Assembly: GCA_023248395.1 (NCBI GenBank)
Contig: JAHFEQ010000010.1
Location: 1 to 36,927 of the forward strand
DNA length: 36,927 nucleotides
Reading direction: 5' to 3'
Origin: Nitrospirota bacterium
Lineage (GTDB): Bacteria; Nitrospirota; 9FT-COMBO-42-15; HDB-SIOI813
Shown: positions 1 through 36,927 of the stretch, piece by piece
Numbering within the stretch: the stretch's first letter is position 1
Layout: every line of letters starts with the position of its first letter
Program-made: the position numbers and the translations under genes
The notes under the pieces: model-generated
Database searches by the model: none
What the model was told of the DNA's origin: nothing
The model's input: the letters and a program-made list of their open reading frames with translations, nothing else

Positions 1-1101
1 GCGATCGCAAGGGTCAACCGGGTGTTTAGAGACAAACCGGGCGGTCTGGTCGTTGACTATCTGGGTATCGCAGAGGAGCTGAAGAAGGCCCTTTCGGATT
101 ACACCGAACGGGACCGGGACATGACCGGCATCCCGCAGGAAGAGGCCGTGGCGCTGATGCTGGAAAAATTCGAGGTCGTTTCTTCCATGTTTCATGGGTT
201 TAATTATTCAAGGTTCTTTTCAGGTAGTCCTGCCGAACGGTTAACGACCATCAAAGAGGCGATGGAGCACATTTTATCGCAGGAAGACAGGAAAGACCGT
301 TTTATGCAGTCTGTCACCGAACTTTCAAAGGCATTTGCCCTTTCTGTGCCCCATGAAAAGACAATCGAAGTCAGGGATCATGTAGGCTTTTTCCAGGCCG
401 TCCGGGCCGCTCTGGCCAAGAATACGATAACAGGAGGCAAAAGTCCTGACATCCTCGATTCCGCTGTAAGACAGATTGTATCCAAGGCGATTGCCTCGGA
501 TGAGGTCATAGACATATTTGCCTCAGCAGGGCTGAAGAAGCCTGACATCTCGATACTCTCGGATGAATTCCTTGAAGAAGTCAGGCACATGCCCCAGCGG
601 AACCTCGCCCTCGAAGTCTTGAAAAAACTGCTCAATGATGAAATAAAGGCACGATCAAGGAGAAACCTGGTTCAGTCGAGGTCCTTCGCTGAGATGCTGG
701 AGCAGACAATACGCAGATACCAGAGCCGCGCCATCGATGCGGCGAGGGTCATCATGGAACTGATCGAGCTGGCTAAAGAGATGCGCGAGGCCCATAAACG
801 GGGAGAGAGACTGAATCTCACGGAAGATGAGCTGGCCTTCTATGATGCCCTTGAGACCAATGACAGTGCAGTAAAAGTGCTCGGAGACGAGACCCTGAGG
901 ACCATAGCCCACGAGCTGGTGATTACAGTCAAGAAGAATGTGACCATTGACTGGACGGTGAAAGAAAGTGTCAGAGCAAAGCTTAGAATCATGGTAAAGC
1001 GTATCCTCCGTAGGTATGGTTATCCCCCCGACAAACAGGAGAAGGCCACACAGACTGTCTTAAGGCAGGCAGAATTGCTCTGCGCGGATTGGGCAACATA
1101 A
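1..1101 (+). CDS. hsdR: Type I restriction enzyme subunit R (HsdR), C-terminal part, cut by the window edge
   Basis: HsdR is the ATP-dependent translocase and nuclease subunit of type I restriction-modification. The reading frame is open from base 1 ([15 protein letters not shown]), so the ATG at 22 is internal and the true start lies outside the window. [21 protein letters not shown] is the characteristic end of the HsdR helicase motor (motif VI region). The remaining ~340 residues match the EcoEI-type HsdR C-terminal domain (DUF3387 family), including the ending [13 protein letters not shown]. The nuclease and helicase motifs I-V are not visible here, so completeness of the gene cannot be judged. 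It converges on the helicase gene with a 5-bp gap. The hsdM/hsdS partners are presumably upstream. Confidence 0.9.
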
Positions 1102-1106
1102 TTTTT

Positions 1107-2696
1107 TCAGCTTACTTTTCTGCTGGCAAGTTCTATATTGATTCTTCTACCTTTAATTCTGACATCTTTCATGGCATGTTGGATATCTTTTGCGGATTCT
1201 TTCGGTACCTCTACAAAGGTATAATCGTCAAACACATCAATGGCCCCGATTAATTTGCCAGAAACACCTGTCTCTCCGGCAATACTCCCCAAAATATCCT
1301 TCGCCTGTACCCTCTGCCTGGTCCCTACATTGATGAACAACCTTGCCATTCCCGAAGCAGCTCCGGTATCTCTAACGTTACTATCCCGCGCCGGTTCTTC
1401 TTTACCCTTTTCATCCATGCCTATTTTCAACAAGGCTGCCGCCACATCTAAAGACGTATAATCTTCCGCAAGTATCCTTTCAACCCAGGTGATGTATTTC
1501 CCCAGATGTCCTTCCTCTATAGTCCCCTTTACCTTTTCTAAAAGGAGATTTGTCCTAACCTCTTCCACATCACTGATTGATGGGACCTTTTGAGATATAA
1601 TCTTTGCCCTTGTGTATTTCTGAATATCCTTCATCTTGTAAATATCCCTGCCCGCCACAAAGGTAAATGCACGCCCTGCCTTTCCTGCCCTGGCGGTTCT
1701 GCCGATTCGGTGTACATAATATTCTTCATCCTGAGGGACATCGTAATTAAAAACCGCCTCGATATCTTCCACATCAATCCCACGGGCGGCCACATCCGTT
1801 GCCACCAAGATCTCAACGGTCCCTTTCCTGAATCTGGACATGACCCTGTCCCTTTGCTGCTGGCTCAGATCGCCATGCAGACCCTCAGCCGGGTATCCTC
1901 TTGCCTTGAGTGTCTCCACCAATTCATCGACGCGTCTTTTGGTATTACAGAATACCAGCGATAATTTAAGATTGTAGGTATCCATCAGACGACAGAAGAC
2001 CTCTGGCTTCGCCTGCTCTTTAACCTCAAAATAGAACTGCTCAATCTTAGGAACAGTCATCTCCTTATGCACCAATTTGATCATCTGTGGATCGTTCTGA
2101 TACTTTTTTGTCAAGTCCAGAATGGCCCTGGGCATTGTTGCAGAGAAGAGAATCGTCTGTCTCTGCTTCGGGACCTGCTTCAGAATCGTTTCGATATCCT
2201 CCCTGAATCCCATATCCAGCATCTCGTCTGCTTCATCCAATATGACCATTTTTACCCCGTCCATTCTCAGGGTGCGTCGTTCCAGATGATCCATAACACG
2301 GCCAGGCGTGCCAATAATAATCTGCACCCCTTTCTTTAAGACCCTGAGCTGGCGTTCAATCGGCTGCCCGCCGTAGATAGGCAGAATTTCTATACCCCTT
2401 TTATACTTTGAGAGTCTCTTCATCTCTTCTGCGACCTGAATCGCCAGCTCTCTTGTGGGACATAAAATCACCACCTGCAATCTTCTGAGCTCAGGGTCTG
2501 CCATCTCTAAGGCAGGAATTCCAAAGGCCGCCGTCTTCCCTGTGCCGGTCTGGGCCTGCCCAATCACATCTCTCCCTTTTAAAATATATGGAATGGATTG
2601 TGACTGAATCGGAGTGGTTTCTTCAAAACCCATGTCCGTAACGGCCTTCAGTATTTCTCTTGATAAGTGTAAATCTTCAAATTTTAGTTTTTCCAC
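1107..2696 (-). CDS. deaD: DEAD-box ATP-dependent RNA helicase (DeaD/CsdA-CshA type)
   Basis: This 529-aa protein unwinds RNA, with likely roles in ribosome assembly, RNA decay or cold adaptation in the cytoplasm. All core motifs are visible: a Q motif near residue 25, motif I AQTGTGKT, PTRELA, TPGR, DEAD, SAT, then ARGIDV and HRIGRTARAG in the second RecA lobe (to about residue 375). The last ~75 residues (GMARLFINVG...INIELA) look like the DbpA-type RNA-binding domain that separates DeaD/CsdA proteins from short RhlE-type helicases. The gene is monocistronic. Its start faces the cupin gene across an AT-rich intergenic region that carries an inverted repeat. The assignment is firm; which of the DeaD/CsdA/CshA names fits best is not. 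Confidence 0.95.
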   Translation of the reverse strand: MEKLKFEDLHLSREILKAVTDMGFEETTPIQSQSIPYILKGRDVIGQAQTGTGKTAAFGIPALEMADPELRRLQVVILCPTRELAIQVAEEMKRLSKYKRGIEILPIYGGQPIERQLRVLKKGVQIIIGTPGRVMDHLERRTLRMDGVKMVILDEADEMLDMGFREDIETILKQVPKQRQTILFSATMPRAILDLTKKYQNDPQMIKLVHKEMTVPKIEQFYFEVKEQAKPEVFCRLMDTYNLKLSLVFCNTKRRVDELVETLKARGYPAEGLHGDLSQQQRDRVMSRFRKGTVEILVATDVAARGIDVEDIEAVFNYDVPQDEEYYVHRIGRTARAGKAGRAFTFVAGRDIYKMKDIQKYTRAKIISQKVPSISDVEEVRTNLLLEKVKGTIEEGHLGKYITWVERILAEDYTSLDVAAALLKIGMDEKGKEEPARDSNVRDTGAASGMARLFINVGTRQRVQAKDILGSIAGETGVSGKLIGAIDVFDDYTFVEVPKESAKDIQHAMKDVRIKGRRINIELASRKVS

Positions 2697-2730
2697 GTTT
2701 AAATTCCTTTTTGTTTTATTTTTTTTTTAT

Positions 2731-2749
2731 TATACATTGATCATGTATA
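2731..2749. promoter_or_regulatory. Inverted repeat in the divergent deaD/cupin intergenic region
   Basis: TATACAT-N5-ATGTATA is a perfect dyad with 7-bp arms in the 85-bp AT-rich gap between two divergent genes. That is a typical operator position, and it could act on either promoter. The half-site TATACAT also occurs, in inverted order, in the toxin-antitoxin operator near 4602. No convincing -35/-10 pair could be fixed here. The regulatory role is inference. Confidence 0.4.
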
Positions 2750-2781
2750 ATATACTATTGATATTTAATGAAAGGAGCTCA

Positions 2782-3114
2782 ATGATGGACGTAAAAGATG
2801 TCAGCAAGGTCGCGGAATTTTCTTCTGAGAAGATGAAAAAGATTAACCTCTTTCAGACGGACCGGGTCCTCTGCGATGTTTACTGCCTTGAGCTTGGTCA
2901 GGCGCAGAAAATCCATGCCCATGACGATCAGGATAAGATCTGCCTGGTCCTCAGCGGTCAGGCCATGGTCAGGGTTGGCACAGATGAGAAGACATTGGTG
3001 AAGAACCAGATTGTTATTGCTCCCGCAGGCCAGGAACATGGTGTCAGCAATCCCGGACCGGAAAGACTGTCTCTCTTGGTCTTTATGGCGCCAGTGCATA
3101 TGCATCATCATTAA
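2782..3114 (+). CDS. Small cupin-domain protein
   Basis: This is a single-domain cupin of 110 aa. The ORF track begins at 2614, but the start at 2782 is preferred because AAAGGAG lies 4-10 bases upstream and the cupin fold begins there. The upstream extension is low-complexity AT-rich sequence inside the deaD promoter region. The cupin motif 1 pattern is visible as IHAHDDQDKICLVLSGQ and motif 2 as PAGQEHGVSNPG. A histidine-rich C-terminus (HMHHH) adds possible metal ligands. Small cupins of this type bind a metal and act as isomerases, dioxygenases or sensors; no substrate can be inferred. The gene ends in a 4-bp convergent overlap with the HD-domain gene. Confidence 0.85.
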   Translation: MMDVKDVSKVAEFSSEKMKKINLFQTDRVLCDVYCLELGQAQKIHAHDDQDKICLVLSGQAMVRVGTDEKTLVKNQIVIAPAGQEHGVSNPGPERLSLLVFMAPVHMHHH

Positions 3115-3770
3115 CAAGAATCTTCACCTTCCCATTCCTTATAGAACTTGTCCAGATATTGCTCCATAAACTGATGCCTCTGTTCTGCAATATCCTTTGC
3201 AGTCCTTGTATTCATCAGATCTTTCAGGAGGAGCAATTTTTCATAAAAATGATTGATACTCGGCCCCGTCTTCGTTTTATACTGTTCAAATGTTTCGTGT
3301 CTCTCAGGTTTAATATCCGGATTATAGATCTCCCTTCCTTTGTAGCCGCCATAGGCAAATGTCCTCGCAATCCCGATCGCACCGATGGCATCCAGCCGGT
3401 CCGCATCCTGAACGACCATCCCTTCGATGGTCTGCATCCGGTCTTTTACGCCTGCACCTTTGAAAGAGACCTCTCTGATAATTTCACAAACATGGGCGAT
3501 CACCTCTTCTTCAACCTGCAATCTTTCAAGCCACTCTCTGGCTAACCTCGGACCAACAGAATCATCCCCTCCGTTAAATTTCCAGTCCGCGATATCATGG
3601 AGTAGCGCTCCAAGTTGAACAACAAACATATTTGCATCCTCTCCTTTACAGAGATGAATCGCATTTTTCCAAACGCGGTAGACGTGCCACCAATCGTGAC
3701 CCGTTCCTTCGCCTTCCAGGGTCTTTCTCACATATTCTTCCGTCTGTTTAATCACAGATTCTTTATCCAT
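3111..3770 (-). CDS. HD-domain metal-dependent phosphohydrolase, YedJ type
   Basis: This 219-aa single-domain protein belongs to the HD superfamily. It shows the metal-binding pattern typical of the YedJ subgroup: GHDWWH (residues 24-29), LLHDIAD with the defining His58-Asp59, and a distal QDADRLDA around residues 121-128. Such proteins hydrolyse phosphate esters, often nucleotides, in the cytoplasm; the substrate is unknown. The gene lies 69 bp downstream of the tRNA-Ser gene on the same strand, so it could be read from the toxin-antitoxin/tRNA transcript. The intervening bases contain a weak A/T hairpin but no clear Rho-independent terminator. Confidence 0.88.
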   Translation of the reverse strand: MDKESVIKQTEEYVRKTLEGEGTGHDWWHVYRVWKNAIHLCKGEDANMFVVQLGALLHDIADWKFNGGDDSVGPRLAREWLERLQVEEEVIAHVCEIIREVSFKGAGVKDRMQTIEGMVVQDADRLDAIGAIGIARTFAYGGYKGREIYNPDIKPERHETFEQYKTKTGPSINHFYEKLLLLKDLMNTRTAKDIAEQRHQFMEQYLDKFYKEWEGEDSC

Positions 3771-3839
3771 ATTTTCCTTTCAAATGGGCATGGGGAGTGT
3801 CCCTGCGACCTGCAAGTAATTTTTGCGATGCAAAAATCC

Positions 3840-3931
3840 TGGCGGAGAGAGAGGGATTTGAACCCCCGGTGGAGTTTCCCCCACAACTGCTTTCGAGGCA
3901 GTCGCCTTCAACCGGACTCGGCCATCTCTCC
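3840..3931 (-). tRNA. tRNA-Ser (anticodon CGA), CCA encoded
   Basis: On the minus strand the 92 bases fold as a class II (long variable arm) tRNA. The 7-bp acceptor stem GGAGAGA/TCTCTCC carries discriminator G and genomic CCA, the anticodon loop is CTCGAAA (anticodon CGA), the variable arm is long, and the T-loop is TTCAAAT. The long variable arm and anticodon identify serine. It decodes UCG codons. The 5' end lies only 3 bases after the stop codon of the PIN-toxin gene. The tRNA is therefore either processed from the toxin-antitoxin transcript or driven by a promoter inside that gene. Confidence 0.95.
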
Positions 3932-3934
3932 GGA

Positions 3935-4336
3935 TCAGAATATCTCAAACCCCATCTGTCTGAAATGCTCATCAAATGTAAAAGCCCTCTGGAGTCTGAT
4001 ATTTTTCATTAAAACAAAACTCGTGCAGTCTGTAAAGCTCAATTCCTTGTCTCCATAGCGCCTAAACATTTCCCATGCTGTGGATCTGATGTTCTCTGTC
4101 ACATCTTCTATTCTTATTATCCTGCTGCTGAACAGGGAATCTCCAAAAATGACAGCCGCTTTATGCGAGACCCTGTATCGCAGCAGGGTAATGCTCTCAT
4201 CGATGATATATTCTGACGTTATGAATTCAATCCTCTGTCTCTTGACCTCCAAACTCGTTGCTACTGCCTTATGATGATACTGGTCATTTCTGTCATTAAG
4301 CGCAAGCCATGCCGAGGTGTCTACAAAAACTCTCAT
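3935..4336 (-). CDS. vapC: PIN-domain ribonuclease toxin (VapC family)
   Basis: VapC toxins are Mg2+-dependent RNases that cleave tRNA or rRNA and arrest growth. This 133-aa PIN domain keeps the acidic residues expected at the active site: Asp6 in FVDTSAW, Glu47 in IIDES, Asp103 in SFTDC and Asp122 in TFDEHF. Its start overlaps the antitoxin stop by 4 bp (ATGA-type coupling), and its TGA is followed after 3 bases by the tRNA-Ser gene. The promoter is the consensus one in front of the antitoxin. Family assignment is strong; the RNA target is not known. Confidence 0.9.
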   Translation of the reverse strand: MRVFVDTSAWLALNDRNDQYHHKAVATSLEVKRQRIEFITSEYIIDESITLLRYRVSHKAAVIFGDSLFSSRIIRIEDVTENIRSTAWEMFRRYGDKELSFTDCTSFVLMKNIRLQRAFTFDEHFRQMGFEIF

Positions 4337-4581
4337 CTGTTCTTACCATAAAGGTATTTGTCGTGGTTTACAGAAAGATCTCTCTCCTTTGAACTGCTTG
4401 AACCCACCATATTCCACAGGGGATCATCATTCCAGTTTTTCACCTCTTCCTTTTTAAGGAGCTCAGAAACCGCATCCCTTACGATATTGGCAACAGTGGT
4501 CTTCTTCTCCAAAGCCTTTCTTTTTAGTTTCCTGAGTATCTCTTCAGGGAAATACATCTGTGTTCTTTTAAGCGTAGGCAT
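4333..4581 (-). CDS. Ribbon-helix-helix antitoxin paired with the PIN toxin
   Basis: This 82-aa protein has an N-terminal RHH/CopG-like segment: a basic beta strand (TLKRTQMYF), then PEEILRKLKRKALEKKTTVANIVRDAVSELLKK. A polar C-terminal tail of about 35 residues probably wraps the toxin. AGAGG sits upstream of the ATG. The gene is the first of a two-gene toxin-antitoxin operon. A perfect dyad centred on the -10 box directly upstream is the obvious autoregulatory site. The pairing is by context; RHH proteins of this size are common partners of PIN toxins. Confidence 0.85.
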   Translation of the reverse strand: MPTLKRTQMYFPEEILRKLKRKALEKKTTVANIVRDAVSELLKKEEVKNWNDDPLWNMVGSSSSKERDLSVNHDKYLYGKNR

Positions 4582-4601
4582 GGGCTATCCTCTTGTGAGA
4601 T

Positions 4602-4637
4602 GATGTATATTATATACATCACAGAAATGCCTGTCAA
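4602..4637 (-). promoter_or_regulatory. Consensus sigma-70 promoter with operator dyad over the -10 box (toxin-antitoxin operon)
   Basis: On the minus strand there is a perfect TTGACA (4632-4637), a 17-bp spacer and a perfect TATAAT (4609-4614). The -10 box lies at the centre of the perfect inverted repeat GATGTATA-N3-TATACATC (4602-4620). Operator occupancy would block RNA polymerase directly. The site lies 20 bp from the antitoxin start codon, which fits an antitoxin-repressed operon. Confidence 0.8.
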
Positions 4638-4797
4638 ATAATGGATTCAGGCAGGTGCTGTATAAATGCTCTTCCCGGCCCCGTAATAAGAGTCATAAAT
4701 ATGCTGATAGGTCATATGACACTTCTGCTGGTAGAGTTCCAGTGTAGCCCTGAGGATATTTCGTGCATGTTTGCCTGTATAGCTATTTCACTAATAA

Positions 4798-5085
4798 ACT
4801 ACCCCGCCGCAAGCAGCGGGGAATAAATCCCAAGGGATTAAAAAACAGATTAGAATAAATCTTTATATTAATCCCATTATTGTTTTTATCAATGCCTTTG
4901 TAAGTGTTTCTAACCCTATAAAGGTAAAGGGGATCTCAGTGATTAACAAAAGGTATCTCATTAATGAACTCTCACGGGATAAGGAAGGATTAAGATACGG
5001 AAAAGGATTTAAGACAGCAGGGTTGTTCAATGTTTTATCAAGGCTTCAGAAATCTGTTCTAATTGATGGTAATTCTCTCCATTGA
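4798..5085 (+). pseudogene. Open frame without a proper start; possible remnant of a nuclease-related (NERD-like) protein C-terminus
   Basis: The 540-bp stretch between the antitoxin and VOC genes has no intact gene. One frame is open from 4798 to a TGA at 5085. Its coding-like part reads LYINPIIVFINAFVSV, then INKRYLINELSRDKEGLRYGKGF. The hydrophobic strand followed by FxNAxVxV resembles the last strands of NERD-type nuclease-related domains, but the similarity is weak. There is no ATG; the only plausible start is GTG at 4939, which would give 48 aa. I read it as a decayed gene end. A CCCCGC...GCGGGG repeat overlaps its beginning. Confidence 0.3.
4802..4821. repeat. REP-like palindrome (CCCCGC...GCGGGG)
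   Basis: A GC-rich hairpin with arms CCCCGC/GCGGGG (plus GC/GC pairs around one mismatch) stands alone in an AT-rich intergenic stretch flanked by ATAAACTA and AATAAAT. No T-run follows on either strand, so a Rho-independent terminator is unlikely. It looks like a dispersed intergenic palindrome. Confidence 0.55.
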
Positions 5086-5121
5086 CAACGGTAACATCAC
5101 CGTGTTACTTTTTCTTCAGTC

Positions 5122-5481
5122 ATGATCACCTTAATCGCTTTCACAGTTTATCCAGTTAGCAATATGGCACGGTCCCGGAGCTTTTATGAAGGGGTTCTTG
5201 GTCTCATGCTGAGTTCTAACTTTCAGGATGTGTGGGTGGAGTATGACCTGGGAGATTCCACCTTTGCCATCACCACCACCGAGATGGGGCACACACCGGG
5301 GGCTAAAGGGGCAGTGGTCGCTTTTGAGGTTGCGGATTTAGACGCCTTCGTAAATAGCCTGAAGGAGAAGCAGGTGACGTTCGTACTTGATACCACTGCC
5401 ACTCCTGTCTGCCGGATGGCTGTCTTTGAAGACCTGGAGGGGAACCATATCGCCATTCACAAACGGCACGCCGTCGGTTGA
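5122..5481 (+). CDS. VOC (vicinal oxygen chelate / glyoxalase-fold) protein
   Basis: This is a single-module VOC protein of 119 aa. The first beta-alpha-beta unit begins FTVYPVSNMARSRSFYEGVLGL; the second contains VAFEVADLDAFVNSLKEK and ends RMAVFEDLEGNHIAIHKR, the classical C-terminal VOC pattern with an acidic residue and DxxGN. Members are glyoxalases, dioxygenases, epimerases or resistance proteins; no specific reaction can be assigned. The ATG at 5122 has no strong Shine-Dalgarno sequence, and an in-frame TAA closes the frame shortly upstream, so this is the best start. The TGA stop lies inside the left arm of the large inverted repeat shared with nuoN. Confidence 0.85.
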   Translation: MITLIAFTVYPVSNMARSRSFYEGVLGLMLSSNFQDVWVEYDLGDSTFAITTTEMGHTPGAKGAVVAFEVADLDAFVNSLKEKQVTFVLDTTATPVCRMAVFEDLEGNHIAIHKRHAVG

Positions 5482-5602
5482 CGCTCAAAAATGCCCAGAT
5501 GCAAGGAAGGACAAGGGTTCGAGCCGAGGCGTACTTCTCTGTACGTTGAGGCGAAGAACCCGCAGGCCTGACGCCGCAGATGGGCATTTTTGAGCGTCAA
5601 CC
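5476..5602. repeat. 127-bp MITE-like inverted-repeat element between convergent genes
   Basis: Perfect 22-bp terminal inverted repeats (beginning GGTTGACGCTC and ending GAGCGTCAACC) enclose an imperfectly self-complementary core with GTAC-N6-GTAC at the centre and GGGTTC/GAACCC shoulders. There is no coding capacity. The whole segment could fold as one long hairpin. It sits exactly between the VOC gene and nuoN, and the TGA in each GGTTGACGCTC end serves as the stop codon of the gene entering from that side. The structure resembles a miniature inverted-repeat transposable element. It may also act as a bidirectional transcription barrier. Confidence 0.8.
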
Positions 5603-7036
5603 AGGAAAGATGGCGCTCTTGGCAAGTTCAAGGAACCATGTCGGCAGGATGCCAATGATCACGGTGCCGGCGACAGCAATGGCAAGGGCAAGGCTGCTGG
5701 CCGGTGTGTGGGCCAGGTCGAACTCACGGGTAGGCTCTTTCATGTACATCAGCATCACGATGCGGATATAAAAATAGGCGGAGACGACACTCATGATCAC
5801 GCCGATAACGGCAAGAGCGATATAGCCGTTCCGGACGAGGGACATGAAGATATAGAACTTCCCGACAAAACCGGCGGTTGGTGGTATACCGGCCAGGGAG
5901 AAGAGGAATATGAGCATCAGGAGGGCCGCCCCCTTGTTGACCTTCGAGAGGCCGGTGTAGTCTTCTATATTCTCCCCTCTGAAATTCCCTTTCCTCATCA
6001 TAATGATCGTGCCAAAGATCCCCATGTTCATGAACGTATAGATCAGCATATAAAGCATGACGCTGGCAATGCCGTCAGGGCCGCCTGCCACAAGCCCGAG
6101 GAGGGCATAGCCTGCATGGGCAATGCTCGAGTAGGCCAGCATCCTCTTGATGTTGGTCTGGGAAAGGGCCACGAGACTCCCGACGGCCATGGTCAGAACG
6201 GAGATGACAGCAATCAGGGTCACCCAACTGGTCGAGACAGGCCCCAGGGCCGCAATAAAGACCCGGAGCAGGGCTGCAAAGGAGGCGGCCTTCGGCCCGA
6301 CAGACATAAAGGCTGTGATAGATGTCGGCGCCCCTTCATAGACATCCGGCGCCCACATGTGGAACGGCACTGCCGCCACCTTAAATCCGAATCCTGCCAC
6401 CAGAAAGGTGATGGCAAGTATCAGCGCTATATCAGGACCCCCCTGACCCCGGAGGACCGCGGCAAGGTCAGACAACTGGGTCGTCCCTGTAAGACCATAG
6501 ACAAGGGATATGCCATAAAGGAGCACCCCTGAGGAAAAGGCCCCCAGGATTACATATTTCATGGCCGCCTCATTGGAACTCCCATTATGCTGGATAAATC
6601 CCGTCAGGACATAGATGGAAAGGGCCATGAGCTCAAGTCCGACATAGATGCTGAGGAGATCTGTGCCGGAGGCCATGATCATCATGCCGCTTAAGGCAAA
6701 GAGCATCAGGATATAGTATTCGCCGCGTTCCACCCCCTCCACCTTGATATAATTGATGGAAAGGAGGATGGCAAGAAATGTAGCGAGATAAAATGTCATC
6801 TTAAAAAAGGTGGAATACCCATCGATGACGAACATCCCGCTCAGGATATTTTCCGAGTTGCCGGCGATCAGCCAGGTCCCTGCAGCTGCAACAAGGATCA
6901 CGAGCAGGGATAAATAGGCGATGATATGCTTCTGGTTCCTGTCTAACACCAGGTCAAGAAGGATCAGAAGACATGCGCCGGAGAGGACGATAATCTCCGG
7001 CATACTGAGTATCATGTTAGAGATGTCAAATGTCAT
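5597..7036 (-). CDS. nuoN: NADH-quinone oxidoreductase subunit N
   Basis: NuoN is an antiporter-like membrane subunit of complex I that takes part in proton pumping. The 479-aa protein is multi-spanning and carries the family signatures: Glu in YVGLELMALSIYVL, Lys in MSVGPKAASFAALLRV, and PFHMWAPDVYEGAP in the TM7/8 loop. Length is normal for the family. It is the last gene of the nuo operon, 18 bp after nuoM. Its final residues and TGA stop are read from the right end of the 127-bp inverted-repeat element (AIFPG then TGA), so the natural C-terminus was probably altered by a few residues. Confidence 0.97.
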   Translation of the reverse strand: MTFDISNMILSMPEIIVLSGACLLILLDLVLDRNQKHIIAYLSLLVILVAAAGTWLIAGNSENILSGMFVIDGYSTFFKMTFYLATFLAILLSINYIKVEGVERGEYYILMLFALSGMMIMASGTDLLSIYVGLELMALSIYVLTGFIQHNGSSNEAAMKYVILGAFSSGVLLYGISLVYGLTGTTQLSDLAAVLRGQGGPDIALILAITFLVAGFGFKVAAVPFHMWAPDVYEGAPTSITAFMSVGPKAASFAALLRVFIAALGPVSTSWVTLIAVISVLTMAVGSLVALSQTNIKRMLAYSSIAHAGYALLGLVAGGPDGIASVMLYMLIYTFMNMGIFGTIIMMRKGNFRGENIEDYTGLSKVNKGAALLMLIFLFSLAGIPPTAGFVGKFYIFMSLVRNGYIALAVIGVIMSVVSAYFYIRIVMLMYMKEPTREFDLAHTPASSLALAIAVAGTVIIGILPTWFLELAKSAIFPG

Positions 7037-7054
7037 ATTTCCTCACTATCCTTA

Positions 7055-8581
7055 CTATCCTTTAATTGCAACAATAGGGCCATTCACTGAATTCAGCTGC
7101 TCCAGCAGATGTCTCACCGATACATGCATCATGTCGAGAAACGGCATGGAGTTCAGCCCGATCCAGAATACAAATACCGTCAGGGCAGCCATGGCAACGA
7201 TCTCCCTGGCGTCAATATCCCACGCCTCCTTAATGTGATGATGGGTAACCTCACCCAGGGCCACTTTCTTATACATCCCAAGGAGATAAACCGCGCCCAG
7301 CATCGCGCCAATGATCGAGAGACCGGCGAACAGCGTACTGTATCCGAAGGCACCGGTGATGATGAGGAACTCTCCGATAAACGAATTGGTCCCCGGGATT
7401 GCAAGAGAAGAGAGGACGAAGATGGCCAGAAAGGTGGTATACACCGGTACAGCCTTGGCAAGACCGCCGTATGCCGCAAGTTCGCGGGTATGGGTCCTCT
7501 CATAGATGACACCGATACATAAAAAGAGCGCCCCCGTGGTGATGCCATGATTGAGCATCTGAAGAATCCCCCCCTCTATCCCCTGGGTATTATAGACAAA
7601 GAGCCCAAGTGTCACAAATCCCATGTGGCTGATACTGGAGTAAGCGATCAGCTTTTTGATATCCGTCTGGGCCAGGGCCAGGAAGCCGCCGTAGATAATG
7701 CCAATGATTGATAATATGATTACCGGAGTCGTAAAGTAGGCCGCCCCTTCCGGGAACATGGACATGGGAAATCTCAGCATCCCATAGGTCCCCATCTTGA
7801 GCAGGACCCCGGCAAGGATGATACTCCCTGCGGTAGGGGCCTCCACGTGGGCATCCGGCAGCCAGGTATGGAATGGAAACATGGGTACCTTGATGGCAAA
7901 GGCGATGAAGAATGCGAGAAAGACCCATATCTGCAGGACTGATGGGAACTTCTGGTTCATCAGGCTGATAATGTCAAAGGTCTCCCCCCCTGCAAAATAG
8001 AGGACAAGGATACCGACAAGCATAAAGATACTGCCGGCAAGCGTATAGAGGAAGAACTTGAATGCGGCATATATCCTGTTCTTCCCCCCCCATACCCCGA
8101 TAATCAGATACATGGGGATGAGCATCGCCTCCCAGAATAGATAGAAGAGGAAGAAGTCAAGGGCACAGAATACACCGATCATCGCCGTCTGCATGACAAG
8201 GAGGGCCATCATGAACTCTTTGACCTTTTGCTCAATGGCCTTCCAGGACGCAAGGACACATATCCACCCCAGCAGGGCCGTCAGGAAGACAAAGAGCACA
8301 CTGATGCCGTCTATCCCCATGAAATAGGTGATGTTCCATGACGGTATCCACTCATAGTGCTCTACAAACTGCATATGATAGGTCGTCCGGTCAAAATTGA
8401 GGAGAATCGGGATAGAGACAAAGAAGTCGGCTACTGTCACAAGGAGGGCGATCCACCTCACCAGCCTATTATTCCTTATAAAGAATAAGATGACCGCCCC
8501 GGATAAAGGCAGAAAGGTAACAAGGGACAATATGGGGATTCCCATACTATTGTGTACCGCTTCAATCACCCTAACCTCCAC
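7055..8581 (-). CDS. nuoM: NADH-quinone oxidoreductase subunit M
   Basis: NuoM is the central antiporter-like subunit of the complex I membrane arm. The 508-aa protein has about 14 hydrophobic segments. It shows the conserved Glu in LFWEAMLIPMYLIIG, FPFHTWLPDAHVEAPTAGS, Lys in AGVLLKMGTYGMLRFP, and an acidic residue in CIGVIYERTHTRELAAYGGLA. These features distinguish it from the two MrpD-like subunits upstream. Its start overlaps the preceding antiporter-like gene by 11 bp, indicating translational coupling. Length and motifs are ordinary for NuoM. Confidence 0.97.
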   Translation of the reverse strand: MEVRVIEAVHNSMGIPILSLVTFLPLSGAVILFFIRNNRLVRWIALLVTVADFFVSIPILLNFDRTTYHMQFVEHYEWIPSWNITYFMGIDGISVLFVFLTALLGWICVLASWKAIEQKVKEFMMALLVMQTAMIGVFCALDFFLFYLFWEAMLIPMYLIIGVWGGKNRIYAAFKFFLYTLAGSIFMLVGILVLYFAGGETFDIISLMNQKFPSVLQIWVFLAFFIAFAIKVPMFPFHTWLPDAHVEAPTAGSIILAGVLLKMGTYGMLRFPMSMFPEGAAYFTTPVIILSIIGIIYGGFLALAQTDIKKLIAYSSISHMGFVTLGLFVYNTQGIEGGILQMLNHGITTGALFLCIGVIYERTHTRELAAYGGLAKAVPVYTTFLAIFVLSSLAIPGTNSFIGEFLIITGAFGYSTLFAGLSIIGAMLGAVYLLGMYKKVALGEVTHHHIKEAWDIDAREIVAMAALTVFVFWIGLNSMPFLDMMHVSVRHLLEQLNSVNGPIVAIKG

Positions 8582-10334
8582 CCATCAATGAATAGATGAT
8601 GATAATGATGATCCCCACCACCATGCCAATCGCATAATGCTGCAGGAATCCGGTCTGAATCCTCCTGACAGATGCGCTGATCGTCAGGACGAATTTGGCA
8701 ACACTGTTCACGGTCCAATCGACGATATTCCTGTCAATCCAGAGGCCAATACCTGCAAAGGAATAGATGATGGGCAGGATGATTGTATTGGAAACCTCTG
8801 TGATAAAACCCTCATAGACCCCGACAGGCCCTCTTGAAATTCGCATAAAGACCCTGGTCCCCTTCCTGTAAAACCAATCTGTGTCGAGGGTTATATGGGG
8901 CTCTGGCTTGATTCTCTTAAGGATCATGAAAAAACCGAACGCCGTAAACATCAGCATGCCAAGTGTCGTAGTGAGATGATCTGCTGTAAAAGCTTCGAAA
9001 TGATGTACCGGATAGGGCAATACCGGATAGAACAGGCCTGGAAATATACCGATTGATATACACAGGATTGCTGCAATCCCCATACCTATAAGCATGTTAA
9101 GCGGGGCTTCTTTTCCCCTTATTCCTGAGTCCTTACCAAAGAACATATAGTAAGGGATCTTGAGAGTTGTAGAGAGGAAGGTACCAGACGCGGCCATTAT
9201 CAGGATGAGCGATACAATGGCCTTGTGTTCATGGCTTGCCGCTGAAAGCACCATCCCCTTGCTTATAAAACCGTTCAACAAGGGAAATCCTGAAATGGCA
9301 AAACCACCGATCATATAAAGCATCAATGTTAAGGGCATGGTCTTATATAACCCACCCAGATCTGTAAGCCTTCGTTTTCCTGTTATGTAAATAACTGCAC
9401 CTGCACCCATAAATAGTATCCCCTTATAGAGGATATTGTTAATGGCATGGGCTACTGCGCCATTAAGAGCCAGCTCTGTCCCCATACCAATACCCGCCAC
9501 CATGTAGCCGATCTGGCTCGCAATGTGGTAGGACAGAAGTCTTCGAAAATCGTTTTGCAGAGTGGCATACATAACACAGTAGAGCGCCATTATAGCTCCA
9601 AGCCAGACCAGTATCTCAGTGCCGGAAAATGCCCTGATCAATAGATATACTGCTGTCTTTGAGGTAAAGGTAGACAAAAAGACAGCGCCTGTAATAGTAG
9701 CCTCAGGATAGGCATCCGGCATCCATGCATGGAGTGGCGGCACAGCAGCATTCAACATGAATCCGATAAGTATCAGATAGAACCCCATGCTGCCATCCTG
9801 GCTGAGGTGCCCAAAGAGGAGGGAGCCGGTATCTATATAATGGAGGACAATACCACCCAGTACGCAGACCCCTCCGAATATGTGCATCAGTATATACCGG
9901 TAACCGGCCTCAACCGCCTCCTTCTCACGCGTGGCAAAGATTAAATAGGCCGAGGAAAAGGCCATGATCTCTCCAAAGATAAAGAGGGTCAGGAAGTCTC
10001 CGGCAAAGACCACACCGAGGGAACTTCCGGCATATAAGAAGGCAGCCATGTGCTGGCCCGAATCATCAACATGGAAGGCATATACCACGCCTATAAAGGC
10101 CATGATAGTAAAGATATATGAGAAGACAAGGCTGAGTTTATCCACCTTGCCGAATATGATCTCATGCCCGAGGAAGTTATAAACACCATAGGTACCCTGG
10201 GACACAACGACTACCGATACAAAAGCAAGAACAGGTATCAGAATGAGGTATGCCTTCTGAACCTTTCCCCGGAGAAAGGGAATCAGAAATGATCCCAGGA
10301 TAAATAGTAGGGACGGATGAATCCACTCAGTCAT
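8571..10334 (-). CDS. MrpD-like antiporter subunit with a NuoL-like C-terminal tail, in the NuoL position of the operon
   Basis: This 587-aa polytopic protein has a proton-conducting core of the MrpD/NuoL/NuoM/NuoN superfamily. It keeps the Glu in LFIFGEIMAFSSAYL, PPLHAWMPDAYPEATITG, the Lys in TFTSKTAVYLL, and a Lys in NNILYKGILFMG. The core resembles MrpD-type subunits, including TLDTDWFYRKG near residue 485. The last ~60 residues (VDWTVNSVAKFV...RRIQTGFLQHYAIGM) match the terminal segment and last membrane helix of NuoL. A typical long NuoL lateral helix is not obvious between core and tail. Overlaps with both neighbours imply one translation unit. It probably acts as the distal pump module of this complex I. 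Confidence 0.85.
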   Translation of the reverse strand: MTEWIHPSLLFILGSFLIPFLRGKVQKAYLILIPVLAFVSVVVVSQGTYGVYNFLGHEIIFGKVDKLSLVFSYIFTIMAFIGVVYAFHVDDSGQHMAAFLYAGSSLGVVFAGDFLTLFIFGEIMAFSSAYLIFATREKEAVEAGYRYILMHIFGGVCVLGGIVLHYIDTGSLLFGHLSQDGSMGFYLILIGFMLNAAVPPLHAWMPDAYPEATITGAVFLSTFTSKTAVYLLIRAFSGTEILVWLGAIMALYCVMYATLQNDFRRLLSYHIASQIGYMVAGIGMGTELALNGAVAHAINNILYKGILFMGAGAVIYITGKRRLTDLGGLYKTMPLTLMLYMIGGFAISGFPLLNGFISKGMVLSAASHEHKAIVSLILIMAASGTFLSTTLKIPYYMFFGKDSGIRGKEAPLNMLIGMGIAAILCISIGIFPGLFYPVLPYPVHHFEAFTADHLTTTLGMLMFTAFGFFMILKRIKPEPHITLDTDWFYRKGTRVFMRISRGPVGVYEGFITEVSNTIILPIIYSFAGIGLWIDRNIVDWTVNSVAKFVLTISASVRRIQTGFLQHYAIGMVVGIIIIIIYSLMGGG

Positions 10335-10578
10335 AATAATCCTCTTCCTTGTAGAGCCATTTATGTCCCAGGAACTTGGAGACTATAATAAGCAGCACAC
10401 AAGAGACAAAGCCATATGCAGCGCTCCAGCCTGGTATCTTATCCCATATAAAGGCAGTATGCTCACGATGTGCCAGAAAATCCGCTACAAATACAACAAA
10501 CAGTGTGACATAAAGGAATCTCTTAAGGGTTTTTACATTGTCAGGATTACCGAGATAATTTGCAACCCTTTTAATCAT
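10327..10578 (-). CDS. Small membrane protein between the two MrpD-like complex I subunits
   Basis: The 83-aa protein has two hydrophobic segments (about residues 23-33 and 52-68) and an acidic tail KEEDYYD. It overlaps the upstream gene by 4 bp and the downstream gene by 8 bp, so it is translationally coupled on both sides. I recognise no named family. Size and position recall small subunits that sit beside Mrp-type antiporter subunits (for example MrpC/NuoK-like), but it lacks the three-helix NuoK pattern. The overlap suggests it is an accessory or linker subunit of the enlarged membrane arm. Confidence 0.75.
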   Translation of the reverse strand: MIKRVANYLGNPDNVKTLKRFLYVTLFVVFVADFLAHREHTAFIWDKIPGWSAAYGFVSCVLLIIVSKFLGHKWLYKEEDYYD

Positions 10579-12053
10579 CTTATAATCTCCTTTGCCAGAC
10601 TCAGGAAATAGTCCGGGTAAATCCCGATAATTATTGAGATAATGGCTGTTAGTACCAGGGGTACAGCCACCATGGGTATCTCTCTAATCTCTTCGTGATG
10701 GCCTCCCCCGGAATGGGTGTCATCCGGCTTCTCAAAAAATGCCTTATACGTGATGGGTAAGAAATAGGCTGCGTTTAAGAGCGTACTGGCAAGTAAAACG
10801 ATCAGTATGGGTATCTCTCTGGCCTCGATCGCCCCCATGGCCAGATACCACTTGCTGATAAAGCCGGCGGCAGGCGGCACCCCGATCATACTGAGTGAAG
10901 CGATGAAAAACGCGGTCATGGTCCAGGGGAGTTTACGGCCAATCCCTGAGAGCTGGCTGACCTCGGTCTTGTGTGCGGCACAGTAGATGGAACCGGCGCA
11001 GAAGAAGAGTGTGATCTTGGAAAAGGCATGATTGGCGATATGCACAATTCCGCCAACCATGCTGCTCGGCGTCAGGAGCACGGCCCCGAGGATGACATAG
11101 GAGAGCTGGCTGACGGTGGAATAGGCAAGCCTCCGCTTTAGATTATCCTGCGTCAGGGCATAAACCGATGCCATGATGATCGTAAATGAGACAACATAGG
11201 CCGTGGTAATCCCCAGATTCAACCGGCTCATAAGGTCAGTGCCAAATACATAGAAGATGACCCGAAGTACGGAGAAGACGCCCATCTTGACCACAGCCAC
11301 CGCGTGCAGGAGCGCGCTTACAGGCGTAGGCGCCACCATTGCCGCAGGGAGCCATGCGTGGAAGGGCATAATGGCGGCCTTGGAGAAACCGATCATGAAG
11401 CAGACATAGACAATCGTCAGGAGCACAGGCGAGGCCGACGCATTGGCCAGCATCCCCTTAGATGAAAACTCCAGGTTTCCAACAATATAATAGGTCAGGG
11501 CTACCGCTGCAAGAAGAAATGTCTTAGAGGTGCCTACCAGATAGACGACATATTTTTTGCTCCCCTCCCACGACTCCGGCGTCTCCTTGTGATAGACGAG
11601 GGGATAAGTCACCAGGCTCAGGACCTCATAGAAGACGATCAGGGTAAACAGGTTGGCAGCAAATGCCCCGCCTACGGCCGCAAAAATACTCACAGAAAAA
11701 CTGGCAAAGAATCTCGTCTGGGCGTGTTCCTTAGAGCTCCTCATATAGCCTACAGAATAGACAGAGGCAAATATCCAGAGAAAAGAGGCGATCGTGGCAA
11801 AGATCATCCCCAGGGCATCCACCCGGAACTTGAAATCAACACCGGGAAGTGTATGAAAGAGAGTATACTCAATGGTATTGCCGGACAGTATGAGAGGCGC
11901 CATGGAGGCGACGATTGAGAACTTTATGATCGCCGCAACAAAGGATGTGGCATCCCTGAGGTTTGGCTTTTTGTTAAACGCCAGTATCAGAAAGGCAGCG
12001 ATGAACGAAATGCTCAGAGCAAGCAATGGCCTTATGGATTCAATCGTCTCCAA
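10575..12053 (-). CDS. MrpD-like (monovalent cation/H+ antiporter subunit D family) complex I subunit
   Basis: This 492-aa protein with about 14 membrane helices belongs to the proton-conducting membrane transporter family. Visible landmarks are Glu in LIVFYEVLSLVTYPLVYHKE, PFHAWLPAAMVAPTPVSALLHAVAVVKMGVF with the channel Lys, NHAFSKITLFFCAGSIY with a second Lys, and GVPPAAGFISKWYLA. The sequence reads as MrpD-like rather than NuoL, and it lacks the NuoL C-terminal extension. It directly follows nuoK (4-bp gap), where nuoL normally stands. A histidine-rich stretch (HSGGGHHEE, about residue 440) lies in a late loop. It probably adds a fourth pumping module. Confidence 0.88.
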   Translation of the reverse strand: METIESIRPLLALSISFIAAFLILAFNKKPNLRDATSFVAAIIKFSIVASMAPLILSGNTIEYTLFHTLPGVDFKFRVDALGMIFATIASFLWIFASVYSVGYMRSSKEHAQTRFFASFSVSIFAAVGGAFAANLFTLIVFYEVLSLVTYPLVYHKETPESWEGSKKYVVYLVGTSKTFLLAAVALTYYIVGNLEFSSKGMLANASASPVLLTIVYVCFMIGFSKAAIMPFHAWLPAAMVAPTPVSALLHAVAVVKMGVFSVLRVIFYVFGTDLMSRLNLGITTAYVVSFTIIMASVYALTQDNLKRRLAYSTVSQLSYVILGAVLLTPSSMVGGIVHIANHAFSKITLFFCAGSIYCAAHKTEVSQLSGIGRKLPWTMTAFFIASLSMIGVPPAAGFISKWYLAMGAIEAREIPILIVLLASTLLNAAYFLPITYKAFFEKPDDTHSGGGHHEEIREIPMVAVPLVLTAIISIIIGIYPDYFLSLAKEIIR

Positions 12054-12057
12054 TTGT

Positions 12058-12360
12058 TTACCCTTTCATCGTCTGTATTTCATCTACGTTAAGGGCGGCC
12101 TTGTTCCTCACCAGGGCAATCAAAATGCCCAGCGCGATAGCCACCTCAGCTGCCGCAATCGTTATCACAAATACGGAGAATATCTGCCCCCTGAGATCCT
12201 GTAGAAAATAAGAGAAGGCGACGAGATTGATATTCACAGAATTGAGGATCAGTTCGATCGACATCAGGATGATCAGGATATTCCTCCTCAAAAGGACACC
12301 TGCGGTCCCAATGATAAAGAGGACAGCGCTCAACATGAGATACCAGGATAAGGGGACCAT
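12058..12360 (-). CDS. nuoK: NADH-quinone oxidoreductase subunit K
   Basis: NuoK is a three-helix subunit with membrane-embedded glutamates that couple quinone chemistry to pumping. The 100-aa protein has three hydrophobic segments and both expected acidic residues, in [18 protein letters not shown] and [18 protein letters not shown]. Length is standard. Its start touches the nuoJ stop (1-bp overlap). The downstream gene is the MrpD-like subunit instead of nuoL. Confidence 0.97.
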
Positions 12361-12872
12361 TATTTCACTTCCTTTCTGCCCATCACGATTGCGCCCAGCA
12401 AGGCGACAAGGAGTATGAAGGACACGACCTCAAAGGGGAGGATATATTTCGTAAACAGCGCCTCTCCGATCTCCCGGACACTTCCGTCAAGGTGGGTCAC
12501 GGACGCCACTGAGATGCCCGCCAGTTTACTCTTTGAGACAATCAGTACCATCTCAATGACAAGCACCACTAAAAGTCCTATCACCCCTAATTGCCCCCCG
12601 GATACAAACCGTTCCATACTGGCCTTATGGATATCAAGCATCATAATGACAAAGAGAAAAAGGACTAACACCGCTCCAACATAGACAAAGACCTGTACCA
12701 CTGCGATAAAAGGGGAGCGCAGCAGGACAAACAATGCCGCCATCTGTAAGAAACAGACCATCAATGATATGACGCTATGGACAGGATTTCTCAGAGACAC
12801 GACGGCAATTGCCGAACCCACAGCCAACGCCGCAAAAATGAAGAAAAATATCTGCTCTGTCACTACCACCAC
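12360..12872 (-). CDS. nuoJ: NADH-quinone oxidoreductase subunit J
   Basis: NuoJ is a five-helix membrane subunit containing the pi-bulge helix that transmits conformational change from the quinone site. The 170-aa protein shows the NuoJ pattern [24 protein letters not shown], and [21 protein letters not shown], which holds the conserved Tyr/Gly/Val-rich TM3. The 10-bp overlap with nuoI and 1-bp overlap with nuoK support coupled translation. Nothing is unusual. Confidence 0.96.
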
Positions 12873-13438
12873 CTCTTCTGTACGCTCATGTCCGGTATCA
12901 CCTTCAGTCCCTTGTCATCTCTTTCCAGTCTTGCCCTGACAATAACGCCGCCATCAAATTCAACGGGTATCTCCTGGGCAGCAAGGAGCTCTTCCTTCGT
13001 CCATAACGACCGCTGCATGGAGGTATTTGCCAGCTCATACTCCCTCCCCAGCTTCAATGCCTCGGTCGGGCAGGCATCTTCACATAACCCGCAGAACATG
13101 CATCGCAGGAGATTGATCTCCCACCGGTATGCAATCCTGTCCGCTATCCCCTTCCCTGTCTTATCCTGCATCGGGACCACCGTGATACACTGGGTGGGGC
13201 ATGACTTCTGGCATAGTTCACACCCGACGCATAACTCCTTCCCTTCTTTGTTTCTGTTCAGTGTATGGAGCCCCCTGAATCTCCTGTAGGGTATCCACTT
13301 CTCTTCATCAGGGTATCTCAGGGTGATGGTCTTTGAAAACGTATAGTTAAAGGTTATAAATAATCCCTGGATAAGGTCTACAAAGAATACCTTTTTAAGA
13401 ATGTCCTTCAGATTAAGATTGTAGTGATTACCGTTCAT
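12863..13438 (-). CDS. nuoI: NADH-quinone oxidoreductase subunit I (two [4Fe-4S] clusters)
   Basis: NuoI carries clusters N6a and N6b, which pass electrons from NuoG to NuoB. The 191-aa protein has the two expected ferredoxin motifs, CVGCELCQKSCP (about residues 70-81) and CMFCGLCEDACP (about 113-124), each followed by its conserved Pro. An N-terminal amphipathic segment docks it to the membrane arm. The C-terminal ~45 residues are hydrophilic and family-variable. It overlaps nuoH by 4 bp. Confidence 0.97.
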   Translation of the reverse strand: MNGNHYNLNLKDILKKVFFVDLIQGLFITFNYTFSKTITLRYPDEEKWIPYRRFRGLHTLNRNKEGKELCVGCELCQKSCPTQCITVVPMQDKTGKGIADRIAYRWEINLLRCMFCGLCEDACPTEALKLGREYELANTSMQRSLWTKEELLAAQEIPVEFDGGVIVRARLERDDKGLKVIPDMSVQKRWW

Positions 13439-14457
13439 ATCACGACCAATCCTGTGATCAAAATGTTTAACAGAGATAGCGGCAGGAGAATCTTCCAGCC
13501 AATGGTCATCAGCTGATCATACCGGTATCGCGGATAAGTAAACCGGGTCCATATGATCACGTATATAATGAAGGCGACCTTTATCAGGAACCATACAATA
13601 CCGGGCAGGAAACCAGGACCATCCCATCCCCCAAAAAAGAGGATGACCATTAAGACAGACATAGAGACCATCGCCACATACTCGGTCAGCATAAAGAAGG
13701 CAAACCTCATCGAGCTGTACTCGGCATGATAGCCTGCCCCCAGGGTCCCCTCATCTTCAGGCAGATCAAAGGGGATACGGTTTATCTCTGCCAGTCCTGC
13801 GATGGCAAAGATGACAAATCCTAACGGTTGATAAAGTATATTCCAGTGCCAGCCTGACTGGGCCCGTACAATATCTACAAGACTTAGGGAGTTGACAACC
13901 ATGACCACTCCGATACAGGCAAAGCTCAGTGCCAGCTCATAACTGATCATCTGTGCCGATGATCGGAGACCGCCAAGAAGGGCATACTTACTATTGGAGG
14001 CCCAACCGCCCAAGATGATGCCATAGACGCTCAGGCCTGCAATGGCCAGGACATAGAGAATGCCTGTATCCATATCCGATATATAGAGAGTCACCTCTTT
14101 ATCAATGAATGGAATAGTCACCTTCTCACCAAAAGGAATAGTGGCAAATACGGCAAAGGCCGGGACCATGGCAATGATTGGTGCAATTTTAAAAAGCCAT
14201 GGATCTGCCTTATAAGGAATGATATCCTCTTTGAAAATGAGTTTTATCATGTCTGCCAGCGGCTGCAGAATACCATGCGGACCAACCCGGTAGGGTCCCA
14301 GTCTGACCTGGATATGCCCTGCCACCTTCCGTTCGATATAGGTCAGCGGAAGTGGTAATGAAAACACCACGAGGGTAACCACCACAACCTTAATACATAT
14401 GACAAGCACTTCGATCATCATTAACACTAACGGATTAGAAATAAATAGTTCAAACAC
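13435..14457 (-). CDS. nuoH: NADH-quinone oxidoreductase subunit H
   Basis: NuoH forms most of the quinone-binding chamber at the junction of the peripheral and membrane arms. The 340-aa protein has about 8 helices and the signatures LPLTYIERKVAGHIQVRLGPYRVGPHGILQP and AGLAEINRIPFDLPEDEGTLGAGYHAEYS. The start is GTG at 14457. GAGG about 14 bases upstream belongs to the degenerate heptamer array that fills the gap after the cyclic-nucleotide-binding gene, so translation initiation may depend on repeat-derived sequence. Length is normal. Confidence 0.96.
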   Translation of the reverse strand: MFELFISNPLVLMMIEVLVICIKVVVVTLVVFSLPLPLTYIERKVAGHIQVRLGPYRVGPHGILQPLADMIKLIFKEDIIPYKADPWLFKIAPIIAMVPAFAVFATIPFGEKVTIPFIDKEVTLYISDMDTGILYVLAIAGLSVYGIILGGWASNSKYALLGGLRSSAQMISYELALSFACIGVVMVVNSLSLVDIVRAQSGWHWNILYQPLGFVIFAIAGLAEINRIPFDLPEDEGTLGAGYHAEYSSMRFAFFMLTEYVAMVSMSVLMVILFFGGWDGPGFLPGIVWFLIKVAFIIYVIIWTRFTYPRYRYDQLMTIGWKILLPLSLLNILITGLVVI

Positions 14458-14462
14458 GGGAT

Positions 14463-14505
14463 ATCAGACCTCAGACTAACTTCTTACCTCTAACTTCTTA
14501 CCTCC
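14463..14505. repeat. Degenerate 7-bp repeat array between the CNBD gene and nuoH
   Basis: On the minus strand, units of AGGTAAG and AAGTTAG alternate with a 7-base period, followed by TCTGAGG. The array contains the TAA stop codon of the CNBD gene and the purine-rich sequence ahead of the nuoH GTG start. The same heptamer family appears between nuoC and nuoD, between nuoF and nuoG, inside nuoG, and at the start of the TPR gene. Confidence 0.65.
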
Positions 14506-14968
14506 TTCTCCCCCACATATAATTGATCATCTCCAAATATCTTGCGTTCATCCCTCTGACAATAGAGTGGATATTAAATACAATATTTTTGAGCATCTTG
14601 TAAATCAACCTGGGGTGATTATCCACCAGGGTCTCAAAGTCATTCTTTTCTAAGACATACGCCTTCGTGTCTGCAATAGCAACGATGGTCGCTGAACGGG
14701 GTCTGCCGTCAAGAAAGGACATTTCCCCGAAGATATCTCCATCTTTATGCAGGGTCAGTGTCAACAGGTCTCCCTCCGGTGTCGCCTTGCAGGCCTTGAC
14801 CTCTCCCCTCTTGATGATGTAAAGGGACTGGCCGTCTTCACCCTCTCTGAATACGGTCGTCCCCAACTTGAAATCCTTTTCTTTTAATACCTTGGATACA
14901 ACATTCAACTCTTCATCATTCAACTCCACGAAGAAATGGATATCACTAAGTGATTTTGGGTCTATCAT
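14498..14968 (-). CDS. Cyclic nucleotide-binding-domain (CNBD/CAP_ED) protein inside the nuo operon
   Basis: This 156-aa cytoplasmic protein consists of one cNMP-binding domain. FREGEDGQSLYIIKRGEVKAC begins the beta roll, and FGEMSFLDGRPRSATIVA is a good phosphate-binding cassette with the conserved Glu and Arg. A helical C-terminal tail (about residues 115-156) follows, with no helix-turn-helix, so it is not a complete CRP-type regulator. It sits between nuoG and nuoH, where no complex I subunit is expected. It might sense a nucleotide and modulate the complex, or be a stray insertion. Its last residues (WGRRR) and TAA lie in the heptamer repeat array. Confidence 0.9.
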   Translation of the reverse strand: MIDPKSLSDIHFFVELNDEELNVVSKVLKEKDFKLGTTVFREGEDGQSLYIIKRGEVKACKATPEGDLLTLTLHKDGDIFGEMSFLDGRPRSATIVAIADTKAYVLEKNDFETLVDNHPRLIYKMLKNIVFNIHSIVRGMNARYLEMINYMWGRRR

Positions 14969-14987
14969 TTTAGTCTCCTGTCCCCCC

Positions 14988-17552
14988 TCACCCTGGCCCT
15001 CTCCCCTGAGGGGAGAGGGAAGAAAGTGGAAGTACCTTTACCCTTGGGAAACCTTTCCCCTTTGTAAAAAACATATTTACAGGGACATCCGTAAAATTCT
15101 CCGGGATAAAGACAACACCTCTTACCGATCTCTTGTTAATATGCGCTGTCAGTGTCGCCTCATACCGGTCCCCTTTGACCTTCACTTTGTCCCCCTTGCT
15201 AACCCCCATCGCCTTCGCGTCTTCTTCATTCATCTCTACAACGGCCTCTGGCAAGATATCCCGCAGTGTATCCGCCTTCAGAGAAAGCCTTCCTGAATGA
15301 TAGAGGTGATTCCCGGTAATCAGAATGAACGGATATTCAGGATCGGGGGTTTCTTGCTCCTGACTTCTGACTTCTGACTTAGGACGCAGGCTAAAGCCTG
15401 CGACTACACCAGCCCCCTGACCCCCGATCCCTGATCCCTTGACTATCGCTCCGTTCCCATCTAAGCCCTCAAAATCTATCCCGCGATACATCGGTACAGC
15501 CCCTTTTATCTCTTTAAAGATGTCTGATACAGACCCATAGTGGAATGAGGGTTCCACGGCCTCGCCTATGGAAGCGATGATCTCCCAGTCCGCCTTTGCA
15601 TCCCCCTGAGGCTCGATAAACTTCCGTAATCTCTGGACCCTCCCTTCCTGATTCGTAAAGGTCCCGTCTTTTTCAACAAAGCTTGCCCCTGGCAGGACGA
15701 CATGGGCCATCTTAGCGGTCTCTGTGAGGAATATGTCCTGGACGATAAGAAATTTGACCTGGCGAAGGGCTTCTCTTACAAACCCTCCATCCGGGAAATC
15801 AGAGACGATGTCTTCACCGACGACATACAAGGCACCCACCTCTCCCCTTGAAGCCGCGTCTATGATCCCCTCAGATCCTAAACCATCCCCATCCCTGAAA
15901 CTATAGCCAGGCAGGATATCCGGATGTACCCCCATCTCCCAGGCCCCCCTCTGGTTTGCCCTGTCAAAAACCGGGAAGAGTTTAACATCCTTACCGAGGA
16001 GACGCAAGGCCTCTGCGAGGATATGCATGGATTCTATTCGCGAAGGACCCCGTAATACATCGTTCCCTACTGCGATTGTTATAGAATTCGCGGATAACAT
16101 AAACCCTGACACAGACTCAATGCTGCTCCAGTCTGTCCATGTCAAATCTGGAATATTCTCCCTGGAAATATTTTTAAGATGCTCCTTGCCGGTTAAATCT
16201 TTTAACTTATCCATGTTCTTATCATAAATCACCTTTGCGATTCCGCCGAGGATATCCCCCTCGGCAGCCGGTCTATGCCGCAGGCTCAGGGTCGCTGAGC
16301 TGTCAAGCTTCAGTCCCCTCGGAGAGGCTATGATGATATTCATCTTCTTGTTTCTGGATAAGCGCCTGATGAGATAATCTGTGATAGGATTCTCATCTGA
16401 GATACTCGAACCTATAATGAATAGCGTATCTGCATTTAAGGCGTCATAGACAGATATGCCGCCCTTGTTTAATTCCATGACATTTGCAAAGGACTTCACC
16501 GCACCCGTATTCCATCTGCTGCCGGAGTCTATATTGTTTGTCTTGAAGACCCCTCTCATCAACTTCTGAAATAGGTACAGCTCCTCGTTCGAGAGTCTGC
16601 CTGAGGCAATACCGCCGGTCTTTCTCCCATCTTTCATGGCCTCAGTCAGGCCATCCTTTATCGCCTTGAGGGCCTCGTTCCATGGGACTGGTTCAAGGGT
16701 ACCCCCTTTTCTAATCATCGGAGTCACGAACCTTTCATGGCTATTGATAAAGGAGTATCCAAATCTCCCCCTGGCACACAATGTCTCGTTATTGATCCCT
16801 TTATCCGGTTTTGATATCACCCTTAAGATCTCGCCGTTCCTTGCCTGCACCGTCAACTGACAGCCAGTGCCGCAGTAGGTGCATACCGTATCGACCCCCT
16901 TCAGATCCCACGGCCTTGACTGGTATCGATAGGGCCTGCTCATCAGGGAGCCTACCGGACAAACCTCGATGCAATTTCCGCAGTGATCACAGTCTAAGTA
17001 CTCCTTTACGAAGCTCGTCTCCCCTGTCTTCGCACCGCGTTCAATGGAGCCGAGTACACTGGCACCCACAACCTCATCACAGATACGGACACACCGCTTA
17101 CACTGGATACACCGGTTGATATTTTGAATAATGACCGGGCTTAAGATATAGTCTTCCTCATGGAATCGCCTCTTCCTCTCACCAAAGGGGCTATTCCGGG
17201 GCCCGAACTTGAAGGTCACATCCTGCAGCTCGCACTCCCCGCCTTTGTCACAGACCGGACAATCGAGCGGATGATTTGCGAGGAGGAGCTCGATCATGGA
17301 CGATCTTGCAGACTTCACAACAGGAGATTCTGTCAGGACCTCCATCCCATGCATCACGGGCGTCACACAGGACGGCTGAAGTTTCTTCTGCCCGACGATC
17401 TCCACAAGGCAGACCCTGCAGGAGGCAAGTTTGCTGAGTCTGGCGTGATAGCACATGGTAGGGATATCAAACCCTGCGCCCTTCGCTGCCTCAAGGATCA
17501 GTGTACCATCCTCTACTGTAATCTCTTTCCCATTGATTTTTACTGTTGCCAT
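14988..17552 (-). CDS. nuoG: NADH-quinone oxidoreductase subunit G, with in-frame repeat insertions
   Basis: NuoG is the largest peripheral-arm subunit and carries the electron wire from NuoF/NuoE. The 854-aa protein has an N-terminal [2Fe-2S] domain (Cys34, 45, 48, 62), the N5 motif His94-x3-Cys98-x2-Cys101-x5-Cys107, two ferredoxin-like motifs (CIQCKRCVRIC and CDHCGNCIEVCP), the N7-type CX2CX3CX27C starting CTYCGTGC, and a degenerate molybdopterin-oxidoreductase-like body. Residues about 705-736 are encoded by a mosaic of three dispersed repeat families read in frame. They form a Gly/Pro/charged linker just before the C-terminal dinucleotide-binding-like domain. The last ~14 residues (SSLSPQGRGPG) and the TGA come from a fourth repeat. 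The start is ATG at 17552, behind a heptamer array. Confidence 0.96.
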   Translation of the reverse strand: MATVKINGKEITVEDGTLILEAAKGAGFDIPTMCYHARLSKLASCRVCLVEIVGQKKLQPSCVTPVMHGMEVLTESPVVKSARSSMIELLLANHPLDCPVCDKGGECELQDVTFKFGPRNSPFGERKRRFHEEDYILSPVIIQNINRCIQCKRCVRICDEVVGASVLGSIERGAKTGETSFVKEYLDCDHCGNCIEVCPVGSLMSRPYRYQSRPWDLKGVDTVCTYCGTGCQLTVQARNGEILRVISKPDKGINNETLCARGRFGYSFINSHERFVTPMIRKGGTLEPVPWNEALKAIKDGLTEAMKDGRKTGGIASGRLSNEELYLFQKLMRGVFKTNNIDSGSRWNTGAVKSFANVMELNKGGISVYDALNADTLFIIGSSISDENPITDYLIRRLSRNKKMNIIIASPRGLKLDSSATLSLRHRPAAEGDILGGIAKVIYDKNMDKLKDLTGKEHLKNISRENIPDLTWTDWSSIESVSGFMLSANSITIAVGNDVLRGPSRIESMHILAEALRLLGKDVKLFPVFDRANQRGAWEMGVHPDILPGYSFRDGDGLGSEGIIDAASRGEVGALYVVGEDIVSDFPDGGFVREALRQVKFLIVQDIFLTETAKMAHVVLPGASFVEKDGTFTNQEGRVQRLRKFIEPQGDAKADWEIIASIGEAVEPSFHYGSVSDIFKEIKGAVPMYRGIDFEGLDGNGAIVKGSGIGGQGAGVVAGFSLRPKSEVRSQEQETPDPEYPFILITGNHLYHSGRLSLKADTLRDILPEAVVEMNEEDAKAMGVSKGDKVKVKGDRYEATLTAHINKRSVRGVVFIPENFTDVPVNMFFTKGKGFPRVKVLPLSSLSPQGRGPG
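14997..15019. repeat. Palindromic repeat CCCTCTCCCC-N3-GGGGAGAGGG at the 3' end of nuoG
   Basis: A perfect 10-bp-arm palindrome lies inside the last codons of nuoG. Together with the adjoining CCAGGGTGAGGGG it encodes PQGRGPG and the TGA stop. The composition and structure suggest a dispersed repeat element rather than ancestral nuoG sequence. It could also fold in the mRNA between nuoG and the CNBD gene. Confidence 0.7.
15346..15450. repeat. Mosaic of three repeat families read in frame within nuoG
   Basis: Three elements abut inside the coding sequence: a heptamer array (three TGACTTC-type units, 15361-15381), one copy of the palindrome CGCAGGCTAAAGCCTGCG with its ACTAC tail (15385-15407), and a CCCCGATCCCTGATCCC-type degenerate array (about 15410-15440, with a related CGATCC piece near 15348). 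All three types look intergenic in character, yet the nuoG frame is kept through the block. Translation is VVAGFSLRPKSEVRSQEQE with Gly-rich flanks. Confidence 0.75.
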
Positions 17553-17556
17553 GATT

Positions 17557-17637
17557 TCTGACTTCTAACCTCTTACTTCTAACGCAGGCTAAAGCCTGCG
17601 ACTACCTACCTGCTAAAGCCTGCGACTACCTACCTGC
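17557..17637. repeat. Heptamer array plus tandem GCAGGCTAAAGCCTGC repeats between nuoF and nuoG
   Basis: The gap contains a degenerate heptamer array (17557-17582) ahead of the nuoG start, a full palindrome copy with ACTAC tail (17583-17605), and a second copy lacking the left arm (17613-17629) separated by CTACCTG. The TAG in the second copy's tail is the nuoF stop. The heptamer array provides the AGAGG-like sequence upstream of the nuoG ATG. Confidence 0.75.
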
Positions 17638-18900
17638 ACCATTCACCATACATCTCTTGTTTTTTACATGGTACTCAAACTCTTCTTTAAAATTGTTGAT
17701 AGCCCCCCTGAGGGCCATCACAGCGCCATCGCCGAGGGGACAGAATGTACGGCCAAAGACATCTCCGCAGAGTTTAAGGAGGAGGTCAATATCCCCTTCT
17801 TTTCCTTCTCCATGCTCTACCCTCCGCATGACTTTCACAATCCAGTCAAGCCCCTCCCGGCATGGGGTGCACTTTCCGCATGACTCGTGGTGGAAAAATT
17901 CATGGATAATCAGGGCCGCCTTCACGATGCACGTCCTCTCATCCATCACCACGACTGCCCCGCTCCCCAGCATCGTCCCCTTTGCGGCAAGAGAGTCAAA
18001 GTCCATCGGCGTATCCAGATCCTTTTCAATAAGCATCGGCGCTGACACTCCACCAGGGATGACCGCCTTCAATCTTCTGTCCCCTTTGATACCCCCGGCA
18101 TAGGTATAGATAATTTCCCGCAAAGGAGTCCCCATCGGGAGTTCATAGAGGCCGGGTTTGTTGACATGCCCGCTTACCCCGAACAACTTTGGTCCAGGGC
18201 TTTTAGCCGGTCCAATAGAGGCAAACCAGCTTGCGCCCCTGTTAATAATGTGCGGGACACAGGCAAGGGTCTCTACATTATTGATGACCGTCGGTTTACC
18301 AAAGAGACCGACCTGGGCCGGGAAGGGTGGCTTTATCCTCGGCAAGGCCCGCCGTCCCTCCAATGACTCAAGAAGGGCCGTCTCCTCACCGCAGATATAG
18401 GCCCCGGCGCCCCTGTGGACATAAATATTGAGACTGAAATTGCTGCCCAGGATATTCTTCCCTAAATATCCTTTGGAATAGGCCTCCCGGATCGCGTCTT
18501 CCAGTCTGTCAGCGCCAAGGGCAAATTCTCCCCTGATATAGATGTATGCGTTAGCGGCGCCTATGGCATAGCAGGCAATCGCCATCCCCTCGATGAGCTG
18601 ATGAGGGTCCTTTTCAATGATCGCCCTGTCTTTATAGGTCCCTGGCTCACCCTCATCCGCATTACAGCAGAGATATTTCGGAATGGTGGGATCCTTTGGA
18701 ATAAAACTCCACTTAAGACCTGTAGAAAATCCAGCCCCTCCGCGTCCCCTTAAACCAGAGTCTTTGACCATCTGGATGATCGTATCCGTATTTAACTTAA
18801 GGGCCTTTTTAAATGCCTGATAACCACCATTGTTAAGATAGGTCTCTATCTTAAAGGAGTCGGGGACATTGATATTTTTCAGGATAATGGGTTCAAACAT
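17626..18900 (-). CDS. nuoF: NADH-quinone oxidoreductase subunit F (NADH/FMN-binding)
   Basis: NuoF oxidises NADH through FMN and passes electrons to cluster N3. The 424-aa protein has the FMN/NADH-binding glycine-rich motifs GLRGRGGAGFSTGLKW (about residues 49-64) and GAGAYICGEETALLESLEG (about 165-183), and the N3 motif SCGKCTPCREG with a distal Cys in TFCPLGDGA. Length is normal. The C-terminus ends VNGAGR, and its TAG falls in a copy of the CTAAAGCCTGCGACTAC repeat, so the final few residues may be repeat-derived. The start lies 9 bp after nuoE. Confidence 0.97.
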   Translation of the reverse strand: MFEPIILKNINVPDSFKIETYLNNGGYQAFKKALKLNTDTIIQMVKDSGLRGRGGAGFSTGLKWSFIPKDPTIPKYLCCNADEGEPGTYKDRAIIEKDPHQLIEGMAIACYAIGAANAYIYIRGEFALGADRLEDAIREAYSKGYLGKNILGSNFSLNIYVHRGAGAYICGEETALLESLEGRRALPRIKPPFPAQVGLFGKPTVINNVETLACVPHIINRGASWFASIGPAKSPGPKLFGVSGHVNKPGLYELPMGTPLREIIYTYAGGIKGDRRLKAVIPGGVSAPMLIEKDLDTPMDFDSLAAKGTMLGSGAVVVMDERTCIVKAALIIHEFFHHESCGKCTPCREGLDWIVKVMRRVEHGEGKEGDIDLLLKLCGDVFGRTFCPLGDGAVMALRGAINNFKEEFEYHVKNKRCMVNGAGR

Positions 18901-18909
18901 AACGAAATC

Positions 18910-19374
18910 TTATCTGAAACTCTTCAGTATCTCCTCTATCTTCTCTTCTGTGAGATCCTCATAATAGTTATCATTAATCTGCATCATGGGGGCGGTCCCG
19001 CAGGAGCCGAGACACTCTACCGCAGAGAGCGTAAACTTCTTATCAGGGGTGGTCTCTTTAACCTTTATCCCTAATTTCTTTGAAAGTACATCTACGATAT
19101 ATTCTGCCCCCAGGAGCGAACAGGAAATATTCGTACAGACCTGTATGTGATACTTACCTACAGGCTTCTTATTGTACATGGTATAGAAGGTGGCTATCTC
19201 GAAGACCTGTATAGGTCTCAGGCCGAGGATATTCGCGACCTCCCTCATCCCCTCCTCTGTGATATAGCCATACTCCCTTTGAACCACATAGAGCGCAGGC
19301 ATCACAACAGACCGACTGTTGGCATATTTGCCAGTCAGCTCGTTAATCTCCTTTACCGCACCCTCTGAAAGCAT
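18910..19374 (-). CDS. nuoE: NADH-quinone oxidoreductase subunit E ([2Fe-2S])
   Basis: NuoE holds the off-path [2Fe-2S] cluster N1a and flanks NuoF in the NADH dehydrogenase module. The 154-aa thioredoxin-like protein has the four ligand cysteines in CTNISC (about residues 92-97) and CLGSCGTAP (about 129-133). A helical N-terminus with YGYITEEGMREVANILGL is family-typical. It lies 2 bp from nuoD. Nothing is unusual. Confidence 0.97.
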   Translation of the reverse strand: MLSEGAVKEINELTGKYANSRSVVMPALYVVQREYGYITEEGMREVANILGLRPIQVFEIATFYTMYNKKPVGKYHIQVCTNISCSLLGAEYIVDVLSKKLGIKVKETTPDKKFTLSAVECLGSCGTAPMMQINDNYYEDLTEEKIEEILKSFR

Positions 19375-19376
19375 GT

Positions 19377-20570
19377 CTATTTATCCACCTCCCCGAATAC
19401 CGGATCTAAGCTTGATATGACTGCGACAACATCCGCAAAATAGGCCCCTCTCGCCATCGGATCCACGCTCTGCAGATTCACAAAGGATGGCGCCCGGATC
19501 TTAACCCTGAATGGCCTCTCGGAACCATCGCTTACGATATAGAACCCAAGCTCCCCCTTCGGCGCTTCGATAGAGGAGTAGACCTCGCCCTTTGGGGGTT
19601 TAAACCCATCAGAGATCAGCTTGAAATGGTGAATGAGGGCCTCCATGTTTGTAGTGATGTCTTTTCTCGAGGGAGGCACGAACTCAGGTAGGTCCGCATT
19701 CACAGGTCCATCCGGTATCTGCTCCAGTGCCTGAGCAACAATCCTGGCCGCCTGTCTCATCTCTTCTACCCGGCACATATATCGATCAAAACAGTCCCCG
19801 TTTTCACCTGTCGGGACTTTAAAATCAAACCGGTCATAGACGAGATACGGTGTATCCTTTCTGATATCCCATGTCACTCCAGACCCTCGCAGAGAGGGTC
19901 CGGTCAGACCAAGATTTATGGCATCATCTGCAGAGATTACCCCGACATTCTTGTTTCTCTGAAGCCATATCCTGTTGCCTGTCAGAAGCTGTTCGTACTC
20001 ATCTACCCGCTTTGGAAATATATCAATAAAGTCTTTGCACTTTTCTTTAAAGTTAGGGGGGAGGTCTCCCCTGACCCCTCCAATCCTCATATAATTGTAT
20101 GTCAGTCTCGCCCCGCAAAGCATCTCAAACAGATCCATGATCATCTCTCTTTCCCTGAAGGCATAAAGGACGAGGGTGACAGCCCCCAAATCAAGACCCC
20201 AGGCGCCAACGGCCAGAAGATGACTCGAGATGCGGGAGAGCTCAGATACAATGACCCTGACATACTTTCCCCTCTCAGGGATATCAATACCCAGCAGCTT
20301 CTCCACGGCCATGACATAGGAGAGGTTATTCGTCATGCTGCTCAGATAATCAAGCCTGTCCGTGTACGGAACAAACTGCGGATAGAGCAGGTTTTCAGCG
20401 ATCTTCTCCATACCACGGTGCAGGAACCCAATGTCCGGCACTACCCTGATTATCTTTTCACCCTGCATATGGAGCACAAGGTGCATGACACCATGGGTCG
20501 AGGGATGCTGCGGACCCATGTTCAGGGTAACCTCTTTTGTCGTTATCTCTTGATTTCCATTATTGTCCAT
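19377..20570 (-). CDS. nuoD: NADH-quinone oxidoreductase subunit D
   Basis: NuoD is the 49-kDa-type subunit, derived from the [NiFe]-hydrogenase large subunit, that forms the quinone pocket with NuoB. The 397-aa protein shows MGPQHPSTHGVMHLVLHMQGE at the N-terminus, DIGFLHRGMEKIAENL, LLCGARLTYNYMRIGGVRGDLP and the ending SLDPVFGEVDK. It is encoded separately from NuoC. Its ATG is preceded by a heptamer array containing AAGAGG. The length is standard. Confidence 0.97.
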   Translation of the reverse strand: MDNNGNQEITTKEVTLNMGPQHPSTHGVMHLVLHMQGEKIIRVVPDIGFLHRGMEKIAENLLYPQFVPYTDRLDYLSSMTNNLSYVMAVEKLLGIDIPERGKYVRVIVSELSRISSHLLAVGAWGLDLGAVTLVLYAFREREMIMDLFEMLCGARLTYNYMRIGGVRGDLPPNFKEKCKDFIDIFPKRVDEYEQLLTGNRIWLQRNKNVGVISADDAINLGLTGPSLRGSGVTWDIRKDTPYLVYDRFDFKVPTGENGDCFDRYMCRVEEMRQAARIVAQALEQIPDGPVNADLPEFVPPSRKDITTNMEALIHHFKLISDGFKPPKGEVYSSIEAPKGELGFYIVSDGSERPFRVKIRAPSFVNLQSVDPMARGAYFADVVAVISSLDPVFGEVDK

Positions 20571-20577
20571 AACTATT

Positions 20578-20626
20578 ACTTTCTTACCTCTTACTTCTAA
20601 CTTCTAACTTCTATAACTTCTTCTCC
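20578..20626. repeat. Degenerate 7-bp repeat array between nuoC and nuoD
   Basis: On the minus strand (GAAGTTA)-type units repeat with a period of seven (GTTAGAA, GTTAGAA, GTAAGAG, GTAAGAA). The TAG stop codon of nuoC and its last codons (EKKL) lie in the array, as does the purine-rich stretch ahead of nuoD. The short unit, degenerate copies and absence of unique spacers rule out CRISPR. Confidence 0.7.
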
Positions 20627-21141
20627 ACCCCAAAAGGATTATACTCATCCTTATACCCTACAAGGGGATAGTCCTTTCTCAGAGGATACCCCTCCCACTC
20701 CAGCGGCATGTAGATACGCTTTAGATTTGGGTGGCCCTCAAAGACGATACCGAACATATCAAAGGTCTCCCTCTCTGCAAAATCTGCACTTCTCCACATC
20801 GAAGTCACAGACGGGACTGACTCATTCTCCTTTACCCTGACTTTTAATCGAATACGAAATTTATGCGGGATAGAATAGAGATGATAGACAACTTCAAAAC
20901 AGGAGATTGACTCCCGGCAATCAACACCGAGAACGTCAGAAAGAAAAGCAAACTGCAGATCGGCTTCGTCCTTCAAAAATCTGCAGATATCTATGAGGGC
21001 ATCCTTCCCGACTACATGCGTTATCTCCCCGCGAAAGACCTTTGTCTCACGTATAGACTCCCCAAACTTATCTCTGATCTTTTTTACCAGGAGCGAATAC
21101 TGTAGTGAGGGTAACTCCTTTTCTAAATCCTTCTCTTCCAT
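20611..21141 (-). CDS. nuoC: NADH-quinone oxidoreductase subunit C
   Basis: NuoC is the 30-kDa-type subunit that supports NuoD. The 176-aa protein has the family signature [44 protein letters not shown] near its C-terminus. It is somewhat short after that signature: [15 protein letters not shown] runs straight into the heptamer array, whose TAG ends the protein. This suggests that the original tail was replaced or trimmed. It starts 6 bp after nuoB. Confidence 0.96.
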
Positions 21142-21147
21142 GCCTCC

Positions 21148-21627
21148 TCAAGCTTTAATTTTGGCGAAAACCGATGGCATCTCCCTTCTGATTTTCTCCT
21201 GTAGTTGTAAGAAACCGTACATGAGCGCTTCCGGCCTGGGTGGACATCCGGGGATATACACATCAACAGGGACCACCAGATCCGCACCCTGGACAACACT
21301 GTAGGTATTGAACGGCCCCCCTGCTGAGGCGCAGCCGCCCATCGCTATGACCCATTTTGGCTCCGGCATCTGGGCATAGAGCCTCTTGATAGCCGGGGCC
21401 ATCTTTTTAGTCATCGTACCTGCAATGATCATCACATCTGACTGTCTGGGGGAAGGCCTGAATATTATCCCAAAGCGGTCTGTATCATACCTTGAACACC
21501 CCGCTGCGATCATTTCTATGGCACAGCAGGCAAGACCGAATGTCATCGGCCACAGGGCAGACCTTCTGCCCCAACTTACGATGTTATCTACGGTTGTAAA
21601 CAGGACATTCCCTTCTGTTATACCCAT
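21148..21627 (-). CDS. nuoB: NADH-quinone oxidoreductase subunit B (cluster N2)
   Basis: NuoB carries the terminal cluster N2 that reduces quinone. Ligands are the tandem Cys34-Cys35 in GLACCAIEM, Cys99 in MGGCASAGG and Cys128 in [10 protein letters not shown] (numbered from the chosen start). The ORF track starts at 21648, but the ATG at 21627 is preferred. It gives the family-typical MGxxEG N-terminus and has AAGGGG about 8 bases upstream, whereas the longer form would extend 31 bp into nuoA. With the 21627 start the overlap with nuoA is 10 bp. Confidence 0.96.
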
Positions 21628-21977
21628 TCTAATGCCCCTTTTTTCCATGCATAGACAAGCCCTATTGCAAGGATGGAGATAAAGATGAACATCTCCACAA
21701 AGGCAACTAACCCCATGTCTCTCAGAACAACAGCCCAGGGAAACAGGAAGAGGGTTTCTACATCAAAGACAATAAAGAGGATCGCTATGACAAAAAAGTG
21801 TACCTTGAAGTGTCCCGCATCCGCATTACCGATCGGCTCCATACCACACTCCCATGGGGAGAGCTTTTCTCTGAAAGGTTTTTTTGGGCTCACGAGGGAG
21901 TTGACAAACAGTACCATAGTGGCCATAAAGATTACAAAGCCAACTATTAATAAGACAGGGAGATAGGTGATTAACAT
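21618..21977 (-). CDS. nuoA: NADH-quinone oxidoreductase subunit A
   Basis: NuoA is a three-helix subunit near the quinone site. The 119-aa protein has [45 protein letters not shown], the diagnostic TM2 region with its acidic residues. It is the first gene of the nuo operon. A good -35 box stands upstream, and AAAGG is adjacent to the ATG. Length is normal. Confidence 0.97.
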
Positions 21978-22006
21978 CCTTTAATCCCTCACATTGGTAA
22001 TCAAAT

Positions 22007-22035
22007 ACCCTAAAGGAACTATTCGTTTTTGTCAA
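22007..22035 (-). promoter_or_regulatory. Probable sigma-70 promoter of the nuo operon
   Basis: On the minus strand a perfect TTGACA (22030-22035) is followed after 17 bp by TAGGGT (22007-22012), a weak -10 box. Transcription would begin about 22 bases before the nuoA ATG. A poor -10 with a perfect -35 suggests that an activator or high-affinity -35 contact may be used. No other promoter was noticed inside the 16-kb operon. Confidence 0.55.
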
Positions 22036-22067
22036 GTAGGGAAATGAAGGAAAATCAAGAAAGATCT

Positions 22068-22670
22068 TTAAATCAGATAGTTCACCGCGAGAAATCCAGC
22101 TATAAGGAGTGCAAAAAAGGCCAGTGCAAACCAATCAAAATATTTCTCTATCTTTTCCTTCATGACAGCGCCAAAGTAATAGAGCAGGCCCGCAACCAGG
22201 AAAAACCGTGATGAACGGCCGATCACAGAGGCGATAACCAGGGTAAGGAAGTTTATCCTGGACACGCCTGCGGCGATCGTGATCACCTTGTATGGAATGG
22301 GTGTAAATGCTGCGGTCAGCACGGTGATGAAGGCATTCTCCTGGTATGCACGAACCACCCTGTCAAAGACCTCCTGGGAAAAGATATGGCCAATAAAGAT
22401 GCTGTCTACCACCTCCCATATCCCCCACCCGATCGCATACCCCGCCATGCCGCCTAAAACAGAGCCTGCAGAGCAGACAAATGCATACCAGACGGCACTG
22501 GCCGGCACAGCGATCACCATGGCGATCAGCAGCACATCCGGTGGGATAGGGAAAAATGAAGATTCTGCAAAGGCGAGCAGAAACAGGGCAGAAACGGCAT
22601 GAGGCGTGGCTGACCAGTGAAGGACCCAATCATAGAGCCTTCGCATCAGTTTCATAGAGATTCTGTACAT
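22068..22670 (-). CDS. YqaA/DedA-family (VTT domain) inner-membrane protein
   Basis: The 200-aa protein has about five hydrophobic segments. It fits the SNARE-associated/VTT superfamily: AESSFFPIPPDVLLIAMVI early on, a Gly-rich GSVLGGMAGYAIGWGIWE, then AAFTPIPYKVITIAAGVSRINFLTLVIASVIGRSSRFFLVA, which holds the conserved F/YTPIPYK and GR motifs of YqaA-type proteins. Family members are implicated in membrane phospholipid scrambling or flipping and envelope homeostasis. It lies upstream of nuoA in the same direction, but the nuo promoter sits between them. Specific function is unknown. Confidence 0.88.
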   Translation of the reverse strand: MYRISMKLMRRLYDWVLHWSATPHAVSALFLLAFAESSFFPIPPDVLLIAMVIAVPASAVWYAFVCSAGSVLGGMAGYAIGWGIWEVVDSIFIGHIFSQEVFDRVVRAYQENAFITVLTAAFTPIPYKVITIAAGVSRINFLTLVIASVIGRSSRFFLVAGLLYYFGAVMKEKIEKYFDWFALAFFALLIAGFLAVNYLI

Positions 22671-22681
22671 AAAAATTAGTG

Positions 22682-22694
22682 TATAATAACTCCT
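22682..22694 (+). promoter_or_regulatory. TATAAT box 7 bp before a start codon (possible leaderless transcript)
   Basis: A perfect TATAAT (22682-22687) is separated from the ATG at 22695 by AACTCCT. That places the expected transcription start at or next to the A of the start codon. There is no Shine-Dalgarno sequence and only a poor -35. The same spacing and an xxCTCCT|ATGAAA junction recur at the BlaI-like gene. Confidence 0.5.
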
Positions 22695-23027
22695 ATGAAA
22701 AGGTCCGGACTTCCCCCTCTTTGGATAGGGATCATCATCGTCCTCATCATCAGTGTAAGTGAGATCACGATAAGGTACCGCACCTCCCCTGCCGGATTTC
22801 TTTTCCTTGGGGATGCCGCTCTCCTCATCTGGGGATTTCTAATGCTTTCCGGAGGCCTGTTTTCCCTGTTGAGCTATTTCTTTGAAGCGAAATGGAAAGG
22901 CTTCCGGGGCCTTATCTGGGTCTACAAGACTATAATTCCTGTCGGCGGGAAAGTCAATGCGATTATATTTGGTGTGATAGGGATACTCATAGGCTCTGTC
23001 TCTATTATCAAAGTTATCGTTCCATAG
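22695..23027 (+). CDS. Hypothetical small integral membrane protein
   Basis: The 110-aa protein has three to four hydrophobic segments (about residues 9-21, 31-46, 47-62 and 87-107), with a positively charged N-terminus (MKR) and a cytosolic-looking loop FEAKWKGFRG. I recognise no family. It stands alone between divergent yqaA and the convergent BlaI-like gene. The start is supported by a TATAAT box 7 bp upstream rather than by a ribosome-binding site. The 3' end is followed at once by a GCAGGCTAAAGCCTGC repeat. Confidence 0.65.
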   Translation: MKRSGLPPLWIGIIIVLIISVSEITIRYRTSPAGFLFLGDAALLIWGFLMLSGGLFSLLSYFFEAKWKGFRGLIWVYKTIIPVGGKVNAIIFGVIGILIGSVSIIKVIVP

Positions 23028-23037
23028 CAGCTTCTTG

Positions 23038-23060
23038 CGCAGGCTAAAGCCTGCGGCTAC
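23038..23060. repeat. GCAGGCTAAAGCCTGC palindrome overlapping the BlaI-like stop codon
   Basis: This is a fourth copy of the CGCAGGCTAAAGCCTGCG element with a (G)CTAC tail, lying between convergent genes. The central TAG on the minus strand is the stop codon of the BlaI-like gene, and the arm encodes its last residues (SSRRL). Confidence 0.8.
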
Positions 23061-23475
23061 TCCCTTTTTTCTTCTCTTCTATTAATTTTGATAATCTCTC
23101 TATCTCTTCCGGACTTGTCTTATAGAGGATATCCACAAAGGATGTTGCAGCAGAGCTTGCAGATATATCAAGGATCCCCTGCAATACTTCCTGAGACACC
23201 TGTCTCACAAACTCATCCCTGGACATGGATGCTCTATAAACGTACAGTCTCCCCCTCTTCATCCGCTTAATCAGACCTTTCTTCAGAAGCCGGTCCATCA
23301 CTGTCAGAATCGTGGTAAAGGCAAGTGCCCTTTCCTGCCCTGTCTCCTCAAATACCTCACGGCCAGTAACCTCGCCCTTTTCCCACAGTACATCCATCAC
23401 AGACTTTTCAAGATCACCAAGAACCCGTCCACGACCTGTCTTATGTGGCCTAAAGGTTGATGTGAGACGTTTCAT
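23044..23475 (-). CDS. BlaI/MecI/CopY-family transcriptional repressor
   Basis: The 143-aa protein has an N-terminal winged helix (LGDLEKSVMDVLWEKGEVTGREVFEE...ALAFTTILTVMDRLLKKGLIKRMKRGRLYVYRA), which matches the BlaI/Penicillinase_R signature, and a helical C-terminal dimerisation segment (SRDEFVRQVSQEVLQGILD). In characterised systems a BlaR-type sensor protease cleaves such repressors; none is encoded here. An inverted repeat overlapping its -35 box suggests autoregulation. The C-terminal SSRRL and TAG stop come from a repeat element. The start has no Shine-Dalgarno sequence. Confidence 0.88.
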   Translation of the reverse strand: MKRLTSTFRPHKTGRGRVLGDLEKSVMDVLWEKGEVTGREVFEETGQERALAFTTILTVMDRLLKKGLIKRMKRGRLYVYRASMSRDEFVRQVSQEVLQGILDISASSAATSFVDILYKTSPEEIERLSKLIEEKKKGSSRRL

Positions 23476-23482
23476 AGGAGAA

Positions 23483-23517
23483 TGAATACCACGTTTATAG
23501 TTCTACGTCAAGTAGAA
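23483..23517 (-). promoter_or_regulatory. Promoter and operator-like dyad for the BlaI-like gene
   Basis: On the minus strand TTGACG (23506-23511), a 17-bp spacer and TATTCA (23483-23488) form a reasonable sigma-70 promoter. The dyad TTCTAC-N5-GTAGAA (23501-23517) overlaps the -35 box. The -10 box ends 7 bp before the ATG, so the transcript may be leaderless. Repression by the encoded BlaI-like protein is an inference. Confidence 0.55.
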
Positions 23518-23818
23518 TGACCATGGATGCCCGGCCCCCGGTAACCGTTACTTCTACAATCTCTCCAATCCGGAGATTCTCCATAGGGACGATCCCCCCT
23601 TTTCGCAGCACAGGAGTTCCTTCATAGACCACCAGGTTCACCGGGCCACGGGATTTATCCCAGACAGTGATCACATAAAGGGGCAGATTCAGGCTTGTCA
23701 CAGGTCCGCGAATCATTGCCCTGCCAAACTCGTCTCCATGATAAAGAGTAGAGAGATCAAAACTCCGGACAGGGCTTCCATCTTCAGGGATATCTATTGC
23801 GGCCAAAGGCCAATGCAA
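23495..23818 (-). CDS. Hypothetical protein, possibly truncated at the 5' end
   Basis: The 107-aa frame uses a TTG start, and an in-frame TGA closes it a few codons upstream. The sequence has alternating strand-like segments (NLPLYVITVWDKSRGPVNLVVYEG) and ends RIGEIVEVTVTGGRASMVILLDVEL, which reads like a compact beta-rich domain. I know no family for it. It has no signal peptide as it stands. The 5' flank contains GGGGCAATGGCCCC and other repeat-like sequence, so an original N-terminus may have been lost. Its stop lies inside the promoter of the BlaI-like gene, so it could be a neighbouring regulatory partner. Confidence 0.45.
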   Translation of the reverse strand: MHWPLAAIDIPEDGSPVRSFDLSTLYHGDEFGRAMIRGPVTSLNLPLYVITVWDKSRGPVNLVVYEGTPVLRKGGIVPMENLRIGEIVEVTVTGGRASMVILLDVEL

Positions 23819-23904
23819 TGGGTCAAGTCAACACCGAAGGCCAGGAGCGAAGGGGCAATGGCCCCACCCATTTTTTTCTGTAATCCCAAAATGATAGTAG
23901 AGAC

Positions 23905-23934
23905 TTGACAACCATTAACTTTTAACCATATAAT
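23905..23934 (+). promoter_or_regulatory. Consensus sigma-70 promoter of the ABC export operon
   Basis: A perfect TTGACA (23905-23910), an 18-bp spacer and a perfect TATAAT (23929-23934) precede the ABC ATPase gene. The predicted start leaves a leader of about 28 bases with GAGG 7 bases before the ATG. This should be a strong constitutive promoter. Confidence 0.8.
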
Positions 23935-23968
23935 GCAAGTTTAGTTTTTACAATAATGAGGTTTAATA

Positions 23969-24916
23969 ATGATTGAGGTAGAAAACCTTACCAAGCAATA
24001 TGGAACAGCAAGGGGTATAAACGACATCTCCTTTAAAGTAGAAAAGGGGGAGGTGCTTGGGTTTCTTGGACCTAATGGTGCAGGAAAGACAACAACGATG
24101 CGCATCCTTACCTGCTTCTTCCCTCCGACCAGCGGTAAGGCTCGGGTAGCCGGATATGATGTGTTTGAAGATTCCCTTGAGGTGCGTAAGAGGATCGGCT
24201 ACCTGCCTGAGAATGTACCCCTGTACACAGACATGCCTGTTATCAAATACCTTGAGTTTGTCGGAAGGATCAAAGGTGTAAGCGGAAAGGATATTAAAAA
24301 GAAGGTCCAGGAGGTTATGGATGACTGCTGTATAGCTGACGTTTCGAAAAAGTTCATCAAAGACCTCTCAAAAGGATACAGGCAGCGTGTGGGGCTTGCC
24401 CAGGCACTTATCAACGACCCTGAAGTCCTCATACTCGATGAGCCAACCATAGGTCTTGACCCAAGGCAAATAATTGATATACGGCAGTTGATAAAAAATC
24501 TGGCAGGCAGAAGGACAGTTATCCTGAGCACCCACATACTCCCTGAGGTAAGCATGATATGCCAGCGGGTTATTATAATAAATGAAGGAAGGGTAATAGC
24601 TGTAGATACGCCTGATAATCTCACCAGAAAGATACAGGGTTCTGCCCAGATCACCCTCATAGTCAGGGGGCCTCAGGAAGAAGTTGCTCAGAAGTTAGGG
24701 GTGGTCAGCGGCGTGAGCAGCATTATGAGAAAGACAAGCAGCGGAGATAATGTTCATACATACTTAGTAGACGCAATGAAGAATGCTGATATCCGTAAAG
24801 ACCTGGCTGCCACTATTGTAAATAACAAATGGGACCTCCTTGAGATGAGACCAGTGAGCATGAGCCTTGAGGATATCTTTATAAAACTTGTGACTGAGGA
24901 GAGAACAGCCCATTGA
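23969..24916 (+). CDS. ABC transporter ATP-binding protein (GldA-like)
   Basis: This 315-aa ATPase energises the export system encoded by the next genes. Motifs present are Walker A GPNGAGKTTT (about residues 35-44), Q-loop region YLPENVPLY, signature LSKGYRQRVGLAQAL, Walker B VLILDEP and the H-loop STHILPE. The last ~90 residues form the accessory domain usual for GldA/CcmA-type drug- or polysaccharide-export ATPases. The Shine-Dalgarno sequence is GAGG. Its TGA overlaps the TTG start of the permease. Despite the GldA likeness, this gene set is widespread outside gliding bacteria, and the substrate is unknown. Confidence 0.92.
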   Translation: MIEVENLTKQYGTARGINDISFKVEKGEVLGFLGPNGAGKTTTMRILTCFFPPTSGKARVAGYDVFEDSLEVRKRIGYLPENVPLYTDMPVIKYLEFVGRIKGVSGKDIKKKVQEVMDDCCIADVSKKFIKDLSKGYRQRVGLAQALINDPEVLILDEPTIGLDPRQIIDIRQLIKNLAGRRTVILSTHILPEVSMICQRVIIINEGRVIAVDTPDNLTRKIQGSAQITLIVRGPQEEVAQKLGVVSGVSSIMRKTSSGDNVHTYLVDAMKNADIRKDLAATIVNNKWDLLEMRPVSMSLEDIFIKLVTEERTAH

Positions 24917-25689
24917 AAAACGTTTATCTTGTTTTTAAAAAGGAACTCAGGTCTTATTTCCTTTCACCCATAGCCTATGTTGTTATTACTATATTTCTAA
25001 TCCTGGGAGGATATTTTTTCTATAACATCTTTGCCTCTTTCAGCATGGTCAGTTTTGAGGCAACGCAAAATCCGGTACTGGCTAAACAATATAACCTCCT
25101 TAATGTCACTGAGAGTGTAGTCAGGCCGCTCTTTGGCAACATGAGCATTATCATGCTCCTTATGATGCCTATGCTTACCATGCGATTACTATCTGAAGAG
25201 AAAAAATCCGGAACCATAGAATTACTTCTGACCTATCCTGTAAAGGATATTGAGATTATACTTGGTAAGTTCTTTGCCGCTGTTGTTATCTTCTCTGTGA
25301 TGATAGCATTGACCTTCCCCTGCTTTATCCTGTTGTCTGTCCTGGGTCAGCCGGAGTGGGGAGTTATCATAAGCGGCTACGTAGGGCTCTTACTCATGGG
25401 GACTGCCTTTATAGCCTTTGGCTTGTGTGCCTCCTCCTTCACAGAAAATCAGATTATAGCTGCTGCAGTCTCCTTCGGCGGCCTGCTGGTATTCTACATG
25501 ATGGGTTATTCTGTTAATTTTGCTGGTCCTAAACTGGGAGGTGTTTTATCCTATATCTCCTTTATGCCGCACCTTTATAATTTTGCCAAAGGAGTTGTTG
25601 ATACTGCGGATATAGTCTTTTATCTCAACTTTGCTGCTTTTTGCCTGTTCCTGACAATGAGGACACTGGAGTCCAAGAGATGGCGGTAA
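24913..25689 (+). CDS. ABC transporter permease (GldF / ABC-2 type)
   Basis: The 258-aa permease has six hydrophobic segments. It starts KNVYLVFKKELRSYFLSPIAYVVITIFLILGGYFFY, the usual ABC-2 N-terminus, and contains MLTMRLLSEEKKSGTIELLLTYPVKDIEIILGKFFAA, the diagnostic coupling-helix region of GldF/NosY-like permeases. The start is TTG, overlapping the ATPase stop (TTGA), which indicates translational coupling. It forms the channel with itself or with the GldG-like partner. Confidence 0.9.
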   Translation: MKNVYLVFKKELRSYFLSPIAYVVITIFLILGGYFFYNIFASFSMVSFEATQNPVLAKQYNLLNVTESVVRPLFGNMSIIMLLMMPMLTMRLLSEEKKSGTIELLLTYPVKDIEIILGKFFAAVVIFSVMIALTFPCFILLSVLGQPEWGVIISGYVGLLLMGTAFIAFGLCASSFTENQIIAAAVSFGGLLVFYMMGYSVNFAGPKLGGVLSYISFMPHLYNFAKGVVDTADIVFYLNFAAFCLFLTMRTLESKRWR

Positions 25690-25717
25690 TTATGTATACA
25701 ACCGGAGTAAATATTTT

Positions 25718-27271
25718 ATGCGAAAATTAGGAAATTTCGCCGGACTTTTCGGTATATTAATGATACTGAGTGTATCATTAATATACCTCATAAAAGGTCA
25801 GGTAACCACACAACTGATGTACCTCTTATGGGGAGGGTTCCTGTTTGTTCTCATCTTCCTCTATTCCAATTTTGGGAATCTCCGCAACATCCTATTGAAA
25901 CGTTCAACAAAGTATGGCGCTAATATGGCGGTTATGCTCCTCATATTCCTTGCCATAGTAACAATAATCTCTGTCATATCTACGATGCATAAAAAAAGGA
26001 TGGACCTCACCAAATCCGGCAGGTATACCCTCTCTGATCAGACCATAAAGATTATTAAATCTCTGAAACGGGATGTAGAGGTAATTTCCTTCTACAGGCA
26101 GGACCAACGTACAAGGCAGCAGATGGTAGACCTGCTGCAGGAGTATGCCTATAACGCACCCAGATTCCATTATCAGATCATAGACCCTGACAGAAGTCCT
26201 GATAAAGCGCTGAAATATGGGGTTACAGAATACAGGGCTACCTTAATAAAGAGCGGGAATAATCAGGAAAAGGTCGGATTTGAGAGTGAAGATAAGATAA
26301 CAAATGCAATTCTAAAGGTTATGAAGGACGATATTAAGACCATATACTTCCTGAAGGGGCATGGAGAGAACGATATATCAAGCTCGGATAAGGATGGATA
26401 TAAAGCAGCAAAAGAGGCGCTTGAAAAAGAGAACTACAAAGTTAAAGAACTTTTGCTATTGAGCGAACCAGGCGTTCCGGAAGATGCATCTGTGCTTGTC
26501 ATAGGTGGTTCAAAGAAGGAACTTATCTCCGAAGAATTACCAAAGCTTATTAAATATATTGAACAGGAAGGAAATGTCCTGTTTTTGATAGACCCGGGAA
26601 GCCCCCCCGGACTGGTTAACCTGTTAAAGGGCTATGGATTTAATATTGGTGATGATATAATTATTGATAAACTGAGTCAGGTCTTCGGAGCAAATTACTT
26701 GACACCTGTGGTAACAGATTATCACAAAGAGCATCCGCTGACCCGTGACTTCAAAGTCTCTACCTTTTACCCTTTAGCAAGGTCTGTCGGGATAGAAGAG
26801 AATCCAAAGAAAGGCTCCTATGTTCTTGCAACGACCAGTGATAATTCCTGGGCAGAGACGAGTCTGCCTGATCTGGAACAGGGAAAGGCCCAGTTTGATG
26901 ACGGAAAGGATAAGGCCGGACCAGTTGGTATTGCTGCTGTAACTGTCCTTAATGTGAAGGATGGGCAGCAAAATACTGAGGTAAAGAGCACAAAGAATCT
27001 TTCAAAAGTAGTGGTTTTTGGTGATTCAGATTTTGCCAATAATACACATATAAATTTAGCTGGCAACGGAGATATGTTCTTAAATACTGTAAACTGGCTG
27101 GCAGAAGAGGCAGAGCTAATCTCCATCAGACGCCGTAATCCTGATAATACTCCTGTAGTATTAACATCTGCCCAGAGCAGAATAATATTCTGGCTACCAG
27201 TAATAGTTCTACCTTCTCTTGTCATCGTTGCAGGAATCAGTATTATTAACAGGAAAAGGTGGGGGGGATGA
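25718..27271 (+). CDS. GldG-like ABC auxiliary protein with periplasmic domain
   Basis: The 517-aa protein begins with two to three membrane helices (about residues 12-25, 31-50 and 65-85), then a large periplasmic domain (about residues 95-480) with DQTIKIIKSLKRDVEVISFYR and FLKGHGENDIS, typical of the GldG/ABC_transp_aux family, and a C-terminal helix (IIFWLPVIVLPSLVIVAGISII). GGAG lies 10 bases before the ATG. A perfect inverted repeat with 16-bp arms sits at 25751-25787 inside the first transmembrane segment. It is coupled to the next gene by an ATGA overlap. The role is probably in presenting or extruding an envelope substrate. Confidence 0.88.
   Translation: MRKLGNFAGLFGILMILSVSLIYLIKGQVTTQLMYLLWGGFLFVLIFLYSNFGNLRNILLKRSTKYGANMAVMLLIFLAIVTIISVISTMHKKRMDLTKSGRYTLSDQTIKIIKSLKRDVEVISFYRQDQRTRQQMVDLLQEYAYNAPRFHYQIIDPDRSPDKALKYGVTEYRATLIKSGNNQEKVGFESEDKITNAILKVMKDDIKTIYFLKGHGENDISSSDKDGYKAAKEALEKENYKVKELLLLSEPGVPEDASVLVIGGSKKELISEELPKLIKYIEQEGNVLFLIDPGSPPGLVNLLKGYGFNIGDDIIIDKLSQVFGANYLTPVVTDYHKEHPLTRDFKVSTFYPLARSVGIEENPKKGSYVLATTSDNSWAETSLPDLEQGKAQFDDGKDKAGPVGIAAVTVLNVKDGQQNTEVKSTKNLSKVVVFGDSDFANNTHINLAGNGDMFLNTVNWLAEEAELISIRRRNPDNTPVVLTSAQSRIIFWLPVIVLPSLVIVAGISIINRKRWGG
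25751..25787 (+). repeat. Perfect 16-bp-arm inverted repeat within the GldG-like coding sequence
   Basis: The arms GGTATATTAATGATAC and GTATCATTAATATACC are exact reverse complements separated by TGAGT. They start 34 bases into the gene and encode GILMILSVSLIY of the first transmembrane helix. A stable hairpin is expected in the mRNA near the start codon. Chance occurrence of 16 perfect pairs at this spacing is improbable. Confidence 0.85.
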
Positions 27272-28617
27272 GGTATTTTAAGAAGACCTTCCTTTGGATT
27301 ATCCTTTTGTCAATCTTAGGCGGTTATCTCTACATATATGAAATAAGAGGCGGAAAAGAGAGGGAACAGGCTGAAGAAGAGGCAAGCAGACTGTTCCACT
27401 TTACCCCTGACGATGTCGTTGAGCTGGAACTTAAAAAACCAGGAAGCCTTATACACCTGATAAGGGATGAAAAAGGCTGGCTAATGGACAGCCCTGTTAA
27501 GGCAAAGGCTGATGATAAATCTGTCCATTCTGTATTGCAATATATCACAGAAACAAAAAATGACAGCAAGTATGTTATGGAGGAACACCCATCCCCGCAA
27601 CGACTTGTCGAATTTGGATTATCAAATCCTTCACTTCAGGTGGAAATCAAGATCAAGGGGGAGTCTGCAAAGACTATCTATTTTGGAGATAGAGGTCCAA
27701 CCCAGAATGTAGCCTATGCCATGGTTAAGGGTGACCCGAGGGTCTACCGCGTTGTTGCAGATGCAAGGGCAGAGGCAGACAGGGACGATTATTATTTCAG
27801 GGATAAGACAATAGCCCTGTTTAAGCCTTTTGAGGCCGATAAATTAGAGATCTCTCTCAATGGCCAGACAATGAGGGCAGAGCTTCCAATGATGGGTAAG
27901 TGGGAGATAACGCAGCCTCTGAAGGCGCGGGCTGACTTAGTAAAAATAATGGAGCTATTAAGTAAACTCAGTGAAGGTGAAATAAAGGCCTTTATTGATG
28001 AAGAACCTAAAGACCTTGGTTTATACGGTCTGAATCCCCCCAGGGCTGAGGTAAGCGTCTGGGGAAGCGGAGACAATAAAGGGGTTACGACCCTTTTCTT
28101 TGGTGATAAAGACATAAAAAAGAGGGGGGTATATGTAAAACACAAGGATACCCCAAATGTCTTCCTGCTTGAAGAGGATGTATGGGATATCTTACCGAGG
28201 GATGTAAACCACCTCAGAGACCAGTCGGTCTTCTTCTTTGAAGAAGAGAAGGTAATAAAGATACAATTGAAGTCCCCGGTTAAGGAGATATTGTGGGAAA
28301 AGGACTCCCAGGCAGAATGGAAACAAAAGACGCCTGCCAATTCCTCTGTTGAGTTTTCAATAATAAAGGACCTTCTTGAGAAATTAAAAGGGGTTAGGAT
28401 TAAAGAATTTGTCATTGACAATCCTAAGGATTTTAAGGAGTTTGGCCTTGATAAGCCTGCATATACTGTTAAGATCTGGCAGGAAGGGTCAAACACACCT
28501 CAGGAACTTAATATCGGAAAGACACATAACAACGGTCGTGCGGTTTATGCCCTTACAGAGGGGAACAGCGTCATATCTTTAGGAATGGAAATTACAGAGT
28601 TGTTTAAAACATTGTAG
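27268..28617 (+). CDS. DUF4340-domain protein of the ABC export operon
   Basis: The protein has an N-terminal membrane anchor (LWIILLSILGGYLYIY) followed by repeated beta-rich modules that share patterns such as VELELKKPGSLIHLIRDEKGWLMDSPVKAKAD, FGLSNPSLQVEIKIKG and FGLDKPAYTVKIWQEG, the hallmark of DUF4340 repeats. This family commonly follows gldG in such operons and is periplasmic. The track starts at a GTG (27259), but ATG at 27268 is preferred: it forms ATGA with the gldG stop and has a G-rich ribosome-binding site. The TAG stop is the first part of a 24-bp palindrome. Confidence 0.88.
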   Translation: MRYFKKTFLWIILLSILGGYLYIYEIRGGKEREQAEEEASRLFHFTPDDVVELELKKPGSLIHLIRDEKGWLMDSPVKAKADDKSVHSVLQYITETKNDSKYVMEEHPSPQRLVEFGLSNPSLQVEIKIKGESAKTIYFGDRGPTQNVAYAMVKGDPRVYRVVADARAEADRDDYYFRDKTIALFKPFEADKLEISLNGQTMRAELPMMGKWEITQPLKARADLVKIMELLSKLSEGEIKAFIDEEPKDLGLYGLNPPRAEVSVWGSGDNKGVTTLFFGDKDIKKRGVYVKHKDTPNVFLLEEDVWDILPRDVNHLRDQSVFFFEEEKVIKIQLKSPVKEILWEKDSQAEWKQKTPANSSVEFSIIKDLLEKLKGVRIKEFVIDNPKDFKEFGLDKPAYTVKIWQEGSNTPQELNIGKTHNNGRAVYALTEGNSVISLGMEITELFKTL

Positions 28618-28639
28618 GGGCAATTCATGAATTGCCCCT
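28616..28639. repeat. 24-bp perfect palindrome between convergent genes
   Basis: AGGGGCAATTCA followed by its exact reverse complement forms a perfect palindrome at the junction of the DUF4340 and TPR genes. The preceding T plus its first two bases make the TAG stop of the DUF4340 gene. It may act as a bidirectional terminator stem, although no T-run follows. It resembles other dispersed palindromes in the window. Confidence 0.75.
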
Positions 28640-28645
28640 GATAGG

Positions 28646-29548
28646 CTAGTCTTTAATCCCCGCTGTCATTCTTATCCTGCCTTCAATCCCGGCAATGTCA
28701 TTTAATAGAGTATCCTTCTGGGCCTTATCTCCAAGGTCACCTACAATATTCAAGGCAGTCTTATAAATCTCTATAGCCTGAGTGTAATCCTCAAGGGCTA
28801 CATATCCGGCAGCAATAAATCTCAGGTCACTGACCTCTCCACGGACATTACCAATCTCATTATTAATCTGGCGGGCATCATTCAGGAATTTTATCGAGGT
28901 CTTATAGGAACCGAGCTTGCCAAAGGTAATTCCGATCTCATTAAGCCTCTTTGCCTCACCCAGTTTATCTCCGATCTCCCTATACATGTCTAAGGACTGA
29001 TCCCATTTCTCTACTACAGCATCATAATTCTTGTTTTTTATCTCCATTTTATAAGAGTAAAAGATATTGTCCGCCTCTTTCTTTCTTTTCTGTTCCCTTT
29101 GTGACCATTTCTTATAATTCGACACAAAGGTTTCAAGCCTCTTGTCAGAGAATTCATTATAGTATATGGCCGCCATCTTATCAGTGATTTTTATAAGCCA
29201 GGTCATCTCTTCAGAACTTACCTCACCTGATGTGGCATAGGTAATCATATCTATAAGTTCCTTTGAAACAGAACTTTTGTTCACTTTTACAAGGAGTTTC
29301 ATCCTTGACTCATCATTAGCCTCATAGGCATTGATAAATGACTGTCCCAGATCTACCCCCTCTGAGGCGGCCTGCCTCTTTTTTAAAGCAGTCTGCATAT
29401 CTACTCTCACGATAGCCCCAAAGGCCTCTCTCATAGCCCCCCCGTCTGAAGCGGGCCCCTTTGGCAGATCCGTACCCATGACGACCCCAAAGATAAAAGA
29501 GATAATCCATAACTTTTGACTTTTGACCTTTAATCTTTCAATCTTCAT
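28646..29548 (-). CDS. Exported tetratricopeptide-repeat protein
   Basis: The 300-aa protein has an N-terminal hydrophobic segment (LWIISFIFGVVMG), probably a signal peptide or anchor. A helical middle region with charged coiled-coil stretches (REQKRKKEADNIFYSYKMEIKNKNYDAVVEKW) follows, then at least three TPR-like units (GEAKRLNEIGITFGKLGSYKTSIKFL, VSDLRFIAAGYVALEDYTQAIEIYKTAL, KDTLLNDIAGIEGRI). TPR proteins scaffold protein complexes; the partner is unknown. The N-terminal codons (ERLKVKSQKLW) lie in a degenerate heptamer array. An AAAGGGGGGG tract precedes the ATG. The promoter region is shared divergently with the redox operon. Confidence 0.75.
   Translation of the reverse strand: MKIERLKVKSQKLWIISFIFGVVMGTDLPKGPASDGGAMREAFGAIVRVDMQTALKKRQAASEGVDLGQSFINAYEANDESRMKLLVKVNKSSVSKELIDMITYATSGEVSSEEMTWLIKITDKMAAIYYNEFSDKRLETFVSNYKKWSQREQKRKKEADNIFYSYKMEIKNKNYDAVVEKWDQSLDMYREIGDKLGEAKRLNEIGITFGKLGSYKTSIKFLNDARQINNEIGNVRGEVSDLRFIAAGYVALEDYTQAIEIYKTALNIVGDLGDKAQKDTLLNDIAGIEGRIRMTAGIKD
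29511..29545. repeat. Heptamer repeat array encoding the N-terminus of the TPR protein
   Basis: On the minus strand AAAGGTC, AAAAGTC and AAAAGTT units run with a 7-base period through codons 4-13 of the TPR gene, giving ERLKVKSQKLW. This is the same type of array as inside nuoG (KSEVRSQ). It supplies the positively charged n-region before the hydrophobic signal segment. Confidence 0.6.
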
Positions 29549-29746
29549 TGTCCCCCCCTTTTTATGACCCTTATCTTACTACAGATAATTCTACTATAAT
29601 ATCGGTATACTATACCACAAGCATAGCATAAAGTATACTAGAGTCTATGACAGAAATCATATCGCTTCGCTGTCGAATCAACACCTTTGAGGAAGATAAG
29701 AAGTAGTTGTACTCACCATGGAGTCATGTTAGAATATATTTATCAT

Positions 29747-30283
29747 ATGACAACAATAAGGACCCTTTTGGTAGTGGTAATTATTTTTTCTCTAATGGAG
29801 GGGTGCCATGCCAAGAAAGAAGGTGATGGAAGTAATAGATTCCAGATAATAGATATAGGCCAAAAGGCCCCTGATATGCCCATGGTAGGGATCGATGGGG
29901 AGATCTTCAGGCTTGATCGTTTCAACGACAAAGTGATCGTTCTTAATTTCTGGGCCACCTGGTGCCCACCCTGCACCAAAGAGATGCCTCTCCTCGAGTC
30001 AACCTACAAAAGATATAAGGAAAAGGGATTCGTTATCGTGGGGATAAACTATAATGAAGACAAAGAGAGGGTATCCGAGTTTGTCAATAAAGCGGGCGTA
30101 ACATTCCCTATTGTCATAGATAACGAACTAAAATTGACAAGGACTTACAGGGTCTTGTCTCTTCCTGCAACATTTTTCATCGACAGGAAGGGCATCATCA
30201 GGGATATCTATAGAGGTGAGATCCATGAAAAGATCATCGCATCAAAGGTAGGGCCTCTTATTCTTCAGGAAAAGGGGCATTAA
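29747..30283 (+). CDS. TlpA/ResA-like thiol-disulfide oxidoreductase, probable lipoprotein (first gene of redox operon)
   Basis: This is a thioredoxin-fold reductase acting outside the inner membrane. From the chosen ATG the first 19 residues are a signal sequence ending SLMEGC, an imperfect lipobox with Cys20. The active site is FWATWCPPC (Cys73, Cys76), and the cis-Pro region SLPATFFIDRKG is typical of TlpA. The track starts at TTG 29687 and another ATG exists at 29726. The 29747 start is favoured because it puts the hydrophobic signal at the N-terminus, although none has a clear Shine-Dalgarno sequence. It heads a nine-gene plus-strand run. Two GTATAC palindromes lie in the ~200-bp region upstream. 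Confidence 0.88.
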   Translation: MTTIRTLLVVVIIFSLMEGCHAKKEGDGSNRFQIIDIGQKAPDMPMVGIDGEIFRLDRFNDKVIVLNFWATWCPPCTKEMPLLESTYKRYKEKGFVIVGINYNEDKERVSEFVNKAGVTFPIVIDNELKLTRTYRVLSLPATFFIDRKGIIRDIYRGEIHEKIIASKVGPLILQEKGH

Positions 30284-30299
30284 GGAGGGGAGGTTCATT

Positions 30300-30833
30300 A
30301 TGAAAAAACCAGTCTTAATCCTATTAGTTATATTAGTTTTCATAGCCATTAGCGCCGTCTTTTTCATAAAAGGCGACTATGGACAGAAGATTATGGGGGA
30401 GATAAAGGCAAGAGGCATTATTGAGTATAACGTTGCAGAAGCAGTGGAGATGGCAACCAATAAATGCTCCCAGTGCCATGCCATCGATCAGATTAAAAGA
30501 TACTGCGACAGGTGCGGTCCCCCTTTTATCGTAGTAGTACATAACATGCGAAAATATGAAATTCCACAGCGAAGAAACCGGGATAGCAAATTAAAAATAA
30601 GTGATATCACTGATTCCCAGGCAGCGGCTATTGTCCAGGTTTGGAATGCTACAATCGGCAACTGGGAAAAGGGTTTTAAAAGGGAAGATATAGAAAGACT
30701 CTTAGAGGGGGATAAGCCCCTGATTGCGCTTCTCAATACCCCTTTTGAGAAAAGGAAGATCGAGAGTTCTTTAAGTACAGGGGAGATGACCCATGCTGAA
30801 AAGTTTCAGCGGGAAAAGATGGGGGTGAAATAA
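30300..30833 (+). CDS. Membrane-anchored monohaem c-type cytochrome
   Basis: The 177-aa protein has an N-terminal anchor (VLILLVILVFIAISAVFFI) followed by one haem-attachment site CSQCH (Cys56, Cys59, His60). A second cysteine pair, RYCDRC, lies about 10 residues later and lacks the His, so it may be a disulfide, a metal site or a redox partner of the TlpA proteins. The rest (WNATIGNWEKGFKREDIERLLEGDKPLIALL) is helical and unrecognised. AAGGAGGGGAGG precedes the ATG. The stop overlaps the next start by one base (TAATG). It is probably a periplasm-facing electron carrier. Confidence 0.85.
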   Translation: MKKPVLILLVILVFIAISAVFFIKGDYGQKIMGEIKARGIIEYNVAEAVEMATNKCSQCHAIDQIKRYCDRCGPPFIVVVHNMRKYEIPQRRNRDSKLKISDITDSQAAAIVQVWNATIGNWEKGFKREDIERLLEGDKPLIALLNTPFEKRKIESSLSTGEMTHAEKFQREKMGVK

Positions 30834-31354
30834 TGACTTCATCTACTAATAAGGTTATACTTCTTTTTGCTACTGGTCTTATGCTGAGGGCAATTCTATA
30901 TTATAATCCACCGGTCAACATCCTTAAGGTCGGTGATTCAGCGCCAGCCTTTGCTATTACCCTTACTGATGGAAAGGCATTAAAATCAGAAGAATTTAAA
31001 GGTACGCCTCTGGTCATGTTTTTTTATGCCAACTGGTGTCCCTGCTCTCATAATTCTGCACCGCTGATCCAGAAGGCATATGAAGAATATCCAGGGGCGA
31101 ATGTTAAATTCCTGAGTGTTGGCATACAGGACGGGGAGAGCGATTTAAAAGATTTTGTAAAAAGGCACGGGTTTAACTTTTATACCGGAACAGATACCGC
31201 TGGAAAGATCTCTGGTGCCTTTGGAGTAGCGACCACTCCAACAACAATTGTTATAGATAAAAACTGGAAGATCAGTGGCCTGATTGTGGGACAGGTAAAG
31301 ACCATGAAGGCCATAGAGGATAAGATTGGCGAGGCGACTAATGATCGGGTTTGA
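30833..31354 (+). CDS. TlpA/AhpC-like redoxin with an unusual Cys-Pro-Cys active site
   Basis: The 173-aa thioredoxin-fold protein has an N-terminal hydrophobic segment (VILLFATGLMLRAILYY) for membrane anchoring or export. The active-site loop reads FFYANWCPCSHNSAP, so the catalytic cysteines are Cys69 and Cys71 with only one residue between them instead of CX2C. The fold otherwise looks complete, with VATTPTTIVIDKNWKISG as the cis-Pro region and downstream strand. In redoxins the first Cys can act as a peroxidatic or reducing thiol. It sits between the cytochrome and a CcdA-like protein, which suggests a role in haem-protein thiol chemistry. The next start overlaps its end by 14 bp. Confidence 0.85.
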   Translation: MTSSTNKVILLFATGLMLRAILYYNPPVNILKVGDSAPAFAITLTDGKALKSEEFKGTPLVMFFYANWCPCSHNSAPLIQKAYEEYPGANVKFLSVGIQDGESDLKDFVKRHGFNFYTGTDTAGKISGAFGVATTPTTIVIDKNWKISGLIVGQVKTMKAIEDKIGEATNDRV

Positions 31355-32117
31355 GTCTGCCTTCGCAGAAGAACTGGTGCATCATCACCATGCTGCAGAA
31401 AAAGCAATAGAGTTAAGCCTGTTATCAAGCTATACAGGGGGGGCTCACAGTCTTTTTTCGATCTGGTTCTTCTGCCTCCTGCAGATAAGCCCATTCATCC
31501 TTGCCTTTCTGCTGGGTACCGCATCTATGGAGTCTCCGGGTGACAAGTTAGAAAAAGGGATCAGAAAAGTTGCTGTTACAGGGCTTCTGGCCCTCACAGG
31601 CTTTTCTATAATATTTACCATTATTGGCGCCTCAGCTACATCTGCTGCTGTTATCCTGTACAGATACCTCTCCGTACTAAACCAAATGGGTGGCATTCTG
31701 ATTTTACTTATCGGCCTCTACTTTCTTGGGATTTTCACCTTACCTAAAGGCATTGAGAAAAAAAATCCCTTGCCCGTACTGCATAGCATAGTCGCTGTAT
31801 TATTTGGCATGGCCCTGGCCTTTGCCTATAAGCCATGTGTAACACCTACCCTCTCAGAGATCTTCAATTATACGAAGGACCCGCGTACTGTCAGTGAGGG
31901 CACAATCTTTCTTGTCTTTTATTCAGCAGGGGTTTCTACATCACTTCTCTCAGTTGGGACACTTGTTTCAAGTTTTGTCCTGATTTCAAAAAATGAGAGG
32001 GTAAGAAAGGCCGCAAGGATTTTAAGCGGCGCCCTTTTAATAATGATGGGTATCCTGATCTTAACAGACTGGATGGTGGCCTATAAAAGCCTTCTGGTAG
32101 GAGGGTTTGTAAAATGA
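31341..32117 (+). CDS. CcdA/DsbD-like transmembrane electron-transfer protein, atypical
   Basis: CcdA passes reductant across the inner membrane to periplasmic thioredoxins. This protein has about six hydrophobic segments, arranged as two pseudo-repeats. The second repeat keeps the canonical AYKPCVTPTLSEI, but the matching position in the first repeat is LQISPFILAF, with Phe where SPC is expected. A lone Cys lies four residues before that Ser-Pro (FFCLLQ). The N-terminus is histidine-rich (LVHHHHAAE). The track starts at TTG 31326; ATG at 31341, with GAGG about 9 bases upstream, is preferred. It overlaps both neighbours. Whether it still transfers electrons is uncertain. Confidence 0.82.
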   Translation: MIGFESAFAEELVHHHHAAEKAIELSLLSSYTGGAHSLFSIWFFCLLQISPFILAFLLGTASMESPGDKLEKGIRKVAVTGLLALTGFSIIFTIIGASATSAAVILYRYLSVLNQMGGILILLIGLYFLGIFTLPKGIEKKNPLPVLHSIVAVLFGMALAFAYKPCVTPTLSEIFNYTKDPRTVSEGTIFLVFYSAGVSTSLLSVGTLVSSFVLISKNERVRKAARILSGALLIMMGILILTDWMVAYKSLLVGGFVK

Positions 32118-32905
32118 AAATTATATCCTCCATTATATTAGTATTAATTATAGCTGCAGGTTGTGAAAATGCCTCTGAAAGGGGCGGGGTTCCTAACCCT
32201 GATCTTAAGATTGGAAGGATGAAGGTATCTATATGGCCAGAGTATGACACAGAAGGTGTCCTTGTTGTGTATGAGGGGAAGTTTTTTGAGAGAGACCGCT
32301 TTCCAACTAAGGCAGCTTTTATCGTCCCAAAGGGCGTAAGGGAATTGACCGATGCATGCAGCCTGTCTCCCAAGGGGGAACATTTCTGCCAATTATACGA
32401 GGTATCCCCAAAGGGGGGCTATTCCGGTGTCACACTTAAACTCCCTTACCCTGACTTTTTCATAGATTTTCAATATAACCCCCTTAACAAAGGTAATAGA
32501 AGGGAGTTTGAATACGTAGTCCTGTCTCATTATCCCATAGGAGAGTTAGAGGTTAATATCCAACAGCCGCTTAGATCTTCCGGTTTTAATGTAACTCCTG
32601 TCTCATCAAAAGAATCAGAAGACAAGGGATTCAGATATCTCCATTATACTTATGATAATATCCCTCAGGAAAAGGAGATAAGGTTTAATATAGCTTACAG
32701 TAAAGAAGATTCAAGGCCATCTATAGATATAAAATTCTCAAGTATGGCTGAATCAGGTCAGGCTGGTTCTAACAGAGGTTATACTATGTTCCTGGTCGGG
32801 GGAGTCCTCCTCCTTATATTATTAGGCTATTACAGATACGTCATAACCAACAGATCAAAGGCTAACCAGAAATTAACCTCACCTCCTGAGAAAAAAGGAG
32901 AGTGA
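32114..32905 (+). CDS. Unknown lipoprotein with C-terminal membrane helix
   Basis: The 263-aa protein starts with a clear lipobox, IIAAGC (Cys17). A beta-rich region follows (MKVSIWPEYDTEGVLVVYEGKFF, then FPTKAAFIVPKGVREL, FEYVVLSHYPIGELEVNIQQPLRSSGF), and a single transmembrane helix ends it (MFLVGGVLLLILLGYYRYVI), with a short basic tail. Double anchoring by lipid and helix is unusual. I recognise no named family; the strand pattern resembles an Ig- or carboxypeptidase-regulatory-like fold. It overlaps the CcdA-like stop by 4 bp and lies 6 bp before the CcmH fusion, so it probably works with cytochrome maturation or a redox complex. Confidence 0.7.
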   Translation: MKIISSIILVLIIAAGCENASERGGVPNPDLKIGRMKVSIWPEYDTEGVLVVYEGKFFERDRFPTKAAFIVPKGVRELTDACSLSPKGEHFCQLYEVSPKGGYSGVTLKLPYPDFFIDFQYNPLNKGNRREFEYVVLSHYPIGELEVNIQQPLRSSGFNVTPVSSKESEDKGFRYLHYTYDNIPQEKEIRFNIAYSKEDSRPSIDIKFSSMAESGQAGSNRGYTMFLVGGVLLLILLGYYRYVITNRSKANQKLTSPPEKKGE

Positions 32906-32911
32906 ACAAAT

Positions 32912-34138
32912 ATGAGTATACGCAAAAAAATAGGCATTTATTTCTTCTCTGTAGTCCTTGTCTCAATGGGTCTATTTTCAGAATACACCTTTTGGCCCGG
33001 CGAAAAGGCTGAAACAGTAGCCGGGATTTCGCATGACCTGGCCTGCCCGTGCGAGTGTCCGATGGTACTGGAAGACTGTCACATGAGCTGCGGCCTTGAG
33101 TGGAAGGATATGGTAGGAAAGAAGCTAAAGGCAGGGCTTACCAAAGAAGAGATAAACCAGTATTTCTTTAAGCGGTATGGTCAGGAGGCGATGCTTACGC
33201 CTATCCAGAGGCTTCATGGCAAGTGGTACCAGTTGACAAGAAAGGGCTTTCCATTAAGGGAGAGTTCACTTCTTACAGGTATGGTGCTTGTCTGGAGTGG
33301 GATTGTTTATCTGATAATTGGCGCTTTTATTGGCAGAAAAAAGGGGACAACATCATCAATCCTTATTATCCTGTTTACAGGGATGCTGGCAGGGACAAGC
33401 TGGGCAAAGGATGAAGTCCAGATGGTGTTAATCCCTGCCGGAGAGTTTATAATGGGAACCAGTAATGAGGAGATCAAGGATTTAGTCCGCAGGTACGGTG
33501 GAAAAGAATCCTGGTTTGCTGATGAACAACCCAGCAGGAAGGTCAATGTTAAATCTTTTTATATTGACAGGGTTGAGGTCACAAACAAACAGTACAGCGG
33601 CTTTAACAGCTCTTATACCTATCCTGCGGACAGGGGGAATCATCCTGTTGTCGGCGTAACATGGCAGGATGCCTTTGACTATTGCAAGTGGGCAGGAAAA
33701 CGCCTTCCAACGGAAGAGGAGTGGGAAAAGGCTGCCAGAGGGACAGACGGACGCACCTATCCCTGGGGTAAAGACTTTGATGCGGGTAAAGCTAATACAA
33801 CTGAATCAGGCCGGGGAGGCAAAGCCAGGGTAGGGAATTATGAATTAGAGACAAGCGCTGTCCTGTTTCCCGGAGGTACAGTTGAAACAGGTACAATTAC
33901 GGCAGGCGCCAGCCCTTATGGCGTTTATGATATGGCAGGAAATGTCTGGGAGTGGACAGATACATGGCATGACAAGGATAAGGGACTCAAGGTACTTAAA
34001 GGCGGGTCCTGGGTCAGTCCGTACATAAGCAGCAGGGCAGCTATACGACTCCCTGATGATATAAACATTATTTCTAATGATTATGGATTCCGTTGTGCAA
34101 AGGATGCAGAAGTCCCTGAGAGCTCTTCTAAATTTTAA
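32912..34138 (+). CDS. CcmH-like domain fused to an FGE/SUMF1-fold domain
   Basis: This 408-aa fusion has an N-terminal signal anchor (about residues 8-24). A CcmH-type domain follows (about 40-105: [56 protein letters not shown], with Cys45, 47, 49, 56 and 60), then a membrane helix (about 120-140) and a second hydrophobic segment ending GTSWA like a signal peptide (about 149-165). The C-terminal half is a formylglycine-generating-enzyme-fold domain (about 169-400: [59 protein letters not shown]). CcmH reduces apocytochrome cysteines for haem attachment. The FGE part lacks a cysteine at the SxxRAAIR position where catalytic enzymes carry one, so it may be structural. Confidence 0.88.
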
Positions 34139-34967
34139 ACTGCTTCTTGTTTCCATATTCCTGTTTCTGGCCCTTGCAGGTTTTGTTATAGTGCAGGGGA
34201 TCAGGGGGGAAAGCCTTTTTTTAAATGACCTGCGGCTTTGGGGAAGACTTTTCCTTTTTCGCTACTCTATGGTAAATGGACTGACAGCAGAGGAGACATC
34301 AGCCCTCTTTAATTCAACCTGTAACCGCGGCTGCCACAGTATGGAGGTTATCTATGGAGCTGTCCATACACCTCTCGGGTGGGCACAGGTAGTAGAAAGA
34401 ATGGGCAATGATAACGGAGTAAAGTTACACTCAAAGGAAAGGGAGGTAATCATCAGATACCTCCAGGAGAACTACCCTGCCCCTAATACAAAACTCCCTC
34501 TTGCAATAGTAAAGGCAGTAAAAAAACTTGTCTGGCGTAATGATATGGGTTACGCAGATATATATGTGGATATATTCTATGCAACAAAGGAATATTTCAT
34601 GGCCATTGAATCGTTGAGTGAGGCAGGGAAATATCTTGTTGACAGAAACCTGGTATTTATAGTAGACCTTACTGTTCATACAGGTAAACTCCCTACATTC
34701 CCTTTAGATGAAAAGACCTTTTTAAGGGATGATAGGGGTAATGAATATACTGCCCTGCCAGGCTGGAATATGAGGATGGAGAGCAGAGAAGCCCATCACA
34801 GAGAGGGTGTTGTGAGATTTTCCAGGTTTGACAAACAGGGAAATCCAATTATCAAAGGAGATACCCAATATATTGAGGTTGTAATAAAAGACCTGGGAGG
34901 CCCTAAGGAGAGGGCATACCGCTGGGACATGCCCATACAGTTTCCACCGGATTTATTGCAGGGGTAA
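34104..34967 (+). CDS. Membrane-anchored cytochrome with CX3CH haem motif and unknown C-terminal domain
   Basis: An N-terminal anchor ([18 protein letters not shown]) precedes a small cytochrome-like domain: [26 protein letters not shown]...[34 protein letters not shown]. This matches the usual c-type layout with WxxVVxRM and ExxxIxxYLxxNYP. The haem motif is CNRGCH (Cys73, Cys77, His78), so CX3CH instead of CX2CH. The C-terminal ~150 residues form a beta-rich domain I do not recognise. The track start (34077) would overlap the fusion gene by 62 bp. ATG 34104 fits the signal anchor better but still overlaps by 35 bp. It is probably a periplasmic electron carrier or sensor. Confidence 0.78.
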
Positions 34968-34975
34968 AGAGGAGA

Positions 34976-35503
34976 ATGAAAAAAAACATAGTTATTATAA
35001 TTGCACTTTTAACCCTCATCTCCGGATGCAGCAGGGGAAAAGGGTCAGATACTGCCGGGGTATCCATTGGCTCTAAGGCCCCTGATTTTTCCCTTGTAGA
35101 TCTTTCAGGTCAAAAGGTAGAACTTAAGGACTTTAAAGGAAAGGGTGTCCTTGTCAATTTCTGGGCAACCTGGTGTTATCCATGCAGGGAAGAGATGGAT
35201 GATCTTAAGGCATCTTATGATAAGTTTAGGGACAAAGGAATAGTAATCATTGGTATTAATATAAAAGAGAGTAAGGATATCGTAAAAAAGATGACTGACA
35301 GCTTCAATATTACCTATCCAATATTACTTGATAGTGATGGAAAGATAAGTGAGGCATATAATATCTTTGGAGTTCCAAGCTCCTTTTTTATAGATAATGA
35401 TGGGACTATAAGAGACGTTGTACTTGGTGAGATGACCGAGGATATGATTGTAGAAAAGATAGACAAACTTGTCTCAATATCTCAAAGTAGTGAAAGGAAT
35501 TAA
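34976..35503 (+). CDS. TlpA/ResA-like thiol-disulfide oxidoreductase lipoprotein
   Basis: The 175-aa protein has a textbook lipoprotein signal (MKKNIVIIIALLTLISGC, Cys18) and a thioredoxin fold with active site FWATWCYPC (Cys67, Cys70), plus FGVPSSFFIDNDGTIRD around the cis-Pro. This is the ResA/TlpA pattern that reduces apocytochrome or other periplasmic disulfides. AAAGAGGAG precedes the ATG. It is the second TlpA of the operon and differs from the first in its active-site dipeptide (YP versus PP), so the two may differ in redox potential or partner. Confidence 0.92.
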   Translation: MKKNIVIIIALLTLISGCSRGKGSDTAGVSIGSKAPDFSLVDLSGQKVELKDFKGKGVLVNFWATWCYPCREEMDDLKASYDKFRDKGIVIIGINIKESKDIVKKMTDSFNITYPILLDSDGKISEAYNIFGVPSSFFIDNDGTIRDVVLGEMTEDMIVEKIDKLVSISQSSERN

Positions 35504-35506
35504 AAT

Positions 35507-36829
35507 ATGAAAATAAAATTCTGGTCATTACTCTTAATCCTTTGTCTTACACTGATAGGAGGTTGCAGCGGGGGGGGGGAGGAAGAAAAAAGTGAGGTTC
35601 AACTCAAAAGGGAGCAGCGGGAGGCTGAATTTCAACAGGGTCTTTCAAAAAAGGACATTAGTACAGAAAATGATATAACTTATGGACCTGAGGTAAAGAC
35701 TAAAGGAAAAGATAAAGTGAGTGGAATATATGATCGCCCCAGGGAGATGCGAATAGGGGTGATAGGTCCTGAGACAGGGGAACTTTCAGAATTCGGGACA
35801 AAGACACTGGAAGGTGTTCTGCTTGCTGCAGAAAGATTAAACTCTTCAGGCGGCCTTAATGGCAAGAAGGTAGAGATAATCCACTACGACAGCGGGGGCA
35901 CTCCAAAGGGTGCATCAACTGCCACAGCAAAAATAATCACAGATGATAATGTGATTGCTATTATTGGAAGCCCAACCGGTGAGATCACCTTTAATGCCAC
36001 TCAACTGGCAAATACTTCACACACAATCTTTGTCTCTGCCGGCACAAGGAGGAGGCTTGGGGATAGCGGGCCTTATATATTCAGAAACGCCCTTCCGGAC
36101 GACATTGCAGTAAAGAGGCTGATGGAATATGCATTAAAAGAAAAAGGCTGCAAAGACTTTGCACTTGTAACTTCCATGAGTAATGATTATTCCCACCAGC
36201 TCTCCTCTTTATTTAAAAGCGAAATCTTTGATAAAGGCTCTAACCTTGTTGCTGATATGCACCTATGGGCAAAGGATACGGCTAATATATCTGCAGAAGA
36301 GATGAGCATAGAAAGGGAGATAAAAGAGATAAAGTCAAAGAAGCCTCAGTGCATAATATACACAGGCGAATCAGAAGAGGGAGCACAATTGATGAAAGAG
36401 GCCAGGAGACAAGGCCTTGATGTACCCATGGTTGGCAGTGAGGACCTCTTCTCCCGTGAATTTATAGAGCTGGGTAAAGACGCAGTAGTCGGCAGTATCC
36501 TCTACGCAGGTTATTCACCGGACTGGGAGGAAAAACAGCTTAAGAACTTTATTGAAGAATATAAAAAGAAAAAGGGTAAGTCCCCTGATAAAATCGCTGC
36601 ATTAGGTTACGATACCTTTAATATTATAGCAAAGGCTATAGCCGAGGCAGGCTCAACAGAAACCCCAAAGGTCAGGGATGCGATGATGAATCTCAAAGAT
36701 TTTCCGGGTATTACGGGAAAGACAAGTTTCAATGAAGATCGGGAACCTCTGAAGCCCCCTTTCCTGTACAAGGTAGTGAAAGATGAGAGTGGTGTCCGAT
36801 TTTCTTTTATAGGTATAGGCAATCCTTAA
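35507..36829 (+). CDS. Periplasmic binding-protein-like lipoprotein (branched-chain amino acid type, Peripla_BP_6)
   Basis: The 440-aa lipoprotein (lipobox LIGGC, Cys20) has a charged linker (about residues 25-75), then a type I periplasmic-binding fold: MRIGVIGPETGELSEFGTKTLEGVLLAAERLN, IIGSPTGEITFNATQLANTSHTIFVSAGT and KIAALGYDTFNIIAKAI. No ABC permease or ATPase for amino acid uptake is nearby, so it may sense a ligand for the redox system or serve a distant transporter. A run of ten G bases directly after the lipobox Cys codon region encodes the Gly stretch and is a potential slippage site. It starts 3 bp after the TlpA stop. Confidence 0.88.
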   Translation: MKIKFWSLLLILCLTLIGGCSGGGEEEKSEVQLKREQREAEFQQGLSKKDISTENDITYGPEVKTKGKDKVSGIYDRPREMRIGVIGPETGELSEFGTKTLEGVLLAAERLNSSGGLNGKKVEIIHYDSGGTPKGASTATAKIITDDNVIAIIGSPTGEITFNATQLANTSHTIFVSAGTRRRLGDSGPYIFRNALPDDIAVKRLMEYALKEKGCKDFALVTSMSNDYSHQLSSLFKSEIFDKGSNLVADMHLWAKDTANISAEEMSIEREIKEIKSKKPQCIIYTGESEEGAQLMKEARRQGLDVPMVGSEDLFSREFIELGKDAVVGSILYAGYSPDWEEKQLKNFIEEYKKKKGKSPDKIAALGYDTFNIIAKAIAEAGSTETPKVRDAMMNLKDFPGITGKTSFNEDREPLKPPFLYKVVKDESGVRFSFIGIGNP

Positions 36830-36868
36830 CCCGGTTATTTCCTGAGGGGTATTATATTTGATGGGGGT

Positions 36869-36927
36869 ATGTCTATAGAGAGGTCTTTTGTCTTTGAGAC
36901 GAGATCTATCTTGGAGGTATCAAATCT
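36869..36927 (+). CDS. Possible start of a further gene, cut by the window edge
   Basis: From ATG 36869 (preceded by GGGGG) a frame stays open to the window end and reads MSIERSFVFETRSILEVSN. It follows the binding-protein gene by 39 bp on the same strand, so it may continue the operon. Nineteen residues are too few to assign a family. Confidence 0.35.
   Translation, partial: MSIERSFVFETRSILEVSN

Follow-up and report, generated by a model that had tools for sequence, protein, structure and literature searches.

Part of contig C106 in a 2.01-Mb draft genome (119 contigs, 95% complete) was analysed here as a 36,927-nucleotide stretch, which we refer to as the window. The nearest named relatives of this genome are Nitrospirae MAGs, mostly from groundwater, and what we say of the species is based on this single draft genome and on its DNA sequence alone. 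Among the genes of the window is nuoG, whose product carries Fer2_4, NADH-G_4Fe-4S_3, Molybdop_Fe4S4, Molybdopterin (PF00384, residues 274-664) and Molydop_binding (PF01568, residues 742-829) domains. Within the nuo cluster, nuoH and nuoG are separated by the gene for a cyclic-nucleotide-binding domain protein (14498-14968). Within the nuoG coding sequence, a heptamer array, a palindrome with an ACTAC tail, and a CCCTGAT-type array adjoin one another, and the reading frame remains open across all of them (VVAGFSLRPKSEVRSQEQE). This arrangement had been described in a first-pass annotation of the DNA and is borne out by the sequence, by TRF, and by the open frame. That annotation had also placed the repeats in an interdomain linker, which is correct, with coordinates that were slightly off; alignment with relatives gives the limits listed in Table 1.

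Table 1. Features of nuoG and of the repeats within and beside it (positions in the window).
Feature	Position	Strand	Evidence or remark
nuoG (NADH-quinone oxidoreductase subunit G)	14988..17552	(-)	854 aa; Pfam domains given in the text
Repeat-derived interdomain linker, NuoG residues 705-739, KGSGIGGQGAGVVAGFSLRPKSEVRSQEQETPDPE	~15336..15438	(-)	Alignment with relatives; between PF00384 and PF01568
Array of heptamers (three CTGACTT units and one degenerate TTAGGAC), coding ~PKSEVRSQE	15358..15384	(-)	TRF, genome pattern counts, phase analysis
GTAG-tagged REP palindrome, coding VVAGFSLR (residues 716-723)	15385..15407	(-)	72 exact genome copies; GTAG-type tag on 70/73
G-rich array of heptamers (CCCTGAT type when read on the + strand), coding ~KGSGIGGQG	15415..15439	(-)	TRF: local tandem, 3.6 copies, 83% match
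Different dispersed repeat (CCCTCTCCCC...GGGGAGAGGG), encoding an extra NuoG C-terminal tail around LSSLSPQGRGPG	14974..15023	(-)	Matches on C81, C47, C57, C108, C78
Second heptamer+REP compound copy and a 24-nt tandem partial REP (GCTAAAGCCTGCGACTACCTACCT x2)	17552..17637	(+)	Directly upstream of the nuoG start

The palindrome itself (CGCAGGCTAAAGCCTGCG) occupies 15385-15402, with the ACTAC tail at 15403-15407. Read on the nuoG coding strand, the element consists of a GTAG tag, one base (T), a 7-bp stem (CGCAGGC/GCCTGCG), and a 4-nt loop (TTTA). Exact copies of the palindrome are spread over many contigs of the ~2.0-Mb genome in both orientations, compared with none for the reversed control, and a genome-wide count of the heptamer pattern likewise gave 79 matches versus 1 in the control. 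Within the window, allowing up to three mismatches, the palindrome occurs at three places, each on both strands, versus 0.04 matches expected. A relaxed REP core recovers 73 copies here, whereas none of 147 other genomes from the phylum has more than 14; the tail G[GA]CTAC is present in 68 of the 73, and head-to-head pairs among them comprise 10 heterodimers with a REP of CGCAACC stem and 7 homodimer pairs. Published GTAG REPs have stems of 5-13 bp and loops of 2-20 (Table 1 of PMC3733652). With an unpaired tag at one end, stem and loop of suitable size, dispersed copies, and head-to-head dimers, the element is a GTAG-tagged REP, and its anatomy matches that of the published ones (PMC3733652, PMC2817692). 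The REP-flank sequence that a cognate RAYT would carry is GTAGYCGCAGGC.

The heptamer array runs straight into the palindrome, and its three CTGACTT units (15360-15380) match one another at 100% in TRF. Arrays of the TTCTNAC type number about 41 in the genome, and heptamer arrays adjoin a REP in nine cases, compared with 0.14 expected and a maximum of three in 2000 simulations. All nine are on the strand of the REP, eight lie on one common side, and in these eight the gap between array and REP is -1 or 6, which amounts to a single phase. A period-7 signal is also found just upstream of the REP in 12 of the 73 copies, versus 0.8% of random positions. Because they are phase-locked, the heptamers and the REP form one compound unit and not two independent families. 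The first-pass annotation had counted three dispersed families in the linker; only two are seen, the REP and the heptamers, joined as one unit, and dispersal of the CCCTGAT-type array is unsupported, no such family having been found in the sampled loci of the genome. It had also noted palindrome and heptamers outside genes in the window. In the compound copy upstream of the nuoG start, the segment 17558-17605, located 2.2 kb from the linker, is 88% identical to the linker copy over 48 nt. REP-free arrays of TTCTNAC heptamers lie between genes at 14476-14504 and 20581-20613.

With the linker at the centre of a 401-nt query, 51 other places in the genome gave a match, in every case to the interval 15349-15420 and never to the flanks outside it. 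When nuoG and its edges (14960-17640) were used as the query, the only intervals matching elsewhere were 14974-15023, 15349-15420, and 17552-17629, and the remaining body of nuoG had no match elsewhere in the genome. The first of these intervals encodes the C-terminal tail, which is missing from the NuoG of most relatives in the alignment. One relative (L034) has a repeat-like NuoG tail of its own (PHPIPPPYRGREKGRG). In an AlphaFold model built on 22 sequences (mean pLDDT 74), linker residues 708-734 have a pLDDT below 50, with better-predicted parts on both sides, as do residues 846-854 of the repeat-derived tail. The N-terminal Fe-S region of NuoG is likewise poorly predicted, so that low pLDDT is by itself not specific to the linker. 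The predicted tryptic peptide that would reveal translation of the REP is GSGIGGQGAGVVAGFSLRPK.

At least 27 in-frame peptides encoded by REPs were counted in 14 genes, most of them VAAGFSLRP; the count includes a few near-variants of the exact REP. Among the products of these genes are RecX, an MMPL transporter, ProRS, a GmhB-GT9 fusion, a radical-SAM/PCP_red protein, an FG-GAP/ASPIC protein, and TPR membrane proteins. According to Pfam, the REPs lie between domains in ProRS, GmhB-GT9, and the radical-SAM/PCP_red protein, just before the editing domain in the first and at the junction in the second. The frames used, in the proportion 17:6:4, are exactly the three that are free of stops. Forward copies are always read as VAAGFSLR (17), the single open frame of three, and reverse copies as RRLKPAAT (6) or TQAKACGY (4), the two open frames; the element thus filters its own frames through the stop codons that it contains. 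A cluster of paralogous TPR membrane proteins (L122 and L123, on G000:C102) carries up to six exact REPs per protein, in all three open frames. In prolyl-tRNA synthetase (L110), two REP families, encoding VAAGFSLRPQ and GTDLQVCP, seem to lie next to each other in the linker that precedes the editing domain. Several candidates were set aside. Creation of the GmhB-GT9 fusion by the REP was rejected, as relatives share the same fused frame, an SHMT with an N-terminal REP was left out of the count because its likely start lies after the REP, and short ORFs over REPs (L007, L008, L013, L112, L113, L124, L127) were regarded as spurious.

When aligned with relatives, the NuoG linker is hypervariable between two conserved blocks. 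Distant NuoG linkers have 23-25 residues of unrelated sequence, compared with 35 here, and this REP is absent from the NuoG linker of all relatives examined. A distant linker of matching length and sequence, which would have told against an insertion, was therefore not seen among them. The first-pass annotation had proposed a lineage-specific insertion; lineage-specific repeat DNA has become protein here, but not as a single clean insertion, and with a net lengthening of only about 10 residues the native linker sequence was probably lost or replaced in the process. Nor does its picture of a single case in one enzyme hold, with the REP translated in at least 14 genes and the relatives refilling the same linker with other repeats.

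The linker DNA of each relative, extended by 120 nt of nuoG in both directions, was searched against the genomes of the family. In five relatives (G002, G003, G004, G005, and G006), the linker DNA matches many places in their own genome, and the 120-nt flanks match nuoG only, among the matches listed. The linker repeat is a 76-nt element present at dozens of places in G002, a palindrome (GTAGGGGAGGGGCTTGTCCCCTCCC) with heptamers in G003, two repeat families in G004, and GGGACAGATTTGAAATCTGTCCC in both G005 and G006. G002 and G003 belong to one genus yet have different repeats, so turnover is faster than within-genus divergence. Dispersed matches were also obtained for the linkers of Deltaproteobacteria (L036-L040 and L051). 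Most are to heptamer arrays, and in L040 there is a repeat with roughly a dozen copies; some of these cases are weaker, as they involve low-complexity heptamer matches. The linkers of L035, L087, L088, L041, and L044 are negatives, with no dispersed repeat among the matches listed. A heptamer array of the GGGGTCA type occupies the NuoG linker of L036, L039, and L040, which belong to another phylum, at the position that the G-rich array has here.

We consider it likely that the NuoG linker is a translated compound repeat, that amplified REPs are retained in frame in flexible connectors, and that these connectors are repeatedly overwritten in each lineage. This reading draws on the copy number, the in-frame translation, the linker position, and the different repeats found at the same linker in relatives. 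A GTAG REP phase-locked to a heptamer array has been amplified genome-wide in this lineage; insertion would have been widespread, with selection leaving only tolerated in-frame copies in flexible connectors. Because only such copies would survive, connectors would be overwritten again and again, and the one joining the molybdopterin-fold domain of NuoG to its C-terminal domain would be filled by whichever repeat is active in a given lineage. The insertions were presumably near-neutral, and copies may have spread through a RAYT-type single-strand transposase that the genome has since lost or the assembly lacks, or else through recombination among the repeats. We infer mobility of the repeats rather than observe it, since the search for a Y1/RAYT transposase (Y1_Tnp, PF01797) gave no hit in this 95% complete genome. 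Among 10 genomes of the family, 7 contain PF01797; a strict pattern search found no GTAG palindromes near the sampled Y1 genes of relatives, and no empty-site pair or target duplication was seen. REPtrons may be lost (PMC3733652).

As an alternative to REP transposition, turnover of the linker might be due chiefly to recombination or gene conversion among repeats together with heptamer slippage, with the upstream copy as a possible donor. We regard this as possible but rather unlikely. The nearby compound copy at 17558-17605, a genome without a transposase, heptamer arrays phase-locked to REPs, and the small net change in length are all in keeping with it. However, the copies elsewhere in the genome that match the linker copy best lie on different contigs (C102, C98, C85), and slippage alone cannot scatter REPs over many contigs in both orientations. 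It is improbable that the repeat has been kept for a function in nuoG, such as pausing of translation between domains by a hairpin in the mRNA, or provision of a useful peptide in the linker. The perfect palindrome could form its 7-bp stem and 4-nt loop exactly between two domains, but the whole region folds no better than shuffles (z = 0.46), relatives have unrelated repeats or none, and, because the 72 copies are identical, the perfection of the palindrome fits recent amplification. An artefact of assembly or binning, in which a contig was joined at a repeat, might be suspected in a draft genome of 119 contigs with many repeats, but it is very improbable in view of the collinear nuoG on both sides (about 79% identical to the nearest relatives), the intact frame, and the different repeats at the same place in relatives. 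Least credible is an ordinary ancestral linker with a chance resemblance to repeats: a variable linker is found here in all NuoG homologues examined (23-25 residues in distant ones), and the GGGGTCA arrays at the same place in L036, L039, and L040 make this possible for the G-rich array, but the 51 matches confined to the linker and the absence of the reversed control palindrome from the genome refute it for the REP and heptamers, and each relative has different repeats.

The translated compound repeat can be compared with several known systems. GTAG REPs occur in many copies, form head-to-head dimers, and in some cases lie entirely inside ORFs (Di Nocera et al. 2013, PMC3733652). The recB genes of two Xanthomonas species carry different REPs at about the same site, and flexible linkers have been suggested as places that tolerate intragenic REPs (PMC3733652). 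The element described here has the tag, stem, loop, copy number, head-to-head dimers, and intragenic copies in common with those REPs. It differs in having a heptamer array fused to the REP at constant phase. In addition, at least 14 genes carry a translated REP in a 2-Mb genome of Nitrospirota type, a group unmentioned in that paper, and unrelated repeat families refill one and the same linker in different genera and in another phylum. Similar to Rickettsia palindromic elements (RPEs), which are palindromic selfish DNA found in frame in many unrelated metabolic genes and encoding a conserved peptide (Ogata et al. 2000, 2002, reviewed in PMC10969869), the in-frame palindrome here yields a VAAGFSLRP-type peptide in unrelated genes (ProRS, RecX, MMPL, NuoG, and others). 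Compared by description, an RPE measures about 150 bp (PMC10969869), whereas the REP measures ~23 bp, or 50-60 bp with its heptamers. REP-RAYT systems and BIMEs (Nunvar et al. 2010, PMC2817692) share the GTAG head, the palindrome, the high copy number, and the inverted pairs; in contrast to them, this genome has no RAYT, and a large fraction of the copies appears to lie inside genes, whereas REPs are mostly extragenic. The TAACTGA heptameric repeats of Beggiatoaceae (PMC4679880) are 7-nt direct repeats at many places in one genome, as here, whereas the unit here is TTCTNAC and is joined to a REP at fixed phase.

Intragenic GTAG REPs, their possible lodging in flexible linkers, and the same-site case of recB are thus already known (PMC3733652), as are in-frame RPEs (PMC10969869). 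As far as the open PMC literature shows, the heptamer-REP compound is new, as is so large a number of translated copies in a small genome from this group. New above all is that a single linker has been filled time and again by unrelated repeat families, in different genera and in another phylum. The wider question addressed is the role of intragenic REPs and RPEs in protein evolution. In one core respiratory enzyme, six genomes from a single bacterial family have the same linker filled with at least five unrelated families of repeats. They offer a natural series in which to ask whether selfish repeats regularly supply linker sequence, how fast such repeats turn over, and whether they carry any cost. 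More tentatively, interdomain linkers of core enzymes in this family might be continually rebuilt from the genomes' own dispersed repeats, with selfish repeats as the main raw material of linker evolution and heptamer arrays possibly acting as landing pads for REPs. Alignments and annotations of such linkers should be read with caution, as they reflect repeats and not homology.

ProRS and GmhB-GT9 seem to behave like NuoG. In relatives, the linkers of these two proteins contain the repeat-like peptides SEVRSQKSE, PPFSKGE/PPLEKGG, and AVSSKQLA, with heptamer or PPLEKGG-type peptides in the ProRS linker before the editing domain. The 76-nt NuoG-linker repeat of G002 also matches within the GmhB-GT9 gene of the same genome (C76:4431-4514, inside C76:4012-5055).
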